64,000 bases of DNA from the NCBI RefSeq assembly GCF_001618145.1, contig NZ_LQNF01000013.1, positions 62,001-126,000 on the forward strand. The letters are read 5' to 3'. The position numbers and the translations under genes were made by a program. The notes beneath the pieces are model-generated. The model had not been told where the DNA came from and ran no database searches. It was given only the letters and a program-made list of their open reading frames with translations. Shown here one piece after another: positions 1 to 64,000 of this stretch. Source of the stretch: Oceanobacillus damuensis. Its GTDB lineage: Bacteria; Bacillota; Bacilli; Bacillales; Amphibacillaceae. How positions within the stretch are numbered: the stretch's first letter is position 1; each line of letters opens with the position of its first letter.

Positions 1-936
1 CAGAAATTTAGGGAAATACCCAGCTCTTGACAATGCAAAGGTTTGTCTGGAATATGCCAAGATTGCCCCTGCTAAGCTTGCAAGCATTCCGAATAAACCA
101 ACTACAGAGAGGACACTGATTAACCATGAATTTTCATTGACACCAGTGGCAATCGCATAGGAAAGTGGGTTTTCTTCTACAGATGCTCCAGCTGCTCCAC
201 CAAGGCCAACGGTAACTGTAACCACAAGGAACGCAAGGATAACAAGTGTAAAAATCGCTCTCATAATCCCTTTAGGCATGTCCTTAACGGGGTCACGGCA
301 CTCTTCTGCAAGCATTGGCAGCATTTCCATACAAATATACAACCACATCGCATAAGGAAGTGCAGCCCATATACCGGAGATTCCACCAGGGATGAGTCCA
401 CCTTCAAATAATTTTTCAGCGGTAATATGTGGCATCCCATAAAAAGAGAAAAGTAATACAACACCTACAGAGATAGTAACAAGAATCATCTCGATTGTTG
501 CGTATTCATTCACACCTAAGATATGAACAATAAAGAAAAACACATATAAAACTGCAGCAGCTAGAATAGGATCGATTGCAGGAATCAGGAAATTCACGTA
601 ATAACCTGCCCCAGCTGTGAACACCGCTGTACCTACCGCAAATTCTAATGTAACACCTACACCAGTAAGAAACCCAGCATATGGCCCCATTGCTCTTCTA
701 GTAAAAGCATATGCCCCTCCAGCATGTGGCATTGCTGTTGTCAGCTCCGATAATGATAGGCACAATGTTACATACATAAGACCTATTATCGCAGTAGCAA
801 TCAACATTCCAATTAAACCTGATTCAGCCAGACCGTAGTTCCAACCAAAATATGACCCCGAAATAACGATTCCCACACCCAAGCCCCATATTTGTAAAGG
901 ACCTAAAACCTTTTTTAATTCCATATTATTACTCAA
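1..936 (-). CDS. Ethanolamine permease-like APC transporter (3' end outside window)
   Basis: Amino acid-polyamine-organocation family membrane permease, closest by eye to ethanolamine permeases. The N-terminus has the run LGPLQIWGLGVGIVISG followed by YFGWNYGLAESG, which I recognise from that subfamily. Many hydrophobic segments follow, and the frame stays open to the window edge, so about 312 residues are visible and the C-terminus is missing. I chose the TTG start at 936 because GGGGG lies 6 bases upstream; an in-frame ATG at 924 would be 18 bases from it. A small cupin protein lies upstream on the same strand. The substrate is inferred from family resemblance, and other amine or amino acid substrates are possible. 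Confidence 0.75.
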   Translation of the reverse strand, partial: MSNNMELKKVLGPLQIWGLGVGIVISGSYFGWNYGLAESGLIGMLIATAIIGLMYVTLCLSLSELTTAMPHAGGAYAFTRRAMGPYAGFLTGVGVTLEFAVGTAVFTAGAGYYVNFLIPAIDPILAAAVLYVFFFIVHILGVNEYATIEMILVTISVGVVLLFSFYGMPHITAEKLFEGGLIPGGISGIWAALPYAMWLYICMEMLPMLAEECRDPVKDMPKGIMRAIFTLVILAFLVVTVTVGLGGAAGASVEENPLSYAIATGVNENSWLISVLSVVGLFGMLASLAGAILAYSRQTFALSRAGYFPKFL

Positions 937-956
937 AATTTTCCCCCTTATTTATT

Positions 957-1172
957 AAATATTTTAATTTCATAAGTCTTTGTACAGATAAAAGTCTGAC
1001 AACAATACGTAACATCCTCTTAGAAAATTAGTCGTTACTTCATTCTTGGACTTATCAAAAAGGAATATGGATAGTTTCAGTTTCCTATACTCGAAACAAA
1101 CAATGGCAACCATAGGTCCATCAGAAATAAATGTGGAAAGGGTTAGCAGCTCTTTGTTGGGTTTTAATTAAC
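957..1172 (-). pseudogene. Decayed fragment of an AraC-family regulator
   Basis: This stretch aligns by eye, with substitutions and small indels, to about 3057-3275 inside the intact AraC-type gene. Shared pieces include AAAGGAATATGGA, CCATCAG(G/A)AATAA and the flanking ATTTTAATT...CTTTG. Read on the minus strand with one frame change it gives SIFLFDKS and DGPMVAIVCF, matching SIFLWTSP and DGSIDLLFCC in the intact protein. Stop codons and frame breaks mean it is not functional. It is either the relic of a duplicated regulator or a rearrangement scar. Confidence 0.65.
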
Positions 1173-1402
1173 AGGAATCTTCATTAAGTGAATATGGAAA
1201 AACGACCTTATAAAGGTTTGCTCACAATTTTGTCATTTATAGAACTACTATGTTATTCCTCCCTTCTAACTAAACTGAAGATCAGATAAATCTTCCGCAG
1301 CTTACCGATTGCACTTCATAATAGCCTTGCTGATAATCATTGAGGTGATTATAATGCAGTTTTCCTTCTCTATTTCTTTCCAATTACGCCTTTTAAATCA
1401 TA

Positions 1403-1765
1403 TTAAGATTTACGATGCCTTGTATAGATAGCGCTTCCATCACTTTCCGCATCAAAAAGGACTGTTGTAGTGGGTGTGAAAATTAAAGCATCGCCTTCTT
1501 CTGCCACAAACTTTCTGCCTTTATCATCTCGTACAGCAATCTTTCCTTTTGCAACAGTTTGTATTTCCAACAACTCATATGTGATCTTAAACTCTTCCTT
1601 ATGCGTATCGAAGTAACCCATTTCAGTTGAACTTACAGGCACATTAAAAAATTGTATTGTATTTGTAAGTTTTTTTGTTTCATAACTGCCTGCTTTTATC
1701 AGCTGTATACCTGGATTCTGATTTAGATACTTGTAATTTATTTTTGACAATGTCTTCTCACTCAT
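1403..1765 (-). CDS. Small cupin-domain protein
   Basis: A 120-residue single-domain protein. The C-terminal half looks like a cupin beta-barrel: ELLEIQTVAKGKIAV, then a glycine turn, then FVAEEGDALIFTP. Short cupins of this type occur as EutQ-like proteins near ethanolamine genes, which fits the permease just downstream, but no catalytic function can be assigned. The start ATG at 1765 has GGAG about 10 bases upstream. A promoter with TATAAT at 2012-2017 and a palindrome at 2039-2050 lies about 250 bases upstream and probably drives this gene and perhaps the permease. Confidence 0.6.
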   Translation of the reverse strand: MSEKTLSKINYKYLNQNPGIQLIKAGSYETKKLTNTIQFFNVPVSSTEMGYFDTHKEEFKITYELLEIQTVAKGKIAVRDDKGRKFVAEEGDALIFTPTTTVLFDAESDGSAIYTRHRKS

Positions 1766-2011
1766 CCTCTTCGCTCCAATACAATAGTTTTCATTTTAAC
1801 TGGCGTCCGTGTAAATATCCTTTGTAAATCACAGTTTTTCTCGCCAGTTTCCCTCCTTCCTCTCTTTTTTCCCCCTTATCTAGAAATTCTAGCTAAGCAA
1901 TAACAGGGCCTTCAAAACTTACTTGTCTTACAGCATGCTGTAATCAAGGACTTCAGTAAATTTTTTAGAAGTCTTTATTTAGTCATTACTTCTAGTATGA
2001 CTGTGTATTTT

Positions 2012-2050
2012 ATTATAATTTAGACTATTCAGGAAATGAAGTACGCACTT
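2012..2050 (-). promoter_or_regulatory. Promoter with AAGTGCGTACTT operator (site A)
   Basis: On the minus strand the order is AAGTGCGTACTT (2039-2050), -35-like TTCATT (2035-2040), a 17-base spacer, then TATAAT (2012-2017). The palindrome overlaps the -35 by two bases. The same geometry and the same 12-mer occur at 4487-4525, and a related palindrome precedes the HxlR gene. That HxlR binds here is an inference. Confidence 0.6.
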
Positions 2051-2199
2051 TGAAATCACATGGTGTAAAAAATCATACTAAAGATTTTTTCTTTGACGCA
2101 TAAACTAGAGACGAAATAAGGATCTATCAGTGTATAAATATGGTATATACGTTCCTGAACCAATCATTCAAATTACTTTCCTGCACCTAAATAAGTGGC

Positions 2200-2240
2200 A
2201 AAAAAAATGCTCCTCTCAAATTCTTTCTGAGTAGAAGCAC
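2200..2240 (-). terminator. Intrinsic terminator after the SR1P gene
   Basis: TGCTTCTACTCA and TGAGAGGAGCA pair as an imperfect hairpin on the minus strand, followed by eight T residues. It lies about 55 bases past the SR1P stop codon. Confidence 0.7.
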
Positions 2241-2294
2241 ATGAGTAAATTTAATATTTGTATATAAATCGCTATTTTGAAGTTATTATTTTCA

Positions 2295-2417
2295 TTAGCA
2301 ATTATGCTTTTTTGCTGGAGGACATTGCATACATTTACCGTAAAGTACATCTACCTTTTCACTTTCGATATAATCTATAACCTTACCACATTTCTGGCAA
2401 ACGATTTGTCTCATCAT
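2295..2417 (-). CDS. SR1P family GapA-binding peptide
   Basis: A 40-residue peptide starting MMRQIVCQKCGKVIDYIE and ending CMQCPPAKKHNC. It matches the SR1P family, which in Bacillus subtilis is encoded on the dual-function small RNA SR1 and binds GapA. The pattern visible here is an N-terminal IVCQ-C segment, a central DYIESEKV, then LYGKC-QCP. AAGGAG lies 9 bases before the double ATG, and a terminator follows at 2200-2240. The transcript may therefore also act as an SR1-like regulatory RNA, with a possible promoter (AGTCAA, TATAAG) just upstream. The base-pairing role is inference only. Confidence 0.85.
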   Translation of the reverse strand: MMRQIVCQKCGKVIDYIESEKVDVLYGKCMQCPPAKKHNC

Positions 2418-2580
2418 TACTTTCAACTCCTTCATAGTAGTATGCAAAGCGGTTAATTCTCCCTCTTCATAATTTGCTTATAATCTCTACAAATTAAATT
2501 GACTGTGACTTTCAGGAATTTATTAGACAACAATAAGGTAAATGTTCTCAAAATTATCCCTATATAGAAATTTAAATAAT

Positions 2581-3384
2581 TTACTGCAGGTTATACATAA
2601 ACTGAGTAGGCGTCAAATCAGCAAATTTTTTAAAGCCTTTAATAAAATGCGCCTGATCATGATATCCATTATCATAAGCCACATCTAACGGATTATAATT
2701 ATTCTTGGTGAAAATCATGGTTGCTAACGAATTTTGAAATCTGACTATTTCACTGAAGCGTTTCGGTGTAAACCCGATAGTTTCCTCAAACTTTTTACGT
2801 AAATATCGGTCTGAATATCCTGTTTCTATAGATAATTGTTTAACATTTATATTACCCTTACAGGAATAAATTTTTTTGACCGAATAATCAATTAAATCCT
2901 GGTGATTCATATTGGGATAGTATCTCTTACTGAACTCCTCAAATAGATGCATCCTTTCTTCAAAAGACTTTCCAGCGAATATTTGCTCCAAAACAGAGTG
3001 ATCTATAGACATTACATCAGATAAAGAAACGGTTTTCCCCAAAAGCTCTCTCATCGAATATTTTAATTCTATAAATCTTTGCTCTGGATAAAATCTGACA
3101 CCAAAATATTCACAATCATCCTGTAAATCTATGCTTTCGCTTCGTTGATTTGGACTGGTCCAAAGGAATATGGACGGCTTTTTTTCAGAGCAGCAAAACA
3201 GTAAATCAATAGATCCATCAGGAATAAGTGAAAAAGAGTTAAGTTCTCCTTTTCTGGTTTTAAATTGGTAGAACAACGCGACGCTTTTGTGGGTGATTGA
3301 TTTTTCTAACGGTTTTTTTTCTACATAATTACCCATTTTGTAGTTAATTTCGGGTTGGGCAGGAAAAAAATTAAAAGTTTTCAA
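2581..3384 (-). CDS. AraC family transcriptional regulator
   Basis: A 267-residue protein. The N-terminal half (about 1-165) resembles the sensor domain of DUF6597-type AraC regulators, with SFSLIPDGSIDLLF. The C-terminal half (about 170-265) carries two helix-turn-helix units, including INVKQLSIETGYSDRYLRKKF, and the typical tail DQAHFIKGFKKF...TPTQF. The start is TTG at 3384, supported by GGAGGGG 8 bases upstream; the next ATG has no ribosome site. A decayed copy of part of this gene lies at 957-1172. Targets are unknown; the neighbouring cupin, permease and membrane protein genes are candidates. Confidence 0.85.
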   Translation of the reverse strand: MKTFNFFPAQPEINYKMGNYVEKKPLEKSITHKSVALFYQFKTRKGELNSFSLIPDGSIDLLFCCSEKKPSIFLWTSPNQRSESIDLQDDCEYFGVRFYPEQRFIELKYSMRELLGKTVSLSDVMSIDHSVLEQIFAGKSFEERMHLFEEFSKRYYPNMNHQDLIDYSVKKIYSCKGNINVKQLSIETGYSDRYLRKKFEETIGFTPKRFSEIVRFQNSLATMIFTKNNYNPLDVAYDNGYHDQAHFIKGFKKFADLTPTQFMYNLQ

Positions 3385-3607
3385 TTAAATCCCCTCCTTG
3401 TAATTGGCTCAATTTCTGTGGTAATAATTTCCTAATGAACCTTGGCAAACAAGGTTTTATAAAAATAACAATTGGAAAATCAACACCGGACAAACCAAGA
3501 ATTTTTATAAAAGATGGGAATGTCTTTAGAGACAAGCAGCTTATATGGTTCGGCACACATATATCAAATTTGCTGTTGGTTGTTAATCATAGTTAGTTTC
3601 CATTCGA

Positions 3608-4189
3608 TTAATGGTGATGTCTTTCTTCTGCCTCCAGTTTATTTTCATCTCCGATTATTTCAGTATCCAGGTAACCTAAAGTAACAAGCGTGACAAGCGT
3701 AAACATTACAGTAACGGAAATTATTGCTTTAGCAGTCCAGGGATGATGCAACTTATTTTCCTTGGAAATACCTGCTTTCGTATCAACCAGATGGATGATG
3801 AACAAATAGCTTACTATAGAAAAAATAACGATATATACCAACATAAAAGAATAGCTGTTTGAAGGTATCATATCTCCTATCATCGCCCCCATCATTCCCC
3901 CCATTACCCCGCCGGCAACGCCTTCGCCCATGGCAAGCAGACTAATTGGCTTCCCTACTAAAATTCCGACGATAAGGGCAAAATTCATTGCGGTAATCGT
4001 AGAAGCGGTTAGATCACCTTTAAACATGATTCCCAAAATTAAGCCAATCGCTGTACTGCTAACCATACCTAATATCATTGCAATTGCCATTCCTGTCATG
4101 TTTTTTAATTGCTCTCTATTCCGATAAACTTTAATCAAGCATATAATTGTGTAAACCAAAATTATTACAGTGCCTATTATTAATAACAT
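3608..4189 (-). CDS. Polytopic membrane protein of unknown function, His-rich C-terminus
   Basis: A 193-residue membrane protein. The first helix is LLIIGTVIILVYTIICL, and the middle is very glycine- and methionine-rich (GVAGGVMGGMMGAMIGDM), with further helices to the end. The tail ends in HHH, which could bind metal. I do not recognise a characterised family. The start ATG at 4189 has GGGGAG a few bases upstream and is preferred over an in-frame ATG at 4222 that has no site. A promoter with the same AAGTGCGTACTT operator as site A lies about 290 bases upstream. Function is unknown. Confidence 0.6.
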   Translation of the reverse strand: MLLIIGTVIILVYTIICLIKVYRNREQLKNMTGMAIAMILGMVSSTAIGLILGIMFKGDLTASTITAMNFALIVGILVGKPISLLAMGEGVAGGVMGGMMGAMIGDMIPSNSYSFMLVYIVIFSIVSYLFIIHLVDTKAGISKENKLHHPWTAKAIISVTVMFTLVTLVTLGYLDTEIIGDENKLEAEERHHH

Positions 4190-4222
4190 ATTCTCTCCCC
4201 TAAAAAGATAGTTATTTGGCAT

Positions 4223-4486
4223 TCATAAACCGGCAAACTATATTGATAATACTTCTGCATTACCATTTTGCAATTTGTCCATCTTTAGGTTAAGCCGCTT
4301 CCTGGGTAAGCGCTTTCAAATAACCCCTCTTTTTCTATGCTAGATTTCAAATCAGGTATTACACTTCTATTGAATCTTTAGCCTTTCGGTATGATGAGGC
4401 TATTATTATTTTAATTCTTTAGCACTTCTGCATTTATACTTTCGATCCAAACTGGTACGGGGGACGATAATGTTTCTTTTATATAT
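4223..4486 (-). other. Long 5' leader of the membrane protein gene
   Basis: About 260 bases separate the predicted -10 (4487-4492) from the gene start. It holds a small hairpin (TAGCC...GGCTA near 4380-4403) but no riboswitch class I recognise. The cupin gene at 1403 has a leader of similar length (about 250 bases) with no obvious sequence similarity. Confidence 0.3.
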
Positions 4487-4525
4487 ATTATAATTGCTGT
4501 TCCAGTTTAAATGAAGTACGCACTT
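4487..4525 (-). promoter_or_regulatory. Promoter with AAGTGCGTACTT operator (site B)
   Basis: Operator 4514-4525, -35-like TTCATT 4510-4515, 17-base spacer, TATAAT 4487-4492. Spacing and the operator 12-mer are identical to site A at 2012-2050, so the two are probably co-regulated. Confidence 0.6.
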
Positions 4526-4685
4526 TAGAATCATATTGTGTATAAATATATACTAATTGTGATTAAATTCATCACCATACCCTATTACTCTTTCTTTTAT
4601 AAAAGGAAAACTAAAATAGATATCTGCGGGAATGTAAGCAATAGAGAAAAAATGTTTCATCATTTTAAGCACAAAAGATAAAAGG

Positions 4686-4714
4686 TTCACAGCAACTATT
4701 ATTGTTGCTGTGAA
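4686..4714 (-). terminator. Hairpin terminator after the HxlR gene
   Basis: A perfect 11-bp stem, TTCACAGCAAC with GTTGCTGTGAA, around a 7-base loop. On the minus strand a T-rich stretch (CCTTTTATCTTTT) follows, so it probably ends the HxlR transcript. Confidence 0.65.
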
Positions 4715-4810
4715 TTTATTAATTAAAGGATATCTATACGAAAAAATTAGTTTGTTATCCAGGGAAAGCACAATTATTACACTCCTGATTTATACAGCTT
4801 TCCCCATGTC

Positions 4811-5167
4811 TCATTCAGAATTTGTCAGTTCGATTTTCAGAACATTTTCCATATAGTCTTTTCCCCAATCATACATAGATTCAAGAATCGGCATCAAGCT
4901 ATCTCCTTTTTTAGTTAATGAATACTCTACCTTTGGTGGAACAACAGGGTAGACCTCACGGTGAACAATAAGATCTTCTTCCAGTTCCCGTAATTGACTG
5001 ACGAGCATTCGTTGCGTAATTCCAGGGATTAATGCTTTCAGTTCACCAAATCGCTTCGTTCCTTCTTTTCCTAGATGCCACATAATAAGCATTTTCCATT
5101 TGCCACCGATAATAGCAAGGGTGAGTTCTTTTTCACAGTTAAGTGCTTTTAAATTAATGCGACTCAT
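4811..5167 (-). CDS. HxlR/DUF24 family winged-helix regulator
   Basis: A 118-residue MarR-like winged-helix protein of the HxlR family. The family core is clear: [23 protein letters not shown], then [26 protein letters not shown], then a wing with [12 protein letters not shown]. The single N-terminal cysteine (NCEKE, about residue 9) sits where YodB and HypR of B. subtilis carry their redox-sensing cysteine, so thiol or electrophile sensing is plausible. The ATG at 5167 has GGAGG 7 bases upstream and is preferred over the ATG at 5200. A perfect palindrome AAGTA-CA-TACTT lies upstream at 5357-5368, consistent with autoregulation. Confidence 0.85.
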
Positions 5168-5329
5168 TGATTCACCTCCATTCCAGTTCGAATTCCCCAA
5201 GTAACCACCACTCAGCTTAATTATAATAAGAAGGCGATTTCAAGAATCCAAAAACCTTTCTTCCGATGAAAACTTTATATGAAAGGAACACAGAACCTCC
5301 TTTCTTTGTTTTGTCTCTCTATTTAGAAT

Positions 5330-5368
5330 AGTTTAACATGTCTGTTTGGTTTTTATAAGTACATACTT
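5330..5368 (-). promoter_or_regulatory. HxlR promoter and palindromic operator (site C)
   Basis: Palindrome AAGTACATACTT at 5357-5368 (5-bp perfect arms), -35-like TTATAA 5353-5358, 17-base spacer, weak -10 TAAACT 5330-5335. This is the same operator-to-promoter geometry as sites A and B. It is the best argument that HxlR itself is the shared regulator. Confidence 0.5.
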
Positions 5369-5653
5369 TTTCATCATATAGTAATATTTAAGTAACTATA
5401 ATACCTTACCAGACTATCCGGAGAGCGCTTATCCACCAGATTAGAAAGATAAAAACGATAATAAGAATAATAGCTAAACAATCCCGGCCATTTCAAAAGC
5501 TATTATTCTGTTTGTCAATTTCTTATGTTACTGGCTTTAGTTGGGGGATTATAAAAAGGAAGTTAGAAAAGAGGTATTGGGTATTAATGAAGTGATTTTA
5601 GCAAAAAAAGTGTCCACCATAGGAGAAAATGTGAAATCTATCAGAGGATAAAA

Positions 5654-5836
5654 AGGTAGAGCACCACCTCCATTCGGGAGAGGGTGCGTGACAAACGGGA
5701 TAGCACTGACTACACTCGGGAGAGGACGCGTGGCAAACGGGTGAGCACAGCACTCACTCGGGAAAGCGCGCCGGCAAACGGTAGAGCACAGCACACTCTC
5801 GGGAGAGGGCGCTACCATACGATAGAGCCCCGCCTT
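5654..5836. repeat. Imperfect 42-bp tandem repeat, four to five copies
   Basis: Units begin at about 5672, 5714, 5756 and 5797, with a partial unit before them. Each carries CTCGGGAGAGG, then CAAACGGGT, then AGAGCACAGCAC. The unit is more GC-rich than its surroundings. It lies directly after the phoD stop codon. Open frames cross it on both strands (5549-5818 and 5684-5878) but only because the unit length is divisible by three. The rest of 5201-5653 shows only the HxlR promoter. Confidence 0.75.
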
Positions 5837-5839
5837 CTT

Positions 5840-7735
5840 TTAAATATTCAGCAGACGATTATCCTCTGTCACCGTTAATTTTACCTCCCCATTCGGAATT
5901 TCACATTGCCACAACAATGATTTGGAGGCATCTTCCGTTTCAATCTGGTCGACAGAATATGCCGTGCAAACTGCCTTCGTTTTTGTCAACTGAAGCAAGG
6001 AGTAGCCATGTGTCGTACTGTCAAACAGCTCGATCCACGGATTTTCCAATTTAATGATTTGCTGCAGTTCTTTAAATAAGAGCTCCGCTGTTATCGTGCT
6101 TAAGCTCCCCAACTTAGAGTGGAGTGTACTGACCAGCTCCGATACGGCTTCAGATGGGATCGGACCGGAAGTATCAGGGATATTCTGCATAGCATTGCGA
6201 ATGGTTTCCCTGAGATTGCTCGAGGTCACCGAACCAACCATCAGCTCGACTCCATATTTTTCACCGGTACGGTTATAATCATATTGAAGATAAGAAGCTT
6301 CAAATGTATGGAAATCCCCTGTCAAGGCAATGAAATTTTCAATATTATTATTCAGGACGGTCTGTGCGATCACATCCCTTTCATAGGCATATCCATCCCA
6401 GGCATCAAGATTGAAGAATCGTTGCAGCAGCTTCAACTCTGTGACCTGCACCTCATTGCCCCATACCTTCCATAGGCTGTCGGCCTGCTTTAATTCGTTA
6501 AGGAACCAATCTCTCTGCGGTCTCCCTAGCATGGAACGTGACGACTGCTGGATACCCTCACAGCCACTGGTAAAATAACGGTCCAGCTGTCCTTCGCCAC
6601 ATGGGTGGGAATCCCGATATAAACGCTCATCTGTGAGGAGGATGGAGACCAGATTTCCAACCGTTACCGTCCGGTAGATTTTAATCGATTCATCAAAAGA
6701 TTTGTCCGGATCATATGGAACCCTTGCAGGCATATACTCAAACCAGACCTGATTCGCGAACAGCCTCCTAGTCGGATCGGAAGCTTCACTGTCATCAGGA
6801 GCTACAGCCGGATAGAAGGTATCATTGGCAAACTCATGATCATCCCATATCGCAACAATGGCATGACGTTCATGAAGCTTCTGCAGATCCTTGTCTGTCC
6901 GGTATGTTTGGTATAGTGTCCTGTAATCCTCAATGGTAAAAGCTTTGCTGCCTCCACTCGGAAGCTCAATATACCTATCCTCCAATCCACCTTGGTAAGC
7001 TTCCTCACCTACAGCTTCATAAATGTAATCGCCCAAATGCAGGAAGAAATCCATCTCCTCTTCCGCCATATGGCCCAATGCGTTAAAATAGCCATTCGTA
7101 TAATCCTGACAAGATATGTAGCCAATCGTTGCTGAATGGACATCGCTTCCGGGTACAGGCAATGTTTTTGACTTGCCAGTTTTGCTGACAAGACCGCTCT
7201 TCGTTATAAAGCGGTAATAATAGACCTGATCAGGCTCCAATGTTCCGTCCAGATCCACCCGCACAATGTTATCATAGTCCTTCCATATTGGAGAGAACCC
7301 GCTCAATTCAACCGTTGAAAAGTCTTCTGATCTGCTCACCTCAAACATGACAAATTTCCCCCCATCGATTGCGTCTCTGAGATTTTTGTCACTTTCTTTG
7401 CCGTTCTGTTCCATATAATAAATGACTGTACTGCTTATTTCCGGATTGGAGAATCCTGTTTCAAGCTCCGGATCAACTCTCGTCCAAAGCATCATCCCGC
7501 TCGCAGTTGGGTCACCGGAAGCAATAGACTGGGGAAATCCTTTGCCCGGTTCTCCTGCTGCCGGATATGCTTCCAATTTAGGTGCCGCTTGCACCTTTGA
7601 TGTCAAGGAAGCAAGTCGGTTTAGACCGGACGTTTCCAAAGCAAGTACAGCTGTTCCCGCCAAAAAATATTTTAAGAAAAGCCTTCTTGATTGACCCTGT
7701 GATAATTTTGCTGTTTCATTATTCCTGTTCTTCAC
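5840..7735 (-). CDS. phoD: PhoD-like alkaline phosphatase/phosphodiesterase, Tat-exported
   Basis: A protein of about 631 residues, the usual length for PhoD. A twin-arginine signal SRRLFLK (residues 16-22 from the GTG start) precedes a hydrophobic stretch, so export in folded form is expected. The PhoD_N domain is followed by the metallophosphatase core with HLGDYIYE, WDDHEFANDT, LTDERLYRD and LTGDFHTFEAS, the metal-binding blocks of the family. PhoD of B. subtilis degrades wall teichoic acid and releases phosphate. I prefer GTG at 7735, with GGAG 7 bases upstream, over the ATG at 7768, which has no site. No tatA or tatC genes lie next to it here. A secreted phosphodiesterase-fold enzyme lies upstream. 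Confidence 0.88.
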   Translation of the reverse strand: MKNRNNETAKLSQGQSRRLFLKYFLAGTAVLALETSGLNRLASLTSKVQAAPKLEAYPAAGEPGKGFPQSIASGDPTASGMMLWTRVDPELETGFSNPEISSTVIYYMEQNGKESDKNLRDAIDGGKFVMFEVSRSEDFSTVELSGFSPIWKDYDNIVRVDLDGTLEPDQVYYYRFITKSGLVSKTGKSKTLPVPGSDVHSATIGYISCQDYTNGYFNALGHMAEEEMDFFLHLGDYIYEAVGEEAYQGGLEDRYIELPSGGSKAFTIEDYRTLYQTYRTDKDLQKLHERHAIVAIWDDHEFANDTFYPAVAPDDSEASDPTRRLFANQVWFEYMPARVPYDPDKSFDESIKIYRTVTVGNLVSILLTDERLYRDSHPCGEGQLDRYFTSGCEGIQQSSRSMLGRPQRDWFLNELKQADSLWKVWGNEVQVTELKLLQRFFNLDAWDGYAYERDVIAQTVLNNNIENFIALTGDFHTFEASYLQYDYNRTGEKYGVELMVGSVTSSNLRETIRNAMQNIPDTSGPIPSEAVSELVSTLHSKLGSLSTITAELLFKELQQIIKLENPWIELFDSTTHGYSLLQLTKTKAVCTAYSVDQIETEDASKSLLWQCEIPNGEVKLTVTEDNRLLNI

Positions 7736-7869
7736 AAAAACACTCCATTTCTTTTTATGATTAAACATACCGTCATATCTTTAAAAACATGAATCAGGAA
7801 ACGCCACATATGTCCACTGTGGCATTTCCTGCATAATTGCATCAATAGTTTAAGCGGCTACTGAAACTT

Positions 7870-8772
7870 TTAAAAAATCATGTCCGACATTACCGGATAA
7901 TGGTCACTCGGATACTGCCCATTTTTTTGGTAGGTAATTATTTCACTAGTCTCAGTGATGACATTTCCCTTCGATAAAATCCAGTCAATTCTGTTATCCG
8001 CTCCACCGCCAGTTGCATCTTCAAAACCGGTAAACGTACCAAAACCATCATTTATTCTAGTTTCTGCAGCAGTCCATGTGTCGGTGAAACCGCCTTGTTC
8101 AATTAATATTTGATATGGTTCACTGTCTGGACCGGCATTAAAATCTCCTGTCAAAATTACTGGCAAGTCCTGATTAAATTCCTTCACTTTTTCCGAAATA
8201 AGTGCTGCACTTTTCTCTCTTGCCTCTTCAGACATATGATCAAAATGGGTATTCACAAAATAGAATTCTTCACCTGATCTTTCATCCAGAAATTTAACCC
8301 AGGTAACCATTCTGGGAATCGTATTGCCCCATGACATGGACCCAACAACATCAGGCGTATCGGACAGCCAGAAATGATCATATTCCAGTGGTGTAAAACG
8401 ATTCTCATTATAGAAAATAGACATGAATTCACCTTCGTTGCCGCCCTCGCGTCCCTGACCGATCCACTCATAGTTTGGCAAGTCGGCAGCCACATCTTTC
8501 ACCTGCTCATACACCGCCTCCTGTGTCCCAATAATATCCGGCTGTTCCTTTCGAATAACCTGTCGAATGGTAGAGCGTCTCTCTTCCCACGTGTGCGGAG
8601 ATGGATCAAAATCATTTAAGTATCTTAAATTGAAACTCATTACTCTTAGCTTCGTATCCGTGATATTCTCAGTCTCTTTTGCAGCAAAGGTCTCCACAGG
8701 ACTTGAAATGAAACCTCCCCAAAGTACGAATAAGCTCGATAATACGAAGAATCTTTTCATCATGTTTTTCAA
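7870..8772 (-). CDS. Secreted endonuclease/exonuclease/phosphatase family protein
   Basis: A 300-residue protein with a Sec signal peptide (hydrophobic RFFVLSSLFVLWGGF, cleavage near TFAA). The rest is a Mg-dependent DNase I-like fold: LRVMSFNLRY, QEAVYEQ, VNTHFDH, ILTGDFNAGPDS, RIDWI and SDHYPVM supply the expected Asn, Glu, Asp and His residues. It could be a nuclease or an inositol- or sugar-phosphate phosphodiesterase. The position beside phoD suggests phosphate scavenging, which is inference. The start is TTG at 8772, with GGAGG 8 bases upstream. The 341 bases between this gene and the terminator at 9071 hold no gene I can support. Confidence 0.82.
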   Translation of the reverse strand: MKNMMKRFFVLSSLFVLWGGFISSPVETFAAKETENITDTKLRVMSFNLRYLNDFDPSPHTWEERRSTIRQVIRKEQPDIIGTQEAVYEQVKDVAADLPNYEWIGQGREGGNEGEFMSIFYNENRFTPLEYDHFWLSDTPDVVGSMSWGNTIPRMVTWVKFLDERSGEEFYFVNTHFDHMSEEAREKSAALISEKVKEFNQDLPVILTGDFNAGPDSEPYQILIEQGGFTDTWTAAETRINDGFGTFTGFEDATGGGADNRIDWILSKGNVITETSEIITYQKNGQYPSDHYPVMSDMIF

Positions 8773-9070
8773 TTAAAATTCCTCCTTAAATTGTGTTTGA
8801 ACAGTGAGAACAGAAACGATTTTGACATAAAGAGTGGTATGCTTAAGAAAATCCCTCCTCAGCGGTTGCTTACTTTTATCTTAACGGAAGTCTATTAAGC
8901 CGATATAAACTAGATTTGGAGAATAAGTAAAGAAAAATAGGCGGATGGACTTAGGTAGGATGTGGACGTTCTGCCCCGTTTTGGAATAGTGTTAGTTGCG
9001 GTTTATATAGTTCAATATCATAAATAGATTCAACTCTCTCAGAGCCGGGCTGCTCCTATTCAAATATAAA

Positions 9071-9103
9071 AAGGAAGCATGAGAAACTCCCCCATGCTTC
9101 CTT
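9071..9103 (-). terminator. Intrinsic terminator of the acid-sugar operon
   Basis: An 11-bp perfect stem (AAGGAAGCATG with CATGCTTCCTT) and, on the minus strand, TTTTTATATTT directly after it. It lies 10 bases past the pdxA2 stop codon. Confidence 0.85.
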
Positions 9104-9113
9104 ACCTTAATCG

Positions 9114-10112
9114 TTATTTTTCCGGTGCTAGTTCAATTGCTTGGCGCAATGCCTCAAGCATGCTTCTTTCGTCAACGATGCCCTTTCCGGCAATGTCGAA
9201 TGCAGTTCCATGATCAACACTTGTTCTGATGATAGGCAAACCGACTGTAATGTTTACTCCAGCTTCAAGTCCCAATACTTTAATTGGACCATGACCTTGA
9301 TCGTGGTACATTGCAACGACTATATCAAAGTCTCCGCGTTGGGCGCGGAAGAACAGCGTGTCTGCCGGCAGTGGGCCTTCGACATTAATTCCGTTCTCCG
9401 TCGCACGTTCAATGGCCGGGATGATTTTTTCTTCCTCTTCCCCATAACCGAATAGCCCATTTTCTCCTGCGTGTGGGTTAATGCCGCACACACCAATTTT
9501 TGGCTGCTTAATCCCTGATTTGGAAAGCGTCTCATGTGCCAGCTCAATAACTTTTTGTACTCGTTCCGGTTTAATCATGTTAATCGCGTCGAGTAAACCT
9601 ACATGAGTTGTCACATGAATGACCTTTAATTTAGGGGATGAAAGCATCATTGAAAATTCTTTTGTATCCGTTAATTCAGCTAAAATCTCCGTATGTCCCG
9701 GGTATTTATGACCACCTTTATGCAATGCCTCCTTATTTAATGGAGCAGTACAAATGGCATCAATTTTCCCTGCATTGGCCAATTCGATCGCAGTCTTCAA
9801 GTACTGAAAGGCAGCATCTCCAGCCGCTGAGGATACTTCACCAAACGGCAGGTCTGCCGGCAGCAAATCCAGGTCATAACAAGCGATTTCTCCAAAATGG
9901 ACAGATGAAAAATCAGCATCTCCACTTATTTGTTTGATAGTTATATCACTATTTAAAATTCCAGCAGCACGCTTAAGCATTTTGGCATCACCGATGACGA
10001 AAGGTTGTGACTGCTCGTATACTTTTTCATTCAACAGACTTTTTACGATAACTTCCGGGCCAACACCTGCTGCGTCTCCCATTGTAATACCTATAATTGG
10101 CTTTTTACTCAT
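9114..10112 (-). CDS. pdxA2: PdxA2-type 4-phospho-acid-sugar dehydrogenase
   Basis: A 332-residue protein of the PdxA family (NAD-dependent 4-hydroxythreonine-4-phosphate dehydrogenase fold). The N-terminus is IGITMGDAAGVGPE. Metal-site blocks are visible as GHTEILAELT, INPHAGE and YHDQGHGPIK. It lies directly after a DUF1537 kinase and a KdgT-like permease. That is the arrangement of D-threonate/D-erythronate catabolism, in which PdxA2 oxidises and decarboxylates the 4-phosphate to dihydroxyacetone phosphate. A role in acid sugar catabolism is therefore more likely than vitamin B6 synthesis. The ATG overlaps the kinase stop by one base (TAATG), suggesting translational coupling. Confidence 0.85.
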   Translation of the reverse strand: MSKKPIIGITMGDAAGVGPEVIVKSLLNEKVYEQSQPFVIGDAKMLKRAAGILNSDITIKQISGDADFSSVHFGEIACYDLDLLPADLPFGEVSSAAGDAAFQYLKTAIELANAGKIDAICTAPLNKEALHKGGHKYPGHTEILAELTDTKEFSMMLSSPKLKVIHVTTHVGLLDAINMIKPERVQKVIELAHETLSKSGIKQPKIGVCGINPHAGENGLFGYGEEEEKIIPAIERATENGINVEGPLPADTLFFRAQRGDFDIVVAMYHDQGHGPIKVLGLEAGVNITVGLPIIRTSVDHGTAFDIAGKGIVDERSMLEALRQAIELAPEK

Positions 10113-11407
10113 TATTTATGAACTCCCTTCAATTCCTGCATCGCCTTATAAATGGAATTCTCTTTTCCAAATGCTCCGGCTTTCGTTACTACTGTATATG
10201 CTCTGCTGGTTCCGATCAAGGCTCCCAATGGTATTCCCGCTTCAATTTGCTTGACCAATCGAATACCAATACCACCAAGAAATCGAGCCGTATCCTTTGC
10301 AGTATCTCCACCGGTTAATACCAGTCCTGAAAGACCATCATTACGTTTAGTAATCTCCGTGACAATTCCACCTATTGCCTGGGAAACGCGCTCGCCCACC
10401 TGATTACTCGTTAAACCGAGCTCGCTCCCTCTTTCACGGACCTGCTTCCGTATTTGTTCATTAGAAGGAACATAAAGGACAATATCCCTTCCTTCTTCCA
10501 GTCCAATAAGACAGCTTTTAATATATTCTTCCCTAAAAATCTTCCAATTGTCATTGAAAATCTCCAGCGTATCCAATTGAACACCAGTAACTCCGGACTG
10601 TTCACTGGCAAACTGCACTTGACCCTGCGTTACTTCAGATAAACTGCCGCAGACAGTCATGATTTGAGCTGAATCTGAAAAAGAACGATTTTCTGCCTTT
10701 TGAGAAATATCAAGAACCTCCGGCAAAACTTCTGCAAGTCCAGCAGAACCAGCCCAGATTACTTTTTCTGAAAAAGAAGCCATCTGCCGGGCTGCATTTT
10801 GCAGATCTTCCTGGTCCACTGCATCACAGACGATATAGGTTATATCACTTTCTTTAAAAGCTTTGATTTTTTCCTGGAAGACCGTTGATTCCACTTCAAA
10901 ATCATGCTTTTTCAATAATCCAACCGGTTCTCCGGTCGCATTCTCTATTAATGCTGGAATATACGACTCAGTGACTGGATGTTTTGGATCCTTGGATACC
11001 TCTGTAAGAGCAATCTTTTTTCCGTTGACAAAATGAATACCATCTTTGGTCGTCCTTCCAAGAGCCGGAAAAGCAGGTGCTACAAAGACAAATTCCGGAT
11101 TAAACACCTCTTTTACTGCTTGCAGCTCCAATCCGATATGACCCCTTAGTGTAGAATCCATCTTTTTGTAAATATGCCTGTAACCAGATTCTTTAAGGAA
11201 AAGAGCCGCTTGTCTTGTAACAGAAGCGGCTTCATTTCTGGGTAAAGCACGTGAATTTGTATCGATTACTATTCCGTTGTCCAGATGATCCTGCATTTTG
11301 GGAATATCGAATAGAACAGAAGTGTTGATTCCTTTTTCAGTTAATTGAACCCCACTGTCATTTGCACCCGTTAAATCATCTGCAATTATTCCTATTATTT
11401 TTTCCAC
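10112..11407 (-). CDS. DUF1537 four-carbon acid sugar kinase
   Basis: A 431-residue kinase of the DUF1537 family (OtnK/DtnK/DenK type). The N-terminal block GIIADDLTGANDSGVQL binds substrate, and the C-terminal block LTGGDTAKDTARFL is the nucleotide-site glycine loop. Characterised members phosphorylate D-threonate, D-erythronate or related acids at the 4-position. The choice between these cannot be made from sequence alone here. The start is GTG at 11407, with GAGG 7 bases upstream. It is second in the operon after the permease and overlaps pdxA2 by one base. Confidence 0.85.
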   Translation of the reverse strand: MEKIIGIIADDLTGANDSGVQLTEKGINTSVLFDIPKMQDHLDNGIVIDTNSRALPRNEAASVTRQAALFLKESGYRHIYKKMDSTLRGHIGLELQAVKEVFNPEFVFVAPAFPALGRTTKDGIHFVNGKKIALTEVSKDPKHPVTESYIPALIENATGEPVGLLKKHDFEVESTVFQEKIKAFKESDITYIVCDAVDQEDLQNAARQMASFSEKVIWAGSAGLAEVLPEVLDISQKAENRSFSDSAQIMTVCGSLSEVTQGQVQFASEQSGVTGVQLDTLEIFNDNWKIFREEYIKSCLIGLEEGRDIVLYVPSNEQIRKQVRERGSELGLTSNQVGERVSQAIGGIVTEITKRNDGLSGLVLTGGDTAKDTARFLGGIGIRLVKQIEAGIPLGALIGTSRAYTVVTKAGAFGKENSIYKAMQELKGVHK

Positions 11408-11431
11408 GTTAATCCCTCATTTATTACGATA

Positions 11432-12439
11432 TTAGCTAGAAACCCTTGTATTTGATTCATCGATCACATAATCATCTGGTAGTTTAACACCTTTTTTCTC
11501 CAGGCGTTTAACGAGGAAAGCGATATATAATGGAAGGAGGATAGCTGTTGTAACGACCGAAGCTGCCACCTGTACCGTCGCTATTTCCACGTTTGCCGCA
11601 AATCCAGCACTTGCTGCTGCGATTGCTGCTGGTGTTGCCACTGCATTTCCTGCTGTAGATCCTTCTGCTGCACCAACAATAGGATTCCATTTCATCGCTT
11701 TAAACACGATGTAGCCAGCTGTTCCAGTCAGAAATACTGTTAGTACGCCAAGTACGACTCCAGCAAGTCCACCCTCTAGAATAGCCCCAAAGTCAATTCC
11801 CATACCTAATGCGAAGGCAAAGAAAGGAATCAGCATCGAGCTCCCTTTGTTTAGGAATTCTCTCATTTCATCATCTAAATTACCTAAAACCATACCAACG
11901 ATGATTGGAAGCAGGACTGAAACAAAGGATACGAATGAAAACATGCCTTCAACAAAGCCCATCGCTCCAAAAATAGATAATGCAACCATGGTAAAGAATG
12001 GACCATCATTTAATGCGAGCAATGAATATGCCGCCCTGTCCGTTTTATCCCCGTATTGTCCCACAAGAGCAACATAAAGTCCGCCATTGCTGTTTGTCAT
12101 CGCTGCAATGATTGCAATTGGAGCAAGACCAAGCCATAGACCATTTGGCCCTGCAAATATATATGCAAGAAGACCAATACCGGCACCTACCAGCCATTTA
12201 ACCGTTAACAATGTAGCCCCTTTTCCGAGACTAACTCCTACATTCCGAAAATTTATTTGTGCCCCGGTACAAAGTAAGAAAAGTGCGATCAATGTACTTG
12301 CCCCATCTACAAATAACGCTTGAGTAAAGTTACCAATTCTCAGCAGGTCAGGCGCAAAGGTATTCAGTGTTGCAGCAAGCAACAGCGGGACTACCATCAT
12401 ACCTCCTGGAATTCTGTCTAAAGTAGCTTTGATTTTCAT
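11432..12439 (-). CDS. KdgT family sugar-acid permease
   Basis: A 335-residue, roughly ten-helix membrane protein of the 2-keto-3-deoxygluconate permease family. Family features include IPGGMMVVPLLLAATLNT at the N-terminus, TNSNGGLYVAL, NDGPFFTM and the small-residue run GSTAGNAVATPAAIAAAS. The substrate is probably the acid sugar phosphorylated by the next gene rather than ketodeoxygluconate itself; that is inferred from context. AAGGGGG lies 7 bases before the ATG. The promoter region carries a -10, a cre-like site and TGTTGCA half sites. Confidence 0.85.
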   Translation of the reverse strand: MKIKATLDRIPGGMMVVPLLLAATLNTFAPDLLRIGNFTQALFVDGASTLIALFLLCTGAQINFRNVGVSLGKGATLLTVKWLVGAGIGLLAYIFAGPNGLWLGLAPIAIIAAMTNSNGGLYVALVGQYGDKTDRAAYSLLALNDGPFFTMVALSIFGAMGFVEGMFSFVSFVSVLLPIIVGMVLGNLDDEMREFLNKGSSMLIPFFAFALGMGIDFGAILEGGLAGVVLGVLTVFLTGTAGYIVFKAMKWNPIVGAAEGSTAGNAVATPAAIAAASAGFAANVEIATVQVAASVVTTAILLPLYIAFLVKRLEKKGVKLPDDYVIDESNTRVSS

Positions 12440-12496
12440 TCTGCATCCCCCTTTAATTTAATAAAATATGTTTTAAAATTAAACACAATGAAATCT

Positions 12497-12519
12497 ATAA
12501 AGCGTTTTCACTAATTATA
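12497..12519 (-). promoter_or_regulatory. kdgT-operon -10 and cre-like site
   Basis: TATAAT lies at 12514-12519 on the minus strand. TGAAAACGCTTTAT (12497-12510) directly follows it and matches 12 of 14 positions of the CcpA cre consensus. A site covering the transcription start is typical of CcpA repression, so catabolite control of the acid-sugar operon is likely. Confidence 0.65.
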
Positions 12520-12540
12520 TTAAACTACCATGATAAATTA

Positions 12541-12600
12541 TGCAACATATTTTTATATATTTTTAAAAGGTAATTCTTTTAATCTGATAAAAGTGTTGCA
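12541..12600. promoter_or_regulatory. Inverted TGCAACA/TGTTGCA half sites upstream of kdgT
   Basis: TGCAACA at 12541-12547 and TGTTGCA at 12594-12600 form an inverted pair just upstream of the promoter. The same half site occurs upstream of the neighbouring Fis-type regulator, in TGTTGCAATTTTCAACA at about 14405-14421. A shared operator for that regulator is inferred. Confidence 0.45.
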
Positions 12601-12605
12601 TTTTA

Positions 12606-12642
12606 AATCAAAAAGAAGCCGTTGGAAGGCTTCTTTTTGATT
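12606..12642 (-). terminator. Terminator after the PrpR-like regulator
   Basis: A 15-bp perfect stem, AATCAAAAAGAAGCC with GGCTTCTTTTTGATT, around a 7-base loop. It begins 8 bases beyond the regulator stop codon and separates it from the kdgT operon. Confidence 0.85.
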
Positions 12643-12650
12643 CTCATATT

Positions 12651-14390
12651 CTAGGGATTAAGCTTCCGCCACAATGTAGAGCGATTAATACCCAGCCTTT
12701 TGGCGGCCCTTGATTGGTTGTTTTTTTCTTCTTCTAATACTTGATTAATTATTTTCTGTTCCATTTCTTTAAGCGTTCCATTAACTGGAATGCCATGTTT
12801 AATGGTTTTACTCGGCATATCTTTCATATTAGACATTAATTCTTTTACATGTTCTGCCTCAACATAATAACCCTTAGTAATCATACTTATTTCCCTGACT
12901 GCTTGTTTCAGCTGCCCATGGTTCCCCGGCCAGTCACCTTGGAGCAGGCATTCCATTGCTTCCGGTTTTATCGCCAGTGTTTCACTGCCGGATTCAGCAT
13001 GAAACTCAGCCAGGAAGTAATTTACAAGAGAGGGTATATCGTCTTTCCTTTGTTTTAATGGTGAAAGGTGCAAAGTATTTTTGGCGATTCTCTTATAAAG
13101 TTCCTCATTAAATTTCTCTTGAATCAAAAGACTATCCAGTGGTTCATTTGCAAGTGTGAAAACCTGCAGCTTTTCAGATGCGTGTCCCAATATTTCCAGA
13201 AGTTTTGACTGCTTTTCCAGTGACATGATACTTATGTTTCTTAATAAAAGGCTTCCTTCCCTGATTGTATTCAGGACAGCTATAAATTCTTTCATTTCCT
13301 GAATCGAAACATTTCCATCCAATATGACAAGAGGTGCCGTCTTGCCAAATTTTTCAAAGTGAATTGCCTGAGCAATTGCCTGCTTCCCTGTTCCCCGTTC
13401 TCCCAGTATGCAAAGACCGCCATCTGCATTTGCATATTGCTCAAGACTTTCCCTCAAGCTTCGGGTTTGTTTGCTCTCGCCAATAATCGGGATATGGCCT
13501 GGATTACTAATTTGTATCGCTTTATTGTTTGATTCAATCCCAGAGGAGTATAAAATTACTCCAACGGCGGATTCTGACCCGCTTAAAGGAAAAGCCTGTA
13601 TCCGAAAGAGTTTTCCCTGGGAAACCGTTTCATCCCATTGAATCGCATTGTATTCAAGTACCCTGTTCACTATCTGGGAAATAACGGGGGAATTACTAAT
13701 TTCAGGATGAGGGATTTCCTGTTCATATTGTTCGTTTTTATCAATTACCTTTTTGTTTTTATTTAACAATATCATGGGAAATGGCGCAGCTTTAAATGCC
13801 TTCTTGAGATAGCTGAATTGGTTTTGAACTTTATGAAATAAATGATAAACCCTTTTCCCCTCTTCAAGTGCGTCCATAAGCGCTTCTTTTCCAGAGGTAA
13901 TCAAAACACCGCGCAAGCCAATCTGCTCTGCAACCTGAACAGTAATGACGTCCCCGATAACAACAGTATATTCTTGTTCCTTTAAGCGCTCTAAATGACC
14001 CCTTACTTCAGTACTGCTTTTAATGGTGATTACATTTACATCAAATTCCAGTATGTTGCATAACGTCGCTGCACCCTGCGATATGTTCTCAAATCCGACA
14101 AGAGCAACCCCTTTTTTTATTCCGCGAATAAGTGTAAAAACACGAAGCATATCATAGCCGCTAATATCAATATGTACAACAGGAACAGAAACAGAATCCT
14201 GGATCATAGATGCAGTCCCACCACGGCTGATGATTAATTCATATCCACTTTTTTCAGCCTGCTGTGCAGCCTTTACCCCTTCTTCCAGATTGGCTACATT
14301 TATATCCAATTCAACATCATCAGGTATATTCAAGCTTTTTGCCGTTTCTGCCAGTCCCTGGTATGGAGCAATCAGCATTGCTTTCATCAT
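12651..14390 (-). CDS. PrpR_N/AAA/Fis regulator with degenerate ATPase domain
   Basis: A 579-residue regulator. The N-terminal ~170 residues match PrpR_N sensor domains (ISRGGTASMIQ, VPVVHIDISGYDML, VVIGDVI). A PAS-like segment follows (FKAAPFPMILLNKN), then an AAA module and a C-terminal Fis helix-turn-helix (NQSRAAKRLGINRSTLWRKL). The AAA part keeps a Walker A (GERGTGKQ). It lacks the GAFTGA loop region, and its Walker B reads LLLRNI where sigma-54 activators have LFLDEI. It therefore probably works with the housekeeping sigma factor and not sigma-54. Palindromes around TGTTGCA occur upstream of it and of the kdgT operon. GGGGGTG precedes the ATG. Confidence 0.82.
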   Translation of the reverse strand: MMKAMLIAPYQGLAETAKSLNIPDDVELDINVANLEEGVKAAQQAEKSGYELIISRGGTASMIQDSVSVPVVHIDISGYDMLRVFTLIRGIKKGVALVGFENISQGAATLCNILEFDVNVITIKSSTEVRGHLERLKEQEYTVVIGDVITVQVAEQIGLRGVLITSGKEALMDALEEGKRVYHLFHKVQNQFSYLKKAFKAAPFPMILLNKNKKVIDKNEQYEQEIPHPEISNSPVISQIVNRVLEYNAIQWDETVSQGKLFRIQAFPLSGSESAVGVILYSSGIESNNKAIQISNPGHIPIIGESKQTRSLRESLEQYANADGGLCILGERGTGKQAIAQAIHFEKFGKTAPLVILDGNVSIQEMKEFIAVLNTIREGSLLLRNISIMSLEKQSKLLEILGHASEKLQVFTLANEPLDSLLIQEKFNEELYKRIAKNTLHLSPLKQRKDDIPSLVNYFLAEFHAESGSETLAIKPEAMECLLQGDWPGNHGQLKQAVREISMITKGYYVEAEHVKELMSNMKDMPSKTIKHGIPVNGTLKEMEQKIINQVLEEEKNNQSRAAKRLGINRSTLWRKLNP

Positions 14391-14460
14391 TTAACACCCC
14401 CATTTGTTGCAATTTTCAACAGTAACTCTATTATTGCATAACAAAAGGGATACAGGCAAG

Positions 14461-14688
14461 TGAACCGGGGGGACAGTGAACCGAGGGGACAGGAACCCTG
14501 GTCCAGCTAATTAAGCAAACTAATAGACACATGAAAACCACCCTTGTAGCAGGCAATCGATGCTGAGTAAGCAATTAAATTTATTCTCAGCTGTGGGGCT
14601 CTGTGTATTGAAAATCTAGATTAGAATTCTAAACACACTCAGTCTCATCTACTAGAAATGGACCACGGTTCCTGTCCCTCTGGTCCGA
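14461..14688. mobile_element. REP/MITE-like element, copy 1
   Basis: Inverted ends GGGACAGGAACCCTGGTCC (14486-14504) and GGACCACGGTTCCTGTCCC (14660-14678) differ at one position when one is inverted. A partial extra end lies just outside on the left. The interior (CAATCGATGCTGAGTAAGCAATTAAAT, CTCAGCTGTGGGGCTCTGTGTA in part) is shared with the copy at 21754. The right end lies inside the 3' end of the HAD phosphatase frame. Confidence 0.75.
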
Positions 14689-15468
14689 TTGAAATAAGCT
14701 TCCTACATTTTTAATGATATAATCTGGTTTGATGTGGGATGTCTGTACATCCTTTTCTGTAGAGATACCTGTGAGTACTAGGCAGGTTGCGAATTCTTTT
14801 GTTTTCCCCAATTGTATATCTGTTTCCAAACGGTCGCCAATGACTAAGATTCTGTCCCGAGCGACTCCTAGCAATTCGATCATTTTGTTTCCATAGGTAT
14901 CATACGGTTTACCTATCACTTTATCTATCTTTTTATCGGAAGCAATCTCTATCGCTTTTGCAAGGGACATGGTGTCAGGGATAAAGCCTCCTGGCACGGG
15001 GCATACAGGGTCAGGGTTCGTTACAATGAGCTTTCCGCAATGCCGAACAGCATTCATCGCCATATGTAAACCATTGTATGTAAATGTCCTGTCCAATCCT
15101 ACTAAAACGTGTGTGGCTTCCATTGGATTCTCGGTAGTTTGGATAGAGTGATTTTCGAATTCTTCTTTGATTGCCTGTTCGCCTATCACGAAAACCGATG
15201 CTCGTTCTGTGACCCCAGTAAAATAAATGGCTGCTAAATATGGTGCCGTGATTACTTCTTCAAGATCCGCATCGATACCAAACTGTTCGAGACGTTCTTT
15301 TCCTTCTCTTCTGGTTAATGTAGGCGAGTTGGTAATGAAAAGGATCTTTTTATTGTTCGCTCTAATTATATCCAATGTTTCTTTAACGCCCGGCAACAGT
15401 TGATCACCGATATATATGGTACCATCCAAATCAAAGCAATAGGCATCATAATCTTTAGGTGAAATCAT
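14629..15468 (-). CDS. HAD-IIA family sugar phosphatase with element-derived C-terminus
   Basis: A 279-residue HAD superfamily IIA phosphatase (NagD/AraL-like). Motif I is CFDLDGTIYIGDQLLPG, motif II is FITNSPT, and motif III/IV is GKPYDTYGNKM with VIGDRLETDIQLGK. Members hydrolyse small sugar or polyol phosphates. The last gene of a Ugp-like operon under GlpP control, it could act on a glycerol- or sugar-phosphate, which is inference. The final ~20 residues after NVGSLF are encoded by the REP-like element end, so the native C-terminus has been replaced. Catalytic motifs are upstream of this, and activity is probably retained. Confidence 0.82.
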   Translation of the reverse strand: MISPKDYDAYCFDLDGTIYIGDQLLPGVKETLDIIRANNKKILFITNSPTLTRREGKERLEQFGIDADLEEVITAPYLAAIYFTGVTERASVFVIGEQAIKEEFENHSIQTTENPMEATHVLVGLDRTFTYNGLHMAMNAVRHCGKLIVTNPDPVCPVPGGFIPDTMSLAKAIEIASDKKIDKVIGKPYDTYGNKMIELLGVARDRILVIGDRLETDIQLGKTKEFATCLVLTGISTEKDVQTSHIKPDYIIKNVGSLFQSDQRDRNRGPFLVDETECV

Positions 15469-15489
15469 AATACGTTATTCCTCCTTCAC

Positions 15490-16293
15490 CTAACGCGCGA
15501 AAACTCTTTCACTTAGAAAGTCTTTTCCGGTTCGTAATGTTTCCAATGAAGTTCCAGGTGCATATTCTAAAATTAAGTCACAGTCAATTTGCTGTTCATG
15601 AAGAGTATCGAAAACATTTTCCCAGTCCATTTTTCCAGTTCCGATTGGTAGATGGTCATCCGAAGAACCCATATTATCATGAAGATGGAGCGCTAGTAAT
15701 CTACCTTTGATCGTTTTGATCACCCGTGGCACGTCCCATCCATCCAGTTGGGCATGGCCGACATCGATTAAATACCCTGCAGTTTCATCGATATCGTCAA
15801 GGAAATGTACAAACTCCTCTTCAGTAAAAAGGGCAGTACCATTATAGCCAACATTCTCGATTGCTAAATGTACATTTAATGGCTTTGCAATCCCGCATAA
15901 TTCCTTTATATAAACGGATGCACGCTGTTGTGCCTGTTTTTTATTAAAAGCAGGCGAGAAGCAAAACCCTGGATGAATGACAACATGACTGGCACCAACC
16001 ATTCCAGCAAATTCAATAGATTTCTTATACTCATTAAAAGAAGCATTCCGTATTGCTTTATTTTCACTTGTCAAATTAATGTCCCATGCGGGAGGATGAA
16101 TCGAAAATGGGATCGAAAGCTCGTTTAATTGCTTAGCGACTGGTTCAAACAGCAGCTCCATGTCATCCCACTTGTCTCCGTCCATCATTAATTCAACTTT
16201 ATCTGCTCCATGCTCGATTAACTGCTGGACATTTTCTATAATATCTCTATTTAATAATGGTAGATCTGAATAAGTTATCTTTTGGTTACTCAT
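15490..16293 (-). CDS. Xylose isomerase-like TIM barrel (sugar phosphate isomerase/epimerase)
   Basis: A 267-residue protein of the AP endonuclease 2/xylose isomerase-like barrel family. Metal-ligand blocks are visible in order: FSIHPPAW, VVIHPGF, LAIENVG, YLIDVGHAQ, LALHLHDNMGSSDDHLPIGTG and LILEYAPG. The family covers isomerases, epimerases and endonucleases; operon context favours a carbohydrate substrate. The ATGA start overlaps the ABC ATPase stop by four bases, so it is translationally coupled to the transporter. Confidence 0.8.
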   Translation of the reverse strand: MSNQKITYSDLPLLNRDIIENVQQLIEHGADKVELMMDGDKWDDMELLFEPVAKQLNELSIPFSIHPPAWDINLTSENKAIRNASFNEYKKSIEFAGMVGASHVVIHPGFCFSPAFNKKQAQQRASVYIKELCGIAKPLNVHLAIENVGYNGTALFTEEEFVHFLDDIDETAGYLIDVGHAQLDGWDVPRVIKTIKGRLLALHLHDNMGSSDDHLPIGTGKMDWENVFDTLHEQQIDCDLILEYAPGTSLETLRTGKDFLSERVFAR

Positions 16294-17420
16294 ACATAAA
16301 TCCCTCTCTCTTCCATATTGTTTTCAGTTTCATTTAGTTCTTCTGGATACCCGATAGAATTCTCTGTTTCTTTATTAAAAAGATGGATTCGCTCCAGCTG
16401 GGGGCTTAAATAGGCAGTTTCCCCTTGATGCCAATGTCTGTCTTCACTTAGGGCAATCATCTCCTGCCCATCCAAATCCAAATAAACACTATAACTGTCC
16501 CCTTGATTTTCTATATATTTGACCTCCCCTTTCAATCCGTTTTGGGATGGTGATTTGGATAATTGGACATGTTCCGGGCGTATTCCAAACACGAGATTTT
16601 CGATTTGCGCTTTTTTAATATGCCTCTTCCACATTTCAGTCAGCTCAAAAGACTGTTGCCCGATAATAATACGGCCTTGATTGTAGTCCATTTCTAAAAT
16701 ATTTGTTGGCGGCGAACCGATAAACTTCGCTGTAAATATATTAGCCGGCCGGTGGTACACATTTGTAGGCGTATCGATCATTTGCAGCTCTCCGTTGTAC
16801 ATCAGCACAATCCGGTCCGCGAAAGTCATTGCCTCTATTTGATCATGGGTGACATAGACAATGGTTTGCTTAAACATTTCATGGATTTTCACCAGTTCCT
16901 TCCTGGCTGATACCCGAAGCTGGGCATCCAGGTTTGATAATGGTTCATCCAACAAGAAAAAATTACTTCGTTTCACTGTCGCTCTTGCCAATGCAACACG
17001 CTGACGCTGCCCGCCAGAAAGTTCTTTCGGCAGCCTGTCTTCCAATCCTCTGAGCTGCAGCATGTCCAAAACAGAATCCAGCCGATCCTGAATTTCCTGC
17101 TTTGGCAGTTTATGCACCTTCAGCCCGTAGATAATATTTTGCTTCACCGTCATGTGCGGATAGAGGGCATAATTTTGAAATACCATAGCAACATTCCTGT
17201 GCCCGCTTGGAACATCATTCATTTTCTTCCCATCCATATACAAGCTGCCATCTGTAATATCTTCCAACCCTGCAATCATCCGCAATATCGTTGACTTCCC
17301 ACATCCTGAGGGGCCAAGCAAAATCAGGCGTTCACCTTCTTTAACCGTAAAGCTTAGATCTTTGACAACCTCTGTATCTCCATAAAACTTTCTAATGTGT
17401 TCAAATTTAATTTCCTTCAT
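16290..17420 (-). CDS. ugpC: UgpC/MsmX-type ABC transporter ATPase
   Basis: A 376-residue ATPase of the carbohydrate ABC family. Walker A is GPSGCGKST (36-44), the signature is LSGGQRQR, and Walker B is FFLLDEPLSNLD, followed by the H-loop VTHD. The C-terminal ~130 residues form the TOBE regulatory domain (FGIRPEHVQL). It powers the permeases encoded just upstream. The other two sugar ABC operons in this window have no ATPase gene, so this protein or a distant MsmX homologue may serve them too. AAGGAGAG precedes the ATG. Confidence 0.88.
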   Translation of the reverse strand: MKEIKFEHIRKFYGDTEVVKDLSFTVKEGERLILLGPSGCGKSTILRMIAGLEDITDGSLYMDGKKMNDVPSGHRNVAMVFQNYALYPHMTVKQNIIYGLKVHKLPKQEIQDRLDSVLDMLQLRGLEDRLPKELSGGQRQRVALARATVKRSNFFLLDEPLSNLDAQLRVSARKELVKIHEMFKQTIVYVTHDQIEAMTFADRIVLMYNGELQMIDTPTNVYHRPANIFTAKFIGSPPTNILEMDYNQGRIIIGQQSFELTEMWKRHIKKAQIENLVFGIRPEHVQLSKSPSQNGLKGEVKYIENQGDSYSVYLDLDGQEMIALSEDRHWHQGETAYLSPQLERIHLFNKETENSIGYPEELNETENNMEERGIYV

Positions 17421-17431
17421 GATTACTCTCC

Positions 17432-18256
17432 TTATTTAATTCCCGATGAAGTAAATGTGCCGATAATATACTTTTGAAAAATTAAATATAATATAAGCGG
17501 AATGATCATCGTGATAACCGATACGGCCATCGCGACCGTAAAGTTCGTTCCACCCTCTGAACTGATAAACATTTGCAATGCTAATGGCAATGTATAATTG
17601 TCTGTTGTTTTCAAAATAAGAACAGGCCAGACAAATTCATTCCATGTACTGATGAAAAACCAGATTCCAACCGCTGTCACAGCAGGCCGGACAAGTGGCA
17701 GGACGATATCCTTCATAATCCTCCTGTGCCCCATATTGTCCAGTCTGGCAACTTCTACGAGAGAGACCGGAATGCTTTTCATCGATTGCCGGATTAAGAA
17801 AATACCTACCGCATCCGCCAGCTGCGGCAGCATCACTCCCCATATACTATCCAATAGACCCATTTCAGAAATAATTAAGTAGTTTGGAATCATCGTTACG
17901 GTAAAGGGAATGAAGATGGTACCGATTAATACAAAATACAAGATTTCTTTTCCTTTGAAATCAAAATAAACGAATGCATAGGCTGCTAAAAAGGAAGTAA
18001 CGATTTTAAAAATCGTAACGACCGATGCAATGATGAAAGTATTCATCGTAATCTGTAGAATAGGCAAAGTGTCAAATAATGTAATATAGTTTTCTAAAGA
18101 TGGGTGTAATGGAAGAATGTTTAGTACATTATTATAAGCATCCTGCAATGGTTTAAAGGACATTCCAACCGCATAGATAATTGGAAATACCAATATAAGA
18201 ACCGTTGCCATAAAAATAATATGCCATGTAAGTGCTACTGCTCGGTTAGTTTTCAT
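17432..18256 (-). CDS. ugpE: Carbohydrate ABC permease, UgpE/MalG type
   Basis: A 274-residue inner-membrane permease with six predicted helices. The EAA loop reads EVARLDNMGHRRIMKDIVLPLVRP, and the N-terminus (HIIFMATVLILVFPIIYAVGMSFKP) is typical of MalG-type subunits. It overlaps the end of the partner permease by 11 bases. Assignment to glycerol-3-phosphate rests on the GlpP gene and leader upstream, not on the permease sequence. Confidence 0.85.
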   Translation of the reverse strand: MKTNRAVALTWHIIFMATVLILVFPIIYAVGMSFKPLQDAYNNVLNILPLHPSLENYITLFDTLPILQITMNTFIIASVVTIFKIVTSFLAAYAFVYFDFKGKEILYFVLIGTIFIPFTVTMIPNYLIISEMGLLDSIWGVMLPQLADAVGIFLIRQSMKSIPVSLVEVARLDNMGHRRIMKDIVLPLVRPAVTAVGIWFFISTWNEFVWPVLILKTTDNYTLPLALQMFISSEGGTNFTVAMAVSVITMIIPLILYLIFQKYIIGTFTSSGIK

Positions 18257-19160
18257 AATAGATTCCCCGCTCTACAAGCTTAAACTCCAGAAATAATAAA
18301 ATAAGAAAAAGGGCCATGGTTATAATTGATATGGCAGCTGAGTGTCCCGTTCGATAAACGACAAAAGCCTCATGATATGCATGATAGATCAAATTAGAGC
18401 TTGCATAGTCCGGTCCTCCCTGTGTAATGACCTTCACCGGCGTAAACACATACTGCAAGCTTTGCACGATGGTAATGATGAAAACATAGATCCCAGTTGC
18501 ACTGCTCATCGGCAAGATAATCTGCAGGAACAGCCGCCATAATGGAACATTATCCAAGCGGGCAGATTCAATCACTTCTCTTGATATCCCATTAATTGAC
18601 GCATAGAGAAGAATAAAATTATACCCGAACACTTTCCAGGACGTAATCAGACTCAGGACAAGAATGACCCAGCCTTGGGTTTTCGTCCAATTGGGAATTT
18701 CCAAACCAAGCCAGCCAAAAATAATCGCCAGCGGGCCGGAAACAGGGTTTAATATCCAAGTGAATAAAATCGATCCGACTACTAAAGAAATAAAAGCCGG
18801 CAAAAACATGGCACTTTTGTAAAACCCGTTAAATCGTTTCAATACAACATCAATCACGAAAGCAAATATGTAAGGGACAACACAATTAATTGCCAGCAAC
18901 AAGACAATATAAAGAAAGGTATTACCGATGATCCGATATGTTTTCGAATCACTTAAAACCTCCATATAATTCCTTAATCCAACAAATTCCTTTTCGGGGC
19001 TAATCATATTCCAGTCAAAAAAACTTAAATAGACCGTGTATAGAAAAGGCCAGAAAGTAAAGATAGCAAAAACAATGATGGAAGGAATGAGAAGCCCATA
19101 TCCAAACGCATTTCCCCGATTTTTATTAAACTTTCCCCATATTCCAGTTAGCGTACTCAT
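18246..19160 (-). CDS. ugpA: Carbohydrate ABC permease, UgpA/MalF type
   Basis: A 304-residue permease. The first helix is GYGLLIPSIIVFAIFTFWPFLYTVYLSFFDW, and the EAA loop is ESARLDNVPLWRLFLQIILP. I start it at the ATG at 19160, with GGAGG 8 bases upstream, not at the ATG at 19175. It pairs with the following UgpE-type subunit. The 185 bases between it and the binding-protein stop hold no further gene I can support. Confidence 0.85.
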   Translation of the reverse strand: MSTLTGIWGKFNKNRGNAFGYGLLIPSIIVFAIFTFWPFLYTVYLSFFDWNMISPEKEFVGLRNYMEVLSDSKTYRIIGNTFLYIVLLLAINCVVPYIFAFVIDVVLKRFNGFYKSAMFLPAFISLVVGSILFTWILNPVSGPLAIIFGWLGLEIPNWTKTQGWVILVLSLITSWKVFGYNFILLYASINGISREVIESARLDNVPLWRLFLQIILPMSSATGIYVFIITIVQSLQYVFTPVKVITQGGPDYASSNLIYHAYHEAFVVYRTGHSAAISIITMALFLILLFLEFKLVERGIYYEN

Positions 19161-19345
19161 TTGAACTTCCTCCACTTACTTTATTAGGATGATAAACTTG
19201 GCCGCTTTGGGTACGGTACCAATCAAAAGCGGGCCAGTTTATCTTTTTGTAACGGATGAGAAACTTTAAAACTGTCCCATCTGATACATTCAACCAGGAC
19301 ATTCGTCTAAAGGTCTGGCGAATGCCTGGTTTGTTGACAATCCAT

Positions 19346-20635
19346 TTACTGAAGCAATTCATTGATTTTATCTTCAGTTTCTGTTAACCCTTCTTCGACA
19401 GTGACGCTTCCTTCAAGGATTCGATCACGCAGATCTAAAAGTAATTGTTCTGCTTGCAATCCAGAATCCCCTGGGAAGGAAGCCCAAGAAACGACACCAT
19501 CCATCTGTTCCACTGCAGCAGTCATCATTTCATTTTCCTCTAGATAGGTTTTCAATCCATTCTCAGCATCGGCAACGTCATTCCTTGGTGGGACATATCC
19601 CGTTCCTTTTGTCCAATCGGCCATCGACTCAATACTGTACAAATAAGACATGAATTCCCATGCCGCTTTTTGCTCCTCCTCATTTGGAGCAGTAATCGCA
19701 AGCATTGAGCCACCTGCTGGAAGCTTCGGATCTTTGCCTTCCCATGCCGGAGATTTCACTGCTGCCACATCAAATTGGGCATTGTCCTGGATGTTGGAGC
19801 GCTGCGCAATTGTTGTATAAGCCATTGCCACACTTCCATCAATAAAACTTTGAACACCTTGATCCCATCCGATATGTAAGGCCGTTTCATCCTCTAAAAC
19901 CATGTCAGCCAATAATTCATAAGCCTCAATTCCCTCTTCAGAAGCAAATGTTGCCTTTCCATCTGTAATAAACTGTGCACCATTACTTTCTAATAAAGCC
20001 TGGGTAGCCCAATTATCCGCTGGTTCCTGGAAGTAAAATCCGCTTTTTCCTGTTTCCTCTTTAATCACTTTCGAAAATTCCTTTACTTCTTCCCATGTTT
20101 GCGGTCCATTTTCATCAAGACCTGCTTCCCTTAAAATATCTCGATTAATATATAAAACCGGTGTACTTAAAGAATATGGAACACCTACTTGCTCTCCATC
20201 AGAGTTCTTTGCCAGATCCATTATATTCGGAAGGAACTTATCCTGTAAGAACGTTTTATCCTCCGGAAAATGCTCGTCAATGACTTTCTGTGGAGAAACA
20301 TAGCTGAAATTGTCCGAGAAATAGTTTAAAAAGGACCAGCCAACCTGAACTACCGCTGGAGCATTGCCTGCAGCAGCATCTGCTTGAAGGTTTTGCATTA
20401 ATCCCTTGTACATATCAGGATTATATTTCGCCACAACTTCCACCGTGTCACTTTGTGCATTAAAGTCTTCCACTAATTGCTTTACCGTCTGTCCTCCCTG
20501 TGTTTCTGCATTAACATGCCAATATTCAATGGTCGTTTTCCCATCCGTTGTTGCACTCCCTGCGTCATTCGAATTACATGCTGCCAATAATAAAATAAGT
20601 GCCAAAAACAATGTTGCTCGTAACATTTTTCTCAT
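19346..20635 (-). CDS. ugpB: UgpB-like extracellular solute-binding lipoprotein
   Basis: A 429-residue family 1 binding protein. The signal ends in a lipobox LLLAAC, so the mature protein is anchored by a lipid-modified cysteine. IEYWHVNAETQGG at the mature start and the overall length resemble glycerol-3-phosphate-type binding proteins (UgpB). The ATG at 20635 has GGAG 8 bases upstream; an upstream in-frame ATG at 20737 lies in untranslated leader sequence. It is the first gene after the antitermination leader at 20894-20958. The specificity for glycerol phosphate or glycerophosphodiesters is inferred from GlpP. Confidence 0.82.
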   Translation of the reverse strand: MRKMLRATLFLALILLLAACNSNDAGSATTDGKTTIEYWHVNAETQGGQTVKQLVEDFNAQSDTVEVVAKYNPDMYKGLMQNLQADAAAGNAPAVVQVGWSFLNYFSDNFSYVSPQKVIDEHFPEDKTFLQDKFLPNIMDLAKNSDGEQVGVPYSLSTPVLYINRDILREAGLDENGPQTWEEVKEFSKVIKEETGKSGFYFQEPADNWATQALLESNGAQFITDGKATFASEEGIEAYELLADMVLEDETALHIGWDQGVQSFIDGSVAMAYTTIAQRSNIQDNAQFDVAAVKSPAWEGKDPKLPAGGSMLAITAPNEEEQKAAWEFMSYLYSIESMADWTKGTGYVPPRNDVADAENGLKTYLEENEMMTAAVEQMDGVVSWASFPGDSGLQAEQLLLDLRDRILEGSVTVEEGLTETEDKINELLQ

Positions 20636-20893
20636 TTTCCATTCTCCTCTTATCATAGATTTTAGGCGGATGACTTTGTCGCCCTTATGTAAGTGATGCT
20701 TACTTACTTGTGAAAAAATATGATGATCCATTTTCATTTAAGGACACTTTCTTCTGTTTTTTAAAGATCATCACTGAACCCACATCACATTACAGCCGTC
20801 CTTGTACAATCCATTTGGACAGCGATCATAACTAGATTGCATAACGAAATTCTTCTTATGAAGAACCGATAATTCCACCTCCAGCCGGCAATT

Positions 20894-20999
20894 AAAAAAG
20901 ACCAAAAATATACAGTATATATCTGCCAATAGATATACACTATTTATTTAAGGTCTCTCTAAATGCCCCGTTTATTATTCACTTTTCATTTTTAGTATA
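20894..20999 (-). promoter_or_regulatory. GlpP-type antitermination leader of the ugp-like operon
   Basis: On the minus strand, TATACT (20994-20999) is followed about 35 bases later by a large terminator hairpin. The outer stem is AGAGACC with GGTCTTT (20951-20958 and 20897-20903) and an inner stem pairs GTGTATATCT with AGATATATAC. A run of six T residues ends it. A leader terminator placed 260 bases before the first gene and just after glpP is what GlpP-controlled glp leaders look like in B. subtilis. The exact GlpP contact sequence is not identified. Confidence 0.65.
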
Positions 21000-21043
21000 G
21001 CAACCAATTGTTAATAAGTTATATAGATAATGTAAATTTATCG

Positions 21044-21643
21044 TTAAATTAGTAGATTAATATCTTTTTTCCACATCTCTATATTTGAAGTAGAAACGGC
21101 GATGGCCCCGTTATCAAATGCATTCTTAGCATGCTCTTCTGAAGATAACAACCCACCTGTAATGATCGGTACAGGAGATACTTTCGATAACCTATTAATA
21201 AACTCAGGAACCCTGCTTGGCATGATTTCAATAACATCCGGCTGATTCTTCCCCATATCCTTTTCCAGATTGATGTACATATCCGTATCAATTAAAAAAA
21301 CACGCTGAATGACAAAAATACCCTTTGCTTTCGCTTTTTTTATAATCCCACTCTTTGTCGTAACAATCGCTGCCGGTCTTATGTATTTTTTTACAAAATC
21401 AATCCCATTGTTATCCATCTGAAGTCCGCCAATCCGTTCCACATGCAATATTACCGGCAGATCATGGGACTGGATAAAGTCCACATACCGCTTAACCGTT
21501 AAGATCGTTCCTGTCATTAACAAAACAGCACTGATATTATCCTTATACTTAATCGCCTCTTCTAAATATTTGGGATCCTTGACCGCAGCAACCAGCCTAT
21601 TTTTATACAATTTATCTATCAAAACATTACTACTCTTTTCCAC
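21044..21643 (-). CDS. glpP: GlpP glycerol-3-phosphate-responsive antiterminator
   Basis: A 199-residue protein. It matches the GlpP family throughout: KNRLVAAVKDPKYLEEAI, LMTGTILTVKRYVD, ILHVERIGGL, ATTKSGIIKKAK, IQRVFLIDTDMY, DVIEIMPS, and the phosphate-binding end PIITGGLLSSEEHAKNA...AVSTSN. In B. subtilis GlpP with glycerol-3-phosphate binds glp mRNA leaders and prevents termination. The start is GTG at 21643, with GGAGG 7 bases upstream; the upstream ATG at 21721 is too close to the REP element and lacks a site. The operon it probably controls lies immediately downstream. Glycerol genes glpF, glpK and glpD are not in the window. Confidence 0.9.
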   Translation of the reverse strand: MEKSSNVLIDKLYKNRLVAAVKDPKYLEEAIKYKDNISAVLLMTGTILTVKRYVDFIQSHDLPVILHVERIGGLQMDNNGIDFVKKYIRPAAIVTTKSGIIKKAKAKGIFVIQRVFLIDTDMYINLEKDMGKNQPDVIEIMPSRVPEFINRLSKVSPVPIITGGLLSSEEHAKNAFDNGAIAVSTSNIEMWKKDINLLI

Positions 21644-21753
21644 TAATTCTCCTCCTAGCAGTTTCTCGTATTTGCAGATGAAAAGAGGTAAAGGCCTTAG
21701 TGCAATGTACCCGCATCTCAAAGAATACCCTTTAAATATATCAGAGAACCGTA

Positions 21754-22046
21754 GGGACAGGAACCCCGGTCCAACTAATTAAGCAAACCAATAAACAGGG
21801 GTAAGCCACCCTTGAAACGGCAATCGATGCTAAGTAAGCAATTAAATCTATTCTCAGCTGTGGGGCTCTGTGTACTTGAGCAGAAAATACAGATTTAGAA
21901 TTCCCAACACACTCAGCCTAATCTTTTAGAAAACTTAGTTCTCAACAAGCCTTTCGGTGAAAGCATTAGTTGCACTTATGCAGGTTGGTAAGTTTATTCC
22001 TTCCTACCTGTCAGGAAATGGACCACGGTTCCTGTCCCTCTGGTCC
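21754..22046. mobile_element. REP/MITE-like element, copy 2
   Basis: Left end GGGACAGGAACCCCGGTCC (21754-21772) and right end GGACCACGGTTCCTGTCCC (22020-22038). The left part is closely related to copy 1 (for example CAGCTGTGGGGCTCTGTGTA). Relative to copy 1 it carries about 80 extra bases (about 21930-22010) next to the right end. It separates glpP from the divergently transcribed capA gene. Confidence 0.75.
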
Positions 22047-22180
22047 GCTTTCCCGGTTTTTGTAAGTATTTGTCGTACGATTTTCTATAAAAATGCATTT
22101 TAATTTTGATATAATTCATATAATTGTCTTATGCAAATGCACCCCAAAAATAAAAAAACAAAAACAATGGAGTTGATAAA

Positions 22181-23323
22181 ATGACAATACGATCTATTCC
22201 TTTCTTGCTTTGCTTTTCCTTTCTTTTATCTCAACAACCGTATCAACATCCATTTATCGAAGAAATAAAGACAGCTATTACACCAGACCTGCTTAATTAT
22301 TTTACGCTTATAGATTTTTCTCCACTTGTTGATAAAGTAACTAACTATGAAAATACGGTAACGATAAGTGCTGCAGGTGATGTCACGATAGGCAGTGATG
22401 ATAGCTTTGGATACGATGGTACATTCCATCATGAAGTGGACCAATCTGGCCTTGAGCACTTCGGAAAGAATGTTGCCCCCATCTTTAAAAATGACGACTT
22501 AACGATTACTAATCTGGAAACCACGTTAACTTCCAGCCAAAATAAAGCCAAGAAAACATTTCGGTTTGCCGGAAAACCATCCTATACAGAAATCTTGGAT
22601 TTATCGGGAATAGATGCAGTAAATCTCGCTAACAATCACACGTATGATTACCTGGAAAAGGGATACGAAGACACGGTTATAAATCTTGATACATACCATA
22701 TAGATTCGTTTGGATATGACAAGTTTTTGTTAAAGGAAATAAATGGTATTGCTATCGGTGCTTTGGGATATAACGGATGGAATGATACAAGTGAAGTACG
22801 TCACCAAATTGAAACAGATATCTCCTCATTAAAAGAACAAGGTGCACAGATTGTCATCGCTAACTTTCATTGGGGAGAGGAGCGGCATTATCATCCAAAT
22901 GCCACACAGCAATCTCTGGGGAGGTTCGCAATTGATGCAGGTGCGGATTTAGTACTTGGTCACCATCCACACGTGGTACAAGGGATTGAGGAATATAACT
23001 CAAAACATATCGTTTATAGTCTTGGAAACTTTATGTTTGGCGGAAACCGAAACCCTGATGACAAAGATACATTTATTTTTCAGCAAACCTTTCATTTTGC
23101 CTTTGACGAGCTAACGGATAAGAAGGATATAATGATTATTCCAACAAGTATTTCTTCCGTCACGAATCGAAATAACTACCAGCCGACTCCACTGGAAGGA
23201 AACGAGGCAGAACGCGTGCTGAATAAGATATTGACGCTAAGTGATGAAATACCTGAGAATGCTTTTGCTTATAGAGATTATAGTGATGAGGAAAGTATTG
23301 CTGTATTTTCGAGTGGGGAGTAA
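22181..23323 (+). CDS. CapA family metallophosphatase-like protein
   Basis: A 380-residue protein of the CapA/PgsA family (calcineurin-like fold). An N-terminal hydrophobic segment (IPFLLCFSFLLSQQ) exports or anchors it. Family blocks are AAGDVTIG, ITNLETTLT, VNLANNHTYDY, ANFHWGEERHYHPN and LGHHPHVVQGIE, then YSLGNFMFGG. CapA proteins take part in poly-gamma-glutamate capsule work, but many members have unknown roles, and no capBC genes lie here. GGAG lies 8 bases before the ATG. A C-terminal duplicate fragment of the gene is found at 34609-34925. Confidence 0.85.
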   Translation: MTIRSIPFLLCFSFLLSQQPYQHPFIEEIKTAITPDLLNYFTLIDFSPLVDKVTNYENTVTISAAGDVTIGSDDSFGYDGTFHHEVDQSGLEHFGKNVAPIFKNDDLTITNLETTLTSSQNKAKKTFRFAGKPSYTEILDLSGIDAVNLANNHTYDYLEKGYEDTVINLDTYHIDSFGYDKFLLKEINGIAIGALGYNGWNDTSEVRHQIETDISSLKEQGAQIVIANFHWGEERHYHPNATQQSLGRFAIDAGADLVLGHHPHVVQGIEEYNSKHIVYSLGNFMFGGNRNPDDKDTFIFQQTFHFAFDELTDKKDIMIIPTSISSVTNRNNYQPTPLEGNEAERVLNKILTLSDEIPENAFAYRDYSDEESIAVFSSGE

Positions 23324-23475
23324 GTTGTTAAATAAAGGGCTCTTTTGGTCGTTGTTTTTGAGTGACGTACTATCCAATATTCCGTCTGAGGTTTTCCCTC
23401 TCTTTTGAACTATTACGCTTTGATAAAACACTTTCATCATACTTTGAGGCTGGGACAAAAGTGTTCTAGTTATAA

Positions 23476-23533
23476 AAAAATCCGAACTATGATTCGAATT
23501 CTTTGGTTAGAATTCAAATTAGTTCGGATTTTT
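23476..23533. terminator. Bidirectional terminator between capA and the phosphodiester glycosidase gene
   Basis: AAATCCGAACTA...GAATTCT pairs with AGAATTC...TAGTTCGGATTT, with A-runs before and T-runs after, so it can serve both converging genes. It is preceded by GAGGCTGGGACAAAA, a string I associate with intergenic repeats in other Firmicutes; that recollection is not verified. Confidence 0.75.
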
Positions 23534-23633
23534 CTTCTTAAAAGCTTGCTTATCCTGAAATTAATTGTTTTTATTAATGGAACTTTTAATTTATATCTCA
23601 GTCCCTTATTATTTAGCTGCTAAAAACTGCCAA

Positions 23634-26600
23634 TTACTCTACCACCAACTCATGTACTGCCTCTACATTATTCGAGATGACTTTCAATGAAATCTCACCG
23701 CTTGTAAGTGCGGTAAGTTCTCCTGTCGCTGGATTGAATACTGCGGCATATTTGTTAGATATTTTCGCGTGTTCTAATTTATCACCTGAGCCAATAAATA
23801 CATTGTCACTGCCTTCCCAATTAACAGACGCTGGGTAGCTGAGTGGAAAATCCAGATTTCCAGCTTGATGACCTGTTGCTGTAATATCGGCAGTTTCACC
23901 AGCTTTAATTGTTTCCGGTGCATTTATCGTTATCGAATCTAATGCTGGACGAATCTCTACTTCAATCCAATCCGAATCCTTTACTTTACTTTGCTCTGCT
24001 CCTTGTTCTGGGCCAAATGCATGGTCAGGAACAGGTGTTGGATCAATGCCAAACATGGTCCAAGCATAAAATCCACCATTATCAGGTGTTCCGTATGGAG
24101 ATTTACCTGATGGTCCAACAATCAAATATGGAACTCCTTCTACACGTTCCAGGTGAACCATATGAGCATGACCGCTAATGTAGATAGCACCTTTTCCATT
24201 GGAAGTTTCTCGGAAATCGGTTAACCAATCCTCCATTAGCGCAGCCTCCTTCTGGTCGGAGAGTTGACTATTTTTTGTTGGCAGTGGGTCGCGTGTAGGG
24301 TGATGACCAACAACAACGACATTATTAATGGTCGGATCTGTCGCTGCATCATTTAAGGATTGCTTCAGCTCAACCAGCTGGTCAAAATCACTAATACGAT
24401 AACTGCCAGTCGATGTATCAAGCAGAATAAATCGTGTTCCATTATGATCAAAGCTATAGCGATTCTCTTCAAATACATTTAAGAAGTTATCTAATGTTCC
24501 TGGCCCCTGAATTTCGTGATTACCAGGAATATAATAGACTGGGATGTCCCCTATTTCTTCTTCCAATATTTGTTTAGCCAATTCGAAATCCTCTTCCCAA
24601 GCTGTATCCACAAGGTCACCATTAATAACAATGAATTCAGGGTTTTCTGCGACAATCTCACGTAAAGACTCTCGGGCCATTTGTACTTGACGACTATTTG
24701 GAGAACTTGCAACAAACTGGCTATCTGCTAGCATTGCAAATTTCCAGCGATCCTCTCCAATCGTATCGTTTTGAACAATCAATGGATCTGGTTTAGCCAC
24801 TTCTCTTTCTGGCATTTCAATGCTTGGCGGAACTTCAACAACTAAATTATCATAAACTAATTGGCCTGTGTACTGCTTACTTGCACTCGTTTCAATCGCG
24901 CCAATCGTTCTTAATTCTAACGGATATTGCACACCTTCTGGAATATTCATCTCGATATTTTCCCAACCTGTCCACGTTACATACGGACCGTACAAATAAT
25001 AGTACGTTCCAGCTGCATCGCGCAACGTGAAGGACATCCATTCTCCTTTTCCTTCTCCTTTAACGGACATGCCTATTTTTCTAGGCTCTCCAGGGAGCAT
25101 CATTGTTGAAACTGGATGAGCATTTGCTGTTCTCGTTCCGGTTGATAATGAAAAATCATAATTGACCAGTAATCCATTTCCTTCTACCCCATCTGTTGTT
25201 CCTAAGCTTCCAGAACCACGAGCAGTAGAAAACCTCCATTCGTCTGCCGTATCTTCAAAATCTGAAATCTGCACTGTTTCCATCCCTATTGATACCGGAA
25301 GCTCAACACGCTTGTCCTTCACACTGATTGTAATCAGTGCAGATGTACCATCCTGTTTTGGCTCTACTGAAAAAGTGCCATCGTGATTTTCTTCTATGAA
25401 AATAATAGAATCATTATAGTCTAATTCCATATCAAGTGCTTCAATCGGTGCAGCATAACCATCCTTATCATAACCAATAACCGAGAAGACTCCGTTTTTC
25501 CCCATTTCAAGACCAAGATACGATTGTGAAGTTTCCAATCGATCCAGCTCACCAAGTACCGTAATATCCTTTGTTCCTTTTGCCGATTCAATTTGCGCCT
25601 GCGCTACTGCCGACCCTGACTTTTCCGCATAAAAAACACCAGATTCATCAAACGATCCAACATCTGCTGGAAGCGCCTGCCACCTTATTCCCTCTACATT
25701 GACAGGGGAATAATTTTCATCATGACCGAGACCGACAAAGCTTCTGCTTAAGCCCGGAAAAACACGATGGCTATTATCATCCTCCACCACAGTTTGAACG
25801 GCAAAGTTTGATAGCTCCCCGCTCCCCGCTTCAGCAAAGATTCCAATTCCATTGGATACATACCGCTCCGTTCCATCTGATGGATTATTTACAATATCGG
25901 CATCTGTTTCCCCTGGCTTACGTGCAACCATGGTAGAAGAACCGCCACCATCCAGATTCAATGCTTGGTACGCACCATATTCCTTCATCAATTCCCCCAT
26001 TTCTTTATACGTCATTCCGCGGCTGTCCACTTGACGGCCGTCAATAATTCCTAAAATCATCGTTTGCCCGTCCTCTGAGAAACCGACCGCTGTCCTTGGT
26101 GCGGTTAAATTGTCATCTATATTTGTTGGTACCTGGCCATTTTCTACTAAAATCGTATTTCCACCGATGGCAAAATTCATTAAAGCATCTCTATCGATTT
26201 TCGGTGCGTAGGAAACGTTTACTTCATCACCAACGGAAAGTTCTTTTAAATAATCCGCACCCGTTTCTCGACCAACAAGTACAAATGTGTTTTCTTCTAT
26301 TGCTCCTCGTCCTACTTCATTGGAGACAGCAGTCACTTTACCGTCTTGGACTGTTACTTCATATACAGAACTTCCGGCATTCGCTCGTTGTGCTTCTCCC
26401 CAAACTGGTGTATAGACCCCAATTCCGTTCGATGGAATGCTCGACTGGTTCAATGCCGCAAGCGGTCGCTCACCATTCGGAAGCTGAACAGTGCCTTCCA
26501 AAAAAATAGAGGTAATGTCCCCAATTCCATGTTCATTTACTCCAGCTGTTAACGTATGCGATCCTTGTGGTCCTTTTAATAATGAACCACTTTCAATCAT

Positions 26601-27026
26601 TGTACCGGACGGAGCTTTCGTATTATTAATATCAAAAAAGTCCCCATTTACTCCGCCAACTGCACCAGATTGTTTAGCCATTTCTGATAATGGCTTGGAA
26701 TCAGTAATGACACCTGAATAGAGCAAATCCGCAGAAACTGCTTCATTTGCAAGATCAACCGTCATCACTTCTCCATTTAACCACCCACGCGCATCAAACC
26801 GCTCAAAGTGAGTCAGTTCTATTCCCGGTCCAATTGTTGTTGTCTCTTCACTTGAAACAATTGTCTTTCCAGCTGGGCCTACTGTAATAATCGGCTCCGT
26901 TTTATCCGATGACGCAGATCTGGAATCAGCTACAGGATTTTCCTTCGCAAGCGCAACTGGCGCTGGAAAAACAGATGTTAAGAAGAGCAAACTAGCAAAC
27001 ATACTACTGATCCATTTTCGGTTCAA
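23634..27026 (-). CDS. Secreted phosphodiester glycosidase (NAGPA)-metallophosphatase fusion
   Basis: A 1130-residue exported protein with a Sec signal (cleavage near VALA-KE). Residues about 80-395 form a NAGPA-type phosphodiester glycosidase domain with GGVNGDFFDI and LDGGGSSTM (358-366). An Ig-like and a beta-sandwich carbohydrate-binding-like region follow (about 400-740). Residues about 760-1020 form a calcineurin-like phosphoesterase with ADSQF, NGDLVD, GNHE (near 834), GHHPT and GHAHM (near 954). The C-terminus is another Ig/Big-like domain. The pairing suggests cleavage of sugar-phosphodiester polymers followed by phosphate removal. The start is TTG at 27026, with GGGAGGG 9 bases upstream. 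Confidence 0.85.
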   Translation of the reverse strand: MNRKWISSMFASLLFLTSVFPAPVALAKENPVADSRSASSDKTEPIITVGPAGKTIVSSEETTTIGPGIELTHFERFDARGWLNGEVMTVDLANEAVSADLLYSGVITDSKPLSEMAKQSGAVGGVNGDFFDINNTKAPSGTMIESGSLLKGPQGSHTLTAGVNEHGIGDITSIFLEGTVQLPNGERPLAALNQSSIPSNGIGVYTPVWGEAQRANAGSSVYEVTVQDGKVTAVSNEVGRGAIEENTFVLVGRETGADYLKELSVGDEVNVSYAPKIDRDALMNFAIGGNTILVENGQVPTNIDDNLTAPRTAVGFSEDGQTMILGIIDGRQVDSRGMTYKEMGELMKEYGAYQALNLDGGGSSTMVARKPGETDADIVNNPSDGTERYVSNGIGIFAEAGSGELSNFAVQTVVEDDNSHRVFPGLSRSFVGLGHDENYSPVNVEGIRWQALPADVGSFDESGVFYAEKSGSAVAQAQIESAKGTKDITVLGELDRLETSQSYLGLEMGKNGVFSVIGYDKDGYAAPIEALDMELDYNDSIIFIEENHDGTFSVEPKQDGTSALITISVKDKRVELPVSIGMETVQISDFEDTADEWRFSTARGSGSLGTTDGVEGNGLLVNYDFSLSTGTRTANAHPVSTMMLPGEPRKIGMSVKGEGKGEWMSFTLRDAAGTYYYLYGPYVTWTGWENIEMNIPEGVQYPLELRTIGAIETSASKQYTGQLVYDNLVVEVPPSIEMPEREVAKPDPLIVQNDTIGEDRWKFAMLADSQFVASSPNSRQVQMARESLREIVAENPEFIVINGDLVDTAWEEDFELAKQILEEEIGDIPVYYIPGNHEIQGPGTLDNFLNVFEENRYSFDHNGTRFILLDTSTGSYRISDFDQLVELKQSLNDAATDPTINNVVVVGHHPTRDPLPTKNSQLSDQKEAALMEDWLTDFRETSNGKGAIYISGHAHMVHLERVEGVPYLIVGPSGKSPYGTPDNGGFYAWTMFGIDPTPVPDHAFGPEQGAEQSKVKDSDWIEVEIRPALDSITINAPETIKAGETADITATGHQAGNLDFPLSYPASVNWEGSDNVFIGSGDKLEHAKISNKYAAVFNPATGELTALTSGEISLKVISNNVEAVHELVVE

Positions 27027-27210
27027 CTTAAATCCCTCCCTGTTTTTTAAAAAGTAGATTAGAAACTGAAATTAATAAAGACAAATACTTAAATATCCTC
27101 CCTCCTCTTCCTTTCTACTCTAATACTAGCAAAGCAATATTTAATAAATGTATGAATATTATAAATTTTTATAGGATAAAAGGAGGAGGTATATTTACGT
27201 TTCTGACCCA

Positions 27211-27373
27211 GGGGGACAGTGACCCAGGGGGACAGGAACCCTGGTCCAACTAACAAGTTAAACTCCTTCTCCGCGAAGGGCTCTGTATATCGAGTAGAAA
27301 ATACAGACTCAGTACTGCCAGCAAACTCGGTTAAAACTATAAAAATGAACTGCGGTTCTGTCCTTCTAGTTCT
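27211..27373. mobile_element. REP/MITE-like element, copy 3 (degenerate, short)
   Basis: A clean left end GGGACAGGAACCCTGGTCC at 27229-27247, preceded by a partial tandem end (GGGGGACAGTGACCC). The interior is shortened but keeps GGGCTCTGTATA and CAGACTCAGTACTGCCA. The right end is decayed (GAACTGCGGTTCTGTCC, about 27347-27363). A 360-bp segment shared with 51776-52135 begins at its right border. Confidence 0.6.
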
Positions 27374-27800
27374 CTATTTCTTATCTAGCAGAAATGGTCT
27401 TTCATAGTTTAGCAGTTACATAAACCTGCTTCTAAAGAAATAACTCACTCCCCACAAAATAAAGCAAACCTCAATCAGTTGAATATAAAATGAAATTTCC
27501 ACCAATTGAAGTTTTGCTTTTTTGGACTAGATAGTATTTATCTAGCCCAACCTTTTATTTACTTGTCTTCACGAACCACCTTCAATATTCCGGTAATTTG
27601 ATGTGCTGCTTTTGTATCATTAGAAAACTCTTCTTTTATACTATCCCACCAACCCATACATTTCTAAATATACTAAGTCGAATAGCATAATTCCATGTGG
27701 GTTATCTTTTACAGTACGGAAGGATACTTGTCCAGGCTTAGGGTCAACACCCCAATTAAAGAAACAGCAGATTAATTCGGGAAGCGCGGCACCAGAACTT
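27367..27800 (-). pseudogene. Truncated duplicate of a glycoside-hydrolase-like gene (3' end)
   Basis: About 27367-27725 matches 51776-52135 closely, including the downstream non-coding strip with its terminator-like AAGCAAAACTTC/GAAGTTTTGCTTTTTT. The coding part, read on the minus strand, gives HGIMLFDLVYLEMYG, the same as the intact protein at 51976-53643. An extra C then breaks the frame (CCAACCCAT here, CCAACCAT there). Upstream of the match the frame continues as WGVDPKPGQVSFRTVKDN, so it derives from a related paralogue. It is non-functional. Confidence 0.75.
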
Positions 27801-27812
27801 CTTCTTTCTGAT

Positions 27813-28280
27813 TTATGAGGCTCTTGTATAATCCTTTAGCATAGTAACAATATCTGTTTTTGAAGTAGCTTTCATCATTTTGTTAATGACTTGCCTATCT
27901 TGTAAAAGATTGATTATCGACTGTAAAACATGAACCTGATTAGAAGAATCCTGAATGACAAGCATAAAAATAAGGTGAACTTGCACTACTTCTCCTTTAG
28001 CAACCATATGCTGAAAAAGGACAGGTTCTTTCAAAATGCATACAGCAATTGTAGCTTTATTCACGTGGATACTATCGGTATGAGGAATAGCCACTCCAAT
28101 TCCATCTATAAGCAATCCAGTAGGGAACTTTTCCTCTCGATCAAGAACTGCTTGCTTGAATGTTTCTTTAACGTATCCCTTTTCATGAAGCTCATCGGCT
28201 AATTTCTCCAGTACTTGTTTTTGTTCGTTTTCTTCAATTAAAAAGGTCAACTTCTCATTAAAATAATCCTCCGTTTTCAA
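27813..28280 (-). CDS. PTS EIIA protein, fructose/galactitol (PtsN-like) type
   Basis: A 155-residue EIIA domain. The phosphorylated histidine is in VAIPHTDS (His 67 from the chosen start). The rest fits the family: FPTGLLIDGIGVAIPH, AVCILKEPVLF, HLIFMLVIQD, VLQSIINLLQD. The start is TTG at 28280, with AAGGAGG 8 bases upstream, and not the TTG at 28313. It is transcribed away from the thiamine operon, which ends in EIIC and EIIB genes of the galactitol class. Since galactitol-class EIIA, EIIB and EIIC are separate proteins, it is the obvious partner. A promoter (TTGACA, 17 bases, CATTTA) lies at 28471-28499. Confidence 0.82.
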   Translation of the reverse strand: MKTEDYFNEKLTFLIEENEQKQVLEKLADELHEKGYVKETFKQAVLDREEKFPTGLLIDGIGVAIPHTDSIHVNKATIAVCILKEPVLFQHMVAKGEVVQVHLIFMLVIQDSSNQVHVLQSIINLLQDRQVINKMMKATSKTDIVTMLKDYTRAS

Positions 28281-28396
28281 AACTTTATCCTCCTTGTATT
28301 CTCCTTTTACCAACCACTGCCTCTTATACTAAACTGTTCTTTTATAAAACCTGTTAACTCTTAGCTAGGTTACAATACCATCGAAAACTTGATGAC

Positions 28397-28499
28397 TGAA
28401 AGTATGCTTTCAGTCCGTGAGCAAATTAAATTTGTCTTTACTTTGACCAATAGATAATCAACTACTTTTTTAAATGGTAGATTCTTCATTTTCTGTCAA
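28397..28499 (-). promoter_or_regulatory. Promoter region of the EIIA gene
   Basis: Minus-strand -35 TTGACA (28494-28499), 17-base spacer, -10 CATTTA (28471-28476). Downstream in the leader lies a perfect palindrome CTGAAAG-N4-CTTTCAG near 28397-28414, a possible operator. The remaining bases between 28500 and 28680 show no gene. Confidence 0.5.
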
Positions 28500-28689
28500 C
28501 CCGATTATATAGGCTTCCTTTTTTACAACTCTTTAATCCAAGGAAGGACTACACCCGTATTTTCACCTACAGTATATAAAAAGGTGGGTAATATATGAAA
28601 ATATTTGCTTTTGATTAGACAGCGACTTTGTGAGAGCGAAAAGTGGCTACAATGACAATCACCCTACCCAAACCATAATAATTAGACTA

Positions 28690-28717
28690 TTGACAATTGT
28701 TGTAAGTATGCTATTAT
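28690..28717 (+). promoter_or_regulatory. Promoter of the thi operon
   Basis: TTGACA (28690-28695), 16-base spacer, TATTAT (28712-28717), about 35 bases before the TPP riboswitch. It points away from the EIIA gene. Confidence 0.75.
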
Positions 28718-28749
28718 TTAACTAAATAATCAAATATTTAATGATTCAC

Positions 28750-28841
28750 TAGGGGTGCCTTTTAAAAGGGCTGAGATCAAAGTAATTGACTTTGGGACTC
28801 TTTGAACCTGATACGGATTGATGCCGGCGGAGGGAAGTGAA
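28750..28841 (+). promoter_or_regulatory. TPP riboswitch (THI element)
   Basis: Conserved blocks are in order: AGGGGTGC, GGGCTGAGAT, CTTTGAACCTGAT, GATGCCGGCGGAGGGAAGTG. This is the thiamine pyrophosphate aptamer. An intrinsic terminator follows at 28881-28920, so control is by premature termination when TPP is abundant. Confidence 0.95.
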
Positions 28842-28880
28842 AGAACGGATATCGTAATATACTTGTTTAATGATGCGATA

Positions 28881-28920
28881 AAACCACTTTCCCCATATAC
28901 GGAAAGTGGTTTTTTTATTT
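28881..28920 (+). terminator. Riboswitch-controlled terminator
   Basis: AAACCACTTTCC pairs with GGAAAGTGGTTT across a 7-base spacer, followed by a T-rich run (TTTTTATTTTTT). It lies 40 bases past the TPP aptamer and 30 bases before tenI, which makes it the expression platform. Confidence 0.85.
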
Positions 28921-28950
28921 TTTCAAATAATCTTAAAGGAGAAACTTGGG

Positions 28951-29604
28951 ATGAATGATTTTAACAGTCAAGGTGATACATGTGGAGAACTTCATATTAT
29001 CTCAACTGGTGAACAATCACCCGAAATGTTTGTATCCATTGCTGCAAAGTTAAACGAATATGTAGATGCTTTTCATATTCGGGAGAAATCATGGTCTGAT
29101 TACCAATTGACTCAAACAATCAAACTACTCCATTCCAATGGCATTCCACTTGAAAAAATCATCGTCAATCACCATATTGATGTAGCCAACGCAATGCAGG
29201 TTCGGGGCGTTCAATTAACTTATCAAAGTATCGATGTATCAGTGGCAAGAAAAGCGTATAGATCCTTACACATTGGCTGTTCCGTCCATACCGTGGAAGA
29301 AGCTGTTTTCGCTGCTTTACATGGTGCAGATTACTTGCTATATGGTCATGTATTTGAAAGCCGCTCAAAACCTGGCGTAAAGCCAAAAGGATTGGATGGC
29401 TTGAAACAAGTCGTTCAGCATGTATCCATTCCAGTAATTGCAATTGGTGGCATCACCTCTCAAAATACGCCACAGCTTATCAATCATGGTGCAAGCGGTA
29501 TCGCGGTTTTATCAGGAGTGTTATTGTCCAGTGATCCTGTTGCAAAGGCAATCTCCTATAGGCATGCATTAAGAAAGGGGGCAAAAAATGAAGAAACATT
29601 ATGA
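28951..29604 (+). CDS. tenI: TenI thiazole tautomerase
   Basis: A 217-residue TIM-barrel protein of the TenI/ThiE family. Visible blocks are LHIISTGEQ, FHIREKSWSD, IIVNHHIDVA, GVQLTYQS, GCSVHTVEEAVFA, DYLLYGHVFESRSKPG and IAIGGITSQN. First in the thiazole operon and with the TenI-type GHVFES segment, it is assigned as the tautomerase acting on the ThiG product and not as thiamine phosphate synthase. The ATG at 28951 has AAAGGAG 9 bases upstream; the ATG at 28906 lies inside the riboswitch terminator. It overlaps thiO by 17 bases. Confidence 0.88.
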   Translation: MNDFNSQGDTCGELHIISTGEQSPEMFVSIAAKLNEYVDAFHIREKSWSDYQLTQTIKLLHSNGIPLEKIIVNHHIDVANAMQVRGVQLTYQSIDVSVARKAYRSLHIGCSVHTVEEAVFAALHGADYLLYGHVFESRSKPGVKPKGLDGLKQVVQHVSIPVIAIGGITSQNTPQLINHGASGIAVLSGVLLSSDPVAKAISYRHALRKGAKNEETL

Positions 29605-30712
29605 CGTCATTATCGTTGGCGGGGGTGTCATCGGCAGTTCCATTGCATTCTATTTGAGTAAGCGTAATTATCATGTACTCGTTGTAGAAAAAGAGGCACT
29701 CGCTCAAAAAGCATCACGTGCTGCTGCAGGCATGTTAGGTGCGCAAAATGAAATAGGTGAAAATAGTCCGCTTCTTCCCTTTGCTCTTAAAAGCAGAGCA
29801 ATGTTTCCGGCCTTAGCGGAAGAACTTCAATTTTTATCTAATATCAATATTGAGCTTATCCAAAGTGGGATTATAAAAGTTGCCCAGTCAGAAGAAGAGG
29901 CGGCACACTTACGGGCAATCGCATCCTTTCAAGAGAGATTAGGAGAAAAAGCAGAATGGTTGACTACGATGCAAGTGAAGGAAAGAGAACCAGAACTTTC
30001 CGAAGTTGTACAAGGCGGATTATATTTGCCAAATGACGGTCAAGTGTCAGCCCCACTTTTATCCAAAGCATTGGCCCAATCTGCAGCTGCTTTAGGAGCA
30101 GACTTCCTGGAATATACCGAAGTACAGGAATTAATTCAAGAGAATAACCGGATATCCGGTGTAAGAACAGGAACAGACATCCATCTCGCCGATCATGTCG
30201 TTATTGCGGGCGGTGCATGGAGCAAACAAATCTTAGAGAGAACGGGCATATCATTAGAAACGTATCCCGTAAAAGGCGAATGCTTTTCCGTAAATACGCA
30301 TAAACGTATCATCACATCAAGTATTTTTTCATCTGGGGGCTATATCGTTCCGAAGTCTGGCGGCAGATTAATTATTGGTGCTACAGAAAAGCCAGATACG
30401 TTTGATGAATCTGTTCAACTGGATGGACTTTATTCGTTAATGACTCAAGCGGTAAACATCATTCCAGCATTGAAAAATGCCAAATGGGAGAAGGCATGGG
30501 CTGGCATTCGCCCGCAAACAGGAGATGGATTGCCGTATCTCGGAGAACATCCACATGTTGCAGGGCTATTCGTTGCAACTGGCCATTACCGAAATGGTAT
30601 TTTATTAGCTCCTGTTACCGGTTTATTAATGGCTGATATGATCGATGGAAAGGCTGGCGATCACCCGTTTTCTATCAACAGAATTCCATATATGAAGGAG
30701 GCGAACATATGA
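29588..30712 (+). CDS. thiO: Glycine oxidase ThiO
   Basis: A 374-residue FAD-dependent amine oxidase of the DAO family. The dinucleotide-binding motif DVIIVGGGVIGSSIAFYLSKR is at the N-terminus (5-25), then the FAD-interacting SRAAAGML and the C-terminal GHYRNGILLAPVTG typical of glycine oxidase. It converts glycine to iminoglycine for thiazole formation by ThiG, with ThiS supplying sulfur. Position between tenI and thiS, with overlaps at both ends, supports one transcript. Confidence 0.92.
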   Translation: MKKHYDVIIVGGGVIGSSIAFYLSKRNYHVLVVEKEALAQKASRAAAGMLGAQNEIGENSPLLPFALKSRAMFPALAEELQFLSNINIELIQSGIIKVAQSEEEAAHLRAIASFQERLGEKAEWLTTMQVKEREPELSEVVQGGLYLPNDGQVSAPLLSKALAQSAAALGADFLEYTEVQELIQENNRISGVRTGTDIHLADHVVIAGGAWSKQILERTGISLETYPVKGECFSVNTHKRIITSSIFSSGGYIVPKSGGRLIIGATEKPDTFDESVQLDGLYSLMTQAVNIIPALKNAKWEKAWAGIRPQTGDGLPYLGEHPHVAGLFVATGHYRNGILLAPVTGLLMADMIDGKAGDHPFSINRIPYMKEANI

Positions 30713-30912
30713 ACCTGCTAGTGAATGGAAATGATTTACAAGTTCCAAGTGATGTAAATACGATTGCTGATGTCATTACCCATTTTTTTGAACAGGACCC
30801 CATTGTCATTGTGGAGCATAACGGAGAAATTTTGGAGAAAAATCACCATACTGAACGAATCGTCGCAGATGGTGACAAAATAGAATTGGTACAATTTGTA
30901 GGAGGCGGATGA
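30709..30912 (+). CDS. thiS: Thiamine sulfur-carrier protein ThiS
   Basis: A 67-residue ubiquitin-like carrier. It starts [16 protein letters not shown] and ends in VQFVGGG, supplying the C-terminal Gly-Gly that ThiF adenylates and that becomes a thiocarboxylate. It overlaps thiO by four bases and is followed one base later by thiG. Confidence 0.92.
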
Positions 30913-30913
30913 C

Positions 30914-31678
30914 ATGTTAACGATTGGTAAAAAACAATTTAATTCCCGATTACTTTTAGGAACCGGGAAATACCCAAGCTTTGCTATTCAGAAAGAAGCG
31001 GTTGACGTATCAGAAACAAATATTCTAACCTTTTCGGTGCGCCGGATGGATATCTTTGAAGCCTCCCAGCCGAATTTCCTGGAAAGAATCGACTTGAAAA
31101 ATTATGATCTTTTACCCAATACAGCCGGTGCAAAAACCGCTGAGGAAGCGGTTCGGACAGCCAAACTTGCGAAAGCATCCGGACTATGTGACATGGTGAA
31201 AGTCGAGGTGATTGGCTGTGATAAAACCTTGCTGCCAGACCCTGTAGAAACATTACGGGCTACGGAAGAATTATTGAAAGAGGGATTCATTGTACTTCCC
31301 TATACTTCCGATGACGTCGTTTTGGCACGAAAACTGGAAGAATTAGGTGCCCATGCGATCATGCCCGGTGCATCCCCTATTGGCTCAGGGCAAGGTATTA
31401 TTAATCCGCTTAACTTAAGCTTTATTATTGAACAAGCAAATGTGCCTGTCATTGTTGACGCAGGAATAGGTTCTCCAAAAGATGCTGCCTTTGCAATGGA
31501 GCTCGGGGCTGACGGGGTTCTTTTAAATACAGCTGTTTCCGCATCCCATGACCCTGTCAAAATGGCTGAAGCGATGAAACTCGCTGTAGAGGCAGGTAGA
31601 CTCGGCTATGAAGCAGGTCGCATTCCAAAAAAACGTTATGCAACCGCAAGCAGCCCAACAGAAGGGATTAGCATCTAA
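30914..31678 (+). CDS. thiG: Thiazole synthase ThiG
   Basis: A 254-residue TIM barrel. The Schiff-base lysine is Lys96 in MVKVEVIG, the same number as in B. subtilis ThiG. Other family blocks are [59 protein letters not shown] and [11 protein letters not shown]. It builds the thiazole ring from deoxyxylulose 5-phosphate, iminoglycine and ThiS-thiocarboxylate. Its stop overlaps the thiF start by one base. Confidence 0.95.
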
Positions 31679-32694
31679 TGAATGACCGTTATTCCAGACA
31701 AATATTATTTTCGCCCATCGGTCAAGTGGGACAGAAAAAGTTGGCAGAGAAGCATGTCCTACTGATTGGTGCAGGTGCACTTGGTACAGGAAATGCGGAG
31801 ATCCTTGTTCGTTCTGGAGTTGGAAAAATAACCATCGTTGACCGGGATTACGTCGAGTGGAGCAACTTGCAGCGTCAACAGCTGTACACAGAGAGTGATG
31901 CGAATAGTCGCATGCCAAAAGTCATTGCAGCAAAAAGAAGATTAGAGGAAATTAACCGGGATGTGCAAATTGAAGCCAAAATCATCGATGTCACCCCGTT
32001 GGAAATGAGCCAGCTTACCGATGGCGTTGATCTAATTATTGATGCAACAGATAATTTCGATATTCGACTCATTATCAATGACATATCGCAAAAACATCAT
32101 ATTCCATGGATATACGGCGCTGTCGTTGCAAGCTACGGCATCAGTTATACGATTCTTCCAAATGAAACGCCCTGTTTGCATTGTTTATTGCAACAAGTGC
32201 CAATGGGCGGGATGACTTGTGATACGGCAGGTGTTATCAGTCCCGTTGTTCAGATGGTTGTTGCCCATCAATCGGCAGAAGCTTTAAAAATTCTAACCGA
32301 TAATCGGGAAGCATTGAGACGGCAACTCATTTCCTTTGATCTTTGGACAAATCAGCAAGCTTCCATTGATGTCAGCACGTTCAAAAATACAAGCTGCCAT
32401 TCCTGTGGTCAAGCACCGACATACCCACATTTAAATTATGAAAGTCAAACAAAGACAGCCGTACTATGTGGGAGAGATACGGTTCAGATCAGACCGACAG
32501 CAGCTGGAAATCGAGACTTAGAAACGATTGCGGCACGTCTTTTCAATATAGGAAAAGTCGAACAAAATTCATTTCTATTATCTTTTACGAATGAACCGCA
32601 TCGTTTGGTCATGTTTCACGATGGACGTGTACTTGTGCATGGAACGAATGATGTGACCGAAGCAAAATCATTATATTACCGGTATTTCGGATGA
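31678..32694 (+). CDS. thiF: ThiF/MoeB-type adenylyltransferase
   Basis: A 338-residue E1-like enzyme. The nucleotide loop is LIGAGALGTGNAE, and DRDYVEWSNLQRQ and DATDNFDIR are the usual ATP and metal contacts. Two cysteine pairs (CLHC and CHSC) form the structural zinc site. It activates the ThiS C-terminus with ATP. A C-terminal extension follows the E1 core. It is the last clear thiamine gene; the PTS EIIC gene starts 67 bases later with a hairpin but no T-run in between. Confidence 0.9.
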   Translation: MNDRYSRQILFSPIGQVGQKKLAEKHVLLIGAGALGTGNAEILVRSGVGKITIVDRDYVEWSNLQRQQLYTESDANSRMPKVIAAKRRLEEINRDVQIEAKIIDVTPLEMSQLTDGVDLIIDATDNFDIRLIINDISQKHHIPWIYGAVVASYGISYTILPNETPCLHCLLQQVPMGGMTCDTAGVISPVVQMVVAHQSAEALKILTDNREALRRQLISFDLWTNQQASIDVSTFKNTSCHSCGQAPTYPHLNYESQTKTAVLCGRDTVQIRPTAAGNRDLETIAARLFNIGKVEQNSFLLSFTNEPHRLVMFHDGRVLVHGTNDVTEAKSLYYRYFG

Positions 32695-32698
32695 GCTG

Positions 32699-32732
32699 TG
32701 AAATGCCATTCTCTATATGGTATTTCAATTGA
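32699..32732 (+). promoter_or_regulatory. Hairpin in the thiF-EIIC gap
   Basis: GAAATGCCAT and ATGGTATTTC pair with one mismatch around a short loop. No T-run follows (AATTGAATTAG), so it looks more like a processing or attenuation hairpin than a full terminator. No convincing new promoter is visible before the EIIC gene. Confidence 0.45.
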
Positions 32733-32761
32733 ATTAGATAGAAACTAGTCTGGAGGGCGGT

Positions 32762-34090
32762 ATGTTGGAAGTTTTACAATGGTTTGTCGATTTGGGAGCG
32801 AGTGTGATGCTCCCAATGATTATTTTTATTTTTGCAGTACTGCTTGGTACAAATCCAGGAAAAGCATTGTATTCCGGATTGATTGTCGGCGTTGGTTTTG
32901 TAGGATTGAATCTCATCTTAAACTTACTCACGACGAGTTTAGGACCTGCGGCGCACTCCATGGTCGAACATTTCGGTTTAAACTTACAAACAATTGATGT
33001 TGGCTGGCCTGCTGCAGCAGCTATTTCCTATGGAACTGCACTTGGAAGTCTTGCTATTCCTATAGGAATTGGAATCAACCTATTATTATTGACTTTCGGA
33101 TTAACGAAAACAGTCAATGTGGATATTTGGAATTATTGGCATATTGCTTTTACAGGATCGCTCATTTATGCGTTGACAAATGATTTCGCGTTAGGTCTAT
33201 TTACAATCGCAGTGCATGCTATAGTGGTGCTCTTCATGGGTGATATGTTAGCGAAAGATATGCAACAGTATTTTGGATTAAAGCAAATTACCTTTCCACA
33301 TGCCGCATCCGCACCATCCTATTTTTTAGCGAAACCATTAAATGCCGTTTTTGACAAAATCCCAGGATTTAATATGTTAAAAGCAGACCCAGCTTCTATA
33401 CAAAAACGTTTCGGAATGTTCGGACATACGATTGTCTTAGGTGCATTGCTTGGTTTGCTTATCGGTTTAGTTGCAGGCTACAACATCCAAGATATATTGC
33501 AACTATCTATACAGACTGCTGCCGTCCTGTTTTTGATGCCAAAAATGGTTGCCTTGTTAATGGAAGGACTGACACCTATTTCAGAAGCTGCCAGTAAAAA
33601 ACTAAAGAATAAGTATCCAGACAGGGAGCTCTATATCGGAATGGACAGTGCGCTAGCAGTAGGACATCCCGCTGTATTATCCGCTTCCTTAGTCATGATA
33701 CCACTTACGTTATTTCTAGCAGTCATTTTACCCGGAAATAGAGTTTTGCCATTCGGTGACCTAGCAACAATCCCATTTTTAATTTGTTTAATGGTACCTG
33801 TGTTTAAAGGAAACATCGTCCGCACAGTCATCGCAGCAAGCATTTACATCAGTGTTGGATTATATATCGCTACATGGCTATCCCCGATATTTACGGAAAT
33901 GGCTTTGGCTTCGGACTTTGATATAGGAAGTAATTCCAGCGTCTCTTCCCTTGTTGACGGTGCTGTTTGGACAACAGCCATATTCGCAGGGCTAGGAAAA
34001 TTATTAAGCTGGTATGGGATTGGTGCAATTGGTTTAGGTGCTTTAGCCGGCTTAGTTTATGTAAATAAAATGAAAAAGGACGGAAAATAA
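32762..34090 (+). CDS. PTS EIIC, galactitol family, at the end of the thi operon
   Basis: A 442-residue membrane permease of the galactitol-class EIIC (Gat/Sgc type), close to the usual 450 residues. The N-terminus is LQWFVDLGASVMLPMIIFIFAVLLGTNPGKALYSG. Further family blocks are GLNLQTIDVGWPAAAAISYG, NYWHIAFTGSLIY, FPHAASAPSYFLAKP and GMDSALAVGHPAVLSAS. GGAGGG precedes the ATG. No PRD regulator or sugar dehydrogenase lies nearby. Placement directly after thiF on the same strand suggests TPP-controlled expression, hence a possible thiamine-precursor substrate; this is inference. Confidence 0.85.
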   Translation: MLEVLQWFVDLGASVMLPMIIFIFAVLLGTNPGKALYSGLIVGVGFVGLNLILNLLTTSLGPAAHSMVEHFGLNLQTIDVGWPAAAAISYGTALGSLAIPIGIGINLLLLTFGLTKTVNVDIWNYWHIAFTGSLIYALTNDFALGLFTIAVHAIVVLFMGDMLAKDMQQYFGLKQITFPHAASAPSYFLAKPLNAVFDKIPGFNMLKADPASIQKRFGMFGHTIVLGALLGLLIGLVAGYNIQDILQLSIQTAAVLFLMPKMVALLMEGLTPISEAASKKLKNKYPDRELYIGMDSALAVGHPAVLSASLVMIPLTLFLAVILPGNRVLPFGDLATIPFLICLMVPVFKGNIVRTVIAASIYISVGLYIATWLSPIFTEMALASDFDIGSNSSVSSLVDGAVWTTAIFAGLGKLLSWYGIGAIGLGALAGLVYVNKMKKDGK

Positions 34091-34092
34091 AC

Positions 34093-34377
34093 ATGAAAAA
34101 AGTGTTAGTCATTTGCGCGACAGGGATTGCTACATCTACCATCATCATGGCGCGATTAACAGAATGGTTGAAAAACGAAAACCTCCTGGAACATGTGGAA
34201 CTGCATCAAGGAAAAGTCAGTGAAGCATTCCATGTACAACAGGATTATGACTTTATCATCTCCGCTACGATCGTTCCGGATGATTTAAAGGAGAATGTGA
34301 TTGATGGAGTTCCATTGTTAATAGGTAATGGATCAGAAGAAGTTTTTGAAAACATTAAAAATAGAATTCGTAGGTGA
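34093..34377 (+). CDS. PTS EIIB, galactitol/lactose-type
   Basis: A 94-residue EIIB. The phosphocysteine is Cys8 in VICATGIATST, the P-loop typical of galactitol EIIB (GatB-like). It is two bases past the EIIC stop codon and is certainly co-expressed with it. The stop codon abuts a REP/MITE-like element directly, so the element probably provides or replaced the operon terminator. Confidence 0.88.
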   Translation: MKKVLVICATGIATSTIIMARLTEWLKNENLLEHVELHQGKVSEAFHVQQDYDFIISATIVPDDLKENVIDGVPLLIGNGSEEVFENIKNRIRR

Positions 34378-34608
34378 ACCGCGGGGACAGGAACCCTGGT
34401 CCAACTCATACAACGTACCGGGGAATGAGCCTGTTTCGACTAGTAAATCAAAACACACCTATATTATACTTGTAACAGATGGTAGATGCAGAGTGAGCAA
34501 TTAAAATCGTTCTCCAATGTTGAGGCCTGTATATTGAACAGAGAAACCAGGCTCAGCACTGCCAACGCACTCGGCGAAAATGGTCCGCGGTGCCTGTCCC
34601 TGTGGACC
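34378..34608. mobile_element. REP/MITE-like element, copy 4
   Basis: Left end GGGACAGGAACCCTGGTCC (34384-34402) and right end GGTCCGCGGTGCCTGTCCC (34582-34600). The interior (TTTCGACTAGTA, CACACCTATATTATACTTGTAACAG) is nearly the same as copy 5 at 63553, defining a second subtype distinct from copies 1 and 2. It lies between the EIIB stop and a truncated capA fragment. Confidence 0.78.
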
Positions 34609-34925
34609 TTTCAAAATATATTGTTTATAGTCTTGGAGACTTTATGTTTGGTAGAAACAGAAACCCGGTTGACAAGGATACATTTATTTTTCAGCAAACC
34701 TTCCATTTTGCCTTTGACGAGCTAACGGATATAAAGTTTATCCCAACAAGTATTTCTTCTGTTACGAATCGAAATAACTACCAACCGACTCCTCTGGAAG
34801 GGAACGAAGCAGAACGGGTGCTGAATAAGATATTGACCCTGAGTGAGGAAATACCTGAGAATACTTTTGCTTATAGAGATTATAGTTCGGAGGAAAGTAT
34901 TTCTGTGTTTTCGAGTGGGGAGTAG
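34609..34925 (+). pseudogene. C-terminal fragment of a capA duplicate
   Basis: This matches 23006-23323 of the intact capA gene at high identity through to the stop codon and beyond (GTTGTTAAATAAA follows both). It keeps HIVYSLG-like SKYIVYSLGDFMFG, then FQQTFHFAFDELTD and the last 60 residues. The frame into the REP end gives an open reading frame from 34590 but no genuine start. The N-terminal two thirds and the metal-binding blocks are absent. The 480 bases after it, to 35407, hold no complete gene. Confidence 0.85.
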
Positions 34926-35191
34926 GTTGTTAAATAAAAGGTTTTATCATTCGTGGTTTTTTGATTGATATAATAATGGGTCTAAGATATAAAGTCACTT
35001 GAAAGGGGGCTTGTTGCCTTTATACTTACTTCTAGAAGATACTTAGAAAAGATACAATTGAAATATTAAAAGCCTCCAAAAAGATATTCATTCCGTTCTT
35101 TTATCACTGCTACCAGAAGTTAAGTCAGACAAGGAACCAATCTGGTCGGTTAGCTACAAAAGGAATTGTGCCTGTACCCACATTGCATCAC

Positions 35192-35406
35192 CTACGAGTA
35201 GTCTTTATTCTTAATGAATATGGATATCGCTTGATTAAGTTCTTCGCCAAGCAGATCCGAGATAATATCTTTTGGAGTATCTTCTAGACCTTTCGTATAA
35301 GCTGGCGACACAACAGGACCCGCAAACTCCCATATTTTCCCGGATGGGTCTTTAAAAACACCGTCACCATAACGGACACAGGGACAGGATTTATCCCCAT
35401 GTCCAT
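35192..35406 (-). pseudogene. Unidentified C-terminal coding remnant next to a REP-like end
   Basis: An open minus-strand frame reads CVRYGDGVFKDPSGKIWEF, then GPVVSPAYTKGLEDTPKDI, and runs to a TAG at 35192. It has coding character but no start codon and no recognisable family. Its upstream border contains CCTGTCCCTGTG, like the REP element end, suggesting truncation at an element. I assign no function. Confidence 0.4.
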
Positions 35407-35407
35407 T

Positions 35408-36754
35408 CTACAAGACAAGCATTGCAACCAAAATTCCCACAGCGCTCATAAGAATAGAAAATGGAAAGTTAACCTTCGTAATGTAGTATGGTGAAACGCC
35501 AATTGTTTGTGAGGTAAGTGTTGCATTAATACCATAAGGTGCAGAAGCTGATGTTGCGAGCGCAGATATGATTAAGACGATTCCTATACTCATCGGGTTA
35601 ATTATACTGAATAACGGGCTTAATACTTCCAATAAGATGGCAATCGTTGCAACAGGATGCACCCCAATTAACCCCATCGCAAAATAAATCAATGTAATTA
35701 AAATAAAGTTGAATAGATAATAGTCGGAGAACTGACCAAAAATGTTCTGCAGAATCTCTGGGATCGACGTCTGGTTAAATCCCTCCGAAAATAATGCAAG
35801 TGAAAGAAATAACACCATAAAATTTTGCATACCATTATTATAATTCTTCCAGTTTTTCCAACCAAATCTGAAAAACGTGTAAGGAAGACGCATGAATATT
35901 GACCAAATAAAAGTAAACGGAAGAATGACTAAAGATACCGTTAAAATAAAATTAAGTTCAAACATATAGTTATTCACGATGATGATAGTAAAGAAAGCAA
36001 ACAAAACAAAAAATAATTTCATCAATGCTCTCATTAATTGTTTTTTATTTACATTTGTAGAATCGACAATCTCAATTTCAGAAAAACTTCTTTTACTCAA
36101 GTAGACATCGATAATGGCTAGTAAAAAGGAACATAATAATAGCCAAGGGAGGTAGGACAAGAAGCTCACATTGGTAGCATCGACCGTTATTCCAACAATA
36201 ATTTCCATCGGACTCCAGATTACTGCAAGAGAGAAAGTTCGTAATGTAACCTTAATAATAAAATCATTTCTGACCGTTTGATCTATCCCTTTTAACTTAT
36301 CCATAAGAATCTGTTGAACTAAGAAAATCGCCGAGATATTTATAAAAATTAACAAACTATATGTAGTTGAGATACTCTTTCCATACATTTCGGCCAACTG
36401 ATTGTTTTTCGCGTAAATCATATCTTTTAGATTTTGATCGTATTCACCAAGACTAAATGCACTCGCCATCCAAGGAAGCATACTTAAAAATATTAGCATG
36501 GGGAAATTATTAGTGAATTGCTGTGGAATCATATACCAAGCAACTCCCGAAGCAAAACTCATAGAAACACCAGTCACTGTAAAAATCACACTAATCAATT
36601 TAAATAAATTTGTTGCCAAAGGCCAGGAAAGAATGAAAACAACCAATGCGCTCCAACTAATAATGGAATGAATGGTGGAGGAATGTATAAATATATTCAG
36701 GATATATAATAAAAATACAATTCCATAGATAAGATAAAACTGTATATATTTCAA
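35408..36754 (-). CDS. Polytopic membrane transporter of unknown substrate
   Basis: A 448-residue protein with about 11-12 hydrophobic helices. It carries an internal GLIGVHPVATIAILLEVLSPL segment and a C-terminal ALATSASAPYGINATLTSQTIG segment, which remind me of ion-transporter superfamily proteins with helix-break motifs. I do not recognise the exact family. It is the last gene after a nucleoside hydrolase, separated by a hairpin, so a role with nucleosides, ribose or the freed base is possible. The start is TTG at 36754, with GAGG 8 bases upstream. Confidence 0.6.
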   Translation of the reverse strand: MKYIQFYLIYGIVFLLYILNIFIHSSTIHSIISWSALVVFILSWPLATNLFKLISVIFTVTGVSMSFASGVAWYMIPQQFTNNFPMLIFLSMLPWMASAFSLGEYDQNLKDMIYAKNNQLAEMYGKSISTTYSLLIFINISAIFLVQQILMDKLKGIDQTVRNDFIIKVTLRTFSLAVIWSPMEIIVGITVDATNVSFLSYLPWLLLCSFLLAIIDVYLSKRSFSEIEIVDSTNVNKKQLMRALMKLFFVLFAFFTIIIVNNYMFELNFILTVSLVILPFTFIWSIFMRLPYTFFRFGWKNWKNYNNGMQNFMVLFLSLALFSEGFNQTSIPEILQNIFGQFSDYYLFNFILITLIYFAMGLIGVHPVATIAILLEVLSPLFSIINPMSIGIVLIISALATSASAPYGINATLTSQTIGVSPYYITKVNFPFSILMSAVGILVAMLVL

Positions 36755-36800
36755 CCGCTAACCCTCTTTTCCTGTTTAGATTTCCTTTCAAAACATAGGA

Positions 36801-36828
36801 GGAGGCTAAGTAACGTATACTTAACCTC
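36801..36828 (-). terminator. Hairpin between nucleoside hydrolase and membrane transporter genes
   Basis: GGAGGTTAAGT pairs with ACTTAGCCTCC on the minus strand around ATACGTT. There is no strong T-run, so it may lower downstream expression without fully stopping it. Confidence 0.5.
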
Positions 36829-36842
36829 CTTGTAATACATCA

Positions 36843-37775
36843 TTATGCTTGTTTTAAGGTTTCGATAAAGTCATCAATAAATCTTTCTGCATCAACATTA
36901 AGGCAAATGTTAACATTTGGCTCCTTTTTCCACAGATTTCTGAAATCACAAATGGTTTGTCCATAATTAAGCGGACTTACAGTTTCCACATCTACAAAGT
37001 ATTTTTTCGTTTCGATATAGGAAGGGTCAAGAAAGTAACCGATAGTTAATGGATCGTGTAATGCACAACCATTTGTTCCATACTGTTTTTCACTAAAAGC
37101 ACGGAAAACTTTTGTACTGTTTAATACAAAATCATAATATTTAGTTCCCTTTAACTTTTCAATATGCTCAAGCTTCATATAAGTCTGCAGTGTTACATCA
37201 AGACTTACCAACGTTACTTCTATCCCCGAATGAAACACAATTGAAGCTGCTTCTGCATCAGCAAAAATATTGAACTCTGAATTCGGCAACTTATTCCCTT
37301 TCCCGGCCATCGATACTAAGCCACCCATAATGATTACTTCATTAATCCAATCAGCGATTTTCGGTTCTTTTCTCAAAGCCAATGCTAAGTTAGTAACAGG
37401 ACCGACCATTATAAGGGTAAGATCCCCTTTATATTTTTTAGCTTGCTCTATAATAAAATCGGCAGCAAATTGCTCTTCGGTTTGGTTTTCTATCTTCATA
37501 TCATCCAAAGCATTTCCAATTCCATCGGTACCATGGACTCTAAACTCATATTCAGGCTCACGAATCAACGGTCTATCAGCTCCAGGATATACTTTGATAT
37601 CCTCTCGTCCGATTAATCGAAGTACTTTTCGTGTGTTCCGTTCGGTCATATGCAAAGGAACATTTCCACTTACAGTTGTGATTCCAAGCAAGTCAATTTT
37701 TTTACTTTCTATTCCATAAATAATAGCTAGCGCATCATCCACACCTGTATCGACATCAAGTATTATTTTACTCAT
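36843..37775 (-). CDS. Ribonucleoside hydrolase (IU-nucleoside hydrolase family)
   Basis: A 310-residue hydrolase that splits nucleosides into ribose and base. The calcium-binding motif LDVDTGVDDALA is at the N-terminus. TTVSGNVPL, NEVIIMGG, SEFNIFADAEAA and the C-terminal HDPLTIGYFLDP complete the active site. I use the ATG at 37775; the ATG at 37787 lies within the ribosome site AAGGATGGG. Neighbours are a concentrative nucleoside transporter and ribokinase, so imported nucleosides are hydrolysed and the ribose phosphorylated. Confidence 0.92.
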   Translation of the reverse strand: MSKIILDVDTGVDDALAIIYGIESKKIDLLGITTVSGNVPLHMTERNTRKVLRLIGREDIKVYPGADRPLIREPEYEFRVHGTDGIGNALDDMKIENQTEEQFAADFIIEQAKKYKGDLTLIMVGPVTNLALALRKEPKIADWINEVIIMGGLVSMAGKGNKLPNSEFNIFADAEAASIVFHSGIEVTLVSLDVTLQTYMKLEHIEKLKGTKYYDFVLNSTKVFRAFSEKQYGTNGCALHDPLTIGYFLDPSYIETKKYFVDVETVSPLNYGQTICDFRNLWKKEPNVNICLNVDAERFIDDFIETLKQA

Positions 37776-37802
37776 AAAATATCCCATCCTTATAAAAGAT
37801 TT

Positions 37803-39041
37803 TTAGAAAAAGAACATACCTACAATTGCTCCATTTAACAAATTAGCTAATGTTGCGACAATTAATGATTTAAACGCCATTCCTTGAATTTCATGCTTTC
37901 TCTTCGGTGCAATTCCTAGCATGATTCCTAATATTATTCCAATCGATCCAATGTTAGCAAAGCCAGCTAAAGCAAATGTCATTACGGCTACTGATTTATC
38001 TGAAAATTGCCCCATAACTTCTGCAAAAGAAGTAAAAGCAACAAATTCATTTAAAATCATTTTTTCACCAAGTAGACTACCTGCGAGTAATGCTTCATTC
38101 CAAGGAATACCAATAATTAAAGCTAATGGTGAAAATATATAACTGAATATTAAGTTTAGGGATAAGTTGCTCATTCCAAAAATGGACCCGATTCCACCCA
38201 GCATGATATCCAATAAAGCAACAAGTCCGATAATTGAAATTAACACCATTGCTGCATTGACAGTAAGACTGACGCCGTCACGGGAACCATCAATTACAGC
38301 ATCCATAAATGTTGATTTTTCTCCTGTTGCGGAAGCGTTAAAGTTATCAATTTCCTTCCATTCTGATTCACTGAGCTCCTTGGTTTCCGGAATAACTAAC
38401 TTTGCCATCATCAGTCCGGCTGGTGCAGACATAATTGCTGCAGATAATAAATAATCAACGGGAACTCCTAATGCGACTAATCCAAAAAGTACTGCCCCAG
38501 AAACGGATGCAAGACCCCCAACCATAATTGCAAAAATCTGTGAACGTGAAATTTGGCTGATGTATGGTTTTACAGAAATAGCAGATTGCGTCATACCAAG
38601 GAACATATTCGTTACTGCGTTTGTAGATTCTACGTAGCCAGTTTTCATAAACTTGGATATAAAACCACCAACGATCCTAACAAAAAATTGCATAATTTTA
38701 AAATGATAAAGAATCGCGATTAGTGCTGTTAAAAACACCATAATGGTTAATACATTGATAATGAACACCGAACCAACCACTCCATTTGGGTTAGCCAGTT
38801 CACCAAAAACAAACTGTAATCCTTCTCTTCCAGCCGTCATGATGGCATCTACACCGTTAGAAATAAATTGAATAAAGGATATTCCAATGCTCCATTTAAA
38901 TACGATAAAACCTAATATAACCTGTAACAAGAATCCGATTGTTACCGTTTTCAAATTAATTGCTTTTTTATTCTCAGACATTAAATAGGTTATTCCAACA
39001 ATAATAGCACAACCTAGTAGGCCCCATAAAATTGATATCAT
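37803..39041 (-). CDS. nupC: NupC family concentrative nucleoside transporter
   Basis: A membrane transporter of about 412 residues, CNT family. Family blocks are FVFGELANPNG, MGMTQSAISVKPYI in the form LGMTQSAISVKPYI, SGAVLFGLVALGVP, SAPAGLMMAKL, NEFVAFTSFAEV and FALAGFANIGSIGIILG. It imports nucleosides with a cation. The ATG at 39041 is preferred, as the GTG at 39050 overlaps the AGGGGTG ribosome site. It lies between ribokinase and nucleoside hydrolase. Confidence 0.92.
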   Translation of the reverse strand: MISILWGLLGCAIIVGITYLMSENKKAINLKTVTIGFLLQVILGFIVFKWSIGISFIQFISNGVDAIMTAGREGLQFVFGELANPNGVVGSVFIINVLTIMVFLTALIAILYHFKIMQFFVRIVGGFISKFMKTGYVESTNAVTNMFLGMTQSAISVKPYISQISRSQIFAIMVGGLASVSGAVLFGLVALGVPVDYLLSAAIMSAPAGLMMAKLVIPETKELSESEWKEIDNFNASATGEKSTFMDAVIDGSRDGVSLTVNAAMVLISIIGLVALLDIMLGGIGSIFGMSNLSLNLIFSYIFSPLALIIGIPWNEALLAGSLLGEKMILNEFVAFTSFAEVMGQFSDKSVAVMTFALAGFANIGSIGIILGIMLGIAPKRKHEIQGMAFKSLIVATLANLLNGAIVGMFFF

Positions 39042-39058
39042 TACATTCACCCCTTCTA

Positions 39059-39952
39059 TTATTTTTGAACTTTCACTAGAAATTCATTTACTTCATCTCT
39101 TTTAGGCATACCAGCTTGTGCACCGACTTTACCTACAGACAAAGCTGCTGCTGCGTTTGCAAAATTAATTGCTTCACTTAATGATTTACCTCTCGCAATT
39201 TCTACGGCAAAGGCTCCATTAAAGGTATCTCCTGCACCAGTGGTGTCTTTTACAGAAACTGCATACGCATGAACGGATTTCACTTCACAAGTGGGAGTTA
39301 TAAATTCAGCACCATGTTTGCCCTTCGTGGTAATCAATTTATTCGTAATCGATTCGTATAAGGGCATGGAACGCATAGAAAACGCTTCACCTTCATTTGG
39401 TGTAAAAAAAGTTGCTTTCGTTAAGATGTTTTCTGGAATATATTTGTAAGGTGCTGGGTTAACGATCACAGGAATATGATGTTCATAACCTAGATTGACA
39501 ATATAACTTATCGTTTCCATAGGAATTTCAAATTGTAGAAGAATGATGTCACTCTTTATAATTACTTCTTTAGAAGCTTCTACAATTTCAGGTGTTAATT
39601 TGGAATTAGCACCTGACGAGACGATAATCCGATTGTCATTTTCGGATATAATAATGGTTGCAATTCCAGTTGATGTCTCAGAAAAAATTTGAATACCTTC
39701 ACGTTTTATATTTTCTAAGTCAAAGTGCTTGAGAAGCATTTTCCCAAATGGATCATCCCCAATAGCTCCAACAAGCGACACTTCAGCACCTAATCTTGCA
39801 GCTGCAACTGCTTGATTTGCTCCTTTTCCTCCTGGATTTGTTCGAAATGTCCCGCCTAACACTGTTTCTCCTTGGCCAGGCATTTTATCTACCGCCGTCA
39901 CCATATCCATGTTTATACTTCCAACAACACAAACCTTTGGGTGGTCATTCAT
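39059..39952 (-). CDS. rbsK: Ribokinase
   Basis: A 297-residue PfkB family kinase. GSINMDMVTAVDKMPGQGETVLGG and NPGGKGANQAVAAARLGA are the N-terminal signature, and DTTGAGDTFNGAFAVEIARG holds the catalytic aspartate. It phosphorylates ribose released by the nucleoside hydrolase. It begins four bases after the LacI-type regulator. Confidence 0.93.
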   Translation of the reverse strand: MNDHPKVCVVGSINMDMVTAVDKMPGQGETVLGGTFRTNPGGKGANQAVAAARLGAEVSLVGAIGDDPFGKMLLKHFDLENIKREGIQIFSETSTGIATIIISENDNRIIVSSGANSKLTPEIVEASKEVIIKSDIILLQFEIPMETISYIVNLGYEHHIPVIVNPAPYKYIPENILTKATFFTPNEGEAFSMRSMPLYESITNKLITTKGKHGAEFITPTCEVKSVHAYAVSVKDTTGAGDTFNGAFAVEIARGKSLSEAINFANAAAALSVGKVGAQAGMPKRDEVNEFLVKVQK

Positions 39953-39956
39953 TTGT

Positions 39957-40943
39957 TCAGCTCCTTTCTTTTGTAGATTCTCTTTGGATTAATGTAACCT
40001 TATATTCTTCTGATGGAATCCTTCTATCTGGTTCTTCAATTTGTTGAAGTAGTATTTCGGTAGCTCTTTTTCCAATGATATAGATAGGTTGTTCCATCGT
40101 TGTTAAAGTAGGGGAAGTAGTTCTACCTATTGTGATACCATCAAAGCCAATAATTGATAAGTCGTTAGGAACGTTTATTCCAAGATATTCGGCTGCTTTG
40201 AGCACACCAATAGCCATCAAATCATTTGCAGCAAAAATACCATCTACTGTTGAGTGACTTGTTAATAGTTCTTTTGCTACCTCAAAAGCATCTTCATAGG
40301 TGTAATTTCCAAATCTAATATAATCGTCTGAAAACCGATATTCTTTCTGCACGACGTCTAAATAACCCTTCATCCGCTCGCTTGAACTAATAATATCTTG
40401 TGGACCAGCTATATGTGCGATATGTTTACACCCGGTTTCTTTTAAATAACGAACGGCGATTTTTGCTCCTTCACGATTGTTCACAGTAACAGCTGGAAAT
40501 TCTGCATCAAGTTTACGATCAAGGGCAACAATTGGAACTTTTATTTCCCTTAGTTGTTTTACAGACATGGTACTGGAAACGATAATTACACCATCAATTG
40601 ACTTTTGTAAAAGTGCATTTAAATAATTGACTTCTTTAGCGGGATCATTGTCTGTGTTACAAAGGATAAAGGTGTAATGATGCATATTGGAAATATCTTC
40701 TACCGCACGAGCAAGTTCAGGGAAAAATGGGTTCCTTATATCCGGAACAAACAGAGCAATCATTTTCGACTTTCCTTTAAATAGACTTCGAGCCACATCG
40801 TTCGGTCGATAATTTAATTCTTTAATCGCCGCTAGTACCTTTTCTTTCGTACGCTCATTTACATAACCGTTATTATTCATGACGCGTGAAACTGTTGCTA
40901 CAGAAACATTAGCCAGTTTAGAAACGTCTCTCATTGTAACCAT
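39957..40943 (-). CDS. LacI family regulator of the nucleoside/ribose operon
   Basis: A 328-residue LacI/GalR repressor. The helix-turn-helix is MRDVSKLANVSVATVSRVMN, followed by the hinge YRPNDVARSL and a periplasmic-binding-like sensor domain (ALFVPDIRNPFFPEL, DGIFAANDLMAIG, IIGFDG). It resembles RbsR. The ATG at 40943 has GGGGAG 7 bases upstream. Two palindromes ATGTAAC-N2-GTTACAT lie upstream (40999-41056), so it is probably autoregulated with its operon; ribose or a nucleoside product is the likely inducer. Confidence 0.9.
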   Translation of the reverse strand: MVTMRDVSKLANVSVATVSRVMNNNGYVNERTKEKVLAAIKELNYRPNDVARSLFKGKSKMIALFVPDIRNPFFPELARAVEDISNMHHYTFILCNTDNDPAKEVNYLNALLQKSIDGVIIVSSTMSVKQLREIKVPIVALDRKLDAEFPAVTVNNREGAKIAVRYLKETGCKHIAHIAGPQDIISSSERMKGYLDVVQKEYRFSDDYIRFGNYTYEDAFEVAKELLTSHSTVDGIFAANDLMAIGVLKAAEYLGINVPNDLSIIGFDGITIGRTTSPTLTTMEQPIYIIGKRATEILLQQIEEPDRRIPSEEYKVTLIQRESTKERS

Positions 40944-40998
40944 CCTTTTACTCCCCAATCAATTTATTCCACCCCTCAATTGTCAAATAACAACCAAT

Positions 40999-41056
40999 AT
41001 GTAACGGGTTACATATTATATTAAAAAAAGTTAGGTGATTATGTAACCCGTTACAT
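40999..41056. promoter_or_regulatory. Paired LacI-type operators
   Basis: ATGTAACGGGTTACAT (40999-41014) and ATGTAACCCGTTACAT (41041-41056). Each has perfect 7-bp arms around two bases. Centres are 42 bp apart, about four helical turns, which suits looping or cooperative binding by the adjacent LacI protein. TATAAT lies between them on the minus strand. Confidence 0.85.
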
Positions 41057-41061
41057 ATATA

Positions 41062-41075
41062 TTAAAGCGGTTTCA
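41062..41075 (-). promoter_or_regulatory. cre-like site upstream of the nucleoside operon
   Basis: TGAAACCGCTTTAA on the minus strand matches the core of the CcpA cre consensus (TGAAA-CG-TT). It lies upstream of the LacI operators. Confidence 0.55.
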
Positions 41076-41250
41076 TTCTGATGTCAAGAAGAATTTAAAA
41101 GTTGTACGGACAGTAAACTTAACACCAGATTCCCTTCTATTTGATTTTAGAAATTAAAGACCTCTACAAACTTTTGAAAAACTCGGTGCAATACATGCTG
41201 GTATTATGGCGGCTCCTTTTTTAACGATGAAGGATCTTCCTCCAGAAGAA

Positions 41251-41405
41251 TATTATTTCTACAGCTTTACATACGTTCTGTCGTCTTCATTACCTTGATG
41301 AACATCATTTTTACAGTTTTTCCTGCTCACTTTGACCTTCATCACTTGATGAAGAGTCATTTCTGCAGCTTTTTCATCACATTTTGATCTTAATTCTGCA
41401 ATCTA
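41251..41405. repeat. Degenerate ~53-bp tandem repeat, three copies
   Basis: Units begin near 41251, 41303 and 41356. Each has ATTT(C/T)T(A/G)CAG followed by CTTCAT...CTTGATGAA or a relic of it. Nothing else definite lies in 41076-41670. A short open stretch at about 41161-41270 (LGAIHAGIMAAPFLTMKDL) looks like coding remnant but has no start. Confidence 0.45.
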
Positions 41406-41673
41406 CTTTTATTATGATATGTAATTAAACAGTCTAGATTGTAAAGAAAGGCCAAAGCAAATCATCATACTCATTGAAATAAAATAGGCCTTTTACCCGC
41501 AAATACATCCTTTACATTTCCTCATTACTAACGGATAAAGTGCCTGCCCTCTGTATATTATTAGAATATTTATAACTTTATTACTACAAAACCCACACAA
41601 ATAAGACTATTGTAATATTTACTGGACGATCTACACCTGCTATGTTTATTTATGAATAAAATATTCTGAATAG

Positions 41674-41694
41674 TTGGTAAGTTTATCTTACTAA
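41674..41694. promoter_or_regulatory. ROK-type operator upstream of the PIG-L gene
   Basis: TTGGTAAG-N5-CTTACTAA, a palindrome with one mismatch. It is the same element as 49127-49147 and close to 48977-48997. It probably places this gene under the ROK repressor encoded at 47746. Confidence 0.7.
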
Positions 41695-41720
41695 CTAACT
41701 TAGTCAACAAGGAGGGTAGA

Positions 41721-41759
41721 TTGTTTATATTTGCTAACTATAAGACGGAAGGGGTTTAA
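41721..41759 (+). CDS. Possible 12-codon upstream ORF
   Basis: AAGGAGGG followed five bases later by a TTG, then 11 codons to a TAA at 41757-41759, three bases before the PIG-L ATG. The strong ribosome site has no other obvious user. It could be a leader peptide for translational coupling, or chance. Confidence 0.3.
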   Translation: MFIFANYKTEGV

Positions 41760-41762
41760 CTT

Positions 41763-44270
41763 ATGTTAAAGAAAAAAGCGCTTTATTTGCTGTTGTCACT
41801 CATTCTTATCGTTTCGGTTCTCCCTTTTAATGGACTAGTTAAAGGAGAAGAAAAACCAGATGTTGAACTTTGGAATGTAATTAAGCCACTTGATACGACT
41901 GTCACTTTCTTAAATACTGGGGCGCATCCGGATGATGAGCGCAGTGATTTCCTGGCTTATTTATCTCGCGGACTCGGTGTGAAGACAGCGAGTTTAATTG
42001 CAAACCGTGGAGAAGGCGGACAAAATGAGATCGGGACAGAATTAGGTAATGGTCTTGGGATTATTCGCTCCAATGAAATGATTGAAGCTGCTGAAATCAC
42101 AGGAGTAAAAGCCTATCACTTAAGTGATACTGTTTCGGACGCTATTTATGACTTCGGTTTCTCAAAATCGCCGGACGAAACCTTAGAAAATTGGGGAGAA
42201 GACGTAACCTATGAGCGTTTTATCCGCCTTCTTAGAACCTACCAACCGGATATTGTCATGCCGTCATTTCGCGATGTCGACAGTCAGCATGGCCACCATA
42301 GAGCAATAACGATTTTATCAGAACAAGCATTTGAAGATGCAGCAGACCCTACTGTCTTTCCGGAGCAGCTAGAAGAGGGATTATCTGTTTGGCAAATCAA
42401 GAAATTATACCTTCCAGCTGAGTCCGCAGAAACAGCAACCACGTCGATAGAAATTGGAGATTATGATCCAATCTATGGGATGACCTATCCACAGCTTGGA
42501 GAGGAATCCAGATATATGCATAAAAGTCAGGGTATGGGAAATGACATTCCTGCTGAACCTAGACAAACCCACCTAGAATTAATAAAACAGGCCAATGTGA
42601 ATGAACAGAATAATGATCTATTTGCTGGAATACCATATGATTTTAATGAATGGGCTGAAATCATACCTGCAAAAAATGTCCAAGTACAATTAGGAAAATT
42701 ACAGCAACAATTAGATGAAATCATCGACTTATATCCAAGCAGGGAAGCTATTTTACCTAAGTCTCAAGAGACATTAAAAGATGTTGAGAAATTAGAAAGA
42801 ATGATCAACAACGTCGACATGAATGAGGATTTAAAAAATGACTTGCTTCATAAACTTCAATTAAAAGAAGAACAATTACAGGAAGTAAGTTTTGTGACAT
42901 CCAGTCTCAAGATAGAACCAGTAATTGATTCCAACGTCTTAACACAAGGACAGCAAAGTCAAGTGACAATGGAGATTACGAATGAAGGAGACGAAAAGAT
43001 TAAGCATATCGAAGCATCGCTTGCGCTACCAAAAAATTGGAATCAGGTAGGTTCACAGGCTATCGGTCAATTGGAACCTAATCAGTCAACAACAGTAACT
43101 TTTGATATAACTGTACCAAGTGATGCAGATTACTTTGATCCGTATGGCGAACCGGTACTACAAGGTAAGATTGAATTTGAAGAGAAAGGTACGACAGTGA
43201 CTAAATTCATTGATTTTGATAATACCGTTGCTGTATTACCAGAATTAAGTGTCACTCCGGAACCTAAAAACGTAACCATCAATACTGCTGATGTACAGAC
43301 AGATATTCCAGTTACGGTTAACATTAAGAACTATTTTAAAGGTGAGAATGATGGAGTTGTTTCATTAAACCTGCCTGATGGATGGACAAGCACTCCGGAA
43401 CAAACGGAGGTATCCTTCGCAGAGCAGTTTGAGGAAAAGGAAGTGACATTTGAGGTCAACCCTCCTTCCGAATTAGAAGAAGGTGATTTCTCATTTGATG
43501 CCGTTGTCCAATCAAATGGTAAGCTATATGATACAACCGTACAGGAGATCAGTTATGACCATATTAAAGATTCGTATTACCAATATTCATCAACAGTCAA
43601 TACAATAGCATTTGAATTATTAACAGAGGATAATCTTAAAATAGGATATATCGAAAGTGGCTTTGATGAAGTTGCTGATTATTTACTAAATGCTGGTATG
43701 GATGTGGATAAGCTTACAGCTGAAGACCTCTCATCCGGGGATCTATCACAGTACGACACAATTGTTACAGGAATCAGAGCATATTTATCACGTCAGGATC
43801 TTGTAGAAAACAATGAAAGACTGCTTGAATACGTGGAAAACGGTGGACATTACGTCGTGCAGTATCATAAGCCTGGTGATAATTGGGATACAGATTTAAC
43901 TGCGCCATACTCGTTAGAAATTGGCAGGCCATCCATCCAATGGCGTGTCACAGATGAAACCGCGGATGTAAACGTGTTACAACCTGAACATAGACTGTTT
44001 AACTATCCGAATGTAATTACAGACAGTGACTGGGATAATTGGGTCCAGGAAAGAGGACTCTACTTCCCAATGAATTGGGATGATCGGTATGAAACGTTCG
44101 TAAGCATGGCAGATCCGAATGAAGATCCATTTACAAGCGGTATATTACTTGCTGAATATGGTGAGGGAACTTACATGTATACAAATCTCGTATTTTATCG
44201 CCAAATTGATAATCAGGTTCCAGGTGCTTATCGTATATTTACTAACTTAATTAGTTATAGTAAAGACTAG
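41763..44270 (+). CDS. Secreted PIG-L family deacetylase with NEW3 domain
   Basis: An 835-residue exported protein (Sec signal with LLLSLILIVSVLPFNG). Residues about 45-280 are a PIG-L/LmbE zinc deacetylase with AHPDDE (54-59) and HGHHRA near 178. Residues about 375-600 contain NPCBM-associated NEW3-type beta domains (QVTMEITNEGDEKIKHIEA, LALPKNW). The C-terminus has a glutamine-amidotransferase-like fold (YDTIVTGIRAYLS, LLEYVENGGHYVVQYH). It probably removes acetyl groups from amino sugars on an external glycan. GGAAGGGG precedes the ATG, and the ROK-type operator lies 70 bases upstream. Confidence 0.87.
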   Translation: MLKKKALYLLLSLILIVSVLPFNGLVKGEEKPDVELWNVIKPLDTTVTFLNTGAHPDDERSDFLAYLSRGLGVKTASLIANRGEGGQNEIGTELGNGLGIIRSNEMIEAAEITGVKAYHLSDTVSDAIYDFGFSKSPDETLENWGEDVTYERFIRLLRTYQPDIVMPSFRDVDSQHGHHRAITILSEQAFEDAADPTVFPEQLEEGLSVWQIKKLYLPAESAETATTSIEIGDYDPIYGMTYPQLGEESRYMHKSQGMGNDIPAEPRQTHLELIKQANVNEQNNDLFAGIPYDFNEWAEIIPAKNVQVQLGKLQQQLDEIIDLYPSREAILPKSQETLKDVEKLERMINNVDMNEDLKNDLLHKLQLKEEQLQEVSFVTSSLKIEPVIDSNVLTQGQQSQVTMEITNEGDEKIKHIEASLALPKNWNQVGSQAIGQLEPNQSTTVTFDITVPSDADYFDPYGEPVLQGKIEFEEKGTTVTKFIDFDNTVAVLPELSVTPEPKNVTINTADVQTDIPVTVNIKNYFKGENDGVVSLNLPDGWTSTPEQTEVSFAEQFEEKEVTFEVNPPSELEEGDFSFDAVVQSNGKLYDTTVQEISYDHIKDSYYQYSSTVNTIAFELLTEDNLKIGYIESGFDEVADYLLNAGMDVDKLTAEDLSSGDLSQYDTIVTGIRAYLSRQDLVENNERLLEYVENGGHYVVQYHKPGDNWDTDLTAPYSLEIGRPSIQWRVTDETADVNVLQPEHRLFNYPNVITDSDWDNWVQERGLYFPMNWDDRYETFVSMADPNEDPFTSGILLAEYGEGTYMYTNLVFYRQIDNQVPGAYRIFTNLISYSKD

Positions 44271-44307
44271 AACAAAAGCGCGGGGCGCCTTGATCACCCC
44301 CGACAAG

Positions 44308-44360
44308 CTTAAGTAGAAACTACCTGTGGCGTTCTTTGCCACAGGTAGTTTCTACTTAAG
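44308..44360. terminator. 23-bp perfect hairpin after the PIG-L gene
   Basis: Arms 44308-44330 and 44338-44360 are perfectly complementary over 23 bases around GTTCTTT. Flanks GGCGCCTTGATCACCCCC and GGGGGTAGGCGCTGGAGC partly pair as well, extending the structure. There is no T-run, so it looks like a repetitive palindromic element that may also act as a terminator or RNA stabiliser. Confidence 0.7.
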
Positions 44361-44449
44361 ACCTCGAGGGGGTAGGCGCTGGAGCTGGACGTGGCTGTTT
44401 ATGTGAAAGAGTTAATTGCTGCCAAAATTAATTCTCATATTTTCAAAAA

Positions 44450-44490
44450 AAATAGCCCAATAAGGTAGCTACTACCTTGTTGGGCTATTA
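44450..44490 (-). terminator. Terminator of the ROK-controlled ABC operon
   Basis: TAGCCCAACAAGGTAG and CTACCTTATTGGGCTA pair over 16 positions (minus strand), followed by eight T residues, starting 16 bases past the permease stop codon. Confidence 0.9.
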
Positions 44491-44505
44491 ATTTTATTAA
44501 GTATA

Positions 44506-45315
44506 TTATTTCATACCAGTCAATGTAATTCCTTTTATAATATGTCGTTGCAGAAGAATAAATACAAGAATGATTGGTATGACTGAAATCGTTGCCCCCG
44601 TCATAATTAAATGCCATTGCGATTCGGCTTCTCCTGAGGAAAAGAAGGATAAACCGACTGGAAGTGTTCGTAGACTAGGTGATTCAATGGCAATTAGTGG
44701 CCATAAAAAGGCATTCCAGTTACTTAAAAATGTAAAAATAGCTAGGGCAGATATTGCTGGCCATACTTGAGGTACAGCTATCTTAAAGAAAATGACATAC
44801 TCATTCATGCCATCAATTCGGGCTGCGTTCAAGAGGTCGTCCGGTATTTGTTCCATAAATTGCCTCATTAGAAATACCCCAAAACCAGTCATTAACCCCG
44901 GAAACAAGACCGCCCAATACGTATCGGTCCATCCTAATTCCGAACTCATCATATACCATGGAATAATAAGCATTTCAGTAGGAACCATCAATGTACTTAA
45001 AATTAATACGAAAATAACCGTGCGACCAACAAACCTAAATTTAGCGATAATATATCCAACAAGTGTATCAAAGAATAAAACACTGATCGTCGTAATGACA
45101 GCAACGATAAAACTATTGATGAACCACCTGACGAACATGCTTTCCTCTAAAATCTGAAGATAATTACTTAATGTCGGATTCTCAGGGATAATACTTAAGT
45201 TAAATATATCGATTGGTGCTTTTAAAGAGGTGGAAACCATCCAAATAAATGGAAAAAGCATAACAACAGATCCAAGTAGTAAGATTAGATATGGCAGGAA
45301 TTTTCTGAGTTTCAT
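44506..45315 (-). CDS. Carbohydrate ABC permease, MalG type (ROK operon)
   Basis: A 269-residue permease. The first helix is LPYLILLLGSVVMLFPFIWMVSTSLKAP, and the EAA loop is NAARIDGMNEYVIFFKIAVPQVWP. AAGGAGG precedes the ATG. It works with the permease and binding protein upstream. No ATPase gene accompanies them, as is usual for Gram-positive sugar ABC systems served by a shared MsmX-type ATPase. Confidence 0.87.
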   Translation of the reverse strand: MKLRKFLPYLILLLGSVVMLFPFIWMVSTSLKAPIDIFNLSIIPENPTLSNYLQILEESMFVRWFINSFIVAVITTISVLFFDTLVGYIIAKFRFVGRTVIFVLILSTLMVPTEMLIIPWYMMSSELGWTDTYWAVLFPGLMTGFGVFLMRQFMEQIPDDLLNAARIDGMNEYVIFFKIAVPQVWPAISALAIFTFLSNWNAFLWPLIAIESPSLRTLPVGLSFFSSGEAESQWHLIMTGATISVIPIILVFILLQRHIIKGITLTGMK

Positions 45316-45332
45316 TGTTTCAACCTCCTTTG

Positions 45333-46307
45333 CTAGTAATCAAATTTCTTCGTCAGAACTTTCATTTGGAATAGTGTTAAAGCTAGAATAAACAGAAATA
45401 ATATAACCGTTGCTGCTGAAGCCAGTCCCATATCAAACTGTCGGAAAGCAAGCTGATAAATATAGACAACAACGGAAATCGTTGAATTTAAGGGACCCCC
45501 ACTTCCATCCATACTCATATTGACAACTTGTGTAAATGAAACCTGGATAAACGTAATGGTTCCAATAACTGCCGAAAATACAATGGTTGGATTTAGCAAT
45601 GGAAATGTCACATGCCAAAATTTTTGCCATGGGCTGGCTCCATCAATATCAGCGGCTTCATACAGCATTTCTGGTATATTTTCTAAACCAGCCAAAAATA
45701 AAATCATCTGAAAACCGATGGATTGCCAAATCATCGCACCGATAATGACATATATTGCCTGATCGGGCGAATTCAAAAAGGGCTGCGGTGGAAGTCCTAA
45801 ATTGACCAATACGTCATTAATGATTCCATTCCCCATTAAAATCCATTGAAAGACCCAGCTGATCGCAACAATACTTGTTACATAAGGGATGAAATATATC
45901 ACCCTGAAGAAACCAACAAATCGGTTAATTTTATGCAATAACAGGGCGACAATGATGCCAAATATCAATTGACCTGAAACACCTAACACAATATATATCA
46001 ATGTATTAAAAATCGATTTTATAAAAACTTCATCCTTAAAAAGGGTCAAATAATTTTCAAATCCCACAAAGGGTTGTATATCTGTAGATAGAAGATTCCA
46101 ATCTCTAAACCCTACATTGAATGTAAATAGAGTAGGTAAAATACGAATTCCAAGATAAAAAATAATTGGAAGCAGTAAACAGGTGTATACAAATAAATAT
46201 TTTTGATATTTAAGGTTACCTCTGAATTTATGCGTTAACGACTTCTTTTCTTTCTGGGGTGGTTTATTTTCTTGATTATGATGATGTGAAGAAGAATACT
46301 GTTCCAT
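45333..46307 (-). CDS. Carbohydrate ABC permease, MalF type (ROK operon)
   Basis: A 324-residue permease with an unusual hydrophilic, histidine-containing N-terminal tail (EQYSSSHHHNQENKPPQ) before the first helix at about residue 38. The EAA loop is EAADIDGASPWQKFWHVTFPLLNP. GGGAGGTG precedes the ATG. It is paired with the MalG-type subunit 17 bases downstream. Confidence 0.87.
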   Translation of the reverse strand: MEQYSSSHHHNQENKPPQKEKKSLTHKFRGNLKYQKYLFVYTCLLLPIIFYLGIRILPTLFTFNVGFRDWNLLSTDIQPFVGFENYLTLFKDEVFIKSIFNTLIYIVLGVSGQLIFGIIVALLLHKINRFVGFFRVIYFIPYVTSIVAISWVFQWILMGNGIINDVLVNLGLPPQPFLNSPDQAIYVIIGAMIWQSIGFQMILFLAGLENIPEMLYEAADIDGASPWQKFWHVTFPLLNPTIVFSAVIGTITFIQVSFTQVVNMSMDGSGGPLNSTISVVVYIYQLAFRQFDMGLASAATVILFLFILALTLFQMKVLTKKFDY

Positions 46308-46369
46308 GTTGCACCTCCCTTAATTGATAAGGACCAAGGTAGAGTAACCCTTGATCCCCTAAAAAAGTA

Positions 46370-47686
46370 TTATTTATCACTCCAATATGCATCATAAAGT
46401 TCCTGGGTGGACTCCACTAATTGATTAAATGCTTCTTCCGGATCCATTCCTTCCATTAACACCCGATTTGCAGCGTCAATGACAAGGTCACGTTCTTTCG
46501 TTTCATCAACGAAGAAATGTGCATTGGCAAATGGCAACGATTCGATGAACGGACCATAAATTTCATCGTTTACATATTTGTCCTGCATGGCCACAGCTTC
46601 TTTTGCCGGTAGTTCTCCAGTAGCATCTAACCATCTTTCCATCACATCATCACTTGTTAAAAACTCCAAAAACTTTGTAGCTGCTTCTAGTTTTTCTCCT
46701 TCTACTCCTGCTGTAATTCCATTCGTCCAGAAAGAGGAATTCGTTGACTGTGCTTCCTTGCCTGGGAGTGGAGCAACGGCATAATTCAAATCAGGTGCAT
46801 CACTTTGCAGTGTACCAATTCGAAATGACCCATCAACGTTCATCGCAGCTTTTTCCGTAACGAAGGCTGTTACATCATCTGTATAAAATCCTTGTTCAGA
46901 TGTACCAAGATCGGTTGGGAAGCTTAACCAATATTTAAATGCTTCCAAGCCTGCAGGGTCATCACCCCAAACGACATCTCTTCGGTCCTCGCTTAATACT
47001 TGACCACCTGCTTGGATTGTTAAACCATCTCTAAGCCATTGGTGACCTTGCTGTGCAGGTTCCCAAGCCATACCTGATTGTTCCAAACGACCGCTTGAGT
47101 CTGCTTTTGTTAATTGTACTGCATAATCCTCCAGTTCTTCCCAAGTAGTCGGTGGAGAATCTGGATCGAGTCCTGCTTCCGTAAATAAATCCTTATTATA
47201 GAACAATGCAAGTGTTCTTACTGCAGTTGGAATGGTCCAATACTCGCCATCCATTTTTGTAGCTTCCACTAAAGGGAAAAACTCACTTTCAATTTCATCA
47301 TGTGGAAAAGCATCTTGCGGAAGTGGCTGTAAATACCCCGCATCTACATAGGTTGGTACCCAGCCATAAAATAAGTTGATGACATCTGGCCCTCTGCCTG
47401 CGGGAACTTGCGCCGCTACTTGTTCATTGTACTGATCATATGGAAAGTTTGTCTGTTCTACTTTAATACCAGGATTCGCTTCCTCGAATTCTGCTATTAA
47501 TTCATCCATCAATTTTACCTTTGAATCAAACGAGTATTGCCAATATTCGAGTGTGATTTCACCACCTGTACCTTCTGAATCATCTGCTTTTGCGCCATTT
47601 TCAGAATCCCCTTCATCACTTGAGCATGCTGCTACTACAAGCAATAACAAAATTCCCAATAAAATAAATTGCCACTTTCTAACCAT
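46370..47686 (-). CDS. Sugar-binding lipoprotein (ROK operon)
   Basis: A 438-residue family 1 extracellular binding protein. The lipobox is LLLVVAAC, followed by an acidic linker (SSDEGDSENGAKADDSEG). LEYWQYSFDSKVKLMDELIAEFEEANPGIKV is the mature start in part. AGGGGG lies 7 bases before the ATG. Only 59 bases separate it from the ROK gene stop, and no operator is visible there, so it may be transcribed together with that gene. The substrate is unknown; the deacetylase under the same control points to an amino-sugar glycan. Confidence 0.87.
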   Translation of the reverse strand: MVRKWQFILLGILLLLVVAACSSDEGDSENGAKADDSEGTGGEITLEYWQYSFDSKVKLMDELIAEFEEANPGIKVEQTNFPYDQYNEQVAAQVPAGRGPDVINLFYGWVPTYVDAGYLQPLPQDAFPHDEIESEFFPLVEATKMDGEYWTIPTAVRTLALFYNKDLFTEAGLDPDSPPTTWEELEDYAVQLTKADSSGRLEQSGMAWEPAQQGHQWLRDGLTIQAGGQVLSEDRRDVVWGDDPAGLEAFKYWLSFPTDLGTSEQGFYTDDVTAFVTEKAAMNVDGSFRIGTLQSDAPDLNYAVAPLPGKEAQSTNSSFWTNGITAGVEGEKLEAATKFLEFLTSDDVMERWLDATGELPAKEAVAMQDKYVNDEIYGPFIESLPFANAHFFVDETKERDLVIDAANRVLMEGMDPEEAFNQLVESTQELYDAYWSDK

Positions 47687-47745
47687 TTAAAAACCCCCTA
47701 TAAAAATATTTTAAAGGACCGAAGTCTCTCTAATTTAAATGAAGA

Positions 47746-48918
47746 CTACACTTTCAAAATAGAATCATGCTCTTTTAACAACAAGTAACCTGCACCTACT
47801 AATGAGACATCTTCAACCGTCGTAATGGATACTTCCGTTTGGATGGGTAAGTGCTTTTTCATAGTTGCAGACAAATATGGTAAAAAGGAGTCCATTGACT
47901 TTGATATTCCACCCCCTAGAACAACTTGTTGCGGGTTTATAATAGAAATGACATTGATTAATGCATAGGAGAGATGAGAGAGGAATTCATTAATGACTTT
48001 TAACGCAATTTCATCTCCAGCAATTGCCATTTGAAATATTCTTTCAGCAGACCAATTCTCTGAATCGTTATTTTTTTCGCCTAAGTAATGAAGCATTCTT
48101 TTTGTAATAGAAGGGCCTCCAACATGGTTGTCTAGAAATCCATAACCAGCGAAAGTTTGGTCATACTTTTTATGCGCCGCGTCTTTATCGGTTACCATAT
48201 AACCTATCTCTCCAGCTGCGTAAGAGGCTCCCCGGTATAAATCGCCATTTATTATAAGTCCACAACCAATACCAGTACCGAGTGTGATCATTAAAATATT
48301 ATTATTTGTTTCACCGGCACCTTTCCACCACTCACCTAATGCTGCAACATTCACATCATTATCGATATATACAGGACACTTAAGAAGGCTTTCCAACTGT
48401 GATTTTAAGGGTGTATGTTTCCAGTTTAATGTCGGTGCATCAACAACGATGCCATTCTCAACATCCGTAATTCCAGGAACTCCAATTCCGACTCCCAATA
48501 CATGTTCTATCTCAAACCCACATTCTCTTAAGAGATTATTAACATGATCCGCAATTGTATGGACAAAGTTCTCGCTAATATGTTTCTGTGTGTCAAAAGC
48601 AATTTTATTTATAATCGTTCCGGATAAGTTTAAAACCGCAATTTCAACCGATGTTCCCCCAATATCAATTCCAACAATGTAGGATGCATTTTCATTAAAG
48701 GAAATTCGAAAGGGTTTCCTGCCGCCCGATGAACTTGCTTTTTCACTTTCCTTTTCCCGAATCCATCCTTCTTCTAATAGTTCATCAACTATGTTAGAGA
48801 CAGTTGGTTTACTAATTTTTAAGGCTTTTGCAATATCAGACCGAGAATGGCCTTGCTTATTTTGTATGTACTGCAAAACTTTCCGTTTATTCATATGCTT
48901 TGTTGAATTGAAATCCAT
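47746..48918 (-). CDS. ROK family transcriptional repressor (XylR/NagC type)
   Basis: A 390-residue regulator. The N-terminal winged helix (SRSDIAKALKISKPTVSNIVDELLEEGWI) precedes a ROK sugar-binding domain (IVGIDIGGTSVEIAVL, LGVGIGVPG, DNDVNVAALGEWW, GTGIGCGLI, VVLGGGIS). The usual ROK zinc cluster C-C-GC after GEIGY is absent: the segment reads GYMVTDKDAAHKKYDQTF. The annotated ATG at 48918 has only a distant GGGAG, so the exact start is uncertain. TTAGTAAG-type palindromes lie upstream of this gene, the lyase and the PIG-L gene, most likely its operators. Confidence 0.85.
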   Translation of the reverse strand: MDFNSTKHMNKRKVLQYIQNKQGHSRSDIAKALKISKPTVSNIVDELLEEGWIREKESEKASSSGGRKPFRISFNENASYIVGIDIGGTSVEIAVLNLSGTIINKIAFDTQKHISENFVHTIADHVNNLLRECGFEIEHVLGVGIGVPGITDVENGIVVDAPTLNWKHTPLKSQLESLLKCPVYIDNDVNVAALGEWWKGAGETNNNILMITLGTGIGCGLIINGDLYRGASYAAGEIGYMVTDKDAAHKKYDQTFAGYGFLDNHVGGPSITKRMLHYLGEKNNDSENWSAERIFQMAIAGDEIALKVINEFLSHLSYALINVISIINPQQVVLGGGISKSMDSFLPYLSATMKKHLPIQTEVSITTVEDVSLVGAGYLLLKEHDSILKV

Positions 48919-48976
48919 TTGGACATTACGGATAGTAATAATTTTTCACTCCCTTCATTATGAAATAGCCAATAAG

Positions 48977-48997
48977 TTAGTAAAGTTTACTTATTAA
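48977..48997. promoter_or_regulatory. ROK-type operator near the ROK gene
   Basis: TTAGTAAA-N5-CTTATTAA, a weaker version of the shared palindrome, about 60 bases upstream of the ROK start. It suggests autoregulation. Confidence 0.6.
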
Positions 48998-49126
48998 TTA
49001 AATTTATAATAATATGAAAATTATCTATTGTCAACGGTTACAAAACTTAATATTTATTTTATTTTAATTAAAAACACTATTGTAAAAATTATACTTTACA
49101 ATAGCAAAAGTATTCCTATACAATGT

Positions 49127-49147
49127 TTAGTAAGTAAATCTTACTAA
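49127..49147. promoter_or_regulatory. ROK-type operator upstream of the lyase gene
   Basis: TTAGTAAG-N5-CTTACTAA with perfect 8-bp arms, 37 bases before the lyase ATG. It is the strongest of the three sites. Confidence 0.75.
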
Positions 49148-49183
49148 CTTAATTCAAGTAAATACGAATGCTGAGGTGTTTAA

Positions 49184-50593
49184 ATGAGGGTGATTAGAGA
49201 AGAATTTGAAGTGAATGATGGGGTGAGCTTTCCTGGTAAAACGTACGTCGATGAACTTTTAAAACCGGTATTCGAGGATCAGAAAATGTACCTATTTGAA
49301 GCGATGTTTAAAATTCATGAGGCACACACAACGATGCTGACCGAGCAAGGAATTCTAACGCAAAAAGAATGCCAAACAATTTTGGAAGGCCTTCACGAGG
49401 TGAAATTGCTCGATCAAAGCGAAATACGTTATTCCTCTCAATATGAAGATTTATTTTTTTTAGTAGAGTCCAGGATTGGGGAACATATAGGTGATGAATT
49501 AGCTGGGAAAATGCATATAGCAAAAAGCAGAAATGATATGGGAGAAGCGATGTATCGCATCGTTATAAGAGAATACATCAATCAAGCTATTGAAGATGCA
49601 GAACAGTTAAGTAAAGTTATCCTTTTACAAGCAGAACAACATGTCGAATCGATTATGCCAGCTCATACACATACACAGCCTGCTCAACCAACAACTTTTG
49701 GGCATTATCTCGTAGCTATTTTCGATAATCTAAATCGTGATATTGATCGGTTGAAACAAGCATATCGTACCGTAAACCAGTCTCCAATGGGTGCAGCTGC
49801 CATAACTACGACAGGTTTTCCTATCAATCGAGAACGAATGGTGGAACTACTTGAGTTTGATGGTTTAATAGAAAATTCCTATGATGCGATTGCAGCAGGT
49901 GATTATTTAATGGAAGCAGCTCAGGCCCTGGTAAGCATCATGACGAATATGGGAAGATGGCTACAAGAATTTCTGCGAATGGCTTCAAAAGAAGTCGGGT
50001 TGATTAAAGTTTCTAATGCGTACATTCAGATCAGCAGTATCATGCCACAAAAAAGAAACCCAGTCTCCATTGAACATTCCCGCGCATTAGCCAGTAGTGC
50101 TGCAGCAGAAGGTTTGGCCGTCGTTCACATGATCCACAACACCCCTTTTGGCGATATTAATGACACAGAAGATGACATGCAGCCTCATATTTATGGAGGT
50201 TATCGAAAAGCGATACGGGTATTGCGATTAATGAGAGCAGTTGTTCTCACATTGGATTTCGATAAAGCAAGGGCATATCAACAAGCACGGGAAAATATGA
50301 TAACAATTACGGACCTTGCAGATATATTAGCACGCGATTATGGTGTACCTTTTAGAAAAGCGCACAAGAAAGCGAGTATTATTGCAACAAAGGTAAGTGA
50401 AACGGGAAAAGAATTGTATGATGTCCCCTTACCATTAGTAAATGAATGGCTAGATGATGTTCAATTAAAAAAGAGCGATTGGGAGGCAATCGTGGACCCT
50501 AAGCATTTCGTAAAAAGCAGAAATATCACAGGTGGAACAAATCCGGAAGTAGTTCGAGAAATGATTGAAAGAAGGAAATTAAAGTGGTGTTGA
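49184..50593 (+). CDS. Argininosuccinate lyase-like fumarase-superfamily enzyme
   Basis: A 469-residue lyase. The superfamily signature appears as SSIMPQKRNPVS (about 284-295). Other conserved blocks are AKSRNDMGEAMYRI, PAHTHTQPAQPTTFGHYL and SPMGAAA. Length and motifs fit ArgH. However, it sits alone, without argG, beside sugar genes and behind the ROK operator. A catabolic lyase releasing fumarate from an aspartyl- or succinyl-conjugated compound is therefore at least as likely as arginine synthesis. The ATG at 49184 has only a weak GAGGTG site about 7 bases upstream. Confidence 0.8.
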   Translation: MRVIREEFEVNDGVSFPGKTYVDELLKPVFEDQKMYLFEAMFKIHEAHTTMLTEQGILTQKECQTILEGLHEVKLLDQSEIRYSSQYEDLFFLVESRIGEHIGDELAGKMHIAKSRNDMGEAMYRIVIREYINQAIEDAEQLSKVILLQAEQHVESIMPAHTHTQPAQPTTFGHYLVAIFDNLNRDIDRLKQAYRTVNQSPMGAAAITTTGFPINRERMVELLEFDGLIENSYDAIAAGDYLMEAAQALVSIMTNMGRWLQEFLRMASKEVGLIKVSNAYIQISSIMPQKRNPVSIEHSRALASSAAAEGLAVVHMIHNTPFGDINDTEDDMQPHIYGGYRKAIRVLRLMRAVVLTLDFDKARAYQQARENMITITDLADILARDYGVPFRKAHKKASIIATKVSETGKELYDVPLPLVNEWLDDVQLKKSDWEAIVDPKHFVKSRNITGGTNPEVVREMIERRKLKWC

Positions 50594-50607
50594 ATAAACT
50601 ATTTTTG

Positions 50608-50636
50608 AACCGGGGGGAACAGGAATGAAGTGAACC
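50608..50636. repeat. REP-like end remnant beside the toxin-antitoxin locus
   Basis: ACCGGGGGGAACAGGAATGAAGTGAACC in part resembles the element left end, but has an insertion and no matching right end. It directly precedes the 215-bp segment shared with 63780-64000, as copy 5 does there. Confidence 0.45.
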
Positions 50637-50706
50637 CTTTGACCTTCACCAACCAAATTGTAATAAATAATTGCACAAACAAATGTAAGTTATGTAAAAT
50701 ATAAAT

Positions 50707-50871
50707 AGAATTATAATAAAATAAAAATAGCCTGAGCGCTGTTACACTCAACCTAAGCTACTACATGCCGCATGAAGAGAGGCTGGCCAATTGCATTTGG
50801 TGTTTCAATCAAGAAGAAGTAATTACCCTACTCTTTGGACCAGAGCGGATGGGTGATTACTTCTTTTTTTT
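50707..50871 (+). ncRNA. Antitoxin RNA of a type I toxin-antitoxin (RatA-like)
   Basis: A promoter TTGCAC (50671-50676), 18-base spacer, TAAAAT (50695-50700) faces the toxin gene. The predicted RNA of about 165 bases ends in a terminator, AAGAAGTAATTACCC with GGGTGATTACTTCTT plus eight T residues (50814-50871). Its 3' end overlaps the toxin 3' end, as ratA overlaps txpA in B. subtilis. The segment 50641-50850 recurs at 63785-64000 with a better -10 (TATAAT). Confidence 0.7.
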
Positions 50872-50970
50872 ATTGTTGACAACCATAATGACTGTGACAA
50901 CTGCTGTAAATGTCGTAACTAAGGAAATGCCAAATTGAAACAGCATATCCATTGCGTCATAAGTCACCAT
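50857..50970 (-). CDS. Type I toxin, TxpA/BsrG-like holin-like peptide
   Basis: A 37-residue peptide: a short N-terminus (MVTYDAMDMLFQFG), one hydrophobic helix (ISLVTTFTAVVTVIMVV) and a lysine tail (NNKKKK). Size and layout match the putative holin-like toxins (TxpA, BsrG, BsrE). AAGGGGGTG precedes the ATG. The sequence ACACCC...GGGTGT (50973-50995) can fold that ribosome site into a hairpin, as in this family. Function as a membrane toxin is inferred from the family. Confidence 0.85.
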   Translation of the reverse strand: MVTYDAMDMLFQFGISLVTTFTAVVTVIMVVNNKKKK

Positions 50971-51132
50971 ATACACCCCCTTTCTTTCAGGGTGTGCCAA
51001 CCGCCCATCCGCTTTATGCAGCGATGTAATTATTATTTTAGCAATAAGCTTAAAAGCAATAATCGCAAAACAAATCGAATCTGACCCACGATTTCCTTTT
51101 GTTAGGAATCAATATTTAGTAAATGATTCAAC

Positions 51133-51773
51133 CTACTGAATCACCACTATCCGCCCTTCTAAACTTGCGTTAATCGTACCTAGCTTGCTTGCATATTGAA
51201 TCAGCACTTCCGCATCTGTTTGAGCATTAGTGTCGTCTACTAGAATCTCGCTTTCAGCAAACATTGTGTAGCCATCTCCACCATGAAAAATATAATTTGG
51301 CATGGCAACGAGATAGTCTTTTTCTAAATCAATGGGTTCATTGTTAATTGTGACAGACTGTACTCTTTCTCCAACTGGAAGATCTGGATTATAGGAATAG
51401 TGGATTCCAGATACTTGTAAAAAACCTCTGCCTAAACTTTCTACACGTGAGACACTATTCTCCAATGCAGCCTGAATTGTCTCTCCTTTTACATTAGCAA
51501 GAATGACTTTGTTGCCAAAAGGTAAAATCGCGTATGCGTCTCGTAGTGTGAATTCTCCAGTTAGAATACTTGTACGAATTCCTCCACCATTCATTAGTCC
51601 AATATCAGCGTTAAAATGATCACGATAACTATCCGCTACAAAGTTACCAATATTGGTTTCCTCGTATCTTGATTCATGATTATCTCCATAATCTAGAGAA
51701 GTTTCTACTTGCGCAATCGTTTGGCCTAAATCTTCTTCCAGCTTGTTTTGGTAATAGTCAGTTAAAGCTTTAA
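51133..51773 (-). pseudogene. N-terminally truncated 5'-nucleotidase (C-terminal domain)
   Basis: This encodes the 5'-nucleotidase C-terminal domain. The substrate block is MNGGGIRTSI, followed by LPFGNKVI and YIFHGGDGYTMF, and it ends normally in GRIVVIQ. The open frame extends upstream to about 51773 (LGQTIAQVETSLDYG, ETNIGNFVADSYRD) and then stops at the border of the 360-bp repeated segment. The N-terminal metallophosphatase domain, signal peptide and start are missing. It is a broken remnant of a secreted UshA-like enzyme. Confidence 0.82.
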
Positions 51774-51775
51774 AT

Positions 51776-51975
51776 TCTATTTCTTATCTAGCAGAAATGG
51801 TCTATCATAGTTTAGCAGTTACATAAACCTGCTTCTAAAAGAAATAACTCACTTCCCTCAAAATAAAGCAAACCTCAATCAGTGGAATATAAAAAGAAAT
51901 TTCCCCCAATTGAAGTTTTGCTTTTTTGGACTAGTTTTTTGGACTAAATAGTATTTATCTAGCCCAATCTTTTAT
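51776..51975. repeat. Non-coding part of a 360-bp segment duplicated at 27367
   Basis: About 51776-52135 and 27367-27725 share a strip beginning CTATTTCTTATCTAGCAGAA and running into the 3' end of the glycoside-hydrolase-like gene. It includes a terminator-like pair AAGCAAACCTCAAT and ATTGAAGTTTTGCTT followed by TTTT. One copy borders a broken 5'-nucleotidase and the other a REP element. Confidence 0.7.
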
Positions 51976-53643
51976 TTACTTGTCTTCACGAACCATGTTC
52001 AATACTCCAGGATTTTGATGTGGTGCTTTTGTATCATTAGCAAACTCTTCTTCTATAATTTCCCACCAACCATACATTTCTAAATACACTAAGTCGAATA
52101 GCATAATTCCATGTGTATTATCTTCTACAGCCCGAATCGCTTTTCTGAACTGTTCTGGATCACCTTCATATTGTTGGAGATAGAGGGAACCATATAATGG
52201 TGTAGCATAATCTACTGCTTCCATTGCCAGTTGTGCAGATCCTTCGACACTATACCAGTACGGTAAGCCGGAAGCATCCGATTCTTCAGTAGTTACATCA
52301 TAATAGTAATTACCTGTCATCAGGAAGTCGAGGGATTCAGCATAACCGGTTTTATGATAATCCTCACTTGCCCAATCATACTCGGGCTTGTAATCTTTGC
52401 TTGCCCAGTTTACACCTTCATTATAGTAAAGTGGATACCAAGAACCAACATACGTAGTAAACATTAAATCATCGTCATAAGAATGTATGAGACTCTCTGC
52501 TTCTTTGAAGAAGGATTGAATATTATGTGCACGGAATTCAATCCATTCTTTATATAACGGACCTTCCATTATTTCTTGATCTGTTCCATCTAATTGGATT
52601 TCATAGATGTCTTCTGGCCAATTTGTCACTTCCTGATCAATGTACTCTTCAAATTTCTCACGGCTTAAATCACTAAAATCAGCATGTTCATTCGAATATC
52701 TTGCTCTATCAAGCACAATACCATCCAAATCATAGTTGGTGATGAGTTCTTCAATAATACTCAGTTCATAGTTACGAACATCTTCTCGGATAGGGTTCAC
52801 AAACACCGAATAAGACGGATACTCTGAAGCTGGAATAATACTAGTCTCCGTTTCTTCGTAATTAATTGGATCACCAACTTCTATATTTTCCAATACCCAT
52901 GTTCTTGCATCCCCATGAGCGGATAACACTACGCCATTTTCGGGAATTTCTAAAGGTTCTCCATTCGTCGATGCTCTGTCTTCTATTTGAGAGACTAAGC
53001 CATCAACAACCTGAACTTCCACTCCCCAACGATTGGAAGGAGATACGTCATATTCCTCGGGAGTAAATAAAACTAATTGGTTGCCTCCTCTTTCTGTATT
53101 AACCCCGTCTAATGGTAATGTCGCTCCATTTGCAGCTTCTACAATTTGTACTGCTGTATAGAAATGGGATTGCCATTCTGGATGGTCGAAAGCTGGACCA
53201 TCTTTATACGTGTTGTTTCCTTCTGAGAAAACATTGATATTAGCTAAAACTTCCAGGCCATAGTTATCAGCTTCTTCGAGTACTGTTTCCAGTAAGTCAT
53301 AGTCAGCCGGAAAGTCACTATAATCGCCAATCTCTGCTGTACTCATATGTGGCGCAATTTCGCTATTATAACCAACAAAACCAGTATAATTCTTCACGTC
53401 TAAAACAATGGTGTCAATATTCGCGTTCGCTGTTTTTTCCACAATTGTTGCTACCTTTTCAGGAGTATCTAGATTGTGAATATTTGCTGATAAATCATAC
53501 CAAAGCACACGGCCTTTCATGTCTTCATTTTTTACCAGATTAGAAAGTACCTTCTCAAGACCTTTGTCGGATGCTGCATGAATCGGAGTTGCTAACGTCA
53601 AAAATAGAACAATAGTTAGTAACATACTTAACCACTTTTTCAT
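51976..53643 (-). CDS. Secreted glycoside-hydrolase-like protein (GHL10/family 10 glycosylhydrolase type)
   Basis: A 555-residue exported protein (signal SMLLTIVLFLTLATPIHA). The fold looks like the alpha-amylase-like GHL/DUF barrel: ANANIDTIVLDVKNYTGFVGY, YGLEVLANINVFSEG, LDGIVLDRARYSNEHADFSDLSR, FTTYVGSWYP, LMTGNYYYDV and GIMLFDLVYLE. Such proteins act on bacterial glycans, but the exact bond is unknown. GGAGG precedes the ATG. It is the last gene of the ManNAc-type region, and its 3' end is duplicated at 27367-27800. Confidence 0.75.
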   Translation of the reverse strand: MKKWLSMLLTIVLFLTLATPIHAASDKGLEKVLSNLVKNEDMKGRVLWYDLSANIHNLDTPEKVATIVEKTANANIDTIVLDVKNYTGFVGYNSEIAPHMSTAEIGDYSDFPADYDLLETVLEEADNYGLEVLANINVFSEGNNTYKDGPAFDHPEWQSHFYTAVQIVEAANGATLPLDGVNTERGGNQLVLFTPEEYDVSPSNRWGVEVQVVDGLVSQIEDRASTNGEPLEIPENGVVLSAHGDARTWVLENIEVGDPINYEETETSIIPASEYPSYSVFVNPIREDVRNYELSIIEELITNYDLDGIVLDRARYSNEHADFSDLSREKFEEYIDQEVTNWPEDIYEIQLDGTDQEIMEGPLYKEWIEFRAHNIQSFFKEAESLIHSYDDDLMFTTYVGSWYPLYYNEGVNWASKDYKPEYDWASEDYHKTGYAESLDFLMTGNYYYDVTTEESDASGLPYWYSVEGSAQLAMEAVDYATPLYGSLYLQQYEGDPEQFRKAIRAVEDNTHGIMLFDLVYLEMYGWWEIIEEEFANDTKAPHQNPGVLNMVREDK

Positions 53644-53800
53644 TATTCATTTCCTCCAGATTTTTTTAATTGACTAGCAACCTATTACATGATGGATTTT
53701 TTCTATTTATCTATAGCTGAACAAACGAAACGAGCGAATACATCACCTCCTTAAAAGATGTGAATGAATGGAAATTGGATTAAGTTCCAAGAAGTCACTC

Positions 53801-54514
53801 CTAAGAAGTAGGAAGGAAAAACTCTAAGGCATGAATTAAATCTCTCCTCCAAAACTTCCATTCATGTTTCTCTTCCTGTTCGGAATATTTCACCAGAGCA
53901 CCTTTCTTGGCAAACGTTTGGTTTAATTCCTGATTTCGGCTTAAAATATATAACTTTTCATTTGTAACCAAAGAAACATATTCATCCTCATATTTTCCAA
54001 CGGTTTGATAGATGCGCCATTGCAATTGGTTTAAGCGTTCTATAACTGCAATATCTTTAGAGGTAACAGCCGCCGATTGTAACAAGAGATGGGTCCATCT
54101 TTCTGGATTCATTGCTGCTATATTCAAAGAAACATTTGCAGCCAAGGAATCTCCTAGTAACCCCCGGTGGACGATCTTCCTTCCAATAGCAGCTTCTATT
54201 TTCGGGAAAAATTCCTCCGTCATAAAGGCGATGTACCCGCTAAAATTTTCTCCTTCATGATGATAGGCATTCCATCTGTCCATCGAATCACCAGGATGAA
54301 CAAGAATAAAAACGAACTTCCTGGCTATTTCCGGCTGCTTCTTCAATAAATCTTGGTATGCTTTCTCTAATTCTCCAATATCCAAATAATCCTTACCATC
54401 CTGGACATATAGAAGATAAGCGTCCTCTGTTACCTCGTCCGCCGTTAAAATGTAGTATTCATAATCCTTTTCCAGGATGTTACTATGAAAGGTTTTCTTC
54501 GTTCGATTCAACAA
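53801..54514 (-). CDS. Alpha/beta-hydrolase esterase (Fes/esterase D-like)
   Basis: A 237-residue cytoplasmic protein without a signal. The nucleophile elbow is GDSLAANVSL (serine about 122), FVFILVHPGDSMDRWNAYHHEG sets the oxyanion region, and a C-terminal KHEWKFWRRDL gives the histidine. It resembles carbohydrate esterases that remove acyl groups. The start is TTG at 54514, with AAAAGG about 9 bases before it. It follows an FAD-dependent oxidoreductase by 22 bases, so the two are probably co-transcribed. The gap of 157 bases after it contains an unused AAGGAGGTGATG (about 53746). Confidence 0.72.
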   Translation of the reverse strand: MLNRTKKTFHSNILEKDYEYYILTADEVTEDAYLLYVQDGKDYLDIGELEKAYQDLLKKQPEIARKFVFILVHPGDSMDRWNAYHHEGENFSGYIAFMTEEFFPKIEAAIGRKIVHRGLLGDSLAANVSLNIAAMNPERWTHLLLQSAAVTSKDIAVIERLNQLQWRIYQTVGKYEDEYVSLVTNEKLYILSRNQELNQTFAKKGALVKYSEQEEKHEWKFWRRDLIHALEFFLPTS

Positions 54515-54536
54515 AGCATCTACATCCTTTTTCTTA

Positions 54537-56108
54537 TTAGAATTCCATTTCCTCTGGCCAATGTAACGCTACACCTTTTTCCATTAATATCTGCTGATAA
54601 GCTTTTAAGTGCTCCGGGTTGTGTAGAATTTCTTTTGGTTCAAGCTCATTGGTGATAGCGTAAGCAGCTAAATATCCAACGGACTCTCCAATATTCCATT
54701 CAGTGGGATGCAGCCGGTAACAACCATTGGTAATTTGTGTCGTTCCGATATTCTTACATGCTGGCAATAAATTTTTCACTCGTACTGGAATCAACGCTCC
54801 AAGCGGAATTTCATATGGGTAGCTTGGGATATAAAACGTACGATTGGATACAGTCGTATGATGTAAATCAAGATGATAGCTTCCTACACCAACACTATCC
54901 TGATAAGTCCGAATCCCATCCCGTAAATCTTTACTGACATCATTCTCTGTGATCGTATAATGCGCTTTTATTCTGCGCGACTCACGAATATAAGGGTATT
55001 TGGCAAGTCCATCCTCCGTTCCTAAAATATCTGCACGTAATCTTAGACCAGGATAGCCTTTGCCACCATCCAGTCTCGGTGCCTCCGTTTGCAACCAATA
55101 TAAAAGAGATAAACTAAGCTGCTTTGCGTCTTTTATATGCTTTTCTCGTTCTTCTTCTGTAACATCAATAATGGAACCTAGAAAATAATCATTTTGTGGC
55201 CAATTAATCAGCGACACATCACCGTCATATACCGATTCCATTAAATGCGCAACGTTAAGAACTCTTCGATAAGTAAAAAGTGCTGGAATATCCTGCTCAT
55301 TAGGGAGGAGCGTAAATTTCTTCATCGTGGTTGTATCTGCAGAATTCACGGCATACCAACTAAGTAATGGCCACTTCGAATAAGTCGGAATATAACGTTT
55401 CCAAAAATCATACTGTTCCGGTTTCTCAATGATAAAATTTCCTTCTTCTATATAATCGACTGCAATAACATGTGTAATAGCCTGTACATCTTTCGAGTCT
55501 GCTTGTAAAGGAGCATGTGGCTCTCCGGTTTCCTCCCGGGACTCTGCACCAATCACATATTCCACTCCTGCAAGAGGCAACAGATCCCCGCATTCGGTAG
55601 CATCTAGATAGTAGTTTCCAGTAAGCTCTACTAGTTTCCCGCTTAAATTATCCTGAATAACCACTGACTCAATTGCATCTCCTCTTGTTAGGGCGTCGAT
55701 AGGTTTATGGTTTAATAAAATACGAATCTTTCCACTGTTTACAAAAGGTGCCAGCATATCCTCAAGCACCTGTAAGGCTACTTTTGGTTCATGGGAAAGG
55801 TGGCTTACCCACGCATTACCTGGGTTTAAACGTTCTTCCTTCATCGCTTTTTCTGTTAGTGGGTAGTTCAGTTTATAATAATCTCGAACACGATTTCTAA
55901 AATCACGATAGGTAGCGGTACAACCGAATTCCTCAATCCAGGGATGCTCATCAGGTGGAACTGCTTGGCTCGTCAATTGCCCACCAATCCAATCGGTTTC
56001 CTCCGTGAGAATAACGGATAATCCCATTTTTGCTAATGACAATGCGGCCATACATCCACCAAGACCCCCGCCGACAACAACGACGTCTGCCGCTCCCTTT
56101 CTCATCAT
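54537..56108 (-). CDS. FAD-dependent oxidoreductase (FAD_oxidored family)
   Basis: A 523-residue flavoprotein. The dinucleotide fold DVVVVGGGLGGCMAALSLAKMG is at the N-terminus, then TEETDWIGGQLTSQAVPPDEHPWIEEFG, a block I associate with FAD_oxidored proteins encoded in polysaccharide-use clusters. YYLDATECGDLLPLAGVEYVIG and LPACKNIGTTQITNG are further family features. The substrate is unknown, probably a sugar or sugar acid. The ATG at 56108 overlaps the nanE stop (ATGA) and is preferred over the ATG at 56195 inside nanE. Confidence 0.8.
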   Translation of the reverse strand: MMRKGAADVVVVGGGLGGCMAALSLAKMGLSVILTEETDWIGGQLTSQAVPPDEHPWIEEFGCTATYRDFRNRVRDYYKLNYPLTEKAMKEERLNPGNAWVSHLSHEPKVALQVLEDMLAPFVNSGKIRILLNHKPIDALTRGDAIESVVIQDNLSGKLVELTGNYYLDATECGDLLPLAGVEYVIGAESREETGEPHAPLQADSKDVQAITHVIAVDYIEEGNFIIEKPEQYDFWKRYIPTYSKWPLLSWYAVNSADTTTMKKFTLLPNEQDIPALFTYRRVLNVAHLMESVYDGDVSLINWPQNDYFLGSIIDVTEEEREKHIKDAKQLSLSLLYWLQTEAPRLDGGKGYPGLRLRADILGTEDGLAKYPYIRESRRIKAHYTITENDVSKDLRDGIRTYQDSVGVGSYHLDLHHTTVSNRTFYIPSYPYEIPLGALIPVRVKNLLPACKNIGTTQITNGCYRLHPTEWNIGESVGYLAAYAITNELEPKEILHNPEHLKAYQQILMEKGVALHWPEEMEF

Positions 56109-56803
56109 GACAGTTCCTTCTCTTTCATAGCAGAAACGAATGACTCGGTAATTAACTGTGGTCTTGTAATGGCACTCCCAACTACCACCGCCCACGCTCC
56201 TAAATCAAGCATTTTTCGGGCGTCTGCTGATGTGTGAATTTTCCCTTCTGCAATAACTGGGATATCATATGTATGGCTTAATTTCTCGACAAGCTCAAAG
56301 TCTGGACCTTGCTTATGTTCTGTTTCCTTCGTATAGCCGGACAGGGTTGAGGAGAGGATGTCCACACCACATGTCATTGCATATGCCGCATCTTCCAAAG
56401 TAGCAATGTCCCCCATGACCAATGTGTCACTATTTTGATGAATATATTGGACCAAATCATTCAAAGTTTCCCCATTTGGGCGAGATCTTTTTGTTGCGTC
56501 TAATGCGATGACGTCTGGATTTATCGTTAGTAATTCTTTTATTTCTTTTATAGTAGGAGTAATATAAATTTCAGAGTCTTGATAGTCGCGTTTGATAATC
56601 GCAATAATAGGCAGATTTGTTTGTTTCTTAATGGCTGCAGCATCTATAACTGAGTTACAGCGAATTGCTTTTGCACCGCCGACTTTGGCAGCTTCTGCCA
56701 TTTTAGCCATGATGTTCGCCCCATGTAGTGGCTCGTCTTCCAATGCCTGGCAGGATACGATTAATTGTTGATGTATAGTAGAAAGCAATTTGGCATTCCC
56801 CAT
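56105..56803 (-). CDS. nanE: N-acetylmannosamine-6-phosphate 2-epimerase NanE
   Basis: A 232-residue TIM barrel. Family blocks are LIVSCQALEDEPLHG, GGAKAIRCNS, PIIAIIKRDYQDSEIYITPT, DVIALDATKRSRP, MGDIATLEDA and IAEGKIHTSADARKMLDLGAWAVVVGSAITRP. It converts ManNAc-6-phosphate to GlcNAc-6-phosphate. AAGGAG precedes the ATG. Together with the ROK kinase-RpiR fusion two genes upstream it forms a ManNAc entry route. No sialic acid lyase (nanA) is present, so free ManNAc or a ManNAc-containing glycan is the likely source. Confidence 0.92.
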   Translation of the reverse strand: MGNAKLLSTIHQQLIVSCQALEDEPLHGANIMAKMAEAAKVGGAKAIRCNSVIDAAAIKKQTNLPIIAIIKRDYQDSEIYITPTIKEIKELLTINPDVIALDATKRSRPNGETLNDLVQYIHQNSDTLVMGDIATLEDAAYAMTCGVDILSSTLSGYTKETEHKQGPDFELVEKLSHTYDIPVIAEGKIHTSADARKMLDLGAWAVVVGSAITRPQLITESFVSAMKEKELS

Positions 56804-56818
56804 GTTAGCATCTCCTTG

Positions 56819-58339
56819 TTAAATAGTTTTCGTTTTCAGTTCTATTCCACATTCAAACATTCGATTCCAAGGTGCATAGGTTTGAATTTTTTCAATTTCA
56901 AATCCCTTAAAGCTATTCATGATTAATTCACTGTAACGTCTCCGTAAACGCTTATCTCTTTCTTCATTCACAAGGTTCGCTTTATCTTTTAAATCAAAAT
57001 ACGATAGTCCATGTTTGACAACAAAATCCTCCAGCATTTCCATGCGAATTTCCGTTTGGTAAAAATAATCATCAAGCAAATGATAGATTAAGTTTTGTTG
57101 AATCACAGCTTGTTCGCCATCCATCCCCATGACTCCTTGGGCAATCGTAGTACCAAGCGTATTACAATTCGTATTCCAGCCTTTATAGGAAAGTAATTTA
57201 TCTAAAATTCCTGCTTCATCCAAAAGTGTAATAAGCTGAGAATCACCACCATTTGCGTATGCAGAATCAGCTACAATCACTTTTTTTCCTTGCTTTACAT
57301 AAGAAGCAATCTGATCAACGAAATGTAATAAATTACGAAAGCTAGAATACGTAATATCCTTCTTACTTTGATCCCAAGCTTCTTGCATCAAACGACCTGG
57401 TGTATTATAAGCAAGAATGATATCTGCTTCTTCAGCGCGATCAACGAGTTGACAGCCACTAGCTAACACATGTGCCTTGAGACTTTCCGCAAAAGGACGA
57501 TCCTCATACATTGGGATAATTTGAGGACCAAATGTGCTACTCCAAAACGTATAGATCCTTGGGCGTTTCTGATGAAGTGTGTTATAAATTCGCGCAAGCA
57601 GGGTTGCACCAACCTCATCTGCACCTGGATAAATATGAACGTTGTTATAAAGCCTAAGCTGTTCACGCTTTGCAACTACGACGGATTGGTCCCTTGCCGT
57701 ATAACCATATTCCGAACTATCATCCTGTGGAATAGCAAGAAAGTTAATGACTCCTTCCTGGACTAATTCCAACACAGATTGATTGACTTTTATGTTAAAG
57801 CTTCGTCGCTTTTCATAGTCTTCCACATATTGCTTTGGAAGCTTTTGCTGTATTGCTTTAAGTTCAGCTGCTTCGTCATCCGTTAAACCATTAACATTTT
57901 GTTTATCTTCCAAGTAGGCATGTAGAAATATTTCTCTCCCCCATTCCTCGTAATACATGGGCTCTTCATCACTAGAGCTATATTTCGGTGTGCGCATAAT
58001 CATGTTTGACGCATAGATAGGCAGGTCAGGATACTCTTGATGGAAGTCACGTAACCGTTCTATCCATTTATCAGCTGTTTCCTCCAACAAATAATGCATA
58101 CGCGAAGGGAGCAAACCACCATACACAAGCATATCCACACTTAGAATGAGTGCATCGGCTTCAGAAGCTTCATGCTTTATCCATTGCCATATTCCCTCGG
58201 TATCCGCGGGATTTTTTTTAAATCCAAACAGATTCTTAGAGGGTAACAGTAAATCAATATCTTCCGCTGTAGCCGCAATTCTTTCTACCACATGTGTATT
58301 ACATGGTCGCTCATCAATTGGAATATAGATGATTTTCAT
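56819..58339 (-). CDS. DUF4127 family protein
   Basis: A 506-residue protein of the DUF4127 family. The N-terminal IIYIPIDERPCNTHVVERIA and the conserved DALILSVDMLVYGGLLPSR, FLAIPQDDSSEYGY, YPGADEVGATLLAR and GWNTNCNTLGTTIAQG blocks are clear. Aspartates, histidine and tyrosine in these blocks suggest an enzyme, but no reaction is established to my knowledge. GAGGTG lies 5 bases before the ATG at 58339; a GTG at 58345 is the alternative. It sits between the kinase-regulator fusion and nanE, which links the family to amino-sugar catabolism. Confidence 0.8.
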   Translation of the reverse strand: MKIIYIPIDERPCNTHVVERIAATAEDIDLLLPSKNLFGFKKNPADTEGIWQWIKHEASEADALILSVDMLVYGGLLPSRMHYLLEETADKWIERLRDFHQEYPDLPIYASNMIMRTPKYSSSDEEPMYYEEWGREIFLHAYLEDKQNVNGLTDDEAAELKAIQQKLPKQYVEDYEKRRSFNIKVNQSVLELVQEGVINFLAIPQDDSSEYGYTARDQSVVVAKREQLRLYNNVHIYPGADEVGATLLARIYNTLHQKRPRIYTFWSSTFGPQIIPMYEDRPFAESLKAHVLASGCQLVDRAEEADIILAYNTPGRLMQEAWDQSKKDITYSSFRNLLHFVDQIASYVKQGKKVIVADSAYANGGDSQLITLLDEAGILDKLLSYKGWNTNCNTLGTTIAQGVMGMDGEQAVIQQNLIYHLLDDYFYQTEIRMEMLEDFVVKHGLSYFDLKDKANLVNEERDKRLRRRYSELIMNSFKGFEIEKIQTYAPWNRMFECGIELKTKTI

Positions 58340-58353
58340 TTGCACACCTCTTC

Positions 58354-60021
58354 TTACATAACTTTCTTCTTATTCAAAGGTTGTATTTCCTTAAAAAACG
58401 TATCGAGTAAATAAAATAACGACATTTCACTAATTGAATGGCTGACTTTTCCAACATCATTGCTGGAAGGAATAAAAAAGGTAGTATCCACTCTTTCTGT
58501 TATCGGTGAATCCTGCTGACTAGTTATTCCAATTGTAGTTGCGCTACATTTCCTGGCAGTTTCCAGCATTGTTAGTACGTTGGAGTCAAATCCAGAAATA
58601 CTTAATCCGACTACTAAGCAGTGCTGATCCAATAAGTGAATAGAGCAGTCCATTTGATAGCGATTCGAAAAAACTTCAACAGGTATTTTAAGTTCCATCA
58701 ATTTATACTTCAGTTGAAGCATTACATATTCCATTTCCTCGGATCCATATAAAATAATGCGTTTCGCAAGACTAAGCTGTGAACCTAATTCTAAAAAATC
58801 GATCGATTGGTTTAATGTATCAATTTTGTTCAGGATGTTAATATAATCTTTTTTAATTTCTACTAAGCTAGAATTCTCGGTTTTATCATGTAGTCTTGTT
58901 CCAATCGTTGCTTCTTTCGCCATCATACGTAGCTTGTTATAGGAACCAATTTCAAGTTTCTTGCAAAATCTCGTAATCATTGATTCGGATACATCAATTT
59001 TGTCCGCCATCTCCGAAATTGTATGATTTGGTACGTCGCTTAAATTCATTGTTACATATTTTGCTATGTTCGCTTCGCCTTTGGTCAATTTATGTTTATT
59101 CGATTCAATCATCGTCGTAATCCGATTGAAAGGCTGCATCGATTCCTGTATCAGGAAATGCCGTAATGCACCAACCATACCCGCATCATTTAGATTTCCC
59201 GCTATTTCAATTTTTGTTTTATCTAGGAGTGCAGGAATAAGATCCTTCTCTAATTGTTTGATAATCCTAGGGTAAAGATACTCCTTTTGATTCGTTATTC
59301 CTCCACCAATTACAATCATTTCTGGATTCATCATATAAGCAACCGTTGCAATTCCCTTTGATAGGTAATAAACAAGCTGATTGATTTCCTTTTTGCAAAT
59401 CTCATCTCCATTTAACGCTAATTCAAATATTTTCTTACCATTAAGATCCTTCTCTGGAATTCCCTTTTGCTTAGAGACATTTTTTACTAGAGTTTTTGTA
59501 GAGGCAAGCTCCTGAAATTGACTTCCTTCAATCGGAATATAACCAATCTCACCACCACTATAGCTATGCCCACTATGCAGCTTATTATCGATAATATAAC
59601 TGCCACCTATTCCTGTACCAATTGTGAGGCAGAACAAGCTTTTGACATCTTTTCCTTTTCCTATCCATGATTCTGCTAATCCCACACAGTTCACATCATT
59701 CTCGACTTCCACCTGTAATTGAAAGTAGGTTTCCAACTCTTTTTTGATTTGCATTCCGGTATACTCCGGGATGAGCGAAGATGCGTATAAAATTTCTCCT
59801 TTCTTAGAATCCACCTGTCCAGCCGTACTGATACAGATTCCAGCAATGTGATAAGATTGAAGTAGTTCATTACCAATTTTTTTCACTTTATCGATTACTT
59901 CGGTTCCCCCTAAATATGCCTCTGTAGGGACTTCATTTTTATAAAGAATACTGCCATTCTCTTTGAGAATACTATATTTAATTAACGTACCACCTATGTC
60001 GAATGCGATAAAATCTCTCAT
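58354..60021 (-). CDS. ROK sugar kinase fused to an RpiR-type regulator
   Basis: A 555-residue two-part protein. Residues 1-290 are a ROK kinase (AFDIGGTLIKYSILKENG, ICISTAGQVDS, NDVNCVGLAESW, TIGTGIGGSYII, MIVIGGGITNQ), probably for ManNAc. Residues about 300-375 are an RpiR helix-turn-helix (GEANIAKYVTMNLSDV, TISEMADKIDVSESMITRFCKKLE). Residues about 415-545 form a SIS sugar-phosphate-binding domain (ILYGSEEMEYVMLQLKYKL, GLSISGFDSNVLTMLETARK). ROK zinc cysteines are missing. One protein could thus make the sugar phosphate and sense it. GGAG precedes the ATG; it is first after the transporter genes. Confidence 0.87.
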   Translation of the reverse strand: MRDFIAFDIGGTLIKYSILKENGSILYKNEVPTEAYLGGTEVIDKVKKIGNELLQSYHIAGICISTAGQVDSKKGEILYASSLIPEYTGMQIKKELETYFQLQVEVENDVNCVGLAESWIGKGKDVKSLFCLTIGTGIGGSYIIDNKLHSGHSYSGGEIGYIPIEGSQFQELASTKTLVKNVSKQKGIPEKDLNGKKIFELALNGDEICKKEINQLVYYLSKGIATVAYMMNPEMIVIGGGITNQKEYLYPRIIKQLEKDLIPALLDKTKIEIAGNLNDAGMVGALRHFLIQESMQPFNRITTMIESNKHKLTKGEANIAKYVTMNLSDVPNHTISEMADKIDVSESMITRFCKKLEIGSYNKLRMMAKEATIGTRLHDKTENSSLVEIKKDYINILNKIDTLNQSIDFLELGSQLSLAKRIILYGSEEMEYVMLQLKYKLMELKIPVEVFSNRYQMDCSIHLLDQHCLVVGLSISGFDSNVLTMLETARKCSATTIGITSQQDSPITERVDTTFFIPSSNDVGKVSHSISEMSLFYLLDTFFKEIQPLNKKKVM

Positions 60022-60083
60022 TGTACCACTCCTTACAAACTCGGATCACGTGTTAGTGACCCAGCCAAATTTTAATTGTGTAT

Positions 60084-60908
60084 TTATCCCTTAACTGCTC
60101 CATCCGTTTGTCCGGAAATAAAGTATTTTTGTAACCAGATAAAGATTAGCAGACTAGGAATCGTAGTTAAGATCGAAGCGGCACTTATTAGTTTTAAATT
60201 TCCTCCATCAAAGTTCTGTGACATTTGTGCTAACGCTATTGATAATGTATACATGCTGCTTTCTGTTGTATTAAGGAGAGGCCATAAGTAATCTCCCCAT
60301 GTAAAGGTAAACGTATAGATTGCCAGTGAAATTAAGGTCGGTTTCACTAATGGCATAGCAACCTTCCACCATACTTGAAAACGATTGGCTCCATCCAGAT
60401 AAGCGGATTCTTCCAATTCCTTAGGAACTGTCAAAAATGCTTGACGCATAAAGTATATACCAAATGCAGTAGAAATCTGCAGTACAGCTAAACCTACATA
60501 ACTGTTTCTTAATCCGAGCTCACCAGCGATTTGGAATAGGGGAGCCATGTATAATTGGAAAGGGACGGTCATCGTTGAGATGATAAGCGTAAGGACAATA
60601 CTTCTTCCTTTAAAATTTATACGGGCAAGTGCATACCCAGCCATACTACTGAATAATAAGTTAAATGGTACGGCTATTCCGGTTACAATGGCAGTGTTTA
60701 GAAGATAGCGTACGAAATCCGTCTTGTAAAATGCATCGGAAAAATTTGCAAATGTTGGCCTAGTAGGTAACAAGCCATCATAAATCCCTTGTGTTGCGGG
60801 TTTTAACGAAATAAATAATGTATATAAAAATGGACCCACTGTAATGACACAAATTGCTAGCATGGCAATATATAGGATAACTTTCTTTGCTTGTGCCTTT
60901 GCTTTCAC
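60084..60908 (-). CDS. Carbohydrate ABC permease, MalG type (ManNAc operon)
   Basis: A 274-residue permease. The first helix is ILYIAMLAICVITVGPFLYTLFISLKP, and the EAA loop is ESAYLDGANRFQVWWKVAMPLVKP. The start is GTG at 60908, with AAGGAG 10 bases upstream. It lies 62 bases before the kinase-regulator fusion, so transporter and catabolic genes probably share a transcript. Confidence 0.87.
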   Translation of the reverse strand: MKAKAQAKKVILYIAMLAICVITVGPFLYTLFISLKPATQGIYDGLLPTRPTFANFSDAFYKTDFVRYLLNTAIVTGIAVPFNLLFSSMAGYALARINFKGRSIVLTLIISTMTVPFQLYMAPLFQIAGELGLRNSYVGLAVLQISTAFGIYFMRQAFLTVPKELEESAYLDGANRFQVWWKVAMPLVKPTLISLAIYTFTFTWGDYLWPLLNTTESSMYTLSIALAQMSQNFDGGNLKLISAASILTTIPSLLIFIWLQKYFISGQTDGAVKG

Positions 60909-60925
60909 TTTCTTTCAGCTCCTTT

Positions 60926-61828
60926 TTAAGCCTTTAAGTCATCTTCTCGACCACTCGTTAGCTTCATTTGAATGAGAGATCCGATAACGGCTAATACCAA
61001 TAATACTAACCCAGCGGCAGAAGCAATCGACACATCCAAATTCATGAACTTATCGTAAATATACATAACAAGAGTAGTGGTTGCCCCAGCTGGACCTCCA
61101 TTGGTTGTGAGGGCTATTTCTTCAAAAACTTTTAACCCGTTAATAATGGTTAGGACAGAAACCAATGTCATGGAAGGAACCATCATTGGCACAGTAATCT
61201 TAAAGAATTTTTGCATACTATTCGCACCGTCAATACTTGCTGATTCGTAAACTTGGTTTGGGATAGATTGTAGGTTTGCCAGATACATAATCATATAGTA
61301 ACCAAGCCCTTTCCAAACGGTAATAAAGGCGACCGCAATAAGTGCAGTTGTTGTATTCGTTAAGAAATTCATGGATGAATCAATAATACCCAGTGTTTCC
61401 AAAATGTTGGAGACAGTGCCATTCTGGGAATAGAGCATTTTCCACATTAATGCAGCTACGACAATTGGCGTTACAACGGGTAAATAATAAAGCACCCGAA
61501 ATGCTCCGACAGCACGTATTTTTTGATTAACTAGCACAGCTAAAATCATGGGAAGAAATATATTTAATGGAAGAACAATGGCAACATATAAGATTGTGTT
61601 TACAAAAGCCTTCCAAAACATCTCGTCCGAGAATATTTCTTTAAAATTAGCAAACCCAACAAATTCACTGGTATCCGCTATAATCTTATAATCTAGAAAA
61701 CTCCAATAAAATGCCTCCATAATGGGTATTACCAAAAACGTTACTAATATCACAATTGATGGAAGTAAGAATAACCAGGGTATAATAGCTGTTGTTAGAC
61801 TCTTTTTTGAGAAAGGACGTCTACTCAT
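60926..61828 (-). CDS. Carbohydrate ABC permease, MalF type (ManNAc operon)
   Basis: A 300-residue permease. IIPWLFLLPSIVILVTFLVIPIMEAFYWSFLDY is the first helix region in part, and the EAA loop is ESASIDGANSMQKFFKITVPMMVP. AGGAGGGG precedes the ATG. It pairs with the MalG-type subunit 17 bases downstream and the binding lipoprotein upstream. No dedicated ATPase is present. Confidence 0.87.
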   Translation of the reverse strand: MSRRPFSKKSLTTAIIPWLFLLPSIVILVTFLVIPIMEAFYWSFLDYKIIADTSEFVGFANFKEIFSDEMFWKAFVNTILYVAIVLPLNIFLPMILAVLVNQKIRAVGAFRVLYYLPVVTPIVVAALMWKMLYSQNGTVSNILETLGIIDSSMNFLTNTTTALIAVAFITVWKGLGYYMIMYLANLQSIPNQVYESASIDGANSMQKFFKITVPMMVPSMTLVSVLTIINGLKVFEEIALTTNGGPAGATTTLVMYIYDKFMNLDVSIASAAGLVLLVLAVIGSLIQMKLTSGREDDLKA

Positions 61829-61891
61829 TCGTATCCCCTCCTGAATTTAGAGACTAGCAAGGCTGCTAGTCTCTTCAATTTTTATATTGTG

Positions 61892-63214
61892 TTAGAATGT
61901 TGGCGTTAAACCAGCCTTTTCAAAGGATGCATCCCATTTTTCAGAGATTTCCTGTAATGCTTCTTCAGGAGTCATATCCCCTTGGATATTTTTCACAAAA
62001 GCCATTTTAACAATTTCATAAAGCTCAGAAGAATTTTCTACCGGTGGAATCAACACTTTCGAACGTTCAAGTGAAGTCGCAGCTTCTAACATTCCTAACG
62101 CTTTAGGTGAATCTCCTGGATTTGTAAAATATTCATCCTCCAGGGATTCATTAGTAGAAGGAAGTACCGTCCCGGCAACTTTCGCAAATTCTAATTGATT
62201 TTCAGCATTCGTTACAAATTCCGCTAATGCAACTGCTGCATCGGGGTTATCTGTTTTCGATGGAACAGAGAAATTCATGACAGCTACATTCACTGGTGCG
62301 TCAAGATCATTCAACGGTTGACCAGCTTTTGATGCCTCATATACATCTGGTGCCCCAGATTCAAGCGGTCCTAAGAAAGTTACACCACTTTCAAGAAGGG
62401 ATAAATTATTTGCCATAAATAGTTCTTGTGCAGTAGAGAAAGAGCCCTCTGCATTTTCTTGTGGCATAATACCCTCCTCATACATTTTTTGTGTTAGCGT
62501 GAAGAATTCAACGATCTCTTCATTTTCAGCTAATACTGTTTTTCCTTCTTCTACAATCGGATCCCCATTAGCTATGGAAATCATTTTTTCGATTACTGTG
62601 TCTCCTTGGTTGATGATTTGGAAGTAAGAAGGATTACCTGTTACATCTGTAATAGCCTTTGCTGTATCATAAATTTCCTGTGTACTTTTAGGTGTTTCCG
62701 TAATTCCAGCCTGTTCAAAATGTTCATTATTGTACCAGCTCACCGTAGTTGTTAAATACCAAGGTAAGGCATATAAATTTTCTTCAAAATAACCTGCTTT
62801 AAAAGGTCCTTCCAGATATGAATTTTGCACTTCTTCACTTACTAAGTCATCTAACTCTAAAAGCCCACCTTGAGCAGCAATATTAATCATGTAACGTGGT
62901 GCTAAGTTAACCACATCTGGGACATCGTCACCAGTTAGTGAAGTAAGTACTTTTTGTTCTATTTCGTTTTGTGGAATATCTTCTATGACGACATCAACAT
63001 CTGGATGCGTTTCTTCAAATGCTGCTTCTAAATCCGCAAAGTAACTATCGAATGGCTCACCAGACAAAGAGGCAGTCCACATTGTCACTTTCCCTGACAG
63101 TTCACCAGATGATCCAGCTTCTGAAGTAGCATTACCTTCATCCTCACCACTGCAAGCCATTAAACCAACTAGAAGTAAAGCAGTAACTAATGTAAATGAA
63201 AATTTCTTTTTCAT
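61892..63214 (-). CDS. Sugar-binding lipoprotein (ManNAc operon)
   Basis: A 440-residue family 1 extracellular binding protein. The lipobox is LVGLMAC, followed by an acidic, serine-rich linker. VTMWTASLSGEPFDSYFADLEAAFEETHPDVDV in part is the mature start, typical of sugar binders. GGGAGG precedes the ATG. It is first in the operon, after a promoter with TTGCTA and TACAAT and a cre site, so expression is probably catabolite-repressed as well as RpiR-controlled. Confidence 0.87.
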   Translation of the reverse strand: MKKKFSFTLVTALLLVGLMACSGEDEGNATSEAGSSGELSGKVTMWTASLSGEPFDSYFADLEAAFEETHPDVDVVIEDIPQNEIEQKVLTSLTGDDVPDVVNLAPRYMINIAAQGGLLELDDLVSEEVQNSYLEGPFKAGYFEENLYALPWYLTTTVSWYNNEHFEQAGITETPKSTQEIYDTAKAITDVTGNPSYFQIINQGDTVIEKMISIANGDPIVEEGKTVLAENEEIVEFFTLTQKMYEEGIMPQENAEGSFSTAQELFMANNLSLLESGVTFLGPLESGAPDVYEASKAGQPLNDLDAPVNVAVMNFSVPSKTDNPDAAVALAEFVTNAENQLEFAKVAGTVLPSTNESLEDEYFTNPGDSPKALGMLEAATSLERSKVLIPPVENSSELYEIVKMAFVKNIQGDMTPEEALQEISEKWDASFEKAGLTPTF

Positions 63215-63261
63215 TTCTTTTTTCCTCCCTTTTAATTGTGAAAACGGAAATTACCTCTATA

Positions 63262-63311
63262 TGAAACCGCTTCCTTAATTTAATTGTAATTGTTTGATAA
63301 TTATATAGCAA
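63262..63311 (-). promoter_or_regulatory. Promoter and cre site of the ManNAc-type operon
   Basis: Minus-strand -35 TTGCTA (63306-63311), 17-base spacer, -10 TACAAT (63283-63288). TGAAACCGCTTCCT (63262-63275) just downstream matches 12 of 14 cre positions. An RpiR-type operator could not be picked out with confidence in the AT-rich stretch to 63400. Confidence 0.65.
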
Positions 63312-63544
63312 GACTTTTTAGAAAAAAATTTTATATTTTATTATAATTCGGAAATTATTTTTATTGAGTGGCTAATTTTAAAACAGTGCTTACCGATTGT
63401 TAATTTAGTATCATTAAATAGGTTAGAAAATCGAAGGTACCCACGTATTCCGCTGTAAGAATCAGAAAAAAATGAATTTATTGGACATTAGTGATAGGAG
63501 CGAACTATTTTTTATTGTTGAATAGGCCGAAGAGGGAGCATGTG

Positions 63545-63780
63545 GAACCGCGGGGACAGGAACCCTGGTCCAACTAATACAACGGACCAGGGAGTGATCC
63601 TATTTCGACTAGTAGATCAAAACACACCTATATTATACTTGTAACAGATGATAGATGCTGAGTGAGCACTAAACTCATTCTCCACTGTCGAGGTCTGTAT
63701 ATTGAGCAGAGAAACCAGGCACTGCCAACACACTCGCCCTAACCTACAAAAATGGACCACGGTGCCTGTCCCTATGGACC
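63545..63780. mobile_element. REP/MITE-like element, copy 5
   Basis: Left end GGGACAGGAACCCTGGTCC (63553-63571) and right end GGACCACGGTGCCTGTCCC (63754-63772). The interior is nearly identical to copy 4 (CACACCTATATTATACTTGTAACAGATG in part). A second copy of the toxin-antitoxin RNA promoter segment follows directly. Confidence 0.78.
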
Positions 63781-63854
63781 TTCCTCTGGTCCTTCACCGA
63801 CCAAATTATAATAAATAATTGCACAAACAAATGTAAGTTATGTATAATATGAAT

Positions 63855-64000
63855 AGAATTATAGTAAAATTAAAATAGGCTGAGTACTGTAACACTCAAC
63901 CCAAGCAACTACATGCCGCATGAAGAGCGGCTGGCCAATTGCATTTGGTGTTTCAATCAAGAAGAAGTAATTACCCTACTCTATGGACCAGAGCGGATGG
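63855..64000 (+). ncRNA. Second antitoxin-type RNA (truncated by window end)
   Basis: Promoter TTGCAC (63819-63824), 18-base spacer, TATAAT (63843-63848), then the same sequence as the RNA at 50707 with few differences, up to AGAGCGGATGG at the edge. By analogy a TxpA-like toxin gene should lie on the minus strand just beyond 64000. That gene is not visible here. Confidence 0.6.

Follow-up and report, generated by a model that had tools for sequence, protein, structure and literature searches.

The question raised by this locus is why genes of a sugar phosphotransferase system (PTS) follow a thiazole operon headed by a TPP riboswitch, and what such a system would carry. The window analysed is a 64,000-nt stretch of contig NZ_LQNF01000013.1 of Oceanobacillus damuensis (genome G000), and all coordinates are positions within it.

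Gene organization of the operon and its PTS

On the + strand, a TPP riboswitch and a terminator are followed by tenI-thiO-thiS-thiG-thiF-EIIC-EIIB, and the EIIA gene is divergent. This one-strand arrangement, described in the first-pass annotation, was confirmed by the ORFs, the Rfam match and the protein family matches, as were the divergent position of EIIA (27813–28313, - strand) and, from the ORF coordinates, the 67-base gap between thiF and EIIC. The aptamer (THI element; 28741–28852, +) was matched at full length by RF00059 with 75.3 bits (gathering score, 54.3), the sole match at the gathering score within the window. It lies downstream of a promoter-like site (28690–28717, +) recognized by consensus match only (11/12 positions) and upstream of an intrinsic terminator (28880–28913, +; a 13-pair stem followed by a T-run) between the riboswitch and tenI, which represents the expression platform and was also seen in the predicted fold of 28730–28925.

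The thiazole genes, all on the + strand, are tenI for a thiazole tautomerase (28951–29604; PF02581, 135 bits; the TenI model scored 240.3 bits, slightly below its cut-off of 251), thiO for a glycine oxidase (29588–30712; TIGR02352, 364 bits versus a cut-off of 250.8), thiS for the sulfur carrier (30709–30912; TIGR01683, 58.6 bits), thiG for thiazole synthase (30914–31678; PF05690, 371.1 bits) and a gene for a thiF-type adenylyltransferase (31678–32694; PF00899, 230.9 bits; PRK12475, 550 bits versus 510). The sugar substrate of ThiG is 1-deoxy-D-xylulose 5-phosphate (DXP).

EIIC (32762–34090, +) belongs to the GAT family (EIIC-GAT, PF03611, 294.6 bits versus 24.2) and scored 376 bits against the solved galactitol IIC 9u82. 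With the galactitol IIC model TIGR00827 it reached 458.2 bits, under the cut-off of 542.2, and is thus a family member, yet not one filed as a galactitol transporter. EIIB (34093–34377, +; PTS_IIB, PF02302, 39.4 bits) carries a conserved Cys in VICATGIATST that is aligned in relatives, and EIIA (PTS_EIIA_2, PF00359, 113.4 bits), the only PF00359 match in G000, carries a His in GVAIPHTDS as read from its translation; we take these two residues to be the phosphorylated active ones. Judged from sequence, the three proteins form a galactitol-family PTS within the TPP regulon. The system resembles the galactitol PTS (GatABC) in its EIIC-GAT domain and its separate EIIA, EIIB and EIIC, and differs from it in being TPP-controlled and in having no polyol dehydrogenase or aldolase nearby. 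TPP-riboswitch control is shared with ThiT, ThiW and YkoEDC; these operate by ECF or ABC transport, whereas the window PTS would act by PEP-driven group translocation, and EIIC and EIIB matched PTS families only, with no match to the ThiT, ThiW or YkoEDC families. By dN/dS against the Oceanobacillus rekensis copies (0.110, 0.086, 0.077 and 0.209 for EIIC, EIIB, ThiF and ThiO, respectively), EIIC and EIIB are under purifying selection.

Distribution and recruitment of the TPP-controlled PTS

A look for EIIC-EIIB under THI elements in other genomes, suggested in the first-pass annotation, found the linkage conserved in 12 genomes, which supports placing the PTS in the thiazole operon under TPP control. 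The Rfam scan detected a TPP riboswitch upstream of the intact thi-type EIIC in 12/12 family genomes (the window, L019/L069 on one contig, and ten further loci). The gene context is a thiazole operon in nine of these genomes and TPP-EIIC-EIIB alone in three, where the PTS lies behind codB-codA, read from sequence as a pyrimidine pair. BLAST found no thi genes at 30 close EIIC loci outside the family (L134–L163).

The EIIC tree comprised 81 of 104 rows, leaving out the near-copies L011, L013 and L019 and matches of ≤300 bits, and a more careful tree was built from 37 hand-picked rows of the 81. The TPP-controlled EIICs do not form one clade (AU p 4.1e-5, with the group set by neighbourhood and the quick tree seen beforehand), and EIIC-EIIB was recruited to TPP control at least twice, separately. 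With riboswitches in 12/12 genomes and two separate origins, the PTS is, on this comparative evidence, no chance neighbour of the thi genes and belongs to the TPP regulon.

A strong ThiG match was found in 12/12 genomes with an intact PTS versus 82/159 family genomes; this co-occurrence is built into the operon for 9 of the 12, and the count of 82 is complete because strong rows sort first in the match list. The idea that the PTS aids genomes without ThiG was rejected on this ground. One thi-type EIIC occurs without a strong ThiG match (G047); it has a disrupted N-terminus and lacks a nearby riboswitch.

Decayed copies of the PTS, found in G047 and G145, its patchy distribution, and the absence of a complete EIIA beside it in 8 of the 12 genomes (G081, G053, G043, G057, G138, G139, G140 and G052) would fit a PTS of ordinary type, for a sugar or polyol, that landed behind thiF and has no role in thiamine synthesis. 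In G052, EIIC is preceded by a truncated EIIA only, and the sole EIIA_2 match of G081 sits elsewhere, in a 635-codon frame, so that this PTS would need a borrowed EIIA. Such hitchhiking is unlikely, however, in view of the consistent riboswitches, the two separate origins, the purifying selection on the PTS genes and the three genomes in which TPP-EIIC-EIIB stands alone.

Sister EIICs and their neighbouring enzymes

Ten E1-type sister EIICs were found in the family, mostly beside a TPP-dependent E1-E2-E3 dehydrogenase; E1a lies within 10 kb in 8/10 and within 17 kb in 9/10. No TPP riboswitch was detected in the eight E1-linked EIIC loci scanned. The first-pass observation that no sugar enzyme or regulator accompanies the PTS holds for the window and fails for the sister EIICs. 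Homologues lying with sugar catabolic genes, which that annotation had regarded as evidence against a thiamine role, do occur among the sister EIICs, but most of the neighbouring genes point to DXP, the substrate of ThiG.

E1a is present in 36/159 family genomes, with a DXR-II gene within 17 kb in 27 of the 36, and sorbitol-type PTS genes are also present in all nine E1a/DXR-II clusters inspected. A set of 16 hand-picked neighbourhoods was also inspected. The DXR-II neighbour has the DRL catalytic domain. Gly121, Glu174, Phe178, Lys191, Lys193, Thr229, His250, Arg320 and Tyr322, positions taken from PMC3847144, are conserved in 30/30 genes, in a check that covered 30 of the 43 genomes with a DRL match (31 rows, G043 occurring twice); a tenth position, Val351, which most DXR-II proteins conserve, differs in the G043 protein (alignment read by eye). 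That source (see also PDB 3upl/3upy) describes DXR-II/DRL as a biosynthetic DXP-to-MEP enzyme; in contrast, the family DXR-II sits with a sorbitol-type PTS and E1-E2-E3, suggesting a catabolic use.

The sister E1a, E1b, E2 and E3 are homologous to those of pyruvate and acetoin dehydrogenase complexes. E1b passes the PDH E1-beta model (397.6 bits versus 321) and E3 the dihydrolipoyl dehydrogenase model, whereas E1a misses the PDH E1-alpha cut-off (TIGR03182; 380.5 of 393.85 bits) and E2 also falls below the curated PDH cut-off. Unlike those complexes, the sister complex is linked to a PTS and DXR-II, and E1a-E1b lies by thi genes in four genomes: in G082, G083 and G113 it follows thiF directly, with a TPP riboswitch upstream, and occupies the slot that the PTS has in the window; in G095 it lies just before a TPP riboswitch. 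DXR-II, ThiG and E1-type EIIC were not found near the E1a of G110, G111, G155 or the second G083 copy; the ThiG positions used were 25 of the 82 strong ones, 24 from the 36 E1a genomes and one other. From this context, the sister E1 would act on DXP, either cleaving or making it; another acyloin or a 2-oxo acid could instead be the substrate of E1-E2-E3.

A site comparison, with L025, L144 and L145 left out of the E1-linked set, yielded 41 sites that separate these kin of the window EIIC from galactitol-type EIICs (those found with dehydrogenases). The thi EIICs keep 95% and 91% of the E1-linked states and the FBA-linked group 78%. Site 181 is Ala in 9/9 thi-operon EIICs and Gly in both E1-linked and galactitol-type EIICs, a difference that could signal altered cargo in the former. 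Nine further close family EIICs are linked to aldolase-type gene sets, and the four aldolase-linked EIICs held in the careful tree were placed within the same clade. Although YjbQ carries the annotation of a secondary thiamine-phosphate synthase, the FBA-TIM-YjbQ-linked group (L085–L092, L137 and L143) was not tied to thiamine because aldolases and mostly PRD regulators lie alongside.

Proposed cargo of the PTS and its possible place in DXP metabolism

Importing 1-deoxy-D-xylulose (DX) as DXP for ThiG is the best reading of the GAT-family PTS, and we give it somewhat better than an even chance; the cargo, the phosphorylated position and the direction of each partner enzyme are what we infer. 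The PTS would take up DX and deliver DXP to ThiG, which would build the thiazole from it, ThiO-derived dehydroglycine and the sulfur carried by ThiS and activated by ThiF, and TenI would then tautomerise the product. At low TPP, the riboswitch would permit transcription through thiF into EIIC-EIIB. Read-through from thiF into EIIC is predicted; no promoter-like site scoring ≥9/12 was found on the + strand of 32055–33351. A terminator-like hairpin (32792–32816) falls within the EIIC coding start and is kept in a 94% identical relative, which counts against DX import; 3 terminator-like sites were found in 28300–34600, versus 5.4 in shuffles. A consequence of DX import would be a DXP source independent of DXS, which itself requires TPP. 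PMC3424233 reports that E. coli salvages DX via XylB, the same conversion of DX to DXP; XylB is a kinase, whereas the window system would be a dedicated TPP-controlled PTS. An open-access literature search found no DX-importing PTS of this kind.

The first-pass annotation had proposed group translocation of a thiamine precursor, hydroxymethylpyrimidine (HMP) or hydroxyethylthiazole (HET). The general idea remains the best available, but neither cargo is favoured. The intact PTS was found in ThiG-containing genomes only, although an importer serving salvage would be of greatest benefit where ThiG is missing. ThiM is kept in 12/12 intact-PTS genomes among the matches listed, and thiazole salvage is already covered in G000 by ThiW, TenA and ThiM, which are encoded in a second operon under TPP control whose ThiD and ThiE were named by sequence reading and position. 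G000 also has YkoE/YkoF and a ThiT-like protein (ThiT by sequence reading); a TPP riboswitch driving a sodium symporter was rejected, as the element shares its strand with ykoF.

HET is a primary alcohol, and its delivery as the phosphate, bypassing ThiM, would suit a PTS placed in a thiazole operon under a TPP riboswitch with a distinctive site 181. It is improbable given the salvage genes and the ThiG co-occurrence just described, the sugar-phosphate enzymes that accompany the sister EIICs, and the identical cargo change that each of two separate recruitments would need. HMP, delivered as HMP-P to bypass the first ThiD step, is very improbable. CodB-like proteins include HMP carriers, and the TPP-controlled PTS follows codB-codA in three genomes; however, codB-codA bears a PyrR site and is thus pyrimidine-controlled, a ThiD-like gene (by sequence reading) is present in the salvage operon, and in nine genomes the PTS lies in a thiazole operon rather than a pyrimidine operon.

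Another 1-deoxyketose or a pentulose might be imported, its phosphate yielding DXP or another ThiG-usable sugar after a further step, e.g. C4 epimerisation. Some sister clusters contain an AraD-like protein that scores 270.8 bits with an L-ribulose-5-phosphate 4-epimerase subfamily model (cut-off, 251). No AraD-like gene was found beside thi-type PTSs, and several E1-linked clusters also have none, which makes this route unlikely.

The import of DX as DXP may be part of a wider, unrecognised DXP economy outside isoprenoid synthesis in Bacillota, a proposal that, with all its parts taken together, falls just short of an even chance. Besides the GAT-family PTS, a sorbitol-type PTS with DXR-II would convert 2-C-methylerythritol via MEP to DXP, and E1-E2-E3 would split the acyloin DXP into acetyl-CoA and glyceraldehyde 3-phosphate. 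Relocation to the side of thiazole genes, in most cases under TPP riboswitches, would have happened at least twice for the PTS and about three times for E1a-E1b, giving ThiG an alternative source of DXP. According to PMC3847144, DXR-II is redundant with DXR-I in Firmicutes; a catabolic DXP route, if true, would account for the retention of both enzymes there. The window would then hold a dedicated DX importer and a riboswitch-controlled sugar phosphotransferase system devoted to vitamin synthesis, i.e. a PTS for thiamine. The scheme also predicts two enzymes that bear on MEP-pathway biology and on thiamine or isoprenoid engineering: a new dehydrogenase that cleaves the acyloin DXP and, in thi operons, an E1 that provides an alternative way of making DXP.

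The thi-PTS operon and its conservation

The arrangement described in the first-pass annotation, namely a TPP riboswitch with terminator, the gene order tenI-thiO-thiS-thiG-thiF-EIIC-EIIB, a 67-base thiF-EIIC gap and a divergent EIIA gene, was confirmed by Rfam, ORF, family and terminator scans. The window corresponds to G000:C10:62001-126000. The full-length TPP aptamer (28741-28852) is the sole Rfam match in the window at the gathering score, and a strong terminator (28880-28913) lies 3' of it, followed by the seven genes on one strand. The EIIC belongs to the GAT family. No same-strand promoter-like site was found in the thiF-EIIC spacing, and one terminator-like hairpin lies within the EIIC start; such sites (3, vs 5.4 in shuffled sequences) are not commoner than expected. 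EIIC and EIIB are under purifying selection comparable to that on ThiF. Among named organisms, Oceanobacillus rekensis is the closest (EIIC identity, 94%).

A 20-base repeat, GGGGACAGGAACCCTGGTCC, occurs in eight copies in the window at up to 3 mismatches (0 expected; 4 exact), at 27228-27247, 34383-34402, 14485, 14660, 21753, 22020, 63552 and 63754. The EIIA-thi-PTS block is bracketed by exact direct copies, one of which begins 6 bases past the EIIB stop. Downstream, on the opposite strand, are a membrane-protein-like ORF without a Pfam match (35408-36754), an ORF presumably resembling a nucleoside hydrolase (36843-37787) and a NupC-type nucleoside transporter gene (37803-39050).

EIIC matches are present in 92 of the 159 genomes of the family. 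Among these, 32 long close matches, including that of the window, share at least 54% identity and are separated by a gap from ordinary galactitol-type proteins (at most 48%). By neighbourhood, 13 are thi-type (linked to thiamine genes), 10 are E1-type (mostly near a TPP-dependent E1-E2-E3 dehydrogenase) and nine are linked to an aldolase (FBA). The first-pass annotation had proposed a search for EIIC-EIIB under THI elements elsewhere, and the association indeed recurs: 12 of the 13 thi-type EIICs are intact, all with an upstream TPP riboswitch (the window, L019/L069 and ten others). The PTS lies 3' of thiF in nine of these 12 genomes; the remaining three (TPP-solo; loci L082-L084) have only TPP-EIIC-EIIB, with thi genes nearby. 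The thirteenth EIIC (genome G047) has a disrupted start, and neither a strong ThiG match nor a nearby riboswitch was found. Genome G145 retains only a stop-containing thi-type fragment between codBA and the thi operon (L164, G145:C31:110860-128144); this genome also carries an intact E1-linked PTS. Beyond the family, where 397 and 398 genomes were searched, BLAST detected thi genes at none of 30 close EIIC loci, so no case of the thi linkage is known there.

Three further TPP riboswitches were noted in the genome of the window (G000). That at G000:C3:87588-87694 (L004:1501-1607) is followed after ~80 bases, in the same orientation, by an LplA/LipM-like gene and lipA, whose product, lipoyl synthase, scores 401 bits on TIGR00510 (L231:3589-5569). 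This arrangement suggests that lipoate synthesis may be under TPP control. Another (G000:C2:157653-157759, minus strand) shares its strand with YkoF- and YkoE-like genes (L229:3368-6745), and a sodium:solute symporter gene with an in-frame stop is divergent from it. The third (G000:C1:150835-150935, minus strand) precedes ORFs named by sequence reading as short-chain-dehydrogenase-like and luciferase-monooxygenase-like (L232:3555-5936), which would be unusual TPP regulon members.

Sister EIICs and the E1-E2-E3 dehydrogenase

In a more thorough EIIC tree, built from 37 of the 81 rows, thi-operon and TPP-solo EIICs separate. The latter form their own clade (100/100) beside the E1-linked EIIC of L080 (98/94), and a single clade of both was rejected (log-likelihood difference 73, AU p 4.1e-5), a topology indicating that EIIC was recruited to TPP control at least twice. 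The FBA-linked group is nested in a larger clade with thi and E1-linked EIICs. At FBA-linked loci (L085-L092, L137 and L143), EIIC is accompanied by a triosephosphate-isomerase-like protein; most of these loci also encode YjbQ (UPF0047) and an aldolase of class II.

E1a is located within 6, 10 and 17 kb of the E1-type EIIC in five, eight and nine of the ten cases, respectively. These clusters carry PRD or SorC regulators, and some encode an AraD-like protein scoring above the cut-off of the L-ribulose-5-phosphate 4-epimerase subfamily model. The pairing also occurs outside the family, for instance in Brevibacillus laterosporus (L013) and at L134, L139-L141, L149, L152 and L162. Acetoin dehydrogenase-like complexes cleave acyloins, the class of compound to which 1-deoxy-D-xylulose 5-phosphate (DXP) belongs. 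Against a DXP-cleaving enzyme, E1b and E3 score above the cut-offs of curated models of the pyruvate-dehydrogenase type, although E1a and E2 fall short of them.

E1a-E1b genes also occur in or beside thi operons: directly 3' of thiF under TPP riboswitch control in G083, G082 and G113, in the slot occupied by EIIC-EIIB in the window, and just 5' of the TPP riboswitch in G095. No E2 or E3 gene was found beside the pair in G083, G113 or G095, and the G082 contig ends 288 bases past E1b; G083 has a further E1a-E1b-E2-E3 set elsewhere. The four E1a genes show three label changes on a quick tree, which may represent three gains, and none of the four genomes contains a close EIIC. The thi operon may thus draw E1a-E1b and the PTS from a common kit.

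Association with DXR-II

In G043, a thi-PTS genome, the dehydrogenase genes lie 3' of SorC, GutM, SrlA, SrlE, SrlB and a DRL-domain protein (catalytic domain, 224 bits; 342 bits against PDB 3upy). PMC3847144 gives proteins of this kind the name DXR-II, describes them as an alternative DXP reductoisomerase, and mentions 3upy. Family-wide searches identified E1a in 36 genomes and DRL matches in 43; DXR-II lies within 17, 10 and 2 kb of E1a in 27, 22 and 14 of the 36, respectively. Proximity to E1a was found for 27 of 34 strong DRL genes and 0 of 13 weaker ones. All nine E1a-DXR-II clusters opened (L225, L292-L298 and L302) contain sorbitol-type PTS genes, and such genes also flank the seven strong DRL genes that lack a nearby E1a. 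Of ten DXR-II positions inspected, nine are conserved in all 30 genes compared; the tenth, Val351, is not kept in G043. In G049, G118, G148 and G009, GAT-type and sorbitol-type PTSs both lie beside one dehydrogenase, suggesting that it is fed by two importers. With DXR-II at its side, the sorbitol-type PTS would fit a route from methylerythritol via MEP to DXP, and the GAT-type PTS, found also without DXR-II, would fit import of the ketose itself.

Candidate cargo of the thi-linked PTS

The first-pass annotation had proposed that the PTS imports HMP or HET, which our results do not favour. ThiM is present in 148 of the 159 genomes and ThiG, by strong match, in 82, both including all 12 with an intact thi-type EIIC, the ThiG co-occurrence being weaker than it appears because ThiG is built into the operon in nine of the 12. 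A second G000 operon, likewise under TPP control, encodes ThiW (181 bits, cut-off 84), TenA and ThiM, together with ThiD and ThiE (named by sequence reading). HET as cargo is unlikely, and HMP very unlikely.

A single compound, DXP, would suit all of ThiG, DXR-II, an E1 that cleaves acyloins and an AraD-like enzyme epimerising C4, which points to 1-deoxy-D-xylulose (DX) as the cargo. At 41 sites contrasting E1-linked with galactitol-type EIICs, retention is 95% and 91% in the two thi groups, part of it due to kinship alone, and 78% in the FBA-linked group. An unchanged cargo is opposed by site 181, which is Gly in E1-linked, galactitol-type and TPP-solo EIICs but Ala in all nine thi-operon EIICs. 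Import of another ketose is unlikely. A weak point for DX import is that a complete EIIA beside the PTS is absent in eight of the 12 genomes with an intact thi-type EIIC. In G052, a truncated EIIA frame (L065:6738-7001) lies between thiF and EIIC. Abstract-level searches, largely confined to open-access literature and so a limited negative, turned up neither a PTS with a role in thiamine synthesis nor one that imports DX, nor a DXR-II cluster of catabolic type.

We lean towards DX import by the window PTS, with delivery as DXP. A wider DXP economy, comprising a DX PTS, methylerythritol use via DXR-II, a DXP-cleaving E1-E2-E3 complex and the transfer of parts to thiazole genes, has roughly an even chance. 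Three observations weigh against both readings and slightly favour HET or another ketose: the Ala at site 181, the position of the FBA-linked EIICs inside the larger clade, and the E1b and E3 matches to pyruvate-dehydrogenase-type models. DXP is consumed in the thiazole branch, the branch encoded by the PTS-bearing operon. Because DXS itself requires TPP as cofactor, a DXS-independent DXP supply would be useful during TPP shortage.
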